64,000 nucleotides of DNA from Lasiodiplodia sp. COLG20. Taxonomy: Eukaryota; Ascomycota; Dothideomycetes; Botryosphaeriales; Botryosphaeriaceae. The notes under the pieces are model-generated. The model did no database searches. It worked only from the letters and a program-made list of their open reading frames with translations, and was not told the origin of the DNA. How positions within the stretch are numbered: position 1 is the first letter of the stretch; each line of letters starts with the position of its first letter. The position numbers and the translations under genes were made by a program. The stretch covers positions 3,162,001-3,226,000 of the forward strand of contig VNWV01000001.1 of assembly GCA_009801085.1 (NCBI GenBank), given 5' to 3'. Below are positions 1 through 64,000 of the stretch, piece by piece.

Positions 1-850
1 ATTGCCTTATCGTATACTCTGCGCAATTCCGCAGCACGATGGCCTGCACAAGGGAGGAGAACGACGAGTGTAGCGATAGCTACGTGGGACCGACATGACT
101 GTAATGAAGAGTAGGGGCGAAGATTCGGTAGCACGAAAGAGCGGGGCAGATAATCAGGTGCTCTTGGCAATTTTCTGGGGTCATGCAATGCCCCAATTCC
201 TCACACCAGTCGCCTTCTAGCTTTCACTCCCACCCTCTACTATGGTTTATTTTTAAGAATCATACATCGACATTGTAATCTACCTCGATTGCTTATTACT
301 AGATAAGTGTTCACTGATTTTTTTAGTGAAAATTGACTCCACGGGGGTAGAGTGCAAAGCAAGATCAGGCCCTACGCCCGCGAACAGTATGTACAAGAAA
401 CAAATCTAAATATACATTCAAATTGAAAATTGATTAGATGGTGACCCCTGTCGCCAAGATTATGGATTTGGACTCCTTCCTAGGGTGATGATAGGTCAGT
501 ACCCCAGTCCTTCCTGAAAAAGCAATTCGGTACTACTAATCAGCTGCAAGAGGAGGCTGTATGATAGGCGCGTGTGGTTCTCTTGTCATTGTGAGAGGAC
601 GAAGGATTCCTTGGCGGCGCTTCTATGCGGCTGAACACGAAGCAATGGCTTGCACGAGGGCTCACACGAGGGCTTACACAAACAAATTGCGCTCGACCCA
701 TGCATACTCAGCCCAGGCTGCAGTGAAAATTTTCAGGGGCAGTGTTGCTCTCTCTCCTCCTGTTTGAAAAAAAGCCCTCCCGTTCCGTTGTTGGCACAAA
801 GAAGACTAACGCGATCATCGACCTGGCCGCAGCAGTCTGAATAAACCACA
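1..850. other. Intergenic, no supported gene
   Basis: No open frame here has a recognisable motif, and the short frames near 560-845 overlap each other in several phases. The last part is presumably the promoter and leader of the NACHT-ankyrin gene that starts at 851. Confidence 0.6.
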
Positions 851-3800
851 ATGCCTGGGGAAGAATCCCCAATCGGCATCCAAAGGCTTGATGCCTCAGT
901 CATATTTGAGGGAAAGACTGATGATGGGCCCATAGCTAAGTGCGTGTTCTCCGATCACCTCAGCCACGATAAGTTGTGAAAATATTTGCTTATTTATTCG
1001 CTAGTATCGTGTTCGTCCACGGCCTGGGTGGCCACCCTTACAAAACATGGCTCTGGAACTCCAGGTCGACTACGAAAGCCGCGAATTCTAATCAGGGAAG
1101 AGATCGCATTCGGAAACTTTTTCGCATGAAACGTGGCGGACAACCACAGCAACCTGAGGACGTAGAGAGGGAATGCGTCTATTGGCCTGCTGAACTGTTA
1201 CCTGAAGTTATCCCAGATGCGAGGATCATTACCTACGGATACGATGCAGACGTGATTGGCGGCATGTTCCAGAGCCACAACAAAAACAGTATCCTTCAAC
1301 ATGGTAGTGATCTGATGGTGAAGATTGAGAGATCTTTGCGTAATGAAGTAAGCTGAAGATATGTTTGAACATGAGGTGTTTCTCTAACTCGTCGATTTAC
1401 TGCAGAAACCGATCATTTTTGTTGCCCACAGTCTCGGTGGACTTGTCGTCAAGAATGTACGGCTCTCTGAGTTGTTGTGTTTCGCAATGCTAAAAAATAC
1501 GCCGGCAGGCTATTCAAAGGTGCAGAAACAATCTGAGCGAGAAATACCAGGCACTCTACCATCGCATTTGCGGGGTGGTGTTCTGAGGAACTCCGCACAG
1601 AGGAAGCGATTCTGCGTCCTGGGCTCAAATCGCCTCCAACTTAGCCTCAACCGTCCTGTATGACAGCAACAAGAGGATCATGCAAGACCTTGAAGTCAAC
1701 TCTCAGATTCTTGACATCATTCAGGACGACTTTATAAAGCTTTTGGATCAGGACAACAGTATCAAAGTTCACACATTCCAGGAAGGTCGGGGTCTATCCA
1801 GTGTCAAGGGATTTTCAGGAAAGGTACTTCTTCATTTGATGCTCCTTGGATCAAGTATCTGACGCTATAGATTGTGGATGAATTCTCGTCCAAACTCGGC
1901 CATTCACGGGAACTTGTCGAGTCCATCAGTGCCGACCATAGGGACATGGTCAAATTTGGGTCCAAGGATGATGCTGGATTCAGGGCGGTATCTGATGTAC
2001 TAAAGGGATTTGTACGCGAATTCAGAAGCGGTAGTGCGTAGAGTACCTTTCAAAGTTGTGCTTATTGGTTAAAGCTAATGGAAATATAATTAAATTCGCT
2101 TAGACATCCTCATTCTTTTCGAGTACCTTCAATTCTTCAAACGCTACGATACCTATGAGCTCCGCCAGAAGATACCTGTACGACACTTCAACACTTGCCA
2201 ATGGCTTACAAGAACTGAGGAGTTCTGCGATTGGTATTCCAACACAGCCTCGTGCATATTTTGGCTATACGGCTATCCCGGAATCGGCAAATCAGTTGCT
2301 GCCAACTACATCTACAACTACCTCCTTGAGCTAAGTACACGAGAAAATGAGCAAAAGGATCGTGGTCCACCTCTTTTTTGCTACTTCTTCTGTCTTGACA
2401 CCGACGAAAGGACGCAACGGCAGGAGCTTATCCTTGGATCCATCGTTTATCAAATTCTCTGTCAAGAAGTGTACCTGGCAGAAGCTCTACGCCGGACACC
2501 CAAATACGAGAATGTGAGACAATCACCCCCGGAATCTGCCCAGGAGCTTTGGGAGATACTATACATTCTTATTCTTAAGCTTCATTCCCGCTGGCTTTAC
2601 ATCGTTCTCGATGGACTGGACGAGATGAACCAGCAGCATCTGGAGCCATTTCTCAAGGAGCTGGTGAAGTTGGCCTCTCTAAATACCCGCATCAGGGTGT
2701 TTGCCACGAGTCGACCGGAAACGAAGATAAGAGAGGGCTTCGACGATAATAGCATCATCAAATACGATTTGGGCCAGTCCGCAAACAACCGCTCCGACGT
2801 CCTCTTATTTCTGGCTGACACAGTCGATGGCTACGCCAAGAAGCATTGTTTCGATACGCAGTCCAAACAGGATCTTCTGTCAGCGCTACAGGAGCGCTCA
2901 GGCGGACTTTTTCTTCGGGCTTCATTAGCATGGCAGCTCTTCGTCACAGGTGTTGGTACTTGGTCCAAAGCGACCCTTCAAAAAAGGATTGCACGGCTCC
3001 AGGAGCTTCCAAAAGGCTTGAACAAGCTGTACCACTGCGTTTTGATGTCTATTGACTTGGAATTACACGAAGAGCTGTACCAAATTCTGCGCTGGCTGGT
3101 TGTTGCTCGGAGACCTCTCTCGTTTGAAGAGCTTTCCGTGGCACTCGCCCTCAACAAGTGTCCCCAAACATGCGCTGAACTTGAAGTCCATAAGCCATGG
3201 TCAACCAAAACCTTTTTGGAGAACAACTGTCCATATCTTGTTGAAATCAATCATCACGAGGATCGTGTCTCCTTAGGGCACCAGTCATTCAAGGATTTCC
3301 TCTTGCAAACAAAAGAAATCGACATCGACGGCAACATGATTCCAAACAGATTCCACATAGAAGTAGCCGAGGCAGAGATCAAAAGTGGACGCGAATGCCT
3401 CATGTATATCGGCCTTGAAGATTTCCGAAGCGAAGTGAGTCTTGAAAAGAGCGAGGTAGGCTCGCTACGTCTGGATTCCAGTCTCCTCAAAAGATACACA
3501 TTCCTCAGCTACGCGAATCAGTACTGGTCCCATCATCTGAAACTACATGACGACTCCGATGAAGTCTGGAAAGCCTTTGAGAATGTCGTCAAAAGCCCCT
3601 GCAATTTCAGAATACTATGCATCAGCCAGGACAGACATATTAGCATGGATGTTGCACCGGTCTTCATAGCTTTCAGATATAGGCTTGATAACCTATTAAG
3701 AAAGCTTGTCCTGAGCGGCCACGACATCAATCAACCAGATCAGTCTGGCAACCCGATCCTACATAACCCGGACCTTGCGTCGGATAGCCCGGAAATCAAA

Positions 3801-5111
3801 TTTGTCCTTAGTCTTGGTGCAGATATCAATGTCCGTGATCGGCAAGGTCAGACAGTCCTGTTGAAGCTCTTGAGACGCGATGATGTTCGCAGGGTTCGCA
3901 CGTGGTTGAAGGAACCAGGAGTGGATGTCAACGCGCAAGACAATGAAGGACTCACCCCTCTGCACGCTATCGTCCTCTTGGATCCCAAATTCGCCGTTCG
4001 GCTTTTGGATCTCCTCATATCCCATTACAACGCCGACATCAACATCCGCGACAACAGCGGGAAGACACCTTTGGTATTGGCCATCCATTGGGGGAAAGAA
4101 AAGATGACAAAGGCGATACTCAGAAAGGCAAATACGAATATCCAGCATGCGGACATGCGTGGAGAAAGTCCGTTGATCAACGCTGCAAAACAGGGGTGTG
4201 TAAATGTGTTGCACAACCTTCTTCAACAGCTGGACTCTGTCGACCGCTTCATCGATTATGACGGTCAATCGATCCTCCATTGGACAGTGAAGATGGGATT
4301 GACCCAATATCTTGCCACTGCCCTCTTGAAACAGAGATCTCTAGTCAATGCACCTGACAAGAAGGGCATGACTGCTCTCCATGTTGCCGCACGGGAAGGC
4401 AACTTTGAAGCTGTAGAGCTACTTCTGGTCAAAGGAGGTAGCACAACGCAAAAGACGGCACTACAAGAGCTTCCTCTGCATCTCGCTGCACGTAAAGGTC
4501 ATAAGCACATTGTCAAACTCCTGCTCGACAAAACCCCTCGTGATATGGTGAACGACAGGGACATACTCGGATGTACGCTTGCGCACTGGGCGACAACGTC
4601 GGGTAATGACAGGCTGATTCAAATGCTGGCCGCGGAAAAACGTGTGGATCTCACGCTGAAGAACAAGATGGGACGCACACCAGCCGCGACCGCTGCCGAG
4701 CACGCATCTCTGGAATCGTTCAAGGCTATGCTGAGCACAGGAAACGCTCAAATGACCCAACTTGACTATTCTGGAAACACTCTGATCCATTTGGCTGCCG
4801 GTATGAGCAATGTGCCGAACACTACTTATCTTGTCACTTGTGGTCAGATCGATAAGAACGCCAGAAACCGATTCGGTAAGACCGCTCTGGACAAAGTGGG
4901 CGCAATATCGAGAGATTCCAAGTTCTATATGGACCTTTTTGATTCTGGGCTTTACCATTCTGCCTCATATGCTAAGGATATGATGCTCCCTTCTGATATT
5001 CGATCTCTGCAGCCTCCAAAAGCACACGAGGTTGATCGCGAGGGATGGAGGATGGTTTTGCAGCCATCGTATTCCAGAGAAACATCACAGACATCTCGCC
5101 ACTCTTCTTGA
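851..5111 (+). pseudogene. NACHT-ankyrin NLR-type protein with alpha/beta-hydrolase N-terminus, interrupted by a stop
   Basis: Best model: exons 851-939, 1005-1347, 1406-1456, 1509-1823, 1871-2030 and 2104-5111, about 1,321 codons. The order is a SERAC1/lipase-like hydrolase (FVHGLGGHPY in exon 2, nucleophile elbow AHSLGG in exon 3), then a NACHT-type NTPase (Walker A GYPGIGKS near residue 375, Walker B-like LDGLDEM near residue 489), then about a dozen ankyrin repeats from roughly residue 860. Such proteins are known as candidate fungal incompatibility and immune receptors, where the N-terminal hydrolase is the effector. All joins keep frame, but a TGA at 1584-1586 interrupts exon 4 at the conserved GVVF-x-GTPHRGS segment. 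No normal-sized intron removes it. Either this is a true null allele or a sequencing error. Translation from a later start would keep NACHT plus ankyrins without the effector. Confidence 0.82.
1584..1586 (+). other. In-frame TGA in NLR hydrolase domain
   Basis: The codon sits between GVVF and GTPHRGS, a strongly conserved stretch where family members usually carry Leu, Phe or a similar residue. Frame is intact on both sides. The following bases are GGA, not the CTA context linked to stop readthrough. Confidence 0.75.
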
Positions 5112-7375
5112 TAGCCCACTGCGCTACGTTCACTGCCTTGTTCTTTTTTGCTCCGCTGGGCGGTAGTTATACAGTCACACCTAATAATTTAGCAATCGAT
5201 TGTTCTTCGCCTGTATTAGCACTTTTACGCGTAAGAGAAGTATTACTTGCCGTTTAATATACCCATGAATGTTACAATAGTGTATGGATAGATCTTTCCA
5301 GGGACATTTCACAAAGACTCCTGAGCTGCATGAGATGTCTTTGAAGATGCAGCGTCAAGACGAGCCACATTCGTGTTACAAGTAGGTGTTGCAGTAAAAT
5401 CTATAATAGCTGCACCGGTCTCCCCTGGTGCTGTTTCTATTCATTAATCGAGCGCATATATCCATAGTGAGAACAAGAATGTCAGCTGTTGGGTGCCAAT
5501 TCACCCGCATGAGATAACGCAAGATCAAATTAGGCGAGACAAGCTCGCAATGAAGACGTACATGGATCTCATATAACGCATTCAGAAAACCTTACGTGGC
5601 TGGTTTGAGCACCCCAAGGCGTCAATCGTCATGCGTATTGCATGTCTCCCTTCCGCGGAAAGCGCATGATCACTTGAGCAGACCACGCATCTATGACGGA
5701 CACGCCGGCGCTTTAGCTTGTGGTCACTTATGCTAGACAGCAGTAAGAGAGAAAAAGGGCGGCCGTACCGGGAAGACTTTGACGCGAATGTGGCAACTTG
5801 TATCCCTCTGCCGAATGGGCGACGCCCGTTTCCTGATTAGGTAAGTGCTCTCGCTTGAACTATTTACCGGCCACGGACGCAACGCCTCGCTCTTAAGCGG
5901 CTCACGGAATGATGCCGGTACTTCGCCAGTGGAAAATGCATCTTCGCCGCTTCTGCGTTGAAATCTCGTTGAGCACATTATGCAGGTGAGATTGAAAAGA
6001 TTGCACCTCGTTCGATGGTCATGTCGACGTACATGTCTGTAGAGACTAGCATGGGGCCGCATACAGAAGGTCGATTGTTTGCAAAGCTCGCAGCGTTCCG
6101 CTATCATCATTATCGACCAGTCAGAGCCAGTATCTTCGTTGGTTCCACCGCTCTGTTGAGATGACTGGTGCCAGGGGCGTTCACCGGTCGAACAACAAGT
6201 AGAGTGAAAGTACAGGCATTGAGGTGTATTCAATAGCAAGTCTGCAGATTTGGTGTTGAATGATGGGTCTCTGGCCATGCTTGAAACTGCCTGATATGGC
6301 AGGTCTGCCCATGTATCTGGTGAGGCTTGCGTGGAAGGCGAAAAGCGGCCCACTCCCGTGCGGAGATGGCACCAGAATGATGACGTACAGGTAGTGTGCC
6401 TAGGCTGATTCTATTGCATTTCCGCAATAGCGCTTCGGACATAGGGGCGCCTGCAAAGCCAGAGCTGGACTCGGCCGACCGAGGTCCACAAGTCGCGGTG
6501 AACAGCCCGCGTAGCTCCGAGACACCTAAGTGGGCACTTCCTTCGCTGACTCCACGCACAGGCGGCGCGAAGAGCACCTGTCAAGCTTAGGACATGCGGA
6601 ACCGCGCTCAAATTAGGCCGCTCTCAACCCACCGCGTTCACTTGCCCCACAATTACCCATAGATCAGGCCCGCCCGCTGTCTTTCCTCCGCACATTACCC
6701 CGTGGGCAGCCATCATATTGCAATTCCACATCATCCCACGTCCGCATCTTACGCGGTCTGAGCTTCAGTTACGGCTAAATGGATGAACTGAAAGTACCAC
6801 TCTTACCGCTCGTCAGAGACTAGCAATTGGGGTGATAGCTCCCCTGGGATCGTCATCACAGATTGTGGATTACGACGCAACAGAGGGGTTCGATTTAACC
6901 CGCCTTGGAAAGACTCGGCAAAGAGATGGACACCTCTACAGAACTGCGTCATTTCCTCCTTCGGTTATGCGCCTCTGATACCAGATCTGCTTCGGTACTT
7001 GTGCCCAGGCGTCGGGTAGCATGGGAGGCTTGTCAGCGCTTTTGTTGAGCTTGTCCGAGCTTGGCAGGTTTACGGGGCCCACCCGGCGTTTCACTCTAGA
7101 AGCGCCTCAAAGGGCCCACCGTCGCCGCAGAGCGCCCGCCATATCCAATCACCGAGATGAATTCAGACATGGGTCATTACGGGGTGATGGAGTGAGCGGA
7201 AGAGAAGGGCGGGGGAAGCGTATCCCCGACTTTGCCCCCCGCTTAGACTGCTACCTACCAGTGGCATACAAATAAGCCGAAGTCGTCTCAGTCATTGGAC
7301 CTGTCGCGTTTGTTGACCTCACATCCTCCGTTGAAGAAATCCGAGAACCACTTCCCGAACTCTGCACCGTCAAGC
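5112..7375. other. Long intergenic region, no supported gene
   Basis: Several frames of 60-206 codons overlap on both strands around 5.7-6.6 kb, but none shows a motif, a convincing start or a splice pattern. The last few hundred bases are the promoter of the sugar transporter. They hold GCGGGG near 7209 and CCCCGC near 7236, which fit the CreA carbon-repressor consensus (SYGGRG); this is an inference from short motifs only. Confidence 0.5.
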
Positions 7376-7381
7376 TATAAA
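7376..7381 (+). promoter_or_regulatory. TATA box of sugar transporter gene
   Basis: TATAAA lies 93 nt before the chosen ATG at 7469. A pyrimidine-rich leader separates the two. Confidence 0.5.
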
Positions 7382-7468
7382 GTTCGGCCTTCCTCCCGTC
7401 AGAAGTGCGCCTTGTACACCTTTTTCTCATTTACTCCCCGTTGCTTTGTCCTTCATCACTCACACCAA

Positions 7469-9063
7469 ATGAGCACCAAAGGTGTTTTCGGCCTCACCGG
7501 CCGCGCCCTCGAGAAGCTCCAAGTCGCCCTGATCGTAGCCCCAGCCTTCATCCTCTTCGGCTACAATCAAGCTGGTCTCGGTGGCCTTCTTACCGAACCC
7601 AGCTGGGTGAAAACCTTTCCGGAGATCAACACCATAAGCGGCCCCAACAAGAGCTATCATTCGACGATTCAAGGTGTGGTAGTTGCTACATTCGTTATCG
7701 GCGCGCTCTTCGGGGCATTGTCCTGTTCCTACACGGGTGATAAGTTTGGACGCCGGGCTGTTGTTCTGGCTGGAGGGATTTGCACCCTTGTGGGAGAGAT
7801 TCTGGAATGCTCTGCTTTCCAACTGGCTCAGCTCATCGTCGGTCGCATCATCATCGGCTTCGGAATTGGACAATTGAGCGCCACCGTGCCAGTCTGGCAG
7901 AGCGAAACCTCGGGAGCGAAGAACAGGGGCCAACAAGTCATCGTCTGCGGTATTTTTATGTGCTTGGGTTACACCCTCGAGTCTTGGATCGACCTCGCCT
8001 TTTTCGAGCTGGAAGGTCCGGTTACGTGGCGTGCACCCATCGCAATCGCTATTGCTTTCTCTCTCATCCTCATCGCCTCCGTCTTCCTTTTCCCCGAGTC
8101 GCCGAGATGGCTTGTTCGCGAGGGCCGCATCGACGAAGCACGTAATGCCATCGCTGTGCTGAGAGGCTATGGCGACGAGGACGCCCTGGGGTTGCAGGCC
8201 GAGCTGACCGGCATCGAACTTTCACTCGAGGAGTCGAATGGCGCTTCACTCAAAGATATGCTTAGCATGGGGGAGGATAAGCTTCTGTATCGCTTTTGCC
8301 TCTGCATCATGCTGCAGTTTTATCAGCAGATGTCTGGGTCCAACCTCATTTCGGTTTACACTACCATCTTGTTTCAGCAAAACCTGGGCATGAGTGGGGA
8401 GCTATCGCGGGTGCTCTCCGCGGGTGCTCTCACGTGGAAATTTCTCTCCTCCTTTATCGCCTTTGTTTGTATTGACCGGTTTGGTCGCCGCGCGGTCTTC
8501 ATCTACAGCGGCATCGGCATGTCCATCTGCATGATCTGCTTGGCAATCTGCACGTCGATGGAGCAGCATTCCGCTCAGATTGCGGCCGCCTTCTTCATCT
8601 ATCTCTACAACTTCTTTGTTCCGGTTGGCTTCCTTGGTGGAAATTTCCTTTATTGTACCGAAGTCGCGCCCATCCGCCTGCGTGTCGCAATGTCCTCCAT
8701 CTCGACGGCGAATCACTGGCTCTGGTAAGTCACTCACCCACCCATCTTACAGAGCGCTCTCTAACTCCACCTCCCAACAGGAACTTCGTTGTCGTCATGG
8801 TGACGCCCATCGCTCTCAATACCATTGGGTGGAAGTACTATCTTGTCTACGCCGCTGTCGCTTTCTGCATTCCTATCTCTGTGTATTTCCTGTTTCCTGA
8901 GACGATGGGAAGGAACCTCGAAGAGATTGATATGATGTTCCGCGAGAGCCCGTCTGTTCTGGCTACGGTACGCTTCGCAAAGACCAGACCGATTGCCATG
9001 CCCCAGGAATACGTCAATGAGAAGAGCGGCGTTGAGCACCACGGAAGTGATTTGGAGAAGTAA
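7469..9063 (+). CDS. MFS sugar transporter
   Basis: Exons 7469-8724 and 8781-9063 are joined by a clean GTAAGT...CAG intron and give 512 residues, normal for fungal sugar porters (Sugar_tr family, 12 membrane segments). Visible signatures are GDKFGRRAVVLAG after the second segment, PESPRWLVREGR in the central loop, a second DRFGRRA repeat and a terminal FPETMGRNLEEID. These place it in the plasma membrane as a sugar/H+ symporter or facilitator. The substrate cannot be read from sequence; lactose, hexose and pentose porters all look like this. The open frame extends 58 codons upstream, but the ATG at 7469 follows the TATA box and gives the usual short cytosolic N-terminus. It is a stand-alone gene with possible CreA sites upstream, so carbon repression is plausible. 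Confidence 0.9.
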
Positions 9064-12000
9064 GGTTCGGCGTTTGAACGAAGGTCATGCGTTTGAGAGG
9101 AATTTCGGGCCAATTTATCTTTTCTGGATTTCATATCCTGTAGTGACTCATTCTAAAAGGCGTGGCTGATACTTCTCCCGGAATTTGTGCTTCGGAGGAA
9201 TTCGGGTTCATCATGATGAAAATTAGCTCGGTTGTGCTTCTACGTCAGACTAGGACATGAAAGTGGAGTGGCTCGGATGGCGGACTGAACAGGTTTTTCA
9301 AGTGACGCGAAGGGGGAAATAGCCCCGTTACGAGGTGAATGAAGGAGAAAAGTTTGTGATAGATTATTACACGGCTCATGATTAGAATGGGGAAGGCTTT
9401 CGTCGACTGAGAAGCAAGCACGCTGGAATGTAAAGCTCAGCTCGAATGTTGTCTTACAGAATTCAAGTGCAGCATGTCTCTGTAAAATTCGAGGCCGCCG
9501 AATATTTACACTCAGCGCCCCTAATCATGCCTTTTGCCGTCCCAGAATCAACATCGTAAGTTTGGTCTTTCTTGAATTTAAATGAAACGCGCGCCCTCAC
9601 CTTACTGTATAGACATCTCATCTCCATTGTCTGTAAAAATCAGCACCGATCGTAATGTCACGATTATACGGTGCTGTTTGTCCTGCTTAGTCTTATTTGG
9701 GATAATGCTGCCGCATACTGCCATAGTTCTACCGATCAAGCGCAAATCGTCTGGCACACGCGTCCCACTTAGAAGTGTTGGGGCTGCCACGCAAGTGTCA
9801 TTGCCACAACTCAGCTTTGGCCATCGTCCATCGGGTCATTTGACAGTGAGTGATTTTGAAGCCGCGAGAATACTCAGCCGATACGGTGTGCATGTAGGCG
9901 GCCTAATTTCCTGCATCGGTAGAACTTGTATTCGGCAGAATTTGCGGTAGAAAGATTACGCGACAAGAGGCATCACGGCCCGGAAACGTCACAGATGCTA
10001 TGAAATGCCCAAATCGAATACAGCTTGAATCTGAGAGATGGATAGTGTCTTAATCATTTAGTTTCGTGCTCTCGTTCCTGCCCCTTGAGATTAGAAGGAT
10101 GCGAATGCGAATTTTGGCGCCCCTTATCTGAAGGTTCAGCTTATTAAATGTGCACTGTATTGTTTCCAGCCGGGTCTTTCATGTGAGATTGCATTTTGAG
10201 TCTTATTTGTGGAAGTCAATACATGTTATATACAGAATACTCAAATATCCTGTCATCTCAGTCTGAAGAGGCAGGAAACAGCAGCCTCGGCCTGCTTCAA
10301 AAGCGCGTACACTCGTAGCAGCCGTCAGATTATTGACCACTTCTCATTCACGCCTACATATATTTTCCCATGCAAACATGCACCCTCTGTCATTTGCAAT
10401 CTGTTCCATTTTTTTTCTACTCACGTGTTTGACTCTCGGGCGATAAATCCCAACCACAGCATGTCCCAGTTGGAGGCCCGTTCTGCCTTTGTGGACATCG
10501 CAACCACCATTTCAGCTACAACTCCACCTATTTCCAGTCTGGAGACCGTCCCGTCAGCACACCCCCATTCTTGTCCGTTTTGGAACATCGTTTATTTCTC
10601 TCCCTATCTTATTCTAGCGTATTCTCGAGATGCAGGCTGCTCGCTCTGCAGTTCGGTCGGGGGTAGACATCTTCATCCCGTGACTCGTGCTTCGTACTTG
10701 CGGTCCTGATTTTATCATCATTGTTGTACCGAGATGCAGCATGAAAGTGATAATGGTATATTAAAAGCCCACACCAGCTGTCAAATTTTTCCTAGCTTCG
10801 CGGGGGAAGATAGCAATTTGCCGAGCGCAGCATCATCGCTGCTGTCCAAACTGCAAGAGAATTGTTGCTACTCGGTCAGTGGAATTCGATTGGGGTAGCG
10901 GTTGTTATACTGATAAATGCGTGGCCAGCGGGTGTTGGTACGCTTCGTGTTACGCTAACCATTATCGATGTAACGTACCGCAGGTGGGGCCTCGTAAAAA
11001 GGGTTCAACCAGTGGCATAATGGGTCGGCTGGTCCAACGCCGCGCGGCCCTTACGACTAACTATTCTTGGTATAACTTACTCCTGCGGCGCAGGGTTTCA
11101 CCAATCGAAACATACGAAATAAACCACGTCGCTGTAGTACTTGGCAAGAGTCGATTATGATAAAAATCAAAGTAGGGATATGCGACCGCCAAATGAACTG
11201 GTTGCTAGTTCTAGGGGAAATAATAGCAAGGCGCTGAAGCACCCTGACAGTTCTTCGCATATCCCTGCATTAAAATTTGTACAAACCGTGGTACAGTCTG
11301 CCTGTAAGAAAATGATTTGCCGCTACCCGACCGTGAAATTTAGCGCGGAGCTGTCCTGCTGAGAAACGATAGTGGATGGGATCACCCAAGCGGGCGAGCT
11401 AGCTGATGGCTGGGAAGGATTGTGTGCCCCGCAGTCAACAATACGAAGCAGTTACATTATGCGGGATTTCTCTGATCTGAATAAATGGATGAGGCTGAGA
11501 CAGCCCAAACGATGTCTCGATCAACGTGATGCTAACACTACTTATGCCTGTGACCACAGTAGGTCTCACGATAGTGAACCTGGTCCGTCAGCAACGCTAA
11601 AATGCAAGCCACATTTATGCACATACAAGGAGGGCTATTCAGCTTGGATGATAGAACGAGTGAAGCTTTCGCAGGTGGATTACAGCTAAAGCACAGTAAC
11701 ATTCATGCTCACGAGCACCTTTTGTGCGCGTATCCTTTCCCTTCCGCCACAGCGGATTCTTCTCGAGCCTTTTCCGTCATGATATATGCAGACTGCGGGC
11801 TCTTGGGTGCCCAGACGTTCTACTTTTTAACACTGAAAGTAATGGGTCTCCACGCCGGGCATTTATTCGCAAGTCTTAACATTTTTCAGTCCTCTATTGT
11901 TTCCAGTGCCCCCGCGCGTATACCATATTCCTCGATGGTAAATTTGGGCTCTGGTCGGATCTCCGCTTCGGCGGCTTTAAATGTACATTCTGAATCACAT

Positions 12001-12351
12001 TTTGTCCCATTTTTACTCGGCCTCTGGCAGTCAATGACTACTGCTGAAATGTGTTGTTCACCATCAAGCACAATTGCCATTTGCAGTAAGTCTGCTTTTT
12101 ACTGCACCAATTTCTGTATTCTGTGCGAGATCCATATTGCATCATTGGTGCAGTAGCGTTCCGGTATGCAGGCCTGACAGCCGGTTATCTTGGGCGGAAT
12201 GCTTATAGAAGTACCACAGTCTAGTAACCAATGAGCAAAGACTCTTTTCCTGGCGCATTTTTGATAAACAAGAGCGGGAAAGCAGTATATGAGGGGCATC
12301 ATCTCATCGTTATCTGGATAAGTAGATTGCAAAACGTGATCCGGAATCAAC
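9064..12351. other. 3.3-kb intergenic stretch, no supported gene
   Basis: Open frames at 9582-9950, 10209-10709, 11372-11689 and 11602-12156 have biased, low-information translations and no recognisable domain. On the minus strand, 11886-12080 gives a more protein-like stretch, but it has no partner exons that I could find. I see no rRNA or tRNA signature. Confidence 0.5.
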
Positions 12352-13818
12352 ATGTCCTCGCTGATCGACCTTGCACAGACTATCGCCGCGGAGGCCAAGC
12401 GCCTCGCCGACTACATTAAAGAAAACAATCTTCCGAATCCGTCATTCGCGGCTGATGGACCAGCTTTCCTTCCCATTCCCTCCAACAATCACCAGCTAAA
12501 AGCCTCACAAGGTAGGCTGCACGCTGCAGCGCAAGACCTTGCGGCGCTGGCATTCGGCCCCGTCGAGCATCTGAAATGGCAGGCATGGAGCGCACGTTTC
12601 TCCTATCTCTCGCTCGCCATGGCGCGTCCTGACGCTAACTCTGAATAGCAATTCAACGACAACACCAGTCTCCACATCATCATCCGCTTCAAGATCGCCG
12701 ACGCGGTTCCCAATACCCCCGACGGCGCTACATTTGACGCCATAGCAGCCACTACCGGCCTCCCAGCGTCACTTATCGCGCGTCTCATCCGCCATGCCTC
12801 GCTGTACTACGTATTCTACGAGCCGCGTCCCGGCGTCGCCGCACACACGCGGGCATCGCTTGCACTACGCACCGGCGAGGGGGTGCGCAATCGGCTTGAC
12901 ATGGTATTCGAAGAGCTTGGGCCCGCCTCCGTGCGGGCTGCGCACGCCTTGTCTGCTTTCCCGGGCAGCGACGAGCCGAACGAGACGGGATTCGGGTTGG
13001 CGTTCGGGGGGCAATCGCTTTATCAGTACCTGGGCGAAAGGCCGGAGCGCGCCCGCGTTTTTGGGGGCGCTATGGCAACGAATCTGGAGACAGCCGGACG
13101 CATCAACAAGATTGACAGCTTGATCGAAGGTTTTGATTGGAAGGGTCTAGGACAGGCAACGGTTGTGGATGTAAGCTGAGCGCACTCCGTATTACGCACT
13201 ACCATGCAGATCGGATGACTAACCAGCACCGGTTCAGGTGGGCGGGTCGCACGGCCAGGTAAGCATCGCCATTGCTAAAGTGGCACCTGAGCTGCGCTTC
13301 ATTGTGCAGGACTTGCCGACCACGGCGGAGCAAGGTAGGGAGATGCTCGATCCGGCGCTGGCGCACAAAATTTCCTTCATGGCCCACGACATGAACGACA
13401 TTCAGCCCGTGGCGGCCGATGTCTACCTTTTCCGTCAAATATTCCACAATTGGCCCCGGAAGTATTGTGTCAAGTTCCTCAAGAACCTTGTCCCGGCTAT
13501 GAAACCGGGAGCAAGGGTCATTCTCAATCAGAGCTGCTTGTCCAAATGCGACACCTTGCCTCGTTGGGAGAATAAATTCATACGGTAAGTTCTCACAGGC
13601 TGTGCAGAGTTCTGCTAACAGGCTATCTCAGGTGTACCGACATGTGCATGTTAACCAGTTTCAATAGTAGTGAGAGAACAGAAGAGGAGTGGAAAGAAAT
13701 CTTCGGATTGGCAGATCCGCGCTTCAAATTTTGCGGGGTCCGAGACAATGCCAGGGACGATGTGTTCTTCGTCCACGAAGCTGTTTGGGAGGAAAATGGG
13801 TCTAAACTGCCAAGCTAA
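12352..13818 (+). CDS. SAM-dependent O-methyltransferase, secondary-metabolism type
   Basis: Exons 12352-12591, 12649-13170, 13238-13584 and 13632-13818 give 431 residues, typical of fungal class I O-methyltransferases (PF00891). Order: an N-terminal dimerisation/winged-helix region (FKIADAVP, then a helix-turn-helix-like stretch), the SAM motif VVDVGGSHGQ near residue 252, VQDLP (acidic loop binding the ribose), MAHDMNDIQPVAADVY, and IFHNWP near residue 324, where the His is the expected catalytic base. DMCMLTSFNSSERTEEEW is the usual substrate-side helix. Introns 2 and 3 are standard GT-AG with CTAAC branch sites. Intron 1 fits only as GC-AG. Such enzymes methylate hydroxyls on aromatic or polyketide products, but no backbone synthase is in view, so the substrate is unknown. 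Confidence 0.88.
12592..12648 (+). other. Probable GC-AG intron
   Basis: The family alignment needs the frame to pass directly from AWS to QFND. The only boundary that does this uses a GCACGT donor and a TAG acceptor, with GCTAAC 17 nt before the acceptor. GT donors nearby give the wrong phase or an intron of about 23 nt. An in-frame TAG forms the 3' end, so the intron must be removed. Confidence 0.65.
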
Positions 13819-14477
13819 GGACCCGATGGTAGAATCAACTCTTCACCCATGTCTGTTCTTTCCTTATTTTCAGAAGTATGATAAGAGTCAACTTCATATG
13901 ATGAAAGCTGTCTCGACTATGTTCGCGCCTGGAAGATTTGTGGACTAAATAAAGGATTCGATTGAAAAAGCCGACTATCACAAGGCATCACGATTGTCCA
14001 TTAATTTCTATGCCGTCGTATGGTGACGTAATGATCATCGAGTTTCTCAAAAAAAAAGTGGGGCCTGGTAAACTGCACACACTATGATCTATTCTAACAT
14101 GGCAGCCATTTATTCCTGTGATCCAGGAGCTTGGTAATTTGTGATATTTAAGAGCTTATGTTTAATTGCTTCCGTTACAGAATTCATGAGGCCTTCGAGG
14201 CCCTCTCAACCCTTCGAGACCGATAAGCCCCGCAGTAAGCGTCCCCGCAATTGACTAAAGTGGAGCGACGCGACGCAGTTGATGCGCTGTCAGCAGCTCA
14301 TCCTGGCTGCTGCTGCCTGGCGAAAATGGCATCAATGAGCATCGACTTTCCCACCTTATTTTCGAGGTGTTCAACAATACCTGACGGCAGAAAACTACAT
14401 CGATTTCAATCTCGTCGCTTACGCTCGTGGCACGTTCCACACGCTTTCTACCTTCACATTGACACCCGGCTTCGTGA
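13819..14477. other. Intergenic, AT-rich
   Basis: Terminator of the methyltransferase and promoter of the HET gene. A 22-codon frame at 14185-14253 ends in a basic stretch (KPRSKRPRN) but has no other support as a gene. Confidence 0.5.
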
Positions 14478-16619
14478 ATGGGCTCCCTCAAAAGTCACTG
14501 TATCCGCATGGCAGGAAAAACGTCCAGATCACAGCTTGGGCAGAAGAGGGGTCTCTCCACAGAGGTTGTCGACACGGCACCAAAGCGCGCCAGACCAAAT
14601 CCAAGCAAATTGCTCATGCCACCTCCTCAAGTCTCTCGAGACTCGTCGGCGTTCCACACATTCAAAACCCAAATTGACCAGTCCCTATTCTGCGAACGAT
14701 GCAATACTGAAGAATATCCACGGTACATACTGGAGGAAATCAGAAGGCCCATGTGCGGTGTCTGGCTCAAGAAACTATTGGTTGAAGATTGGGAGACTGA
14801 TACACTCCCTTCCTGTCCCTGCTGCCAACTCCTGCGGTATGCCCGCTGCATCCGCAAAGAGAACCATATTTCCAATCACGTTGCCTATTTCTATGTGGCC
14901 ACGGATCTCGAGAAGCCATCGGCTGAAGACGAACCTTTGCGAGTACTCGGAATTACAGAGGACTTTTTGAGCGTTCGACAACCAAAAGAGTCCTGTGGGG
15001 TGTTCAAACAACCGTTTCAGGAAGCACAGCACCGTGATCGTATAAATCTTTCTGTCTTCAAAAGGCAAATCGCGATTTGCAAGCGCACGCATGCCTGCTG
15101 CAATCTTCAGGCTCGAAAGCAACAGAGAGTGGTAGGACTCAGGGTCATTGACTGTCGAAGAAGGATTGTTGTGTCTGCTCCTGACAACTGCAAGTATGCT
15201 GCTCTCAGCTACGTTTGGGGCTCTCCTTCAAATTCTGTGGGTGATTTGCAGAACTTTCCACAGACCATCTCAGATGCTATGACTGCAGCGCTGGGTCTGG
15301 GAATCAGGTTCTTGTGGGTAGATCGATACTGCATCAACCAAAACAACCCGACCGAGAAGCATTCCCAAATACAGCAGATGGGCTTGATTTACAGTCAAGC
15401 CGAGGTCACATTCGTCGCAGCCGCCGGGAAGGGACCCGACCATGGACTTCCGGGAATTTCCCGCCGGCAGCCAAAGAAAGAGACAGGAATTCGCATTGGC
15501 CAATACGTGCTTCGGCCGTTGCACGCGTCATCCCAGGAGCTTTTAGCCAGATCAGCCTGGATGACTCGTGCTTGGACCTTTCAGGAATTTATCCTTTCTA
15601 AACGTCGTCTGGTATTCACGGACCAGCATGCTTTTCTGCAGTGCCAAACTTCAATGATGGAGGAATGGCCTGCTTCCGCGTGGAAGTATACCTTCAGCCC
15701 GACTGAATTTGTTGATATGGGATGCAATTTGGACATCGCATTCCCTTTCGACCCACAACTTCCCCACATCAACCAAGTCATAGATCACGTTCAAAGCTAC
15801 TGTACAAGACAACTTTCGTATCCATCGGATGCTTTGAATGGTCTTTTGGGCGTCTTGTCAATGTTTGAAAATGGCTCAAACCCTGTGCACCATCTCTGGG
15901 GCCTTCCGTACTCCCCAGTGAAATTTGGACAACATTCTCGAATACATCTGCCTCTAATGTGGAAAACACAAAATGGGACCTGGGAGTCTGATGGGGAATT
16001 CTCTGTTTACCGTTCTGCCATTCGACGAAAGGAATTTCCGTCCTGGTCATGGGCTGGTTGGGAAGGTGTTCCTACATTTGCTGTGCAAGACATCGACCAG
16101 CCTCTCCCGCTGCGCATTGAAGTGGAGAAGGAAGATGGTACAGGGTTGCTAAGCTTGGAAGAATTTGCAGCCCAGCAAGTATCTGGAAAGGATATTTCAG
16201 CTTCTCGATTTCTCCATATCCAAGGCTGGACTCATCCTCTGGAGGTTGCCTGGAATCAGCACAATGGCAAGCATGGCAGGGTCGGCCCTGTTGTCCGACT
16301 ACCAAATATTGGAACGTGCCGCGTTAGGAATGCAGCATGTTCAGAAAGGGAACTCCAAAGCGGAGAACGGACGATAGGAGATCTAGTCGCACTCATTACA
16401 GGTCATTCTACGTGGTTCGGGCCTGATTCAGTGGGACAACCCTGTCTGTTACTTCACTGTTTGGTAGTCGAAAAAAAAGATACTGCAGCTGAACGATTCG
16501 GTGTAGTTGACCTGCCGTTAAACGTCCCTCTTCATGGGGATGAGGGGTTTGGGAAAGTGATCTCAAAATTACGGGCCCAGTTTCCTTTGATTAGGAAAGC
16601 GCGTCTTCGACTTGGCTGA
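14478..16619 (+). CDS. HET-domain (heterokaryon incompatibility) protein
   Basis: Single exon of 713 residues. The HET domain (PF06985) spans roughly residues 235-390: YAALSYVWG opens it, followed by the central GIRFLWVDRYCINQNN and the later MTRAWTFQEFILSKRRLVFT. A Cys-rich N-terminal part (CERC and a CPCC cluster, residues 72-118) may bind metal. The C-terminal half includes FPSWSWAGWEG, common in this family. HET proteins trigger cell death when different individuals fuse. Two ATGs, 14478 and 14508, are equally possible starts. It lies about 9 kb from the damaged NLR-type gene, another allorecognition family. Which partner it recognises cannot be told. Confidence 0.9.
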   Translation: MGSLKSHCIRMAGKTSRSQLGQKRGLSTEVVDTAPKRARPNPSKLLMPPPQVSRDSSAFHTFKTQIDQSLFCERCNTEEYPRYILEEIRRPMCGVWLKKLLVEDWETDTLPSCPCCQLLRYARCIRKENHISNHVAYFYVATDLEKPSAEDEPLRVLGITEDFLSVRQPKESCGVFKQPFQEAQHRDRINLSVFKRQIAICKRTHACCNLQARKQQRVVGLRVIDCRRRIVVSAPDNCKYAALSYVWGSPSNSVGDLQNFPQTISDAMTAALGLGIRFLWVDRYCINQNNPTEKHSQIQQMGLIYSQAEVTFVAAAGKGPDHGLPGISRRQPKKETGIRIGQYVLRPLHASSQELLARSAWMTRAWTFQEFILSKRRLVFTDQHAFLQCQTSMMEEWPASAWKYTFSPTEFVDMGCNLDIAFPFDPQLPHINQVIDHVQSYCTRQLSYPSDALNGLLGVLSMFENGSNPVHHLWGLPYSPVKFGQHSRIHLPLMWKTQNGTWESDGEFSVYRSAIRRKEFPSWSWAGWEGVPTFAVQDIDQPLPLRIEVEKEDGTGLLSLEEFAAQQVSGKDISASRFLHIQGWTHPLEVAWNQHNGKHGRVGPVVRLPNIGTCRVRNAACSERELQSGERTIGDLVALITGHSTWFGPDSVGQPCLLLHCLVVEKKDTAAERFGVVDLPLNVPLHGDEGFGKVISKLRAQFPLIRKARLRLG

Positions 16620-17083
16620 GTGTGGGTAAAGTCCAAGGATGCAAACATATCTAAGGTGGCGCAATTGAATTCAACCACATACGTTTTTGCAACATACATT
16701 GTACATACAAACTTCGCTTTGTGATTTCATATTACTACCATGACTTCCAACTTCACTGTACTACCTACATAGTACATATGCGTCCCTCATCACCAAAGGC
16801 CATACAGCTAACACGAAGAATCATAGTCTTTGTGATAACGTCGACCGTCGGCGGCCAGATTCACCAGGCTGCCAGCCCATGCAGCCATTTCCATAGTACC
16901 GTCAGTATTTATCAACTAAAGTTATGAAGGAACTCGCGGTCTCAGAGTGACATAGCCTGCTCTAAACCTATATACCTGGAGCCAAAATTGAATGCTGTGA
17001 TACTTTCCAACGCCATCGATCTCAAAAAAGAAAAAGTGGAAGGTAATTGATTCTGATTGAGCTGAGAACACTGCAAAGGATTT
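16620..17083. other. Convergent intergenic region
   Basis: It lies between the 3' end of the HET gene and the 3' end of the minus-strand BTB gene. AT-rich, with no gene seen. Confidence 0.5.
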
Positions 17084-17960
17084 CTACCGCCAAAAGGCTA
17101 TATTTCCCTCGAAGAAATCACATGTGAACGGTCCCCCTTCTGAGAGCAGATCCCAGAAGGAGTTTGAGTTCAAGAGGACTTCGAAATTTCCCACGACGTA
17201 CTTTAATACGATACCATGCAAGGACATTGGGTATAAGGGGTTTAAGCCACCATCCTCGTGACTGTATACCAGCCGTATCAGGTGACAAATATCTCCTGCT
17301 TGTTCCGGAAAGCAGTGTAATCCGTCCAAAACGTTTGACAAATTCTCTCTGGCTACTTCTTTCAGCCCCAACACGAGATATTCCCGAGCGAAGCGATACA
17401 CTTTGACGTGGCACTCAAAGATCGGGTCGTATCTCATAGTCCGAGAGTGGACGAAGCTAGAGCCCAGCTCAACGGGAAATGGGATCACTCTTGACTCCAA
17501 GAACTTTTCCGCAAAAATGGCCGGGGGTGGCGAAGGTGGGAGAAATTCCGATTGTTTCTCAGGTACGGGAAGTCCTAAGGCTGCAGTAGCCACGGAAGGC
17601 GCTTCGGTTGGAGCGGGAGTGCTGTAGTGACCTGAATGAATGAATTCTGCAAACCGACAAAAGGTATCGACGTCAACGTGCTCTATGAATGCGGCGCTTT
17701 CTTGAGACTCCTTCATGCCGCTCGGCATCATCTTGTCGAGCAGGTCCGAGTAGCGTGAAACAAGGTTCTTGTACAGGATAAAGTGAATTTTGTCAGGGCC
17801 AATGTAGAAATTGAAGGTTCCTGCGCGGAAGGTTCTTCAAAATTTTAGCACAGCGTAACACGGCAAGGAGGGGTCCTTACGTACTTCGAATTGATTATAG
17901 ACATTTGTGCGAAGGGGTAATTGCGAGAAACAATCTTGTGTAGAGTCGTAGTCGGAATGG
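17084..17960 (-). CDS. BTB/POZ-domain protein, start unresolved
   Basis: The supported coding part is the exon 17084-17820 (stop at 17084-17086), preceded by a 60-nt intron (17821-17880, GTAAGG...GCGCAG) and a 5' exon from 17881 upward. Across the join the frame reads FEV-RTFNFYIGPDK, the usual opening of a fungal BTB fold. LLDKMMPSGMKESQESAAFIEHVDVDTFCRF and the FIHSGHYSTP helix follow. The C-terminal half (VYRFAREYLVLGLKEVARENL and SEGGPFTCDFF) matches the layout of the second BTB protein at 48-49 kb. In the required frame the 5' exon meets a TAA before any ATG. The ATG near 17905 is in the wrong phase. So a further exon, a frameshift or a lost start must be invoked. BTB proteins act as adaptors or dimerisation modules; the partner is unknown. 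Confidence 0.7.
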
Positions 17961-20583
17961 GTAGTGTGGGAGTTTTGTTATAAGTATGAATGAATATGCT
18001 CAATTGTGACACGATATCTTCAAATGAATCACTGCCCTCTCTAGCTATGGCATCTGGGCTGTTATATATACGCGATTTGCGTGATATGTTTGGGTTAATG
18101 TGTTGGGCTTGTTGTCATCTAGCGTGTGATATTGTAGTTCTTTGGTTCTGAGTGAGTGGCATTGAGCCGGGATGAGCTAGTTCCCGACAAGTTTAATTGG
18201 CCGACTGCGACTTTTTTTTTTGATTACTCCTTTGCTATCATCGCTGTTGTATGGGTCCATTTAAGGTGATCCCATGACGATATTGGGTAGATTAGGGTGA
18301 TCTGTTGAAAGTTGGTTAGTGGATACGCGCTAAGTCGTGATGTCACAGATTGTATCTCAACAGAAACAAATTTATTTTGAATCAAGCTTGAGGACTAGCG
18401 CATACATATCTGTATATAGATGGTTAGATGCGCAATTTTGGGGAGCAATACTGTGTAGATGCGAAAATGGGTAGTCGAAGTAGTTGTATGCCACGAAATT
18501 TCAGTCTCTTATTCTTGCACTAATTCTGCGAAACGATTTTAACATGCCAAAGGTACTATAAGTGTTAGTTTCACGTGTTTTAGACTGTAGTTTTATCAAT
18601 TAATTCCATTCTGTAGATGGATTTTACTGTCATCTCTTTGCGCCTATTACACCCATTATAACTGCATCGTATGATTAATTTCAAAGTACAGACTAACCTC
18701 GCTAAGATTTAGATTGCACACCTTACTTGGCGATCATAAAGGTATCTTTAGGACTCAGAGCGATGATGCTCTATACTTAGGCTATCGTTCCGAGCAGCCT
18801 TATTCTAATGATGATCTCTTCAGTTGGATTCTGAGACGGTATTACACCTGGCCGCTTGGCTTGTTTGTTCTTTTTTTTTTTTTTTTCTCGCAGACGGCGG
18901 CACAGGTGGCGCAAGGCTGAGACAGTGACCGAAGCCAAGCTGTCGTTGCATCGCCTGCACGGAATGCGAATGTTGGCCAAGAGCAGCTGGTGCAAGGCGT
19001 GGTCAACATATCGGGCGACTGTGGTCGCATAATGCACTCAGTGAGTCGCCGTGTCTTTTTTTGGGTGGTAGTTGCATGTGGGATGCGAAGATCAGTTGAT
19101 GCGAGATCGTTCTAGAACCAGGGGCTGTTTTGTGGCTGCCCCTCAGCGCTGCAAGTTCGCATTCTGGCCAACCCCTCATTTTCAACTCTGCAGAAGGTCA
19201 CAGAGTGGCTGCATGGTGTCGCGTTCAAGTGCGCTTGGCGTGGGTGAGGTTGGCTTGATGCGCAGTCTGACGGAGCTGAAGAAGAATGCACGCAAGACTC
19301 AGAGGCGTATGCACGGCACTTATTTTCGGATGCCCCGCGCTTTGTATAGTAACCGGAATATGTGTTGTTAAGGAGAAAACTATTGCTTTCTTTTGCTTTC
19401 TTTTCTTTTTCCTCATCTGCATGAATTTGATCAGCGATCAGACAGGCTCTGGCAGACACCACGTGCAACGCATTTGCTGATCCGACCATCTGCCTCCAGT
19501 TTCCAGACAAGGTCTTATTTGTGATTGATCCAGTCTTATGCCGCAGTTTCCATCTTCTCCTATTTCTTTTTTTTTTTTTTTTTGGACGTTACGCCACCTG
19601 ATTCTTGCACAATAACCAGAACGCCGGGCGATAGATACACAAGCAGCATGGAGCCGCCCACTTCGAGCCCTGCGAGCGTTTGTGGATTGAATTAGTCTGG
19701 TAAAAACTGCGTGGAAAAAGTAGCGCTGGATCATTTTGAATCTCATTCGGAAATTACCGCAAGTACTTGGCTCTGCTTCAATAGCCTACGGGCATTCACT
19801 ACGTAATGATTGTGAGCCTCCATATGGCAATTGGATCCTGAGGTGCCCCGCACTCTTCGCTGCACTTCGTTGGATCAGCATCTTCGCAGGCGGGGAGTGG
19901 GGTAAGCTGGTGCCATCTCGGAAGGACATCCGACAACTCGCTCCCCTCGGCTTCTTTCCGAGGTGACTAAGCCGGTCAAGATGAGAGCCCGCCTTCCCAC
20001 TGGGAGAGCCTTACAGTTGAATGAAACCACAGATTTCTCGAAAAAGAATCACTCCAACCAACTTACACAATCCACTGTTGATCTGCCCAGCTTGACGGAT
20101 CTGTATTGCCACATATGGAAGGAAATTACTACCCGGATATCTGTATCGTGCCCTGCTTTCGGAGTCGGGTTAGCTGCTCGTAGATCACTTTACCTCTTGC
20201 CAAAACCCAAAGCCCAATATGGTATGGGTAGAAATTCAACAAGGCGATTGAAGGTTGGAAGTCGCCAAACTTGGTCTGGAAGCAGAGGAAGAGGTCAAGC
20301 TCAAACTTGCTAATAACGGAAAGTCAATGCTTCCCATGCAAGCCGATCAAAGCTACAGCCCGCATTGGAGACGGGCATTTGTCTCTTACAAGTCAACACC
20401 TCTGGATTCTTTTTCCTTTTTATGAAGTCCGTGGAACACGATCGGACTTCGGGTCTCTCCCGAGCGATCCCGGCCCGCAACCCATGTCTCGGCTTCGCTT
20501 CCCGCAGGCATGACTTCGCTAGAATTCAGACTGGAGCATTTGGGGATATCCGAGCTCTGCTCGGCAGAGGTGTGAGTCGGTAT
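17961..20583. other. AT-rich intergenic region with homopolymer tracts
   Basis: No supported gene in about 2.6 kb. Poly-T runs occur near 18869-18886 and 19567-19582, and a pyrimidine tract lies near 19381-19412. The small frames are low-complexity or overlap each other. An open frame from 20365 is only the upstream extension of the hydratase gene. Confidence 0.5.
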
Positions 20584-20589
20584 TATAAG
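20584..20589 (+). promoter_or_regulatory. TATA-like box of hydratase gene
   Basis: TATAAG is 105 nt before the ATG at 20689. Confidence 0.35.
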
Positions 20590-20688
20590 AAAGCAGCACG
20601 TCCCCATTCCCATCCTCTGTTGACAAGGACTAATTTCGTTGCGACACACTATCTATACTTGTTGCTTCACCTGCAGAAACCACGAACC

Positions 20689-21471
20689 ATGGAGTCCAAA
20701 GATCTGCGGGAACTTGCCGAAAGCCTCCGCACCGCGCGCCTCAACCGAACACCAATCGCCCCTCCTGCTAAGACATACCCCAAACTTGACGAGCACGGCG
20801 CCTTCGAGGTCCAAAAAATCAGCGTAGACCTGGCCGTGGCAAACGGCGACCGCCTCGTGGGCTACAAGCTCGGAAACATCGCCAAGGCTATGCAAGATGC
20901 CTTTGGCCTCGACAAGCCAGACCACGGATTCCTACTTGCCAGCACATTCCGATACGAAGGCACCAAGATCGCGTTGTCGGACTTCGTTGCGCCTTTTGTG
21001 GAGCTGGAGCCGGCATTCGTCCTGAAGGGCTCGCTGAAGGGACCCAATGTCACGGCGGCAGATGTTATCAGCGCAATCGACTACGCCATCCCGGCTATCG
21101 AGATCATTGACTCGCGCGTAAAGAACTGGGAGATCGGACTCGAGGACACGCTTGCTGACAACGGCTCGACGGGCGCGGTGATTCTCGGCGGAACGCCCCG
21201 CCGCCTTACCGACCTGTACCTTAGCGATATGCGAGGCTACTTGAAGTTCAACGGAGAAGAGATCATGGCGGGGAACACGAAGAATATCCTGGGCAACCCG
21301 ATCAATGCAGTTGCCTGGCTCGTCAACCGTCTTGCCCAGTACGACGTCGAGATGCTCCCTGGCCAGATAATCATGCCCGGTAGCTGCTTGGAGGCGATGA
21401 GGATGGATAAGAAAGGCCACTGGTCTTGCACGTACGAGGGATGGGGGACAATCGATTTTGATGTCGAGTGA
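20689..21471 (+). CDS. 2-oxopent-4-enoate hydratase / fumarylacetoacetase-fold enzyme
   Basis: Single exon of 260 residues, the length of bacterial MhpD/HpcG-type hydratases. Visible family marks are GYKLGNIAKAMQDAFGL, PFVELEPAFVL (metal-binding Glu residues), PAIEIIDSRV, DNGSTGAVILGG and the late PGQIIMPGSCLEA. Bacterial relatives add water to 2-hydroxypenta-2,4-dienoate or decarboxylate oxalocrotonate in meta-cleavage of aromatics. A fungal copy could act on a similar enol acid. No dioxygenase or aldolase sits nearby, so the pathway is not visible. The ATG at 20689 fits the family start, although the frame is open further upstream. The lack of introns and the bacterial-style family make horizontal origin possible but unproven. 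Confidence 0.82.
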   Translation: MESKDLRELAESLRTARLNRTPIAPPAKTYPKLDEHGAFEVQKISVDLAVANGDRLVGYKLGNIAKAMQDAFGLDKPDHGFLLASTFRYEGTKIALSDFVAPFVELEPAFVLKGSLKGPNVTAADVISAIDYAIPAIEIIDSRVKNWEIGLEDTLADNGSTGAVILGGTPRRLTDLYLSDMRGYLKFNGEEIMAGNTKNILGNPINAVAWLVNRLAQYDVEMLPGQIIMPGSCLEAMRMDKKGHWSCTYEGWGTIDFDVE

Positions 21472-22437
21472 ATTGTCAAAGTGGTGTTCGGGGCTGGAAG
21501 TGAGGTCGCCTCTACGATAGGAATAGCGTACTGTAATATGAAAGCACAGTACCTGAGAAAGCTGACAACGAGCTTCTTTCAAACGATTACGCAACTGTGA
21601 AGCTTAGCGCCGCCGGCGGACAGTATGAATACATTTTACTTTCCACAGTTGTGCTTACGTACCAGATGACTGATCAATACCAACAAGCTTACGATAGCTC
21701 ACAGCGGATCCGCGTTAGTGCCATTTCCGATTGGAAGCCCCAAGCCAGTCTTGCTTATCCGCAGTCAGGCTGATAAGAAGAACTCAGCCTTGCGGCTGTG
21801 CCTTTTATCATTGTTACAAGCATCAACCCGTCTACCGCAACAGTTATCGTCCTGTCATTTCCCGGTATTGAGATGATACAACAGTAGATCTCAGCCCTGC
21901 CATCAATAGCTGCTGCAAGGTGGCAACTGAAGAAAGCATGGCAATTAAATTGTCACTTCAGCAGGGCTGGTGAAGGGCAGGTTACTGTGTAGAGCTCATG
22001 GCTTGGAAAGCGGGCGCACGAGACGAAAATTGGACGTAGTCGCGTTGCGAAAAGACGGATGGCCGGTAGTCGAAGCTGCCTCCCCCCATCGAACCACTTC
22101 CGATGCTGACTGCTTGGTGTAACCACACCATCAAGCTGCCAAGGGAAGGCTGATCAAACTGCTGCATGTCGATCATCCAAGGCAACGAGGCAACAGGTGT
22201 GGCGATGCACAAGGCTGAATGAGTTAAACTTTGGTGCACCCAATAATTATGCTTTGCTGCTTCACACCACACCCACGATTCAAACTAAGACATTACCCAC
22301 ACATGACGCGCCCTGCGAGCTATTTCCGGGCAGTGCACTGCATGCATTTTCGTATCCTTCGTGGAGATGGAGCCCGTCTTTCTACTTTGGCAAGCACGAA
22401 CCGCCGTCTGCTAAAGCAAAGGCAACGGTGACAAGCC
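21472..22437. other. Intergenic, no supported gene
   Basis: Short overlapping frames only. Nothing recognisable. Confidence 0.45.
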
Positions 22438-23140
22438 ATGTTTACGGGGTTCAGGCTAGATAACGATGTTCAGGATCTACAACAGATTCTGAGGCAAGTC
22501 GCAAAGCATTGGCCGAGGCGCGTTTGAGAATGTTGCAAAGGCCCAGAAGCTTTTGTGCTTGGGAAGGTACTTGCCGGCAAGACCTCTTTCCTGCTCGAGA
22601 CGGTCTTGCCGCCCGCCATGGAAGAGATGGGCATGAAACTCGCCGCCGATCTCACGACCTCAATCGTAGGTGGTAGATTAAGCGACGAGGCTCGTAAAGA
22701 TACATTCATCTTCAAGTTCGTTGGGGAAGAGAAGAGGGAGCAAATATTGACATTTCTCATGGACATTAGAGGCAACATCCGTCAAGGAGGTGATGCTCTT
22801 AAAAACCGGTATGAGCAACTAGTGGACGAAGGCTTCTTCAAACGCCAGGTCGTGCGCTGGCTTATCGGACTTTTCCTCTACATGAGGCCCTGCGTATTGA
22901 GACGATCGAAAAGAGCCAATCATCCAGACGCGACGAGATCAAAGTTTTCTGTAGAGCGTGGTGAAAGATTAATATTTTCCAGTGGACGAAAAGAACCAAG
23001 TTATGCACATCCACGTGGTGTACTACATCTCCAAGCCCGAGGATACTGGATTCAACTACGGTAACTCATGGAACAAAGACGACACGTGTAGCAGCCAAGC
23101 GTATGAAAGTCATATGCTTGACGGTATCAGAAGCTGATCC
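22438..23140 (+). pseudogene. Decayed gene of unknown family
   Basis: Protein-like stretches follow each other in different frames. They are MFTGFRLDNDVQDLQQILRQ (from 22438), AFENVAKAQKLLCLG, then KVLAGKTSFLLETVLPPAME through NRYEQLVDEGFFKRQ (about 22560-22848), then ALRIETIEKSQSSRRDEIKVF, and finally VYYISKPEDTGFNYGNSWNKD ending at a TGA at 23136-23138. The last two changes of frame could be introns of 38 and 32 nt, but those would be unusually small. The earlier changes look like single-base shifts. I do not recognise the family. The most economical reading is a gene relic with several indels; an intron-rich gene with poor boundaries is the alternative. Confidence 0.5.
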
Positions 23141-23922
23141 CCCGATTCTTGGATTCACCTACCGAATCATTCTGAAGCTTGCGGAGTGCCACCGAAGGTG
23201 AAGCGAAGACGGTAGCATTCTTGAATCATTGAAAAGAGTGCTCCAGGGATGATTAAAGATACGGAGATCCCCTCTATGAGATACGGAAAGTTGAAAAAGA
23301 TACGGCTGGACGCTGTTGGAGAATGATCGGGGCTCGGGTTCCCCAGACTGTGCTTCCAACAAATTGCTGTCGATGGTTTGGGAACGGTGCGCAGGCAACA
23401 GCGAAGCTCATCAAATAATCAGACTTCCATTCATTATATACACAAGCTTTAGACTGAGCAAATTGTTTTTTTTTTAGGATGTGCGGCGGGCTGTGCAAAA
23501 GAATCTACAAAACGCTGGTTGCTTCATACATGCTCAGGCCTGAACCAAGGAACATCTGCCGTATTTGATCCTGCGCCAAGTCATTTATCGAACTTCGCCC
23601 AAAGTTGGGGAGTAGCGAACGATGGCACTAGCTCAAGGTCTCGGCCCCAGCCATGCCAGCCTGCGCGGTCGTGGTACCGCTTATGTAACACTCGTGCGCC
23701 GCAGGAGTTTGCAGTCATGACAAACTCATGTGACAATCCACCTGCCTGAGATCTCATAAACACATCACGATCAACGGGATCGCTTCCGGAAGGCGGCACT
23801 CTATCCGCAAATTGCGGGATCAGCCGTTCTTTCAGATGCTCCCGTTCACATGCGAGGCCGTATCTTTTGAATAGCCAAGCAGGCCATCAAAGCATTACAT
23901 CTAAAGATGTGTCATTCTAACG
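23141..23922. other. Intergenic, no supported gene
   Basis: A poly-T run near 23465-23475 and small overlapping frames. Nothing recognisable. Confidence 0.45.
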
Positions 23923-25990
23923 CTACTTTGTCCCTCCTGCTCGTACCTCTGTGTTTGCTAACTCCGGCAACATTCCTGCATCCATCTCATGTACAATCGG
24001 GTCGTTAGATGTAGGCAGCTCCTGTGGCTGTAGCTGTTCCTCTTCCACAGGCGTCTTCTTATCGCACTCTGCCCTGTGCTCGGCCTGTGCCATTTCGACA
24101 TCTGGTGGTTCAGTTGTGGGGAGCTCTGCCGCCTCATATCCTCCAACGCCGGGGATTCTTTTGATTCCAAGCATGTTTGCGCACCAACGCCGCTGCCACC
24201 ATGCAAGCGCAAGAATTCCCGCCAGAATACCCAACACGATCCCTACAATGGCGCCTGTCCCGGGGGAGCTTCCAGAAGATGAAGATTGCTGTCTGGTACT
24301 GGAATAGATTGGCACAATGTCTCGTAAAGCACTGTCATTCCATACGCGTTGTGATAAAGAAAAATTGTGACGCTCCCAATCCGCGATAAGGTACGCTTCC
24401 TGGAAGAAGGCCCGACCGAGTGTGTACTAAAGAATATTAATCAATGCTGCAAGGTTCGTGTGTATCAGGTGTAGAAAGCATACCTGCGTTTCGTTATCTG
24501 CTCTCTTCAACGGAAAATACGGCTGCGAATCTGATGTAGAGTTGGCCATGTTGAGGTCGAATGCCGAGTATGGAAGGACAATATCCGTGGTTGGTCCTCC
24601 GGAGCCACTATTTCCAAGTCTGAATGTGACGCTAGAATTCTCTTCGACTAAACGATCATGTAGAGTGGCATCTACCAGATACTGCTCTGCGGTCGCATTC
24701 CAGGTCAGGTTAAAGGCTTTTTCGAAATTCTGACACGCCTTTTCAGGTAGCCAGATGTTGGGCTGGGAAGAATCAAGAGCTGCGAAAATTGGATCCTGTA
24801 GCAGTTCAGTGGTCCCGCCACTGTCGTTGCCTTTTGTAATCGACTGCACGGCAACCACAAGCTCTCTTCCTTCATTCTGAGCAAAATCAAACGACATGTT
24901 GCTCGCACCTTTCAGTGATGCGTCATAGCCACCGAAAGTGAACGACCCCAGGGCGTTTTTGTTGATGTTCCTGCGCCCGGCTGACCCAGCCGTGAAACTG
25001 TAAGATAGACTCGGGACATTGCCGGTTTTGTTCAACTTGGTGAAAAAACTGTCTTGCTTCGGTGGAAAAGTTAGTTCGTTTCAATCATATTATTGCGTTG
25101 ATGGCAATAAACTTATTGGAGATACTCACTGGATCGTCCAGGGCAGACGAGTTGTCGTTTGTAACAGTGAAATAGGTCGGGTTGGGGCTGACCCCAAACT
25201 GGCCAATGTAAAAGTTTGTCGTGTTATACGTCGCAACGACTACATGATCCATCGCTGGGCCGCCTTGGCCGGCAAACGACAAACCAACAGTATCGAAACC
25301 GTATTCCCCGTTCTACTCAACCGTCAACGTGAATAATACTACGTTCGACAGTGATACAAACCCCATCGATACCTAGGGCATTGGTGATTAGCCCCGCGAG
25401 CTGGTAGATTCCAGAGTTCTTCCAGATAGTAGTTGTCGATTGCCATGTCGAGGAGGCCTGGCTGTTGAACTCGCCACCCCTGTTGTTGGCACAGTCGGTT
25501 CCTGTTTCAGCGCAACCTCCTGGACTGACAACCCATGTCTCCTGTCCTGCAATGGAGATGTCGACCCGAACTTGCTGGGGAGGAGTGCCAACTTGCAAGG
25601 CAAAGCTTGACCACGGGCCATCATTGCCATCCCTGAATGCTCGTTAGAACAAAGTTGAATGCCGAGAAATCTTGTCGTGGATACAAGTCGGCAGGCAAGA
25701 CATACCATTCCTGGCTTGGCTCAACGACTACAGGTGCCGGCTGAGTCTCACGTCGACCAAAGTTGTGCCTAGCTGCTGGGTCGGAGGCCGGGGACTTGGG
25801 CATCACGTGCATCGTGGGGAGGGGCGGTCCAAACAGTTGCGGCTGTGCGAGCTCCTCTTTTTAATTCGTCAGTAATTTCGATATTCCGAGGGAGCCAGCT
25901 GAACCTACCTGGCTCGAAGCACAAGATATCTAGGCGGGCATGCCTTAGCAATGTTTCAATGTCCCGCGCGTAAGGAATGGGCGTGACCAC
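23923..25990 (-). CDS. Aspartic protease-like (A1 fold) membrane protein, probably catalytically dead
   Basis: Well-supported exons on the minus strand are 25706-25856, 25362-25632, 25130-25312, 24484-25056 and 23923-24426, with introns of 49-73 nt. The frame runs PAPVVVEPSQEWDGNDGPWS, FALQVGTPPQQVRV, LGSFTFGGYD, the second active-site loop FAALDSSQPNIWLP, and YTLGRAFFQEAYLI. Then come a Ser-rich stalk, one membrane helix (AIVGIVLGILAGILALAWW) and an acidic cytosolic tail. This is the layout of membrane-anchored fungal A1 proteases. At the first active-site loop the usual DTGS is replaced by SIAG (VRVDISIAGQETWVV), so one catalytic Asp is missing. The second loop has DSS. The 5' end is unclear: a 52-nt intron (25857-25908) with a CTGAC branch leads to an exon with no ATG in frame, and no signal peptide is evident. 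Confidence 0.75.
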
Positions 25991-26460
25991 GTTTTGCTTA
26001 TTTTGAGTTCCAGCTGCTGACAGAGGCCAGGCGCATCAGCCAAACCGCTATGCGTTACGTCAAGCCGTACACTTCTAAGCCCGCTCATAGTTATTGGTGG
26101 TGTTCCGTAGTATTTGAAGAAATTTACTCGGTGGGCCAGCGAGGCGAGTGGGAGCCGAGCACATTGTTGTGCATACGCGGCCTGCCTCCCGCCACGTTAT
26201 GCAAGGCTAGACATCCAGCGCGGGTCGAGGCCGTATCTTCATGTTGGACACGTGCGTTGGTCGAGGCGGCGCCCAATGGTGGTGTGCGGGGTCATGACCC
26301 CGCCCCCAAACCACGTCAGAGTGAGCCAGTGAGACCGTGCGACCCTCCATACGCCGTCGTCTGGTAGCGTGCCGGTCCGTCGATCATTGCGCAGCACCAG
26401 ATCTGACCAGGCATACGCAACCGCTAAGGGCTGACGTTTTCTCGTTCCATGTGCTTCATC
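25991..26460. other. Divergent intergenic region
   Basis: It lies between the 5' ends of the protease-like and GPI-protein genes and presumably holds both promoters. No other gene is supported. Confidence 0.45.
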
Positions 26461-26469
26461 TATATATAA
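26461..26469 (+). promoter_or_regulatory. TATA box of secreted GPI-protein gene
   Basis: TATATATAA lies 110 nt before the ATG at 26571. Confidence 0.45.
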
Positions 26470-26570
26470 CTTCAGCAAACGACTGAATACTCTTTAATAC
26501 TCTAAGTGCTTATTTGGGAAATTTATTGTCCGTATACCATTTTCTTCGAGGTCACAGCTCCTCTTCCACA

Positions 26571-28102
26571 ATGTGGAAGTACTGTGGCTTCCTGCTATGC
26601 GGTGCCAGTCTGGCCTTTGCTGCACCACAGAATAGTGAGTGTCAACACGCTGCAAGATTCAACATTCTCCAAGATACTTATGGAAAACAGATCAGGCTAC
26701 CCCTTCGGTAACTGCGCCAGCAAACGACTCCTCGGACGCTCTCGTGACCGGATTCCTTAACGTTTGCGGAGGGCAGCCAACTGCCTCAGTATCATGCGGT
26801 GCCCATGACTCGGAAGAGCATCTCAAGACAATCGAGGTCAGGGTCATCTACTGGCTGTCAACTCAACTGTCCTTCTACGACAAGACTGTGCAGTATGATG
26901 TGGTGCAGCACGATTCAACAGTCTCCACCACAGCAACACGGACCATCACCAACAATGCCACGGGCTTGGATATGCAAAGCTACACCAGCCTGATACCTTC
27001 TGCACAGGTGTCGCCGTCGGGGCCCTATGACATCTCGGAAGTTGACGCTGTGTACGGAACGCTCGAGACAATCGGCACACATGTATTGTAAGCCACTTCA
27101 TATCCTCAACTTCCATAGAGCCTTCACTCACCACCGCTACACAACAGAACATACCCAACCCCCTACGCCCTCATCCTCAGCCGCATCCACGTCCACCAGA
27201 TGGGCATGTGCGACGACGGCACCGAGTTCACGACCTCGGCCTGGTTCAGCCAGCCAGCGCCCATCCCGCTGCCCACGACGCTGCCGTACCTGAACATGGA
27301 CTCGTCGGTCAACTTCACCATCCCGGGCTTCAACGAGGCCTTCCACGACCTCTATCCGGCTCTCGACTACTGCACTTTCTCTGCCTTCTCGGGCCAGCCT
27401 TCGCCGAAAGTCGTCGTCGAAACCGCCGTCCACACTGACATCCGCACCGTCTCGGCTCTGCAGGCTGACGCTACGCCGACCAGCGCCTCGTCGTCCATGT
27501 CCGGCGACAGCAACGCGGCCGCGCTCAGCAGCGCCGCCGGCCAGCTCGGCTCACTCGCCTCGTACATCATCTGCGGCCTCGGCGCTTCGTGTACCTCGTC
27601 CTCGGGTTCATCACCGTCGGCGCCGGCATCCGTCAAGGCGGGCGCGACGGACAGCCACGGCCGCGCCTACTTCATCGCCACGCAGACCGGCTCCACTGCA
27701 CCGACGGTGGCGACGTTGGGCCCGGGCAGCGACGCCGCCGTGCCCATCTACACGCAATCCGGCGGCGCGGTAGTTGTGCCACAATGGAGGACTCTGGCGC
27801 CGGGGGCGGCGGCGGCGACGGTGGGGGATGCGGTCATGAGCGTCGGGACGGACGGGGCGGTGGTGGTGGATGGGAATACGGTCGCGAAGGGGGCGGTGCA
27901 GGCGGCGCAGACGGGGGATGGGGGCAGCGGCAGCGGCGGCAGCACTGGTCGCAGTACTTCTCAGGGAGGAGGGTCGTCACAAGGGACGACGCCGAGTGAA
28001 CAGAGATCGTTGGCGGCGATGTTGGTGGGTGAAAAAGGGCGCTTGTGGGTGCTTGGAAGCTGTCTTGTCGCGAGCACGTCATTTGTTTTAGCGTTTTTAT
28101 AA
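26571..28102 (+). CDS. Secreted, probably GPI-anchored cell-surface protein of unknown function
   Basis: Exons 26571-26634, 26691-27087 and 27148-28102 give 471 residues. A signal peptide (YCGFLLCGASLAFAAP, residues 4-19) starts the protein. The middle part (residues 35-270) is a compact domain I do not recognise, with a few Cys residues and sequons such as NNAT, containing LALP-free beta-rich segments such as VRVIYWLSTQLSFYD and YALILSRIHVHQMG. From about residue 290 it becomes Ser/Ala/Gly/Thr-rich, then ends in a hydrophobic tail (LWVLGSCLVASTSFVLAFL), the pattern of a GPI-attachment signal. The introns are GTGAGT...CAG and GTAAGC...CAG. It is transcribed away from the protease-like gene. 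The likely place is the plasma membrane or cell wall. Exon 3 is markedly GC-rich compared with flanking DNA. Confidence 0.82.
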
Positions 28103-29402
28103 TTCTTGTTGCTTCTTCGAGTATAATACCTTTAATGCGGAGTTTTTGACGGTTGGGAACAATTATACCCTAAATTAACATCTAATGATCGGGAAAAATG
28201 CATGTGACTTGATGCTGTGAGTGGTACAAAGGCGGAGCCTTGCAGTGTACCGCAAGTATTAAAATTTTGTGCTTTGCTTCCAGCTACATTACGTTAGCGT
28301 CAAACGGGCGCGGGAGCAGCGAATTCTGGCAGAATCATCATTTTTGTGAAGACAAGATCAAATATGCTGCTAAGACCGGGCGCGCTTCTGAGCCAGTCGC
28401 TCACAACTCGGTCAAATTGACAGCCTGCTCACTGCACAAATTGAGCTCCCATTTCTCTGAGAAGTGACTCACTTCTACATCAGACCACCAGATGAAGCAG
28501 CCAAAAAGGCAGTACGGTGTTCTCGCCAAGAATACACCCTATCGGCGGATAACCACATCTACCTCACCTTCCGGACGGCGATGGTTCATCTTCCGAGCCA
28601 GTCTTCTCGACGGACGCCTACTCTCCGTCGTCATCGTTCTTGATGGGACACAACACTGATGACGGCGTGCATTTGACAGATACCGTCGGCGAACTCGGCG
28701 CCGACGTCTCCCCCGTCTAGGCGTGGCTGTCTCCGAATCGCCAGGCGGGTGATCTACGAGATCTGCCGGATGTTCCGTTTTAGCGTGCAGGTGTGAGCAA
28801 GCCCATACGGAGAGATTGCCCGCCCAACCGCTAGTGCAGCGAATGACAGGGCCTCAGGACAGGGGGTGATGGTGCTTATGCGGATGAGGTGAGAGGTGGG
28901 ATAGCATCATAGTATCTGCTATTTTTGGCAACTAACAGGCCTCTGAAACAAAATAAATGACGCCAGCGGTCGGCTGCAGAAATACTCCGCCCACGTGCCC
29001 ACTTCTCGCCACAGCGGACGTCAGGGGGCATATCCATCAGCCTACCTCCCATGTCCTGCACTGCTATGCGGATGATCGGTTGCTATGCATGGTTGATCGA
29101 TGACTGGGTATGGCGACAGCATTTCGGAGATCGGATGTTTTCGGGCATTTTCGGATCCCGTGGTCGTCGTGCCGACCAAGAACGGGCTCTGGGTATAGGC
29201 GACCTGAGCGCAGGTCCATTTCTTAGGAAGCAGCGATATCTGAAACAGGTAATGCTACTAATATCGATTGCCTTCGCACCAATCGGAAGTTTTGCATTTA
29301 CATGTCCGGAAATTCCACACCAGGCTCTTCTTCTACGAAGGCGTCCGCCACAAAATCGTGCTTGACTCTTTCCTCAGTCTAACAAACCTTCTTGATTCAA
29401 CT
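28103..29402. other. Intergenic with one possible gene relic
   Basis: No intact gene. On the plus strand about 28553-28720 reads as 50-odd codons of ordinary-looking protein (DGDGSSSEPVFSTDAYSP, LMGHNTDDGVHLTDTVGELG), ending in TAG. It has no start or upstream exon, so it may be the tail of a lost gene. Confidence 0.4.
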
Positions 29403-31197
29403 ATGGACCGTGTGCAAGCCACAGCCGAAGAGCTTAGGCAGACTTATCTGTTGAGGCTTCTTGCTAGCTTGCCTGTCTTTTACCTGATCACGCTTGCAAT
29501 ATACCGAAAGTTTTTCCATCCTCTCTCGAGGTTCCCGGGCCCTCCTCTTGCGGCTATTTCTTCCATCCCTCTGTGGCGACTGTACCAGAAGGGCTTTCCA
29601 GAGGATGATTTCGAGAAGTGGCACAAACAGTACGGTGAGTATGTTACTTCCTCTCACAAGGAGACTATAGTGACCCAAACCAGACAGCAAGGTCATCCGT
29701 ATTTCGCCCAATGAGCTTCATATTTCAGGCGCTGAGTCGTACAAAAAAATCTACAACCAACATTCCCCTGCGAAATATGGAACCTTCTATGATGCGTTCC
29801 TCGCCCCCGGAGCACTCTTCACTCAGAGCGACATTGGGAAGCACAAAGAAAAAAGGAAGCTGATGAACCCGCTGTTTTCCAAGAGCTGCATCAACAGCAT
29901 CTATCCTCTAGTTCTGGAGAGGACGTCTTGCATCTCGCAAAAGATATCGGAGCGCTGCACTTCTAGGCCTATCAACATTGTGGACGCCTACCGCTGTCTA
30001 ACCATAGACATTATCAGTGCTTTCTGCTTCAGCAAGACTCTAGATCTGACAAACAAAGCCCCGGAAAATTTCAGGGCCGACTACCTACGCATTTTCGACA
30101 CCGCTGTCGGAGCCCAGACCAATATTTACTACAATACCCTCAAAAGGGTCATCTGGCCGAGACTCCCACTTTTGGCCACCATGCTCTTGGATAAAACAGT
30201 CCGCGAGACTATTGGGCTATTTAAAGTAAGGATAATCCCCCTCCCGGCTTCTTATTCAGCGCCATGCTTATTTAATTTTCTCTGATACAGCACGCGACAG
30301 TATGCCTGCAGATGAACAAGAACCGCACAGAAGAACTCCCTTATCCCGTACTGTTCGACAGGCTGGGCAAATATTCAGATAACGAACAGATCTCTGAGGC
30401 CATGTCCGTCCTCATTGCCGGCTCTGATACGACAGCTTACACGCTCTCCATTGGCACGTTCCATATCTTGAACTCCCCAGAAATCAATGCAAAGCTCCAG
30501 CAAGAGCTGCGAGAGAATGAGGTCGATCCGGATCAGATGCCATCTCTATTGGATCTGGAAAGGCTTCCGTATCTGGTATGAAAACCAACATCCAAGCTCA
30601 GCTGGAATAACTCCACGCTCGATCAAAGAGGTGGTTTACTGACAAATAATCTACCAGGTTGCATGCATGAAAGAGTCTCTACGCATAGCAATGCCCGTTC
30701 CCGGACGCCTTCCGCGAATCCTCCCCGCAAATGGCCCACCATTGGTCATCGATGGGAAGGTCATTCCTCCCGGAGTATGTCCTTTATGTTTTCTCCCTCT
30801 TCAATTCAGTATGCTGACAGGCAGCAAGTCTATTGTTGGGTGTTCCGCATACTCCGTTCACTACGACGAGAGTGTCTGGGGCTCAGACGCTCGCCAGTTT
30901 AAGCCGGAACGCTGGCTCATGGGCAACGCGAAGCAGCTTGATAATTATCTTGTGACATTTTCAAAGGGATCCAGGCAATGCATCGGCATGAAGTATGTTT
31001 TCCCCGTCACTTCCAGAACCACGTACTAACGAATTGTGAACAGCCTCGCTGAAGCCGAGATTCTCACGGTGCTTGCTCATGTCTTCCGCAAGTTTGATAT
31101 GGAGCTTGTAGAAGAAAAGCTGGCCCCTCGTGATTTCTTTGCAACAGCGCTTCCTGAGGAGGGAATCAGAGTGAACTTTAGGCAGAAAGGCCTTTGA
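29403..31197 (+). CDS. Cytochrome P450 monooxygenase
   Basis: Exons 29403-29634, 29684-30225, 30291-30575, 30658-30774, 30829-30992 and 31044-31197 give 497 residues, a full-length microsomal P450. An N-terminal anchor (LLASLPVFYLITLAIY) is followed by the proline-rich FPGPPLAA hinge. The I-helix oxygen motif AGSDTT lies near residue 301, the K-helix KESLR near 357, and the PERW motif follows. The haem loop FSKGSRQCIG has its ligand Cys near residue 443. Overall wording (FHPLSRFPGPPLAAISSIPLWR, PNELHISG) resembles trichodiene-oxygenase-like fungal P450s, but the substrate is unknown. All introns are GT-AG; the fourth uses an AAG acceptor because the CAG sites just upstream give the wrong frame. 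It is convergent with the arrestin-like gene and has no visible cluster partner. Confidence 0.9.
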
Positions 31198-31443
31198 GTT
31201 CGTGAATTTGTAGCGGTACGGAATTACTCCAGAAAACCATCTTCCGCAGGATATCTCCCAAATAGTTCAATCTCCTCTGATACCGAATACACCATTGATT
31301 GAGTGGAATTGTAAAATACCGTTTTTTTCTCTAGTACACACTCAATTCTGATCAGTGGGAAATACAAACGAATTAATTGCATTTAGTATGCAAACAGAAC
31401 AATTCTAATTACTCTGGGAACCAATGTCTGTCTCCATGATCCT

Positions 31444-32749
31444 TTACATAATTTGCAAGGGCACCTTGAGTGACAAGGAAGTTGAGGTGTTTGCCACGAG
31501 AGTGAGCTCGAGCGTATATACACGAGAAACTAGACAGGAATGGAAGGTAGGAATTAACGCCCTGGTGGGAATTTGAACGGGGATCGAGAATTGTGTAGTA
31601 TAGAAAATATCGCCGTAATGTGCAGGAAGAACCTCGTTTGGAAGGGGAACATAGGAAGGGTCGAGGTCCTTTCCAATATACTGCGATGAGGATGCACTTG
31701 AATGATTGTTTTCGATGACTTGCTCTTCCCACTTAACATGCCCAAGCGGCTGCGAGCCAAGAGCAAGCCCCTTTGAAAAATACCTCGGGTTGAAGTTGAG
31801 GGGAGCCTTCTCAAGTGAAGGGATGTGCCTCCATGGTTTAGCACTGAAAAAGGTTGTGGCCTTGAGTGCTACTCGCAATGATTCAAGTTTTGGTGGCTGA
31901 ATCCCCGTTCTCACTGGATCGAACCGTACGCGAATGGTAGCGGAACTCGTCGTGGGATAGTCTCCGCCATGTCTTTGGGTTCCAGCAGAGACAGGTGGTG
32001 GTTGGTAGGTCTCAACAGCCAACCGGCCAAGTGCCCCGCCGATCAAGGCCTTTCTAATTGTCTTCGCCTGGCTCAGGCGATAATCCTTGTCGTCCGGTCC
32101 CACAAATACAGGCGGGTGTTCTTCTGCTTCCGGCCTAACATGCACGCATCTCTCCGTCTCAGCAATTGTGGCAACCTCATGTTCCTTCCCTCGACGAGCG
32201 ACGCGGGCCCTGACCGAGTATGACATTTTCGCCATCTTTGGTGTGAACTCATCCAAGCCCGTCGAGTTATCGGAAGTACACGTGTCGTTCATGCTCGGTG
32301 GCAATTGTAAATGGAGGGCGTGTGCTTGCTCGATTGTGCGGTCCTGGCATGCGCTTGGGAGAAGCTGTGAAGGAATGACGAACGTGAAAGGAATTCGATA
32401 AGTCCGATCCGCGTGGAATACTCGTGGAGATGGTAGTATGTCGTCTTTAATGGGGCTTTCCTGCGTCAGGTAGTCATGGGTTGCTTCCATGGAACGTGCG
32501 CCGAGCCCCTCGATGTAGGTTCGGCTGCAACCTTCAAAAGGATTGTAGCCATGTAAGAAGAGAATACGTCCACAGAGAAGCTTCCGCCAGGAAGTTGAGG
32601 TACATACCGAGGAAATTGATGCATACTTCATCAAATGGTGTGTCTCTGCCCATACGGACCAGTACATGGCCGCTGATAACATCGGATGTCGAGAAGACCG
32701 CTTTGCTGCATCCTTGGAGCTCGGTTTCTCCTTCGAGGGCAATACTCAT
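31444..32749 (-). CDS. Arrestin-like protein
   Basis: Exons 32608-32749 and 31444-32531 (minus strand), joined across a GTATGT...AAG intron, give 409 residues. The N-terminus reads MSIALEGETELQGC, then STSDVISGHVLVRM, a typical arrestin N-lobe beginning. The intron interrupts INFLG-CSRTYIEGLG, a core beta strand. RVFHADRTYRIPFTFVIPSQLLPSAC is the family's central strand pair, and the C-lobe includes SYSVRARVARRG and a long beta-rich tail. Fungal arrestin-related proteins link membrane transporters or receptors to ubiquitin ligases for endocytosis. I see no clear PPxY ligase-binding motif apart from PP pairs, so its adaptor role is less certain. The start at 32749 gives the standard N-lobe; a further ATG lies seven codons upstream. 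Confidence 0.78.
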
Positions 32750-33785
32750 GCAAGATCGATTCCGCATCGCACATGCGTTACCTCGAGTAAGGAATAAAGA
32801 AGACAATAGACACCACGTAACTGGGAATACAACAGAGAACCTATTCAATTGCATCAATGGTTCTACAATTAAGCGAGCCAATGAAAGACTTGGATTGGCC
32901 GGGACGCGCCCTACGAATGACAACGTAGATCTCGGATAGCGTTCCGAGTGTGGCCCAAATTTGATGAGAGCAAGCTACGACTACCGAAAAAATCTCCGAT
33001 GCGTGCGGCGAATGACAAGGCATATTTTCCACCATGGAGAGTAGTGTGAGTAATGGTTGTAGGAAAAGGGGAAGCAGGCCGAGCCGTAAAGCCCGCGCGG
33101 GCTCATATGCGCATAAACTTGCCGAAAATGGTTAGTCAACTGTTTTGGTGTGTCACGTTTTGCGGAATTCTACAGCCTTAGTCACTCTATTAAGAAGTTT
33201 TATGCGGCTTCAATCCTCAAATAACCCCTTCAGTTCCAGTGTGGCTGAAAACCTTTCACCGCTCTCATGCGCGTTGTCAAACATCTCAGCCATATGACGC
33301 GGTCAAGCATGACCGGCTTGGCTGAGAAATGACCGCATACTTCAATCGTAACGTGCAGAGTACTGGGAGCAAATGTTCAGAGCATCTGCCCACCTAGAGG
33401 CTAGCCTAGTAATCTGTCTGTAATTTGTGTTTTCCCGCTTTTATGAAATCAACGTTGACGTTTTTCGGTCGGGTCTCCGGTGCAGAAAGTAGTGTTTATC
33501 CTAAACGGACTCGACATGTTGAATCAGCGTTAAGAGCATTTCATGCGGGAAGGCAAGGGGCTTCGGACGCATTTGGCTTCGATTTATTTCCATAAATCAA
33601 CTATGTACATGTAATCCAGTTACAACCACCAAGAACGAGGTGCAACCAAATCTGAAGACTCGAAATTTGTATGAAATGAGTGACCAATGGTGGGATTGAC
33701 AGATCAAAAGACGTCCAGATAACTCTGATGAGATGCTATGTCAAAGGGATGAGGGTCCAATGAAGTCTTGTCTCGTTGGACGTAA
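32750..33785. other. Intergenic, no supported gene
   Basis: Upstream region of the arrestin-like gene and downstream of the small secreted gene. Only short overlapping frames. Confidence 0.45.
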
Positions 33786-34290
33786 TTAGGAGACGATCTT
33801 GAAAGGGACGTCCAATGGGCCAGCCGCACAACCGGCCTCGAATTGTGCGGTGGCATTGACGCAAGTCCAAATGTCGAGCGGCGTCTCAACCGTTCCGCTA
33901 TCCTTGTTACTGCAGCAGAAATAGACATCAGCAATGATCATCATCCACATGGCTTGGAGCAAAATGCGTACTCTTTTCCCCAGGTCCACTCAATATCGAG
34001 TACAGAGTTGTCGTCGTTGAAGAAAAATCTGGCGTTCGTGTCGCAGTCATAGCGCTGCTGTGGCTGCACGTCGGCCGCCTCGCAAGTCGCGGTGGTGTTG
34101 GTGTTGCGGTCCGTCACAAAAAAGTGAATGGCATTCTTGGTTGTCCACCAAAGATTGAAAACCTCCATCGGCTGGATGTTGTCGGAGGCCTGGTCCGCAG
34201 GGATTTGCGGGGTGGGGGCAGCGAGTGTGCTGATGGCAAGGCCGAAGAAAGTGTGGCTAGTAGTTTTTTGAGATGTGTAACGAGTGTTGT
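33786..34290 (-). pseudogene. Small secreted Cys-containing protein lacking a start codon
   Basis: Exons 33972 to about 34268 and 33786-33909 (minus strand) join across a 62-nt GTACGC...CAG intron. They encode roughly 130 residues: FFGLAISTLAAPTPQIPADQ (signal peptide end), NLWWTTKNAIHFFVTDR, four Cys residues, then LDIWTCVNATAQFEAGC and a final stop. This resembles small secreted, effector-like proteins. A TATA box lies about 70 nt before the signal peptide, and the leader looks normal. However, neither the main frame nor the neighbouring frame (which reads KLLATLSSA) has an ATG at the head of the signal peptide. The first in-frame ATG (34168) would delete the signal. Loss of the start, perhaps with a small deletion, is the simplest explanation. 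Confidence 0.6.
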
Positions 34291-34334
34291 TGTATGTGTT
34301 GATGGTGCCGAGTTCTCGTGCCGTGTTTGTGAGG

Positions 34335-34342
34335 TTTTTATA
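34335..34342 (-). promoter_or_regulatory. TATA box of small secreted gene
   Basis: TATAAAAA on the minus strand, about 70 nt upstream of the signal-peptide codons. Its presence argues that this was a working gene. Confidence 0.45.
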
Positions 34343-34780
34343 TGGTTAGCTGGCAGAAATCAGCCTTGTGAGCCTTACAAAGGCTGTGTCGCTGAAAGCC
34401 TCGTATATCGTGGTTAGCCATGCCTTGCCGATCTTGATGATCAGAAACTGGCTCATGCTTTCGTTCCTGGATGCCTTACTCCCTTTTTATCCACACATTT
34501 TGTTCAAAGATCGAATCACCTACAATAACTACTAGTGGAAGAGTACAGGACAATGGGAAGATTACGGTTGGCTTTGTTACAAATATTAGTTCAAAGCTTC
34601 ACTAAACATACGCTATACTCAATTTATGGACTGTAACCCGCTTATGTATATTGCTAAGGCATCTGTACATAAAGCCAACCAGCGCCGTATGTTGCGTCCC
34701 AAGATTAGGAGACACAATTCGTGAAACATCAATGTCGATGTTTCGGCAGTGATCACTAATTCATTGCAGATACACTTTGC
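34343..34780. other. Intergenic, no supported gene
   Basis: It lies between the divergent small secreted gene and the tyrosinase remnant. No copper-A half of a tyrosinase was found here in any frame. Confidence 0.45.
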
Positions 34781-34786
34781 TGTACT

Positions 34787-35297
34787 CTCCATACGAGGTG
34801 GTGGTGGGCTGTGCGTAAGGCGGAATCCCGAACCGGAGGAACTGTGAGTCAATAATTATGAACCCGAGTTTGGCTTAGAGACGGCTAACCAACACATCAC
34901 GTAGATGCAGGATTTGTCCAGCAGCGCTGGAGATGTAAGTCAACCCTCCATTCCAAATACCCTACCGTGTCTAACAGCCGAGCAGCCTGTCTTCTTCCTT
35001 CATCATGCCTGGTTGGACAAGATCTGGTGGGAATGGCAGTCACAAAATCTTTCGTACCGTCTGACGGAGATTGGAGGCAGCAATCTGCCTTCTGACGAAG
35101 AACTTGACTTTACTGGCCTGGATTACCCGAGCACAGCTCTCACGGACTACGATGGTGACCCAGGCAACACAACCATGCCCCAAGAGCTACTTCTCATTCT
35201 CAAAGAAAGTTTTCTCTGTCCTGCCCATTACCACAGTGGCCCTCTCAGGCAGATGGTACAAGTGGATATTTATCGTACCAGCCACCACCTTCAGTGA
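34787..35297 (+). pseudogene. Truncated tyrosinase (copper-B half only)
   Basis: The conserved core is [22 protein letters not shown], followed by LTEIGGSNLPSDEELDF and DYDGDPGNTT. This is the copper-B side of a fungal tyrosinase: the HH pair supplies copper ligands, and the D-x-x-WWEWQ helix is typical. Two introns fit: 34841-34904 (GTGAGT...TAG), leading from RTGGT to MQDLSSSAGD, and 34935-34990 (GTAAGT...CAG), giving the join to PVFFLHH. Upstream of RTGGT no copper-A histidines or signal peptide can be found, and the sequence there falls out of frame. After GDPGNTT the frame loses family resemblance and stops at 35297. The locus cannot make a working di-copper site and is best read as a relic. 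Confidence 0.7.
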
Positions 35298-35857
35298 GGC
35301 TTAGATCAGCCTCTACAGAACATCCACACGTGTTCGGAAATGCGCAATTGCTGCCCCTTATTACCTGCGAGCACCTGTGTAACAGTATCTCCGTGTCCAT
35401 TCGCTCGCTTGAGATTTCTCTATCACACACAGAAGTTGCAGCCTAACATGACGCCATGTAAAAGTCATAATCAAGGTTATTTACCGAAGGGTGCTAAGAA
35501 ATTTACGCTAGCCGTAGGCTGCAATACCCCCCTGTATATAGAGTCATTGTCACCATTGCATCAGGTGCGCGTCGCTCTCTGCACCAATTAAGCCTAGGTG
35601 GCGGAATGCGACAGCCGCGTTTGTTGCTTAGCAATCCTGACTCCCGCCTAAATACTCGTATATTGTTGTCGATTTTTCGCAAGAGTTTCGCAGCAAACGT
35701 GTTTCCCCGCAAAAGACTGAGTCAGCGCACGGCGATTTTCCTTGGCGCTCGGGCGAAGGGTCTCCTGCAGCGCAGGACTTGTGGCGCTTGGTAAACCCCA
35801 ACACAGTCATGCTGCAATTCGCATCACCCACACTCATCCCCCGCATGCGGCAGCAGC
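35298..35857. other. Intergenic, promoter of the JmjC gene
   Basis: No gene seen. Confidence 0.45.
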
Positions 35858-38481
35858 ATGGCCTACACAGGTCCCACTACGAAGCAGCAGATAGAACACG
35901 TCGCGTGGCTTGTCGCCTCAGAGCGGGACACCAAGAGAGCCGCCGAACACGTCTTTACTTTCCTTGAGGAAGTAAGGAAAGGGCTGTTGACTGCGCTGCC
36001 GGACCAACCGCATCGCATTTTTCTGTTTTTTTCCGACATCGCTCAAGGGTTGCAGCCATACTCGACTGTTCTGGGCCCTTCGTCGATTTACTATGCGCAA
36101 CCCGGCGCGCATCAGCAAACATACGGTAAGTACGGCGCCTCTTCGAAACTCTACTCTGACACCTGCCGCAGATCGCTCCAATTATCCCAGCACCGAATCT
36201 ATTCCCAGCTCTACCCCGCACACCGTGACCGGCGACAGCAATCGCCGAGATACGACCGAAGAAGAACCAGTCCTTCAGGACGTGGATTATTTCATACGCG
36301 CTCTTGGCGATGGAAGCCTAAACGATATCCAAAATGCACCACGCCCCACCGATCCACACGGTCGCCGAATCCCTCAAGGTAAATTCTCCAGCGGGGTCCT
36401 ACGTCCCAACCCTGAACTGAGGCGAACCATCGGACTTCCCCTCGATCCGCGAATCAACTCGTCGCAGAATGACACTATCGCAAGTAGTGAAGAGAGGCGG
36501 ACTCTATTCCCACTCCCACAAAAGGGCGACGAAGTCCGTCACGAGAAGCACCGTGGCGTTATCCAGCTATACCCAACGACCGAACAATCCCAAGATCTCC
36601 CCAAGCTCATCAAGCTCGCGCGATCATTAGGCGCAGATAGAAATGGATTCTGCAAGGTCAATCTACCGTGGGATGGCCCGGAATACCCACTGGCCAAACC
36701 AGCCAATAACATCAAAGTTGGAACGAACCGCTTCTCGGTCTGCCCACAGACCGATGGGACGTTCAAAGTAAACAGGAACGAGCAGCATGAAAGGCTTTTG
36801 TTTGGACCTGAAACATCATTTCCTACTGCTGCAACAGACAATGAGCTGGTCCAGCGATTCGAGGCACTCCCGCGAAATCCAGGCGGCTTCCAACGTGTTC
36901 GTTACTACTGCGATCTTCATGCTCACGGTGAACATCAGCGCAAGCGGATTGGCCTGCCACCACACTCACCTATATTCCCACTCAAGGAAAACCGACTCTC
37001 CAAAACCAAGGCCACCATCCCAGGCATCCATTGGCCGTACGCCTATGTGTCCAACGACGAATTTGGAGCACCATTCGCAATGCACGTCGAGGACTGCCAC
37101 TTAGCATCCATCAACTATCTCTACACTGGAGAGAAAGTATGGTTCATTGTTGAGCCACAAAGCGGCCGTTGGCTCGAGGAAAGGCTCGTGGCCACAGGCG
37201 TCAAAAAAAGATGCTCGCAGTTTCTCCGCCACTCTGCGAAATACGTACCGCGGTCTTTGCTCGACGCGTGGGGCATATCGTACAAAGTCATCCGCCAACT
37301 TCCCAACGAAATCATCGTCACCTTTCCCGGCGCTTACCACCAGGGATTCAGTACCGGCTTTACCTGTGCCGAAGCCGTAAACTATGCAGAGCCTGACTGG
37401 TCAACGGAACAGTACCACTTCTGTAGTGACAGGTGTCCCGAAGGTTCCATCCAAGCCCCAATGATGGCACTTATTGAGTCGGGCGAGTCTCAACAACACG
37501 ACCAACCCGGCAACGGCACGAAGCGAAAGGCCAGCGACGCGATCCTCCCGACCGGCAGCACCAAAGAAGCAGCAGCAGCAGCAGCAGCCAAGCGGCCGCA
37601 CCTCCGCAACAAGCCGCACCTCAAGGAAATGACACTCTCACCCAAGTTCTCCGGCGCGCTGGACGAGTTCAAGGACGTGACGCGGGCGCTGCTGTTCTGC
37701 ACCATCGGCAGCCCGGAGGCCATGGTGCAGCTGCGCAAGGCATGCGCCGCGCTGCGCGACCGCGCGGCCCTCCCCGACGACGTCGGCCACCGCGCCGGCG
37801 CCGGCGCCGGCAACATCACCGCCTGCCAGGCCATGCTCTCGCTCGACCGCCTCGACAACCAGGACTTCGCCGTCCAGGTGCTACGCCGCTTCTACCTTGT
37901 GCGGCTCGTGCGCTGGCGGAAGAATGCAGACGTCACGACGCAGAACCAGCGTGCGGTGCGGAAGTGCGCGCAGGAGCGGCTGCCGCGGTACGAGACGCTG
38001 GTGCTGGAGGACCTGATGGCGCAGGCGTATCCGTACCTGACGGACAAGAGCGACGAGGGCTACAAGAGCAGGTACAAGTCGTTGCAGAACAGGATCAGCA
38101 GCGGGAACAACTGGTACCTGCTTGGCGAGGAGTTTGGGGAGGGGATTCTTGCTTTGGTGCCGACGTCGGACATAGTGCCGAATTCATCGTGAGTGCATGT
38201 TCGTGAGCTCAGTTGCTGTCGATTTTTAACTGACATGTTTTGCACACAGAGTCGAGAAACTGGCGCGCGGGCCGTTCAACGAGCTGATGGAAGCTTTGAA
38301 GAGGCATCGTGGGGGGTTCCTCCGGGATCTTAGCGCCCGTGTTGGCAATCATCTGCTCAACGTGATCAACGGCAAAGAGACGGGTCGAAAGTTTCTATTT
38401 GAGGATGAAAAGTGTAATCTTTTGGAGGAAGCTGAAGATTCGAAACGGTTGATTGAGCTGTGCGACTTGGATGAGGCATGA
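35858..38481 (+). CDS. JmjC-domain protein (KDM4-like fold)
   Basis: Exons 35858-36125, 36172-38188 and 38250-38481 give 838 residues. The JmjC core lies about residues 340-500: EFGAPFAMHVEDCHLASINYL supplies the first His and Glu iron ligands near residue 394. LPNEIIVTFPGAYHQGFSTGF supplies the distal His near residue 478 and is followed by CAEAVNYAEPDW. The wording matches KDM4/JHDM3-type histone lysine demethylases, which use Fe(II) and 2-oxoglutarate. A JmjN segment is not obvious. A Lys/Arg-rich linker with a run of eight or so Ala (GCA repeats near 37566) follows, then a helical C-terminus unique to me. It probably acts in the nucleus; histone demethylation is inferred from fold and conserved ligands. 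Both introns are clean GT-AG. Confidence 0.85.
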
Positions 38482-38667
38482 TGTGGCGCGTGCAGAGTTT
38501 GGTCGGTCATTTGCTGCATAGTATTGTTCAACTAAGAAGGGTAGCGTTTACCCAATTTAGCCCCTTGGTACGTGTGTGCATAGAAGACTTTTCGTCTCCG
38601 CTATCCCTAGAGCCGCTCCAACACTAAGCCTATCAAACTCTTGGTAAGCATTTAATTAAGCCAAGAG
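38482..38667. other. Intergenic spacer before palindrome cluster
   Basis: Downstream of the JmjC gene; nothing recognised. Confidence 0.4.
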
Positions 38668-38683
38668 CAAGCAGGCCTGCTTG
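38668..38683. repeat. 16-nt perfect palindrome
   Basis: CAAGCAGG followed directly by its inverse complement CCTGCTTG. It is one of three inverted repeats within 90 bp upstream of the large fusion gene, and could be a binding site for a dimeric regulator. Confidence 0.75.
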
Positions 38684-38709
38684 TTTGATCGATTTCAAAA
38701 ACTCCCCGT

Positions 38710-38719
38710 GTTTGCAAAC
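38710..38719. repeat. 10-nt perfect palindrome
   Basis: GTTTGCAAAC, lying between the 16-nt palindrome and the hairpin. Confidence 0.7.
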
Positions 38720-38728
38720 GACCCACAG

Positions 38729-38756
38729 GAACCCGCTTGCAAGCGCAAGCGGGTTC
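38729..38756. repeat. Perfect inverted repeat, 11-bp arms, 6-nt spacer
   Basis: Left arm GAACCCGCTTG at 38729-38739, spacer CAAGCG, right arm CAAGCGGGTTC at 38746-38756. As RNA it would fold into a stable hairpin, so it may also serve the 3' end of the JmjC transcript. It carries no T-run after it. Confidence 0.75.
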
Positions 38757-38822
38757 AACTAGGACACCTGGAAGCAATCCACTCCAAACTACTATTGCTT
38801 GCCCACTGCAATGGATACTGCT

Positions 38823-38829
38823 TATAAAT
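38823..38829 (+). promoter_or_regulatory. TATA-like box of fusion gene
   Basis: TATAAAT lies 176 nt before the ATG at 38999 and just downstream of the palindrome cluster. Confidence 0.35.
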
Positions 38830-38998
38830 TGATACACTGTATCTTCTATCCCGGACAAGTTCCTTGATTCTTCTACCTTGGTTTTATCTCCTACAGCCAA
38901 CAACCCTTCTTTCCGTTACTCTGCCATCTTTGACCAGTTTCACTTTGCAGCTGTAATCCTCAGTGAGCCTAAAATCAAGCATTGTCATTATCACAAAA

Positions 38999-41900
38999 AT
39001 GACCACTCTCGGTTCTCTCAAGCGGGCCCTTAGGCAGGCAGCCAAGGCCACGGCGTCGGCCCCGGAGCAGCCGTTATCCGAAACTCAGTACAGCGCCGGC
39101 TTCAATATCCTGGTACAGGACTCAGGATACATGACGTACCAAGACTTCATTACCCCTCAACTTTCTCAGCTACTAGCCCCTCTCTTCAACTTGCGCACCC
39201 GTATCTCAGCACTAGAAATCGGTCCTGGACCAAAGAGCGTGCTTGGATATCTTCCCGACCGTCTGAAACGGAAAGTCAGGAGTTACACTGCACTCGAGCC
39301 TAACAGTTTGTTTGCTGCTAGCTTGGAAGAATGGCTTGGTTCTGCCTCAGAGACGGAGTCACCGCTCCCCTATCTGGAAAGTCCGGCCGACATCCGTCGA
39401 ATTCCATTCGTTCTGGAGGACAACGTAGATTGCAATGGCGACAAGAAATTCGACATCGTCCTATTCTGCCACAGCATGTACGGCATGAAGCCCAAACACA
39501 AGTTCATCGAAAGAGCGCTAGGAATGCTTGTTGAACAACCACAAGATGGAATGGTGGTGGTGTTTCATCACGAAGGGGTACATCTCGACGGCCTGGTGTG
39601 CCATCGCATGGCTTCTTTCCCTACTGGCGTTGTTCGCGTGGCAAATGACGACGAGACACTGGACCGTTTCGCCCCCTTCATCGCAGGGTTTGTCATGCAG
39701 GATGTGGATGAGGACAAGGCTATCCGAGCTGAGTGGCGTAAGGTGTGCCGCGTCTTGGGTCGTCGCGAGGAAGCCCACCCAAACCATCTCTTATTCAGCT
39801 CGCCCGACATCATGGTAGCCTTCACACGACATGCGACTGCGTTGCCGGAGCTGGCAGCGCAAGTGCCTTTGATAGAAGGAAACAGGGTGGTTAAAAACCG
39901 GGAGGCTCGGCTGCATGTCCCCGCCGCGGTCGTGAGGCCGACAGAACTCCGACACATCCAACAGTGCGTTCGATGGGCTCTGAAGCACGGCGTCAGCTTG
40001 ACCGTCATCGGTGGGGGCCATAGCGGCCACTGTACCTTGCCCAACGTTGTCTCGGTAGACATGGACGCCTTTGACCAAGTACACATTTTCACTGCGGAGG
40101 AGGATGGAGAAAATTCCGGTTCTGATTCCGGTTCCTTGGTCGTCGCCGAGGCTGGCTGCAAGACGGGGGACATCATCCGCAAGACCATGGCAGCGGGTGT
40201 GACAGTTCCCCTGGGAGCTCGCCCAAGCGTAGGTGTCGGGCTGTGGTTACAAGGCGGCATCGGGCACCTGGCCAGACTACACGGTCTCGCCTGCGACTCT
40301 ATTGTCGGCGCCATTCTAGTCAGCGTCAACGCCAGTCAAGTCCTCTGCATCGGCCATGTACCAAGCCAACACCGACCGGCCGGTGCTATTCGACCGGAAA
40401 ACGAGACCGATCTGTTATGGGCGATCAAAGGCGCTGGGACCAACTTCGGCATCGTTGTCAGTGTGACCTTCAAGGCTTACGCGGCTCCGACCTACTTTAC
40501 TCAAGACTGGGTTGTCCCGCTGAGTAACAGCCTTGAGGCGCGGCTCAGGATCGACGACTTTGATGAACTCGTCGCCAAGAAGCTCCCCCGGAATGGTTCT
40601 GCGGACGCATATCTGTACTGGGACGCGGACCAGCTGCACCTTGGCGTGACCACATTCCAATCTTCTACGGCCAGGTCTGCCTTTACAGAACCCACTCCTA
40701 CGCCCGTAGGTGGAATGTGGAGGCCGGGTGACGATTTCCAGACTGTAGACAGCGTTGGCCTATTTGAGACCGAGATGTACGTGTCTGGGATGTACGGCGG
40801 GCACAGTGGAGGCAAGACGTCCTCGTTCAAGCGATGTTTGTTCTTGAAAATCATTGGGCGATCAGACATTGCGGAGCGCTTAGTTGCGGCCATTGAGACT
40901 CGCCCCACCCCACTCTGCTATCTCCACCTATTGCAAGGTGGTTGCGCGATCATGGACGTTGAGGCCGACGACACTGCTTTCGGCTGTCGAGACTGGGACT
41001 TTGCCTGCGTTATAACAGGTGTCTGGCCCCGCAGCGAAGACGGCACCGAAGCCGCAAGATCTGCCGTGCGCTGGGTTTACAGCGTCGCCGGGGACTTGCT
41101 GCCCTTTGGTAGCGGAGCTTACGGCGCTGACCTTGGGCCGGACCCCAGAGACGCCGCGCTTGCAGCGGAGGCGTTTGGGCCAAACCTTCAGCGCCTGGCC
41201 CGCTTCAAACACAGCATGGACCCGCGTGGTGTGCTGGCTTACGCCTGTCCGCTCCCGAAAGCGCCGAAGGAACAGAAGCTTATCATTCTTGTCACGGGTG
41301 AAAATTGCGTCGGCAAGGACTTCTGTGCCGAAGTCTGGGTCTCGATGTTCAAAAGATGCACCCAGAAAAACATCACTGCACGTGTGGCCAGCATCAGCGG
41401 TGCGATCAAAAGAGAATACGCAGCAGCTACTGGTGCTGACCTAGACAGCTTGCTTTTGGTTCGCGCCTACAAGGAGCAACACCGGCCAGCATTGACGGCC
41501 TTTTTCCAGGAGCAGATGCGCCAACGACCTCGGCTGCCAAAGGAAAATTTTCTAAATGTGGTGCACGGTGCCGCAGACTTTGACGTGCTGTTCATCACCG
41601 GGATGAGAGACAAAGCGCCAGTTGCAACCTTCTCACATTTGGTTCCAGGCAGCAGGTTGATCGAAGTTCACGTCCAGGTCAGCGAGCTGGCGCGACGGAG
41701 GAACCAAAGGTTCCACGGCTGTGACGACGATGATGAAAACGACAAGGACGGCAATAGTAGCAAGTTGAATTTGACGGCCTTAGGACATCGCCCCGATCTC
41801 ATCTTCGACAATGACAAGACTGGGAAAGAGGCAGCAGAGAAGTTCGCCGAACATCGCCTGCTTCCCTTCTTCAACGAGGAGCTACAGCGGCTGGCCGAAA

Positions 41901-42458
41901 TGGTGCGTACAGTACTCGACTTCCCACGCTCGCGCGTCGAATTTCGCCACGTGCTCGGCATTCGGAGCATTCGGATGGACTAGCCCTGTGCTCGTCTCTG
42001 CTGCAAGCTCACTACGCCGGTGACTGGGCTAAAGTTGGTGCGGTGGTGTCTTGTGAGGCTGGCGGCTTCATCTTTGCTTCGGCTTTGGCAATGCGAGTCG
42101 GTATACCCTTAGCGCTAGTTCGCGAAGCCGGCAAGCTCCCACCGCCCACCGTTTCCGTCATCAAGCCCCAGTCATATGTTTCATCCTTAGCACCCAACAT
42201 TCAGGAAGAGAAGCAGATCGAGATGGGGCGGGATGCGGTCCCTATGGGCGCGCCAGTGTTGGTGGTGGACGACGTGCTGTCCACGGGAGAGACGCTTTGC
42301 GCTGTGATACAGCTGTTGATTGAAGCTGGGGTTAGCGCGGAGGATGTCAGAGTCATGACCGTGGCCGAGTTTCCGGTTCACCGTGGCCGGGAACTGTTGT
42401 ACCGACGTGGGTTTGGGGAATCAGTATTCAAAGCCTTCTAGTCTATGGAGGTTCTTAG
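38999..42458 (+). CDS. Four-domain fusion: SAM methyltransferase, FAD oxidase, P-loop kinase, phosphoribosyltransferase (two frameshifts)
   Basis: One intronless frame runs 38999-41983. Residues 1-290: class I methyltransferase with SAM motif ALEIGPGPKSVLGYL (near 73) and FDIVLFCHSMYGM. Residues about 300-750: FAD-binding oxidase of the berberine-bridge type, with IGGGHSGH (His expected to bind FAD), LGARPSVGVGLWLQGGIGHL and a C-terminal substrate half. Residues about 760-960: P-loop kinase (VTGENCVGKDF) followed by SGAIKREYAAATGADLDSLL and a YKEQHRPALTAFFQEQ helix, closest in wording to animal-type phosphomevalonate kinase. Downstream sequence encodes an adenine-phosphoribosyltransferase-like domain with the PRPP motif VLVVDDVLSTGETL. 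Just after EFRHVLGI (about 41960) the frame must shift by one base to reach DGLALCSSLLQ. Near 42417 a second one-base shift gives a family-like C-terminus ending at 42458. The N-terminal 12 codons before 38999 lack an ATG. It is probably cytosolic; substrates are unknown. Confidence 0.8.
41955..41975 (+). other. Frameshift 1 in fusion gene
   Basis: Frame 1 ends ...EFRHVLGI and soon reaches TAG (41981-41983). The expected continuation, GLALC and on to the phosphoribosyltransferase core, is in another frame and needs one missing base. No GT-AG intron of normal size restores it. Confidence 0.65.
42412..42422 (+). other. Frameshift 2 in fusion gene, at a G run
   Basis: After RRGFG the frame gives ESVFKAF and a stop at 42439-42441. 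With one extra G in the GGGG run it would read GISIQSLLVYGGS and stop at 42456-42458, which looks like a proper phosphoribosyltransferase tail. Confidence 0.55.
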
Positions 42459-43456
42459 GAAAGAAGAGAAGAATCTTGGAGTCTTGGGTTCGTGAGAGGT
42501 GTTACTTGTGTGTGGTTTGGGCAACTGAGAGGGTCTCCTTTACCTTTATTTTAGTGTGCAGCTTCAACATGCAGATTCAAGGGGAACTTCTGTAACTCGC
42601 ATGTCTTCACGCTCCTGTCGTTGGACGGAATGTAGAATTAGCTGTTACGTGTATTGGCATCCGTCTTGTGGAACTCTTTCTTTATTCCAGAATGACCATC
42701 TTGTGTGCCGATTTAGAACTACCAACAATCGAGTAATTCTGGAACGTTTTATCATACGCCATGTCTCTTGATACAGTTCGAACGTGTAACAGGCGGTCTC
42801 TGACAATCCGCTGGTGGTCTGATTACACCCTGTGCTAAGAGGGTGAAACTGTACGACTAAGACCACCAACCACCGCCGAGATGATTAGGCGGGAAGCTTT
42901 CTCGTGTTTCGCATTCAAATGCGAGGTCCAAACCGAGGCGGAGAAGGCCTGATAATCGGTGTTAACAGCGATCAGAGAATTTAGCTCTATCTCTCGCAGG
43001 ACGTGGTGTTGAGACTTAACCCTATGCGAAGCAATCAAGCGAAATAGAAAAAGAACTTTCTATACTTTAGAGCCCCCTCAATAGCTATCATATCTGTCGC
43101 TGGATGAGCTTTAGCAGTAAAGTACCTGCGGTTGTGGCGCTCGGAGATGCGCCGCTAAAGCCGAGCACCCGAGCCGTTGTAGCTCGGCAAGCATATAAAT
43201 CCTCCCAAAAACGCCTTATTCCCCTCGATCACCCATCGGTTGGTTTAGTCGACAGACACCATGACGCGGCTCGAGCTGATCTTGAGGTGCCGAGAGCCCG
43301 AAGCCATGGATACCGCCAGGTGCACATGAAGTGCCAGGCCAGCCCAGGGCATCCAGCGGCACGAGTAACAAACAAGTAACCCCCAAGTTGCGCGTTTCGT
43401 TGCGTGGACTGTTGAAATATCCCGCCGCTAGGCTGAATGGTCTTACAAGGGAATCA
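42459..43456. other. Intergenic, no supported gene
   Basis: A 91-codon frame at 43104-43379 has no motif. The region ends in the esterase promoter. Confidence 0.45.
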
Positions 43457-43462
43457 TATAAG
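43457..43462 (+). promoter_or_regulatory. TATA-like box of carboxylesterase gene
   Basis: TATAAG, 95 nt before the ATG at 43552. Confidence 0.4.
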
Positions 43463-43551
43463 ACTCTCGCCATGATTGCGACCCGGAGATTTTAAGTGCA
43501 CAACCGGCCACACACTCGCTCCAAGTTAAAGATATAGCCAATCGTTTCATT

Positions 43552-45219
43552 ATGGGCTTTTTTCCTCTTCTTGCCGGACTCATTGCTGTCCCAGCCATTG
43601 CAGGCGCAAGCGTTTTACCTCGTGCAGGAGCTCAGTACCCGACTGTGAACACCACTTATGGTAACATCCGGGGCACAGGATCAGAATACCGCAACGGCGT
43701 AACCGTCTATAAGGGCGTTCCCTTCGCTGCTCCTCCAACCGGCTCTCTGCGCTGGAAGGCCCCAACTGCCCCTGAGCCATGGACGGACGTCCTGGAGGCC
43801 ACCGAATTTGGACCTCAGTGTGCTCAGACTTACTCGTCCGCGGGCATCTTCTCGACCGGCAAGAACACAACCAGCGAGGATTGCCTGTACCTCAACGTGT
43901 GGCACCCAACATACAACGACACATCGGACCTCGCGTCCAAGAAACTGCCTGTGTACGTCTGGATCTACGGTGGCCGCTTCTCGGGCGGTTCCGCCGATGT
44001 CAAGACGTACGACGGGTCTGGTCTCGCAAGCAAGGATATCGTCGTCGTGACGCTGAACTACCGCCTCGGTTCCTTCGGCTTCCTTGCACACCCGGACCTC
44101 TCTGCTGAGTCCGGAGCCCATAACAGCTCGGGAAACTACGGCATCTTGGACCAGCAATTCGCGTTGAAATGGGTGCAGGACAACATCGCCAACTTCGGCG
44201 GCAACCCCGACCAGGTCACGGTGGGAGGGCAGTCCGCCGGCTCCGCGAGTGCGCTCGACATGATGTGGAGTCCGCTTTCGAAGGGCCTCATCCACGGCGT
44301 CATCGCCGAGAGCGGTGCCCGCGGCCCCCATGACCCCATTACCGGAAGTGCGGCAACGAGCTACCGCACAAAGGACGCTGCCGAGGCGGCTGGTGTCGAG
44401 TTCCTGAAGACGATGAACGTCTCGTCAATCGATGAACTCCGCAATGTATCCACCGAGGCGCTGATCGAGCAGGGCAACGAGAACGACTCCACCTTCGTCG
44501 GCACTGCCTTTGAGAACGTCACGGCCGCCTTCATGGAGCCGCCCGCCTGGCGACCCGTCGTCGACGGCTATGTGCTGCCGCACGGCTACGGCGAGGCGCT
44601 GCAGCTGGGCGACCACGCCGACGTGCCCATCCTCACCGGCAACAACAAAGACGAATCCGGCGCCTCGCCCGACACCGCCCTCACCGCCGCCGACTACCTC
44701 ACCGACTACGGCGCCATGTTCCAGAACTTCTCGACCGAATTCTTCAGGCTCTACCCGGGCGCCAACGACAGCCAGGCCAGCGCCAGCAGCAACGCCCTGT
44801 TCCGCGACCTCAGCCGCGTCGGCACCTGGCGCTGGTCCGCCGACTGGGCCGCCGGCGGTGCCAAGAGCAACGTCTACACGTATTACTTCACTCACGCGCC
44901 GCCGGAGAACCAGGAAGCGGGCGCCTACCACGGCGCGGAACTCTGGTACGCCTTCAACAACATCCCGTACGCCGCGTACGACAATGCTACGTGGTCCGAG
45001 GAGGACTACGAGATCGAGAGCAAGATGGCTGGGTACTGGGCCAACTTTATCAGGACCGGAAACCCGAACGGTGGAAATCTCACGTATTGGGAACCGTCGA
45101 CGGAGGATAAGAAGCAGACTATGTGGCTCGGCGACAAGTGGGGTGCGGGATCCATCTCCGATGAGGACGAGCGGATCAGTTTCATCCAGAGCTGGTACTC
45201 TACCTTGCACCAGTGGTGA
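43552..45219 (+). CDS. Secreted type-B carboxylesterase/lipase
   Basis: Single exon of 555 residues, normal for the family (PF00135). A signal peptide (FFPLLAGLIAVPAIAGASVLP) is followed by GNIRGTGSEYRNGVTVYKGVPFAAPP and EDCLYLNVWHP, both standard. The oxyanion segment is IYGGRFSGGS, where most relatives have GGGF, so one Gly is replaced by Arg. The nucleophile elbow GGQSAGS has its Ser near residue 227. The acid residue is in NNKDESG near 366, and the His in GAYHGAELWY near 462. About ten N-glycosylation sequons support secretion. It hydrolyses carboxylic esters; the substrate is not evident. Third-position GC is high in the second half compared with the flanks. Confidence 0.92.
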   Translation: MGFFPLLAGLIAVPAIAGASVLPRAGAQYPTVNTTYGNIRGTGSEYRNGVTVYKGVPFAAPPTGSLRWKAPTAPEPWTDVLEATEFGPQCAQTYSSAGIFSTGKNTTSEDCLYLNVWHPTYNDTSDLASKKLPVYVWIYGGRFSGGSADVKTYDGSGLASKDIVVVTLNYRLGSFGFLAHPDLSAESGAHNSSGNYGILDQQFALKWVQDNIANFGGNPDQVTVGGQSAGSASALDMMWSPLSKGLIHGVIAESGARGPHDPITGSAATSYRTKDAAEAAGVEFLKTMNVSSIDELRNVSTEALIEQGNENDSTFVGTAFENVTAAFMEPPAWRPVVDGYVLPHGYGEALQLGDHADVPILTGNNKDESGASPDTALTAADYLTDYGAMFQNFSTEFFRLYPGANDSQASASSNALFRDLSRVGTWRWSADWAAGGAKSNVYTYYFTHAPPENQEAGAYHGAELWYAFNNIPYAAYDNATWSEEDYEIESKMAGYWANFIRTGNPNGGNLTYWEPSTEDKKQTMWLGDKWGAGSISDEDERISFIQSWYSTLHQW

Positions 45220-45860
45220 ATGGGTGGCGAAAGGCTTTATCCGCGTTAGCCCTCATAGACGGAGTGATGACACTTGCGATTGATGTAGATAATGACGTGC
45301 AGTTTCCATACGAATGTAATTCGACTCAAGTTGATCTGTGAAGGGCTTTGCGGGGCATAAGGTGTTCGTACTCAAACACCCAACAACTCTTTCACCAATC
45401 TCACCGCCAGATAATAATGACAATGGCCTACACTATTCTGTGGTACGCAAACAAAGCAAATGAGACCTACGTCGTACCATATCAGTACTACCCTTGATCG
45501 AAGGATGTATTTACTTGACTTTTAGTAAATATAGCAAAGACCTTTAGAACATTTTCGCCAATTTCCAATAAAAAGTTCCGTGATCAACGTGGAAGTCCGA
45601 ACTCAAATTTTATACGAAAACAGCCAGATGAGCAAATGCATTCCTCCAGTAGCGAGAAAAAATACATTTTACTCTCACTTTAACTTTTTGTTATCGATAG
45701 GATCCGAGAACATACAGCAACAAGAACATTTGCCTGAAAGCAGCCACAAGCAGTGTTCTTTCCCACGGATGAACAAAACATAAGTAGAAGAGGAGAGTAA
45801 TGACAACAAAACCCCAAAATAATAAAACTATTTTATTTTGAACTTCCCAATCATTTCAAA
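45220..45860. other. AT-rich intergenic region
   Basis: Terminator of the esterase and promoter of the next gene. The 67-codon frame at 45580 has no support. Confidence 0.45.
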
Positions 45861-47069
45861 ATGGATTTCTCGCCTGAGGAAAAACGCCGAATCTTTATGA
45901 CATACAGATCCGTCTTCTCCTCGACCACCGCCCAGCTAAGAAGGCCAAAGGCAGTCAGAAAGATAGTTCAGAAGCATGGAGGCTTATCTAAGGACTTGGT
46001 CAAAGAGCTGGGCCTTCAAAAAGTTGTTTTGGTCCTGACCCATCTCCTAGAGAAGCGCCTGTTTGAATCGGAACTGAACGCCAAGGTCGAATTTCCCGAG
46101 CTGTACGAATCGGAGACCACCAGAAGTATTCAACGAGCCGCTTCTGAAGATGAAGCAGCCCGTTCGGAGTCTGAAGTCCTGAATGCCATTGATGCTGAGA
46201 TGGAGAATGTTGAAGGCACGAGCGCGGGGCCTTCATCAAAGAACTGCCTCCTTCCAGCACCATTAAACGAAAACTCAGATTCACCTTCTGGTATGTCATA
46301 ATTTGTGCAGAATTAGGAGTCAAATTCGCTAATGAGAAAAAATGACAAAGAAGGGGACGCTGGTGCGATTTCCCAGGCTGACCCCAGCCTTACTCTGTAT
46401 CCGTCATATGTGCCATATAAAGCACAGCACCTCATTCTCACGACAACACAACGAATTCTCGAGGAATGTTGCTTCGACTTTGCCAGTATGTGGCTGTCAG
46501 ACGTCCTCGACCGCCGAAAATGGGATTGCTCAGAGGCGGTCGAACTGACCGAATGGCTAAAAATATTGAACCAACGTTGTGGCAAAGTCCCTGCGCATGC
46601 ATTCGCTGTGCAAATATCCTCAATTCAGGGAATCTTGTCTTCAGCCAGGCGTCTCCGCCACACTGCCGTCCACCGCCTTCCCATGACAGCCAGGGGGATC
46701 TGCCAGCTCGTGCAGTCCGCGGCAAGACTCTCGGAAGCTTTGCGTGACCCTCTTCGTACAGCACAGTTGGAGGCAATTGCGCAGACGCTCGGGTCACTAA
46801 CTCGCGACATGGAACTACACAAAAATTTCTTGGAGAACTCACTGGATGTCAATCTCAAGACGATTCGCCAACAACGAGAAGAGTTGAACCAGCGGGAGGC
46901 AGCTCTCATCGCCATGACGAAAAGGGAAGACGCTGAAGAGAAAAAGTTGATCGGCTCACTACTTGAGGACTCTGTTCGGAGAATCATGCGCGACAAGTCG
47001 ATTCTCTCACAGCCACCTGAGGAAGAAGTCGGATCTTTCGAAGAGGTTAGCAGTGCTGGGGAGGCCTAA
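45861..47069 (+). CDS. Unknown coiled-coil protein
   Basis: Two frames join if a 60-nt intron is taken at 46291-46350 (GTATGT donor, GCTAATG branch-like site, AAAG acceptor), giving 382 residues reading SPS-EGDAG across the join. The N-terminal third (FSPEEKRRIFMTYRSVFSST, VRKIVQKHGGLSKDLVKELG) is basic and helical. The middle is acidic and Ser/Glu-rich. The C-terminal part contains a helical bundle (LILTTTQRILEECCFDFASMW) and a coiled coil (TIRQQREELNQREAALIAMT) followed by an acidic tail. No catalytic motif and no signal or membrane segment are seen, so a nuclear or cytosolic structural role is likely. I do not recognise the family. Two separate genes (45861-46301 and 46332-47069) are the alternative. 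Confidence 0.6.
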
Positions 47070-47992
47070 GCGAGGAATGCGAAGGCGCATAACTCATCTC
47101 ATGATCCAACTGGCTGTACGTTCTAACTGTCTTATGGCTCGAGAATTTCTGGATTATGTACCAATTTGTTGACACATGGACTGATTTAAAGTAGCGAACT
47201 GCAAGTCTCATAGCCCAAATTGCGCCGCATTGTTATAGATGAGACTGAAGCTCAAAACTTCGCCTTTGAGTATTATTCATACTACTTAAATGATAACGAA
47301 GCTTCCTCTTTTCGATGTCATATTCACATCGCTAGAAACACAAAGACGAACAGCATATAAAACAACTCGACAAATCAGTAAACCGTTTCGGTTGTTTGGT
47401 GGCTATGTACAAATAGCTGAGCATCGAATCAGGTAAGTTGTATTTCTTAACTAGAGAATGCCAAGTATGATCCCGATGCTACTTGAAAATATAGTAGAGT
47501 CATGTTCAATGTCGGAACTTTGAAATCGGCGAGTTAGAATCATAGTTTTGAGAGACTGTCAGATCATCAAGCCACGTGGCAATGGTCAGAGCCTGTAATT
47601 CTGTCAGCGCCATCCACAATTATGCTGCCTGCGCCCGCATATCGTAACAAATAAAATTATTTCTCTGCTTCGTTTCGCCCCTTTTTTTGCCTTAACCCCG
47701 CTTGGGTCGTGATAGGCTTTATGCGTGGAAACGTAAGGACGGAGCAACGTGGCAATGCTGCGTGATGTCACCGAAATGCGCGCTGTTCCGGACATGAAGA
47801 TCCAGTTCGCCAATCAAAATCCGCTTATGGTTTTGCCGCGACAAGTGAGCCTGTGGCCCCGTCCTGCTTGATCGATAAATCAAACCACGTCTACTCCCTT
47901 TTCTGACCTCCCACAATTTCCTTTCCACTTTCCCCCTTTTAAGGTCCAAGAATCACAACAAGGACTTAGACCATACATGAATAAGACTCAAG
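47070..47992. other. Intergenic; contains one copy of a diverged repeat
   Basis: No gene. About 47740-47850 resembles 50855-50960; see the repeat entries. Confidence 0.45.
47740..47850. repeat. Diverged repeat, copy 1
   Basis: Around CAATGCTGCGTGATGTCACC, followed by AATGCGCGCTG, the sequence lines up by eye with copy 2 at 50855-50960. It lies 150-250 nt upstream of the BTB gene start. Confidence 0.4.
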
Positions 47993-49074
47993 ATGTCCGA
48001 TCCACATCCGGAAGAAGGTGACGGCTCGGTAACATTCGGAAGTCCCCGAACATTCTATGAGCGGTATGTGCACACTGGCTTCAAATTCTTCATTTGAAAT
48101 ATGAAAAGTTAATTGAATTGTATGCCCTATGTAGGATCCTGCATTCCGGCCAATTCACCTTTCTCGTCGGTGAACACAGAAAGCCCTTTGTGATTCATGC
48201 AGCTGCTCTCGCGCTCCAATCAAAAGCATTGAGTACTTTGATCGACGGCCCCATGTTGGAGGCAAAAACTCGGTCCACTGTTTTGGACGATGTTGACGAA
48301 CAAGACTTCATACGCCTGTGCCAATTCGCTTACATGGGCGACTACACGACACCGCTTCCTATTGTTGAGAGCTCCGAGGAGCTCAAACAAGAAGATTCTG
48401 CAGCTCCTGCTGATCCAATGGATATTCCTCCCGCAGCGTCTCCTGCGCCTGAAGGTGAACCCGCGCCAGAGCCTCCAATGGATGACCCACAAGGTCAGGA
48501 GGTACCGGCAGAAGCTCCGCGCGAAGAAATCATTGAAGAAATTTTTGAACCTGTTCCGGAGTTCTTTTACGATTCTCGTCAATTGGGTTCCAGTAAATCG
48601 AAGAAGAAGAAAGAATCGAGAAGGGTCAAATTCAGACAAGCATTCGAGAACAAAACGCCATGCCCAATCTTGCCTCGACAGCCTCTACTGTATACTTGCG
48701 AGCCAGGCACGAACTCAGATGAACGCGAAAACTACACCACCGTATTCCTGGCCCATTGCCGGCTATATGTGCTTGCAGACAGATTTGGAATCGAGTCTCT
48801 TCGAGCATTGACGTTGTGGAAACTTCACGAGACGCTTGTTCACTTCACTCTCTACGAGACACGCGTCCCTGATATCGTCGAGCTTATCGAATATGCATAC
48901 TCGAACACACCAGACTACTGTAGCCGTGTAGACGACCTGAGGTCACTAGTATCGGAATATGCTGTCTGTGAAATCGATACTCTGGGCCGTTCTCCAGATT
49001 TTGTCGCACTTATGGAAGAGGGGGGTCCCTTCATACGAGATTGGTGGAGATTGATGAGGGAATGTCGTTGTTAG
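47993..49074 (+). CDS. BTB/POZ-domain protein
   Basis: Exons 47993-48063 and 48135-49074, joined by a 71-nt GTATGT...TAG intron, give 336 residues. The BTB fold starts just after the join: HSGQFTFLVGEHRKPFVIHA, then LALQSKALSTLIDGPMLEAK and LDDVDEQDFIRLCQFAYMGDYTTP. A Pro/Glu-rich acidic linker (residues about 125-185) and a short basic stretch (SKSKKKKESRRVKFR) come next. The helical second half (LAHCRLYVLADRFGIESLRAL, then LRSLVSEYAVCEI) ends in MEEGGPFIRDWW. The same layout is found in the minus-strand gene at 17.1-17.9 kb, whose acidic linker is shorter. Such proteins work as dimerising adaptors; no ligase or DNA-binding domain is present. The ATG at 47993 is in frame and follows AAG. Confidence 0.85.
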
Positions 49075-49209
49075 ACTTATTTTTTGCACACCCACGCCCA
49101 GAAACGAGAAAGATAGGGTGCGGAATTATTTCGGTTGCTATCGTTTAAGTCTTCTCTATTATTACTTAACAAGAAGGATCATGCGGAGAATGTTGGAACA
49201 CAATTTGAT

Positions 49210-49828
49210 TCAAGTACGACCACATAATAACCAATTCGCCTTGGGATACCGTCGCCAAATCATACCCAGACGCTGAAGGTATCCAAACAGTGCTTGGCGC
49301 GGTACATAACCTGCGTATGTCCTCTGCCATGCAGCAGCAAAACTCCCTAAGTACGTGAAGATGTTAGCTGAGTTGCTGTTGGCGTTTGTTTCTAGAAATT
49401 TGCGTACCTTCAATTGGGCCAAGTTCGCCAAATCCCACCGCTTCAAGAACCCAAGGGGAGAGCACGGCCAACACGCCAATCGCAATGATTGTTGTGTATA
49501 CAGGATGCTCCCGTGCAAACTCTTCAGCAGCAGCGACACTTTTTTCTACAGCATCCTTCATCGCAGAAGACATCTGGGCGCCAATTGCGATGGCACGCTC
49601 AAGCTTTGCCAGGATGGCCTTCCCTAAACCCTCTTCCCAGTTCCACCCCGTAGCCCCGACAACATCGTCCAGCTTCTGGTCCAATTCTTTTCCGCGCTTT
49701 TCGGCGCCAAGGAGCGCTGTGACAAACTGTTCGGCGACGTCTTCGTCGCTCATCTCGGCAGGGTGGGGGTGATCTTGGGACGAATTTGTGCATGGAATGC
49801 AAGACATCGCTGCGTGTATCGCATCCAT
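49210..49828 (-). CDS. IFI6/IFI27-like small membrane protein
   Basis: Exons 49408-49828 and 49210-49346 (minus strand), joined by a 61-nt GTACGC...TAG intron, give 185 residues. The N-terminal half is helical and acidic. A hydrophobic, Gly/Ala-rich segment follows (YTTIIAIGVLAVLSPWVLEAVGFG), then ELGPIEG-SFAAAWQRTYAGYVPRQALFGYLQRLGM. This matches the Ifi-6-16 family (PF06140): paired hydrophobic segments, a P-x-G-S-x-A turn and a final LQRLGM. In animals these proteins sit in mitochondrial or ER membranes; the fungal role is not known to me. An alternative start at MSDEDVAEQF, 25 residues in, is also likely. Confidence 0.75.
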
Positions 49829-51060
49829 GTCTGTATGTGGTATCTGGTAATGAGGGGGTCGGATGGTAGAAAGCTAAGAGTGATAGGAAGTTGAAGAAGG
49901 TGCGCAGTATGATCTATAGAACACTTACAGGTGGCGTAGAATATATACTCTGTCGGATGCCAACTAGCAAGCGGAGTGGCAAACAGCAAACTAGAAAGGA
50001 GGCGAATGGCTTGGAATCCACCCGGTCATCCATCAAGAACCAAACAAAGGATGGCTGCAATAAGTTAATCCACCTGATGACTGCTCCTCCTTTAGTGTCA
50101 CCAGAAATTCGGCCGAGAATGCAGGGGTTGCGACACGCTGCCAGAGCAATTACCCCACTGCATCAGTGCGAACAGACATTTCGTTTCATACTTATGAACA
50201 TACGTCAACAATGTGCATTTGTTTCTGTATATTGACAAGCTTTGTAGATATGTGCATATCATCAACAAAAATGCGGTGAGGGCAAAACCGCGGAATGTCC
50301 ATTTCTGTTATTGAATCAAATTTCGGGTTCCAAATTAACATAGCATTCCAACAGTAGAGTTTCCGTACCACTTCATTGTAGCTATCTTTTCCATCTGACA
50401 TGCTCCCGGGTGGGGTAGAAGAACCAGTTTTGCGTTTGCTTTCCAAAGCGGGACATAAACTTATCTCTTTCTTAATTCACAGCTGAAACTATTGCTGGGG
50501 GCTCTCAGTGCTCCGATGGATAGATCAATGCATAAATGTCATTCAGCCGCACTGTAGCAGACCTGCAAGTAGGTGAGACAGCCCGTGCATATTCTCCAGC
50601 TTCGTCTAATGTCTACTTCAATACTCATGGAGTACGGCAGATGAAAGTTTAAAGAGGGATGCTCAGATGGAGTAAGAAAGCTTCGCCGATGTTTCAGGAA
50701 GACACTGTAGCCGCATAGGCTAATTGCAATCATGCCGACAGATCGCCAACTTGATTAACTGAACCTGCAAAAAATTGCGTTCTCATAAGCTTCATCGCCT
50801 CACGCTAAACCCGCTTTTACGTATTGATACAGCTCACAGGAAGCTCTTTGCCTCCAAATGTGATGATCGATGAGATAAGCAGTGTTGTGTGACGTCACTA
50901 CAGTGCGCGTGATCTTCTAGATGCGAATTCAATTCAATAATTGAAACTCCTTTTTGATGATTTATGGGGAAGTGGCGGGCGGGGCTGGATACTAGACAAT
51001 TGTGGGTAAGCAACACTCACCTGGCATTTCGTATTCGTTTTGCGTCGTATTCGCAGCACG
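49829..51060. other. Intergenic; contains second copy of the diverged repeat
   Basis: No supported gene between the IFI6-like gene and the GH3 gene. Promoters of both lie here. Confidence 0.45.
50855..50960. repeat. Diverged repeat, copy 2
   Basis: CAGTGTTGTGTGACGTCACT, followed by CAGTGCGCGTGA, aligns by eye with copy 1 at 47740-47850. Differences include several C-to-T and G-to-A changes. It contains the palindrome GTGACGTCAC (50889-50898), a classic bZIP/CRE-like site; copy 1 has GTGATGTCAC. Confidence 0.4.
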
Positions 51061-53826
51061 ATGCCGCTAATGCGTAAAAGGAACAAGATGAACTTTCCCC
51101 GCATACAATACGGTCTACTCACCCGTCCCGTACATCCGGTGTATAGTACTTTGCAGAAATTTGCTCTAGGATATAGGCACAGCATGTACCTAGCAGCCAG
51201 CCATCAGCAGACACGGAAGATGCGCTCCGGTGAGGAGTTGCTCCATAAATGGGACGCTCATCATGGCCGTCCTCAGTATCAGTCACTGTCTTTGCAAAGA
51301 CACAATAAGCATTCGAACCTCTGGCAGAATATGTTTTTGCTATCTGCTGCCGTACTGGTCTACCTGGCGTACCTGCAGCTGTACGCGACGGCTGCAGAGA
51401 CTGCTGCATCCGACTACCCGTACCTCATGAGCCCAGATGTCTTTCCATCTCGTACGTACGCTACAGATTCATATGTTTTAAGATTTTGCTAATTTCTTTT
51501 TCCAGCAAATGCCACTGGAGCTGGCGGTTGGGATGATGCGTTCGACCAAGCCAATGCCTTCGTCGCGCGTCTCAACCTCACCGAGAAGGCGATGCTTGTC
51601 ACCGGTTACCTCGGCGGACCATGTGTGGGCAACATTGCCGCCATACCCAGGGTAAATTTCCGTGGCATCTGTCTCCAGGACGGCCCCAACGCCATCCGTA
51701 CGGCCGATAAGGCTACTGTGTTCCCCGCTGGTCTGACAGTAGCTGCAAGCTGGGACAAAGACATCTTCTATCAACGAGGAGTTGCTATAGGCGAGGAATT
51801 CCGTGGCAAAGGAGCACATATCTATCTTGGGTAAGTGCGGAGCCGTTCCTTGGCGGGGTAACTTTAGTCTGACCGCCGAACCAGGCCCGTCGCAGGTCCT
51901 TTGGGCCGACATCCACTGGGAGGTCGCAACTGGGAGGGCTTTTCCCCAGATCCCTATTTGACTGGAGTTGCAATGTCAGCCACCATCAAAGGAGTTCAAA
52001 ATACAGGAGTCCAGGCATGTGCAAAGCATTTTATCGGCAATGAACAGGAGACAAGACGCAGTTCCGAGGATGACGGATCAGTCGAAGCGTTTTCAGCCAA
52101 TATCGACAACAGGACTCTCCATGAATTGTATCTCTGGCCTTTCGCTGATTCAGTAAAGGCGGGAGTCGCATCGTTCATGTGCAGCTACAACCGCCTCAAC
52201 CAGACATATGCCTGTGAGAATTCGAAGATTCTCAATGGAGTGCTGAAGACCGAACTCGGGTTCCAAGGCCATGTGATGTCGGACTGGTTCGCGACGCATT
52301 CCGGCGTCAAAGCTATCGAATCGGGCCTGGATATGAACATGCCGGGACCGATAAACCAGGCTTCCATATACACGGGCGAATCTTTTTTCGGAGGGAACGT
52401 CACGCGCGCCGTGTCGAATGGCAGTCTTCCCGAATGGCGCGTGGATGACATGGTGCGACGCATAATGACTCCCTATTTCCTCCTGGGTCAAGACTCGGAG
52501 GAGTTCCCCAGTGTTGACCCGAGTTCCATGGGAGTTATGGCTGCCATCTACGGCAGGCTACAAACAGCCATGGGGATGATTGGCGGCATGCCCGAGGCTC
52601 GAGACGTTCGTGGCAATCATGGAGACCTGGTTCGGAAATGGGCCGCAACCAGCACAGTGCTTCTCAAGAACACTAACGAGACTCTTCCACTCAGTTCTCC
52701 GAGGAATCTTGGGGTGTTTGGCAATGATGCTCCAGATGTGATGGAGGGTTCCATTCCGCAAGAGAATTTCGTCACAGGTACGCTCTCGATCGGCGGCGGA
52801 TCTGGTAGTGGCCGCCTCAGCTCCATCGTCTCGCCTTTGGAAGCTCTCAAGGCTCGCGCCAAAAAGGACGGCACCTACCTGCAGTATATCACGGACAATT
52901 CGAAAACCGCTGCGAACGACTTCGGCGGGATCTATCCCATACCCGAGGTGTGCCTTGTGTTCTTAAAGACCTGGGCTAAGGAGGGTGAAGATCGCACCAG
53001 CTTCGAAGCTGACTGGAACTCAACCGCCGTGGTCAATAACGTCGCCTCATTCTGCTCAAAAACCGTCGTCATCACCCATTCAGGTGGCGTCAACACCATG
53101 CCATGGGCAGACAATCCAAACGTGACTGCTATCCTTGCAGCGCACTACCCGGGAGAGCAGAGCGGTAACGCCATCGTGGACGTGCTCTATGGCGACACCA
53201 ATCCGTCCGGCAAACTTCCGTACACTATCGCCCGCAACGAGTCCGACTACAACACTCCAATCTTCAATATCACCGGCCCGCAGGCCAACGAGAGTGCAGC
53301 CTGGCAAGCTAACTACGAGGAAGGTCTCATGATTGACTACCGGCACTTCGATGCCCAGGACATCGAACCTCTTTACGAGTTCGGCTTCGGTCTCAGTTAT
53401 ACCACGTTCAATATCAGTGGTGGCTTGTCTATTGTTAAGGCCGTAGATAGTGTTTCTGCTTTCCCTACGGCAGTCACAGCAGTCAGCCCCGGTGGCAACC
53501 CTGAGCTGTTCGCCACAGTCTTTGACGCAAGCACCCAAGTCTCCAACACAGGTGACAAGCCTGGTGCTGCCGTTGTGCAGCTTTATGTCTCATTTCCGGA
53601 GGATAGCGCTCCAGAAGGCACGCCAGTGAGAGTGTTGCGCGGCTTTGAGAAGGTGTTGTTGCAGCCGAGCGAGGTGCAGCCGGTCAACTTCAATCTCACC
53701 CGACGGGACCTCAGTGTTTGGGACGTTGAAGCTCAGGATTGGAAACTCCTTCCGGGCGAATACAGCATCAGGGTTGGGTTCAGCTCGAGGGATTCGAGGG
53801 CCGATGCGACTCTCAGCCTGCTGTGA
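51061..53826 (+). CDS. Membrane-anchored GH3 beta-glucosidase
   Basis: Exons 51061-51451, 51506-51830 and 51885-53826 give 885 residues. A cytosolic N-terminus is followed by one hydrophobic segment (MFLLSAAVLVYLAYLQLYA, about residues 91-110), so it is a type II membrane protein rather than a secreted one. GH3 marks are LQDGPNAIR, GRNWEGFSPDPYL, ACAKHFIGNEQE and HVMSDWFATHSG, where the Asp (near 372) is the nucleophile. In the second domain VLLKNTNETLPL and AHYPGEQSGNAIVDVLYGDTNPSGKLPYT follow, then YEFGFGLSYTTF and a fibronectin-III-like end. It cleaves beta-linked glucose from the non-reducing end of oligosaccharides or glucosides. Several ATGs (51061, 51109, 51184) are possible starts. 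Both introns are GT-AG. Confidence 0.9.
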
Positions 53827-54427
53827 GTGAGGAGGGGCGAAACAGCAGTGAAGGCTGAACCGCACGCAAAACTCTTGCTCTAAGACTTAGGTAGCGTTTT
53901 ATCCAAGATTCCCGGCCGAAAACAATGGCATGTCCTTAAAGAATGCCTACGGATGATTATCGTTGAAATTACTCATTAGGAATTTGAGGTCGATGAGTCT
54001 GCAGGTACTCCATTTGTGTCCCAAGCTGGGTTCTGACGTGCAGCTTAATTTGCGTTGTTCAACTCTCTACTTTGATTCAGTTTGCCCTTCCAAGTTCTTC
54101 ATTCTGACAGTTGGGCGTGCTCGTGATACTTCGTAACCGACACGAATAAGAAGAAGCGTACTCGTACCCGTACCAATGCAGCGTGCTTATTCGCGCACTC
54201 AAGGCCCGTGCTGACCCAACGCTACTCCCGCAAGAACTTGGACTGGCGGTCAGCCGGATAGATCGCAATTTTACTCCAATCATAATGTAATGTTTCCCAG
54301 GAGATCTTCCATACTACCGTCTATTCTATGGAGGAGATTCAACCGAAAACGAGCGAGGTTCGCATCTCTCAACAAGTCCAAGTATTCCCGAGCCTGTATT
54401 CACCAGACTCGACCTCTCTCACCCCGA
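53827..54427. other. Convergent intergenic region
   Basis: Between the GH3 gene and the minus-strand membrane gene; no gene seen. Confidence 0.45.
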
Positions 54428-55109
54428 TCATTTCTGAAGTGATCTCTCTTGAACATACTCAAGAGACTGTGCGTCCTCGACATCGCTTTGAGCAACTATG
54501 GTGGTGCCACGGGGGACGCCATACGTGCGGTAGTACCGGAAATCGAGGATTGAAACAATTGCTGTTTGAATGGCGAGTATGCTGTTCGAGCAACTTTGGT
54601 AAGTATGGCGTCAAAAGGGAGGAAACCAGTGAGGTGGGAACACGTACAACAGAACCAAGTTCATCAGAGCCACGATCCAAGTGACGCCACAGCTGGGTCC
54701 CGAACAGAACGTCGCGTTGGCTTTGAGTAGTAGGCCCATTGCGACAGACCAGAAAACAATCTCAACGGAATTGAGAATCGCATATGCCTTCAGACTCGCC
54801 CATTTCCGATATTTAGCAACGTGCTCGGTTAAAAGCTGATACCCGATGACGACTAATGATTTAAGACCCTGTATTGATATGGTTAGCCAGTTTCACGAGA
54901 TGTGGAGTGTACAATAGAGAGCTAACCATGGTAAGAGACAAGGTGTGCGCTCTAGTTGTCCGGACTTTCATTGACACCCGTGCAATAGTAAGAATGATAG
55001 CCACCACTATCAGCACCAACTGGACGATATGCACACGGAAGGTGTATCGGGGGTCGAAAGCAGGGGAGTTGAGGAACGCCTTGATCTTCTCCAATATTTG
55101 GTTTTGCAT
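54428..55109 (-). CDS. Small four-segment integral membrane protein
   Basis: Exons 54927-55109, 54648-54868 and 54428-54581 (minus strand) give 185 residues. The segments are VHIVQLVLIVVAIILTIARV, GLKSLVVIGYQLL, AILNSVEIVFWSVAMGLLL and TWIVALMNLVLFILAIQTAI, followed by a basic stretch (FRYYRTYGVPRG) and a polar tail. A conserved pair of Cys (FCSGPSCG) sits in the loop before the last segment. The layout resembles fungal MARVEL-like four-helix proteins of unknown function. Introns use GTTAGC and GTACGT donors with CAG acceptors, and all joins keep frame. It lies divergently from the tetraspanin, with a possible further small membrane gene between. Confidence 0.72.
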
Positions 55110-55474
55110 ATTGGCTGGTTAAATGAGGTTGACGGTGGGAGGAAACGGTCGAGAGAACAACGGCGAAATTGAATTCATATGTTGCCTGAAATGGTTGCGT
55201 ACGCTTTTCTGATGGAGGACCTTGCTAGATCTGTGATTATGGGCTATTTCTGGTACGTATCTAGGGAGCCAAGACGGTCGTACTCGTAAGGGCTCGCGAA
55301 GGATACGTCGTAAAAGCCGATAGGCCAGCAGGATTGCCTGGTGGGGCTGAGTTCGACCACGATGCAAATCACAAGAAAGCCGTAATCTTTCTTGTATCAA
55401 GCCGCCTTTCTGCTGCAAGCACGGACACACCAGCAATAGCTTTGCGTCGTGCTCTACAGATCATCATATCCCGG

Positions 55475-55690
55475 CTACCGTCCGACGATCTTGTAGATCA
55501 GGGTCCCGCCAACGCTGCCTAGAATTAAGCTCAGCCAAATGATTGACAAGCTTACCCGACTTGGGACTGATTCTGTCTCTACATCATATAGCGCTTTCAG
55601 CGCCTTGGCGATACCTTCAAGTCTTTGGTAGATTTTGAGTTGTGAATGAAACATGTGAGTTCGGAATGAGCGAATGAAATGCGCTTGCAT
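55475..55690 (-). CDS. Possible 71-residue single-pass membrane protein
   Basis: A single frame with a helical N-terminus (YQRLEGIAKALKALYDVE) and one membrane segment (IIWLSLILGSVGGTLIYKI) before the stop. It has no family match that I know. Its place between two membrane-protein genes makes it plausible, but length alone gives weak support. Confidence 0.35.
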   Translation of the reverse strand: MQAHFIRSFRTHMFHSQLKIYQRLEGIAKALKALYDVETESVPSRVSLSIIWLSLILGSVGGTLIYKIVGR

Positions 55691-56019
55691 TTTGCCTGTC
55701 CCCCAAGGCGATATTAAAAGTCTTTGTCTACTGGGGAAAAAAAAAAAGGCGATGTGCGCGTAGCAAACTAGAGATTAATGTGCGCAAGATAACAGCCTGG
55801 AACCAGATGTAAACTTACATCCCAATTGCTACTTGCTGATTGGTTGTTATTAGATAAGTCCAATCAACGGTGGTATCTCCGGTGGTCGCAAAGGTTCCAT
55901 GCTGTCGGTTCCCGATGCGGGGCGTGCCTTCCTCCGCTTGCTGCCAGATCATCCGTCCACTGTAAGTAACCCCACTCCAAAGCCAACTCGCAACTCCACG
56001 ATCCCAACCAGCGGAAAAG
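55691..56019. other. Intergenic, promoter of tetraspanin gene
   Basis: It contains a poly-A run at about 55737-55747. No gene seen. Confidence 0.4.
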
Positions 56020-57203
56020 ATGGCGATCGACAAGCGCAGTATCGCCGGGGTCATCACCGGCCTTGTATGCAATCCTTCGCTCCTATGTGTCTCTCTCAGC
56101 TTGCTGACAACCTGGCGCAGCTCTTCCTCGCCCTAATTGCCGTCGCATGGCACGTATCCACCGACGTCATTCATAGCCGCAACGCTAACGCCGCCCAGCT
56201 ACGCCCACTATACCATCCAGCACTTGGCGCTCCCAATCCCTACTGCTCTCAGCTTCCTTGTCATAATTCTCCCAGTAGCACAAGGACTCAGCACCTGGTA
56301 CCTGGCCCGCCCGCTCGCCCGCCGCCGCTACCTTGCTTTGCCCACCTCGTCCTCGGACGCCGCCCACTCGTACGATGACGCCCCGGCTCACGCGTCGCCT
56401 GGCCATCCCAGGCCCGACCCGCGTGCGCGCATAGCACCGCCGCTACTCGGTGCCCTCACAATCTTCGCCACAGCCCTTGCCACACTTTCCGGCACGCATC
56501 TCGCGCCAGCCGACTCGCTCAACTGCGCACTGCGCGACCAGTGGCTGGCTCTATTCCGCACCAAGAATGGGCAGCAAATCAAAGCTATCCAGGATGCGCT
56601 GCAGTGCTGCGGCTTCCGCACCGTCTATGATATGGCCTGGCCGTTCCCACAGTCTTCCGGCGGGAAGACGCAGCGGAGCACGTGCTCGAAGACGTTTGAG
56701 CGCGACACTGCTTGTTTCTTGGGGTGGAGGAAAGAGGAACAGAAGATGGCCGGGCTGTTGGTTGTGGTCTGTTTGGGGGCTTGGGCTTGCCAGGTAAGCC
56801 TGCTTATGCTTTGTATCGATGGCTTGAGGATTGAGGGACGCTGACTTGGAGATTCTATCAAACGCGACAGATGATCGTCACAACCCGCACCTTCACGCAG
56901 CCGTCCTGGCTACAGCGCTTCGTGGCGAGGAATTCAAGAAGCCAGGGAACCGAATCTGACGCTGAGAACGTCAATGGCGATGAAAGGCCTTCCCGGGCCA
57001 TTGACTTCCACAACGCGGGTCGATACACGGACAACCCATCTGAGGACCTCGAGGAAGTTGAACGCGGGCAGCCTACAGAAGGTAGGGGAGGGGTTGCTAT
57101 CGAGAATTCACGTGCCACAGATGCTCACGAACACCACACGATGTTTCCTTCAGCACACGGCAACGGCCACAACCACAATCACTGGAGTACCGACCAGCAT
57201 TAG
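56020..57203 (+). CDS. Tetraspanin-like membrane protein with a one-base frameshift
   Basis: Exons 56020-56064, 56121-56793 and 56871-57203. Exon 1 plus the start of exon 2 reads MAIDKRSIAGVITGL-LFLALIAVAWHVST, a good first membrane segment. About 25 codons on, the sequence continues only in another frame: SYAHYTIQHLALPIPTALSF, the second segment. Exon 2 is one base too long for its flanking phases (673 nt), and the extra base fits in the CCC run near 56195. The rest is typical of fungal tetraspanins: a third segment (LLGALTIFATALATL), a large outer loop with DALQCCGFRTVYDMAWPFP, two further Cys, and the last segment (AGLLVVVCLGAWACQ). A Gln/Asn/His-rich tail follows. In fungi such proteins act in plasma-membrane organisation and infection-related morphogenesis. 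Confidence 0.72.
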
Positions 57204-58907
57204 GCTGCAAACGCCGGAAGCTGATGGTATGCCTTTAGGTGCCCTGCCTTCTTTTCTTTGCTGAAGTTTCGGTTTCATGAAGTTCGTAGTGGGTGACCAA
57301 CCGTAAAATTGCTTTGTACGAGTAAGGGATCATGCTGCTTAGCGATTCAACTTAGGCTCTAATCCAAAATGCGAGGTTCCATGACGGATAAAGTAAACGT
57401 GATGGCTTCTTCCCGAAATGTGTCCAGACAGCACGAAAGTGTTGCGCAGGGGGCCGCTCAGAGCGGCCCACTTGCTAAGTAAAGTAGATCCGCAAGGTGA
57501 AGCATGCGCCACACCGAAGCATGACAAGTCGCCTTTCACCAATTCTGCCGGCGCAGAAGGGTATCAATCACCCTGCCAGAGACTGTGTATTGAAACATGC
57601 GACCTACGCGCTCCCAGCCCGATTCCTTTACGGTGAATGTCCAGTGGTTGAATGAAAATGGCACCAGGCATTCTCACTCAATTTCCGAACATCACATTAC
57701 GCTCATAAAATACTAAAAATTTCATAGACTGTGCTGATGAGCTGAAATGATCAAGTAATTAAGGCATAGAAGATTTCAGTGTGAGCGGTCCTGGTGGCTG
57801 GCTCGTTCTTCGATCATCACTGACGTCCTTATCTCTCTAGACAACCTCCAATCCTAAATTTGGAGTAAATAAGTATTTCACGTGTTTTCGTACTCTAATA
57901 AATCACTATTTTGGTTAGAATGGCTCTTTAAGCTTACTCGCCAGTACGGATTTAACAAGGCACTAAATGTTTCAACGCGTTGTTGCCCCCACACACCGAT
58001 ACACAACTCTTTATTCGCTCGTTCTCATTAATACCAAGTAAATTTCTCTATCCATCCTTTGATCTTCACTCGATCTTGCGAAAGCTGTATCTCTTTTCTT
58101 CCAACAAAATCGCATTTATTGTCGAGTGAAAATTAGGAGCATGGAGGCGCCAACGCCACTTCAATCAGCGGACCAGAAAAGAAGCCAGGGATAGAGTGAG
58201 AATAAAGTTCCCACTGGCTCAAGCGCCTAGGCTACGGGAGGCGCCGTCACTTCTATGCCGTTTACTGCACTCTCATAGTCATGCGCGATTACTGCAAACG
58301 GGAAGAGACGCTGATCTTCGTCCTCGTGACAAGTGAGATTGGTCTTGGGGTGATACAAGAAGAATTAGTGCCTTTCGCGCTAAGAATGAAGGGATATATC
58401 CCTTGCTGAGATGCGTACACTCACATGTGATCGGCCGGTTTCGTCAACTATCGTGACAACAGTATCTTCTATGTTGATCCAGTCCTATCTCTCTTGTATG
58501 GCACGCTAATACGCCAAAATAGTTGAGACCCTTTCGTATAGTTTCTTCTATAGGGAAGCTTCTCGGCTCCTACTTCCTATGGTTCCGTCCCGGCGGGAGC
58601 ACTTTCGCTACCACTACTCTCAGAAGCTTCTTCTCTTCGAGAACGATTCCGCTGCTAAAATGCTTAATGCGTGGACCTCAAATCTAGTTCTAACTTCAAC
58701 TACGGTAAACGCCGAAAAGAGGTGCTCATGGGAAAGATTCCAAAGATATATATTGGATGGCTTCTCTCTTCAGTCGGACATCCATCGCAACTCTCCTCCT
58801 CAGCCTCCCATTCCCACAATACTTTTATTCAGTTGTCTAGAGGACACTCGACTAAACGCTGAGCGTTTCATCTCCTATCTATCTTACCAAAACTCCAATT
58901 CGCCAAG
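57204..58907. other. 1.7-kb intergenic region, no supported gene
   Basis: AT-rich. The 119-codon frame at 58579-58938 overlaps the next gene and has no motif; most of 58.4-58.9 kb looks like promoter and a pyrimidine-rich leader. Confidence 0.45.
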
Positions 58908-59411
58908 ATGTACACCTTCAAGAGCGTCGTGGTCATGATGGCCCTTAGCGCTGTCGGATTCGGTATTCCTCTTCAGCAGCGCAATGCCGATGCTCTTCCT
59001 CAGCTCGCTCCTCCTCCAGCCGGGCTCGGACCTTATGGTCTTAAGAGCCTTACGTCCCCGACCAGTGCGGTGCCTGAGCCCACTCCGAGTGACGAGCCCG
59101 TCTCCGTCCCTGACGAGCCTACCGCTGCTGCCGCTGTCGAGACTACCTCTTCCGCCCTTCTCGAGACTAGCGTTGCCGTCCCTCTTAAGACTAGCACCGC
59201 CGCCCCTCTTGGGACTACAGCCGTCGCATCCGTCCAGCCTACGAGCGTTGCCGCCGCCACTACTCTATCTACGGCGACAATTGCTACCGCTTCCGGCTCG
59301 CCGGCTTCATCCGCTGCCGTCCCCTCCAGCACTACTGCTGCCTCGAACAATGTCACTGTTGGCCAGCTGGTCAACAATCTGCTCAACACCTTGCTCGGAG
59401 GTCACAGGTGA
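58908..59411 (+). CDS. Small secreted Ala/Ser/Thr/Pro-rich protein
   Basis: Single exon of 167 residues. A signal peptide (FKSVVVMMALSAVGFGIPL) is followed by a Pro-rich part, then about 85 residues of Ala, Ser, Thr and Val in loose repeats (ETSSALLETSVAVP-like, LKTSTAAPLGTTAVA-like). It ends in a short amphipathic segment (NNVTVGQLVNNLLNTLLGG). The Ser/Thr-rich middle would be heavily O-mannosylated, as in wall or matrix proteins. There is no Cys and no GPI signal. No domain is recognised. The repeats are also visible in DNA as CT-rich short motifs. Confidence 0.72.
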   Translation: MYTFKSVVVMMALSAVGFGIPLQQRNADALPQLAPPPAGLGPYGLKSLTSPTSAVPEPTPSDEPVSVPDEPTAAAAVETTSSALLETSVAVPLKTSTAAPLGTTAVASVQPTSVAAATTLSTATIATASGSPASSAAVPSSTTAASNNVTVGQLVNNLLNTLLGGHR

Positions 59412-60534
59412 TCGGCCTGTGGTCGCACCACCTCTCTTACGCCGTTGATCGGTGACTCGGCTGTTGATCGGTAACTCGGCCGTTGATCGGTATTCCAGCC
59501 GACGAAACCTCCATCCAGAGTCTGCAAGCCCAGACCTGGTTGTTCTTCCGTCGGTTAGCTGGAATTCAATCTGGAATTGAGTAGCTTTTCTTAATCGAAT
59601 CAAATAATATTTATTCATTTTGAGTCAGCCAAGACCTGAGTTTTGTGTGATCCCATGTGTCCTGAAAGCTTGTTTTTTCATGTCATATGTGATACTGATA
59701 CTTGATGAGCGCCGCAATCTCTGTTTCCGTTGGCCGGCAAGGGAGTAGCATGGTGATATTCGTCGTGGAAGTTACGCCACTAGATAAGCTAACCTACCAC
59801 AACGTGGAACGGATCAGTTACGGGTCAAGGTTGCGCAGCAGCAGTGACCTCCCTCTCTCTGGTGCGGCTGTTCCACTGGGTTGTCAAGGAGCACGATGAA
59901 GAAGATGAGCGACGTGTAAGGTTGGCGATGGGAGCGGAGCAGGACGGCTGGAGGACGGCGCACATGCCGCCCATGGCTGGCGGCACAGTTCGAGGCAAGA
60001 ATTGGGGCGTTTGCGAGGCGGCGGGCGGTGGATCGACCTTCCAGCCACCCGTCGGGGCGAGACATGGCGGCTGCGGGTGGTGACGTTACACAACGGCAAC
60101 GCCCGACAGCCATCCATTGCCGAACGACTAATTGTCAGCCTCTGACGCGCGATTTCTTTATTTCACGCTTCGTCGCTAGCTGTGTTTGTAGTGTGGAGGC
60201 TTGTCGGCTCGGAAAAGGTTACCACCAAATCATTTGGCGGCAGTTGGACTGAGTCGTTGCCAGGGTCGAGGGCGGAAATACCTTCCAGACGCGCCAGGGA
60301 AAGCAAGTGCCGTGGCAGGCTTTCCCGCTGAGTAAGGGTGAAACAGGCAGCTGGCTTGTCACGCCGCCATACCTCGCTCGTATTATTGGATGCCGGGTTG
60401 GGCTGTAACAGTTAGGCTACCTACGAGCCGGAATCTGCTTCCCTCATCTAGTGTTAGCGTGGGATGGCCTGCGCGCTAATGTCCCGACGCGGGCTAAACC
60501 CCGCAATCTAAAGTACGTCACCCCACACTCTTTT
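59412..60534. other. Intergenic with short tandem repeat
   Basis: The 59.4-59.5 kb part carries the tandem repeat listed separately. Frames at 59.8-60.1 kb overlap in all phases and look like GC-rich noise. Confidence 0.45.
59444..59500. repeat. Tandem repeat, three 19-nt units
   Basis: Units begin GTTGATCGGT at 59444, 59463 and 59482. The first two also share ACTCGGC. It sits just after the stop of the small secreted gene, in its probable 3' untranslated region. Confidence 0.8.
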
Positions 60535-60570
60535 CCCCGCGGGGGAGAGCTGGGGGATCATCACCCCCAG
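60535..60570. promoter_or_regulatory. Inverted repeats and CreA-like sites upstream of sugar transporter
   Basis: CCCCGCGGGG (60535-60544) is a palindrome holding CCCCGC and GCGGGG. CTGGGGG (60550-60556) and CCCCCAG (60564-60570) form a second inverted repeat with a 7-nt spacer. Further CCCCGC (about 60499) and CCCCAC (about 60521) sites are nearby. These fit the CreA consensus and sit 220-300 nt before the ATG, so glucose repression is a reasonable inference. Confidence 0.45.
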
Positions 60571-60691
60571 GATCGCCACTCGGGACATTGGGGCGTCGAA
60601 ATGGTCAAGGCCTGCAACTTGCCTTCAAAAGCCGAGAGTAGGAATCCATCTTCCGATAGAAATTCGAAGCGTTTCCCCGGACTTTGGCATG

Positions 60692-60698
60692 TATATAT
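60692..60698 (+). promoter_or_regulatory. TATA box of second sugar transporter
   Basis: TATATAT, 99 nt before the ATG at 60791. Confidence 0.45.
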
Positions 60699-60790
60699 TG
60701 CGGGTGCCTTCGCGTTCAGCTGATACTCTAAGAGTAAGAGTTGTTCTACTCTCAAATTCACCGTTTCTTGTTGCCTCTTGATTTGCAGTC

Positions 60791-62486
60791 ATGTCGAAGA
60801 ACAAGGATGCGGAGCCTCTGAAGGCTTCTCACGAACCATCAACCGAGAAGATCGAGGACCTGGCTGACACCGAGCTCACAACCATACCCAGCAACGCAGA
60901 AGGCCATGTTTCGTATGGCAAGAGCGGCATCGCTGGTCTTGTCGAATCTCCGTATGTCCTTGGTGCAGCATTTCTTGCGTCCATGGGAGGCTTCTCCTTT
61001 GGGTATGACCAGGGTGTCATTTCGATTGTCAATGTCATGGACCAGTTTCACACTGCCTTTCCGCCGGCAAAGACTGCTTTCGGAAAGGGCTTCATGACAG
61101 GCATGCTCGAGTTTGGAGCCTTCATCGGCTGCTTCTTCATGCCTACTTTGGCAGACATGATTTCTCGCAAGCGGGCTTTGACTGTCGTGGTCGTCATCTT
61201 CAACATCGGAGCCATCATGCAGACGGCTGCCCAGTCGTACGGAGTCCTCGTCGCAGGCAGAACCATCGGAGGCATCGGCGTGGGTACATTGGCAATGGTG
61301 AGCAACACTTCAACACCAACATTGGATCAGCACTGACATCCTATGGTAGGGCGCACCAATCTACATCTCCGAGATCGCACCACCAAACCTCCGCGGCACG
61401 CTTCTCGTCCTCGAATCCATCTCCATCGTCACCGGCGTCGTGAGTTCCTTCTGGATCACTTACGGCACACGGCACCTACCCGGTGAAGCCTCCTTCCGCC
61501 TCCCCTTCGGCCTGCAGATGGTCTGCTCGACGCTGCTGGGCATCGGCATCAACTTCTACCCGTACTCTCCACGCTGGCTCGCCCTCGTCAACCGCCCGCA
61601 AGAAGCCCTCCGCAGCCTCGAGCGCCTGCGCCGCCTCCCCGCCACCGACGTGCGCGTGCAGATGGAGCACAAGGACATCCTCAGCGAGGTCGAGATCGAG
61701 AAGCTGGTCCAGGAGAAGCGGCACCCGGGCGCCAAGCGCCTCAAGCTCGAGGTGCTGGGCTGGATCGACCTGTTCCGCAAGCGGTCGTGGCGCAGGACGG
61801 CCGTCGGCGTCGGCGTCGCCTTCTTCCAGCAGTTCTCCGGCATCAACGCCTTCATCTACTACGCGCCAACGCTGTTCCAGTCGCTCGGCCAGTCGGACGA
61901 GATGTCCCTGATCATGTCCGGCATCTTCAACATCCTGCAGCTCGTCGCCGTCGCGGCGTGCTTCGTCGTCATCGACAAGGTCGGCCGTCGTCCGCTTGCC
62001 ATCTTGGGCGGCATCGGCGGCGGCGTCGCCTGGACGGTCATGGCCGCGCTCACGGGCGTCTTCTCGAAGGACTGGCTGGCGAACCCGGCGGCGGGCTGGG
62101 CAGCGGTGGCCATGGCGTTCCTGTTCGTCTTGCTCTACGGAGTGTCCTATTCTCCCCTGGGCTGGTGCCTGCCCGCCGAAGTTTTTCCCAATGCCTCTCG
62201 CTCAAAGGGTGTGGCTCTGTCGACGGCGACGGTGTGGCTGTGTAACTTTATTGTTGGTGTCGCAACGCCCCCCATGCTTGAGGATCTCGGGTTTGGAACT
62301 TATGTTTTCTTTGGCGCTTGGTGCTACGTCGCTGCTATTTGGGCGTACTTCCTTGTGCCAGAGACGAAGGGCAAGACGTTAGAGCAGATGGACGAAGTGT
62401 TTGGAGATTATGCCGCGCAGGAGGAGAAGGAACTTATGCGGGCGCATATGGCACAGCCCAACTGCAGCGTGAAAGCTGAGGTGTAA
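60791..62486 (+). CDS. MFS sugar transporter
   Basis: Exons 60791-61297 and 61350-62486, joined by a 52-nt GTGAGC...TAG intron, give 547 residues. The long cytosolic N-terminus (about 55 residues, acidic) precedes GGFSFGYDQGVISIV, the first membrane segment of fungal sugar and quinate porters. ADMISRKRALT follows segment 2, GAPIYISEIAPPNLRG comes after segment 4, and YSPRWL occupies the central loop. QQFSGINAFIYYAPTLF is the sugar-binding segment 7. DKVGRRPLA and VPETKGKTLEQMDEVFG close the family pattern. The protein is a plasma-membrane transporter; the substrate (hexose, disaccharide or quinate) is not decided by these motifs. It shares only the fold with the transporter at 7.5-9.1 kb and is not a recent copy. 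Confidence 0.92.
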
Positions 62487-63685
62487 CTGAAACGAGTTGT
62501 GCGATGTAGAACAGAACATACAATTGAGTTTAATCCTCTTAAATGAGCTTTTTACCCATGAAACATCTGAGGCTTGCCGGTGCAGCAAAATCTTCGTCCC
62601 GAATTCTACTGACAATTGAATGCAGCTGCAGTAGAAATCATGTCATAAGTAGTTGAAGCTATTATTCGGATTCAAATGTAACATGAACAATTATGTTTTT
62701 GTCCGGGCGATAGCTTCCACTCCCTACAGATGTTGTTCTTTGTTAAGGAAAGCTCACTGAGGCATAATTACCCCATATCCTAAGTCATTACTATTCTTCA
62801 TGCTAGCCTTCCGCTGCAACATCCCTCCGCTGTAACATCCCTCTCTGTATTTGGAAGTCATTTTCTTCTGCGGCGTGGGAGTTGCCCTGAATAAGGAAAC
62901 GATCGGTAGCCATGTCGAGTAGAGGTGAGAAATAATATAGTTGCCAAAGCCAAAGTGCCGTCAGTTCTTTCCAGTGAGCCTCGATCATACAGTAGACTAC
63001 GAGAGAGTAGCCTGAAGTTTTCAGCTTGTAAAGCATCGGGGCGTCGTCAAGCAGATGGCCATCGACACTTGCCATTCATATACCGCTACGGCAGTACTAC
63101 GATCCTCCAATTAGTCGTATATGAGAATCACGAACACGTTCGAATAATAGACTACGTAATTGGATCCACGCATCACCTTAGCTGGCCAATGCATAAGTTC
63201 TTTATAAATGCGATGGTGGATTGGGTTCGTATATGCCAAATACGAACGCATTCGTTTAGCTTCTTCTGAAATATTTTTCAATTACAAGCAGAACTCGTCC
63301 AAATGCTCATGGAAGATCAGATAATTAGCTTTCCTTATGGCGAATTTCTGCTTGTTTTATACTAACATTATCCATACATCTGTATAGTGTGTGGGGTGTG
63401 GTCCGAATGAAGGCGAATTGCTGTGATGGTAGGTCGATGTTTTACTAGCGCGTATTTTGCAGCAAGGACACAAATTGCTCAGCCAATAAGACATCAGACG
63501 TTTCTTCGCACGGGGCTTTATGCGTCCTTGCCCTTTGCATCACGCCAACAACAGGCATACCTACTACTACAGTAGCGTGCAAAATGGGCTCCGAAACACT
63601 TACGCCGAGTGAATATGCGTGTTCTTCTAGCCCCTTAATTATTTGCCGATCTGGTCTTTCATCGGCGGAGGAAGCTTAGTTTCTG
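62487..63685. other. AT-rich intergenic region
   Basis: A short direct repeat (CCGCTGCAACATCCCTC and CCGCTGTAACATCCCTC, 62812-62844) is the only structure noted. No gene supported. Confidence 0.45.
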
Positions 63686-63693
63686 TATATAAA
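63686..63693 (+). promoter_or_regulatory. TATA box of truncated 3'-most gene
   Basis: TATATAAA, 136 nt before the ATG at 63822, followed by a CT-rich leader. Confidence 0.5.
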
Positions 63694-63821
63694 CGCGCTT
63701 CCTGTTTAGCTTCTTGCTGGCCCACCACTGTTAGTTCAAGTCACTTCCGCACCGCCCCTGTCTCTCATTTCAACTATTCTCCACCACTCCTTCACCTTCG
63801 AGAGTATACAAACCTTCAATC

Positions 63822-64000
63822 ATGACGATGAGGAAGCTTGCAGCCATGGCGGCCATGAGCGGCATGTCCCTTGCGACCTGCTCCAACAACACCCGCACTC
63901 TCAACCTTGCTCCCGTCTACCACAACGGCACGGTCAATGTTGAACACCTTTCCACCCCGGGCAACCTCGACGGCTTTCGCATGCTCACTCCAGCGGCTCG
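63822..64000 (+). CDS. Start of a secreted protein, cut by window end
   Basis: 59 codons are visible. MRKLAAMAAMSGMSLATC looks like a signal peptide with possible cleavage near residue 18-20. NNTRTLNLAPVYHNGTVNVE then has two N-glycosylation sequons. The strong promoter and leader support a real, expressed gene. The visible part is too short to name a family. Confidence 0.6.
   Translation, partial: MTMRKLAAMAAMSGMSLATCSNNTRTLNLAPVYHNGTVNVEHLSTPGNLDGFRMLTPAA

Follow-up and report, generated by a model that had tools for sequence, protein, structure and literature searches.

A candidate four-domain multifunctional enzyme of the Pezizomycotina, with two frame breaks in the copy assembled from Lasiodiplodia sp. 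COLG20

The 64,000-nucleotide stretch of contig C1 analysed here (the window) carries a copy of an uncharacterised Pezizomycotina gene. Its sequence predicts a multifunctional enzyme of about 1,160 residues in which a methyltransferase of the histamine N-methyltransferase (HNMT) fold, a flavin oxidase, a P-loop kinase and a phosphoribosyltransferase (PRT) follow one another. We put the probability that this architecture and the state of the reading frames in the assembly are both correctly described at roughly 0.85. The wider account, which takes in architecture, chemistry, spread and decay, seems to us the best explanation as a whole, with somewhat better than even odds. The host assembly, by its genes that of a filamentous fungus, comprises 43.5 Mb in 88 contigs. 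The features are as follows.

38999..41983, plus strand: whole ORF of 994 amino acids (aa), which spans the methyltransferase, the flavin oxidase and the phosphomevalonate-kinase-like domain and enters the PRT for ~20 residues
38999..39868, plus strand: predicted methyltransferase domain, HNMT-like fold (aa 1-290)
39212..39235, plus strand: LEIGPGPK, SAM motif of the methyltransferase (aa 72-79)
39896..41248, plus strand: flavin oxidase of the FAD_binding_4/PCMH type with a weak BBE-type end (aa 300-750; PF01565, PDB 2bvf)
40010..40030, plus strand: GGGHSGH, FAD motif (aa 338-344)
41276..41833, plus strand: P-loop kinase, animal-type phosphomevalonate kinase family (aa 760-945; PF04275, PDB 7xnd and 3ch4)
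41297..41320, plus strand: GENCVGKD, P-loop of the kinase (aa 767-774)
41903..41962, plus strand: first part of the PRT, adenine-PRT PDFPxPGxxFR region, still read within the 994-aa ORF; the first break comes after it
41962..42417, plus strand: main adenine-PRT-like part, in a second frame (PF00156, NF002636, match to P0312); the stop of this ORF is at 42439..42441
42262..42294, plus strand: VVDDVLSTGET, PRPP motif
42420..42458, plus strand: the family's C-terminal residues ISIQSLLVYGGS and then a stop, in a third frame, from comparison with the family C-terminus; the second break lies just upstream

The ATG at 38999 opens the N-terminus MTTLGSLKRALRQ, which agrees with MATLDSLKRALRQ of the database relatives; the family start is MATLDSLK. 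An earlier note on this DNA had read a fusion of four enzyme families from four motifs. All four motifs were located in the window in the claimed order, and the families and their order were also correctly named. The domain search that the note had proposed recovered FAD_binding_4, P-mevalo_kinase and Pribosyltran above their curated Pfam cut-offs and missed the methyltransferase, for which the window reached 13.6 bits with PF13489, short of the Pfam cut-off of 27. The fourth family is instead given by a confident structure model with the HNMT fold across the whole domain, so that the methyltransferase is predicted to be HNMT-like. It shares this fold with histamine N-methyltransferase (1jqe, 2aou) at an identity of only 14%. 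Searched alone, the methyltransferase has two weak bacterial relatives. A full-length structure model had a pLDDT of 38, too low to show how the domains are arranged, and was left unused. Four observations go beyond the earlier note: what type of methyltransferase this is, the breaks at two points of the reading frame, a gene tree that disagrees with the classification, and the large number of relatives that are broken.

The family is large and conserved. A search with the ORF found 1,158 proteins at E ≤ 1e-5, scored among the 7,994 candidates sharing most words, and the best 120 were listed. These 120 are 70-77% identical to the 994-aa query over 95-100% of it, 119 of them have the FAD, kinase and PRT domains, and 117 measure 1,110-1,180 aa (the others 982, 1,257 and 1,404). 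The suspicion that the architecture already sat unnamed in databases was thus borne out. Most of the best 120 are nameless, and the database names in use are 'phosphoribosyl transferase domain protein', 'adenine phosphoribosyltransferase', 'FAD-binding PCMH-type domain-containing protein' and 'hypothetical/uncharacterized protein'. Unnamed proteins of about 1,160 aa such as P0008 (Lasallia pustulata), P0029 (Lepraria neglecta) and P0102 (Orbilia brochopaga) are like the window gene in length and in carrying FAD, kinase and PRT domains in this order, but are read in a single frame throughout, whereas the window copy has two breaks. The family occurs in at least six fungal classes, with one species per class checked in the taxonomy; the classes given for named fungi beyond the nine species checked are those to which we take them to belong. 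No description of the four-domain family was found among the open-access papers listed, as judged from the listings and the opening lines of abstracts.

The level of sequence conservation is much alike in the four domains. Over 1,500 sampled pairs from 119 rows, family members have a mean identity of 0.814 in the methyltransferase, 0.846 in the FAD domain, 0.848 in the phosphomevalonate-kinase-like core and 0.836 in the PRT. The window is identical to the family at 0.744, 0.772, 0.734 and 0.685, respectively, the last value including a few out-of-frame tail residues. Sixteen residues at sites of the methyltransferase, FAD and kinase domains are kept by 115-119 of the 119 rows and by the window as well. 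In the PRT, eight residues of the window are those of P0001.

FAD_binding_4 (PF01565) matches aa 308-442 at 2.1e-14, and the best solved relative of the flavin part is 6-hydroxy-D-nicotine oxidase (PDB 2bvf, 9.9e-17). Window His341 is aligned with His72 of 2bvf, which we take to be the residue that bears FAD covalently in that enzyme, and the histidine is kept in 118 of 119 family rows. Bicovalent enzymes of this type have a second, cysteinyl FAD link; in the alignment with 2bvf, the present family has no cysteine at the place expected for it. The oxidase is best guessed to be a covalent flavin oxidase with one link. BBE-like flavin oxidases are, together with 2bvf, its closest known counterparts; the match to 2bvf ends near aa 502, which leaves the substrate region largely unmatched. 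The BBE motif (PF08031) scored 0.074 in the window and 0.0039 in P0001, both under the cut-off.

P-mevalo_kinase (PF04275) matches aa 765-882 at 2.2e-20, the P-loop is present, and E < 0.05 is reached by two solved structures, the phosphomevalonate kinases 7xnd and 3ch4. A serpin match to the kinase at 0.2-0.3 was attributed to chance. The GKD and YKExxR motifs of the animal-type enzymes are kept in the window and its relatives. In contrast, the GKRKSGKD loop of phosphomevalonate kinase is GESCAGKD in the relatives and GENCVGKD in the window, and RR has become RD; the replaced basic residues are presumably those that bind substrate in human phosphomevalonate kinase. The enzyme-level model TIGR01223 gives 27.6 bits for the window and 28.3-35.7 for three relatives, short of the cut-off of 188.15, and because of this score the kinase should not be named a phosphomevalonate kinase. 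Since the loop and the RR are replaced and the score is far under the enzyme-level model, its substrate is probably different from that of phosphomevalonate kinase. We infer that it would act on a phosphorylated substrate, for example the product of the PRT.

The PRT matches Pribosyltran (PF00156) at 1.8e-16, in a frame other than that of the 994-aa ORF. Its closest counterpart is adenine PRT (NF002636, 2.4e-20; profile match to the human enzyme, 4x44/1ore, 1.6e-19), and the base-binding PDFPxPGxxFR motif, GKLPxPT and the PRPP motif all align with the human protein; the flexible loop is longer here and different. The window piece, which is part of the domain, scores 68.4 bits with TIGR01090 and 72.8 with NF002636, under the cut-offs of 185.85 and 125. 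The one-frame relatives P0001, P0312, P0300 and P0102 also remain below both (75.8-91.9 and 89.4-105.5 bits); the NCBIfam enzyme-level library was built for bacterial and archaeal genomes. The base is best guessed to be purine-like. With adenine PRT as the nearest counterpart, the product may plausibly resemble a nucleotide.

From these assignments a short pathway to a modified nucleotide, encoded by one gene, can be proposed as the likeliest mechanism. The PRT would couple a purine-like N-heterocycle to PRPP to give a nucleoside monophosphate, the kinase would phosphorylate that product, and the base, or an amine or side group attached to it, would be methylated and oxidised by the methyltransferase and the flavin oxidase. 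Even so, we regard this four-step scheme as speculative, with well under even odds of being right as drawn. The four activities might instead not form one pathway, the core being a kinase-PRT salvage module to which the methyltransferase and oxidase were joined for another purpose. In keeping with such a core, 22 of the 97 pieces listed have their start near the kinase, between family positions 745 and 770, and run to the family C-terminus. Some of these two-domain kinase-PRT proteins are only 48-57% identical to P0001, namely P0300 (Venturia inaequalis; 57%) and P0305 and P0311 (48-49%), and P0279 has the first eight residues of the family followed directly by the kinase. However, the four domains are conserved to a similar degree and have kept the residues checked, unlike a dispensable passenger, and some of the two-domain entries may have been called from a methionine inside a broken gene, position 765 being the start of 15 of the 97 pieces. 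We hold a separate salvage core to be unlikely. A role in defence was also considered and set aside, as PADLOC gave only weak PRT matches. A conserved protein of 1,160 residues with four catalytic-looking domains points to a metabolite or a nucleotide step, perhaps one without a name, and with all four steps in a single gene, a laboratory organism made to express one intact relative could show directly what is made.

The window copy is not read as the one intronless chain that the earlier note had described. The 994-aa ORF stops at a TAG (41981-41983) soon after the start of the PRT, and the remainder lies in two other frames. The ORF holds the first ~20 PRT residues (aa 969-988) and then departs from the family sequence. 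Comparison of the window translation with the family places the continuation, SEHSDGLALCSSLL..., in the second frame from about 41962 and the last residues in the third, where the stop TAG (42456-42458) coincides with the end coordinate of the earlier note. Relatives are continuous across both junctions (ten were compared, P0060 among them ending before the PRT). The closest relative of the 3' end of the window gene, the 285-aa protein P0312 of Lasiodiplodia theobromae, is 86% identical over 152 PRT residues and 78% over the preceding 120, and passes the first junction in one frame; the likeness suggests, short of proof, a Botryosphaeriaceae-like Dothideomycete. Because the relatives and P0312 read on, both junctions look like frame breaks, not introns usual in the family. 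An intron at the first junction is unlikely, with the relatives continuous and the flanking conserved residues present in two frames. A programmed frameshift is unsupported, as the compared relatives and the Lasiodiplodia protein read that junction in one frame, and so is RIP damage of the window copy, whose dinucleotide indices resemble those of neighbouring genes. As assembled, the locus would yield at most a methyltransferase-oxidase-kinase protein, from which the two breaks cut off the PRT. One copy only was found in the host genome, the window being the sole PF04275 match found there; an adenine-PRT-like gene elsewhere on the contig is 35% identical over part of the domain.

Both breaks could be errors of the assembly consensus, in which case the gene would be intact and the four-enzyme protein made in this fungus; we consider this possible but doubtful. 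Three points argue for such errors: each break is flanked on both sides by coding sequence that is conserved when read in the respective frame, the 994-aa ORF has no internal stop, and the divergence of the PRT is only slightly raised. Against them, errors would have to be clustered locally to give two breaks within about 460 bases, and fragments of broken relatives occur often. Long ORFs elsewhere in the window (880, 713, 699, 641 and 555 aa) are open, a weak control since they were chosen as long. In an HSP70 control, 5 of 18 matches had internal stops, possibly intron ends. The in-frame part of the window PRT is identical to the family at 0.712 (divergence 0.288), and the ratio of its divergence to that of the methyltransferase and FAD domains is 1.20, compared with a family median of 0.91 and 5 of 119 rows as high. 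This slightly raised value fits assembly errors as well as recent decay. The window ORF departs from the family at 8 of 230 invariant or nearly invariant columns, one of them behind the break (all-row median 2; highest other row 7), and these few departures therefore suggest that it was long under selection. In the PRT piece 6 of 41 such columns differ, some of them at ends that are poorly aligned or out of frame; the remaining rows have a median of 1 and a maximum of 6.

The gene tree conflicts with the class Leotiomycetes. The class is rejected as a clade in the 34-row tree, where it has six rows (lnL difference 270), and again with 19 rows taken as isolates (p-AU 1.6e-44), as well as in thinner sets without H. 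finlandica (p-AU 0.004) or without Orbilia and Venustampulla (1e-13). In the 19 isolate rows, Leotiomycetes plus Sordariomycetes are likewise rejected (p-AU 1.7e-4), and one Hyaloscypha groups with the Sordariomycetes (98/99 support) while the other groups with Venustampulla and Orbilia (96/96). The two Hyaloscypha as a clade have a p-AU of 0.002 in these rows and 0.048 with rows left out, in a test that was chosen once the first tree was known. Identity within a genus is 79.1% for the Hyaloscypha pair, 86.0% for Xylographa and 88.5% for Monosporascus; across classes it is 87.6% for Lepraria-Venustampulla and 87.3% for Lasallia-Glonium, all four isolates. The Trichoglossum row, a metagenome bin, reaches 90.9% with Lepraria. 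On these trees we lean slightly towards horizontal spread of the gene among some fungi.

Such a tree could also result from old paralogues and their loss, and the gene may have been inherited vertically from the Pezizomycotina ancestor, perhaps as several paralogues with frequent loss, the conflicts stemming from hidden paralogy and contaminated lichen metagenome bins. This is a serious competitor, though we hold it to be the less probable of the two. The inner branches are short and many of them weak (11 of 31 open in the 34-row tree, 9 of 16 in the 19-row tree), class labels are clustered beyond shuffled ones (11 changes versus a mean of 20.2 in the 34-row tree), and neither Dothideomycetes (p-AU 0.32, 0.26), Sordariomycetes (0.40, 0.095) nor Xylographa (0.50) is rejected as a clade. 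Lecanoromycetes, from which Sarcosagium is left out since the taxonomy places it in no class, are rejected with 11 rows (p-AU 7e-6) and not with the 10 that remain without the Icmadophila metagenome bin (0.09); their two isolate rows give 0.021. As the rejection hangs on that bin, the class was mainly dropped as evidence of transfer. What vertical descent accommodates poorly is the rejection of Leotiomycetes, alone and with Sordariomycetes, in isolate rows, the placement of congeners in different supported groups and the single copy found in the host genome.

Under horizontal spread, the vehicle does not appear to be a Starship: C1 has no DUF3435 captain, and PF11917 matches are listed only on C45 and C56. 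Transfer by other routes may be compatible with the missing captain, and the Leotiomycetes conflict makes this family suitable for testing whether a metabolic gene is transferred when no captain is obvious. Two peptide patterns found no full-length-family relative in genome_contigs that would point to a prokaryotic donor, and two patterns each for the full-length and the kinase alignment found none in viral_contigs that would point to a viral origin.

Taken together, the gene might be an intronless nucleotide-modifying pathway that travels horizontally and makes an undescribed purine-like nucleotide (a signal, antimetabolite or cofactor) of conditional benefit, so that it is repeatedly gained intact and then decays, as caught here; in this full form the idea is unlikely. 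The gene itself probably decays often, judging by the pieces in other fungi. Of 62 pieces that end with no foreign tail, 10 break off where P0001 goes on with Q, 9 where it goes on with W and 8 with R, residues in whose codons a C-to-T change can create stops; other endings may be due to contig ends. Comparison of 59 of 120 with 27 of 97 rows gave seven pairs of an N-terminal and a later piece on equally long contigs, for each of which a single broken gene is the simplest reading; this is an indirect sign.

Pieces of the four-domain family occur in database entries from Fusarium, Aspergillus, Penicillium, Cladophialophora and other fungi (fragments P0121-P0240 and P0241-P0337). When the premature ends of these fragments (P0121-P0337) are tallied by the residue that follows in the full-length reference, P0001, for the 62 pieces that end without a foreign tail, Q, W and R codons are favored, which is the pattern that C-to-T mutation would give.

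P0103 (Rutstroemia sp., 1404 aa) is a four-domain protein with a GTP cyclohydrolase I domain added at its N-terminus. This fusion is probably two adjacent genes merged in one gene model, but it might point to a connection with pterins or deazapurines. P0279 (406 aa) has the family start, MATLDSLK, followed directly by the kinase; it looks as if a deletion or splicing had removed the methyltransferase and oxidase.

The FCHSLYG motif of the fungal methyltransferase domain recurs in two weak bacterial relatives:

L011, 4857-5810, methyltransferase, 26% identity
L012, 2549-3307, methyltransferase, 24% identity

Inspection by eye of the nearby ORFs at both loci revealed no recognized linked phosphoribosyltransferase, kinase or flavin oxidase.

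Other genes in the window include:

2469-5111, +, ankyrin-repeat protein with an NPHP3_N match
14478-16619, +, HET-domain protein
36093-38192, +, JmjC-domain ORF (699 aa), directly upstream of the four-domain gene and in the same orientation

HET-domain and ankyrin-repeat/NPHP3_N genes are of kinds often tied to fungal incompatibility. Matches to DUF3435, the Starship captain family, lie outside the window, on two other contigs of the same genome:

C45, 1.06, 1.20 and 1.37 Mb, DUF3435 matches
C56, 0.40 Mb, DUF3435 match

Several of these are in pieces or contain stop codons.
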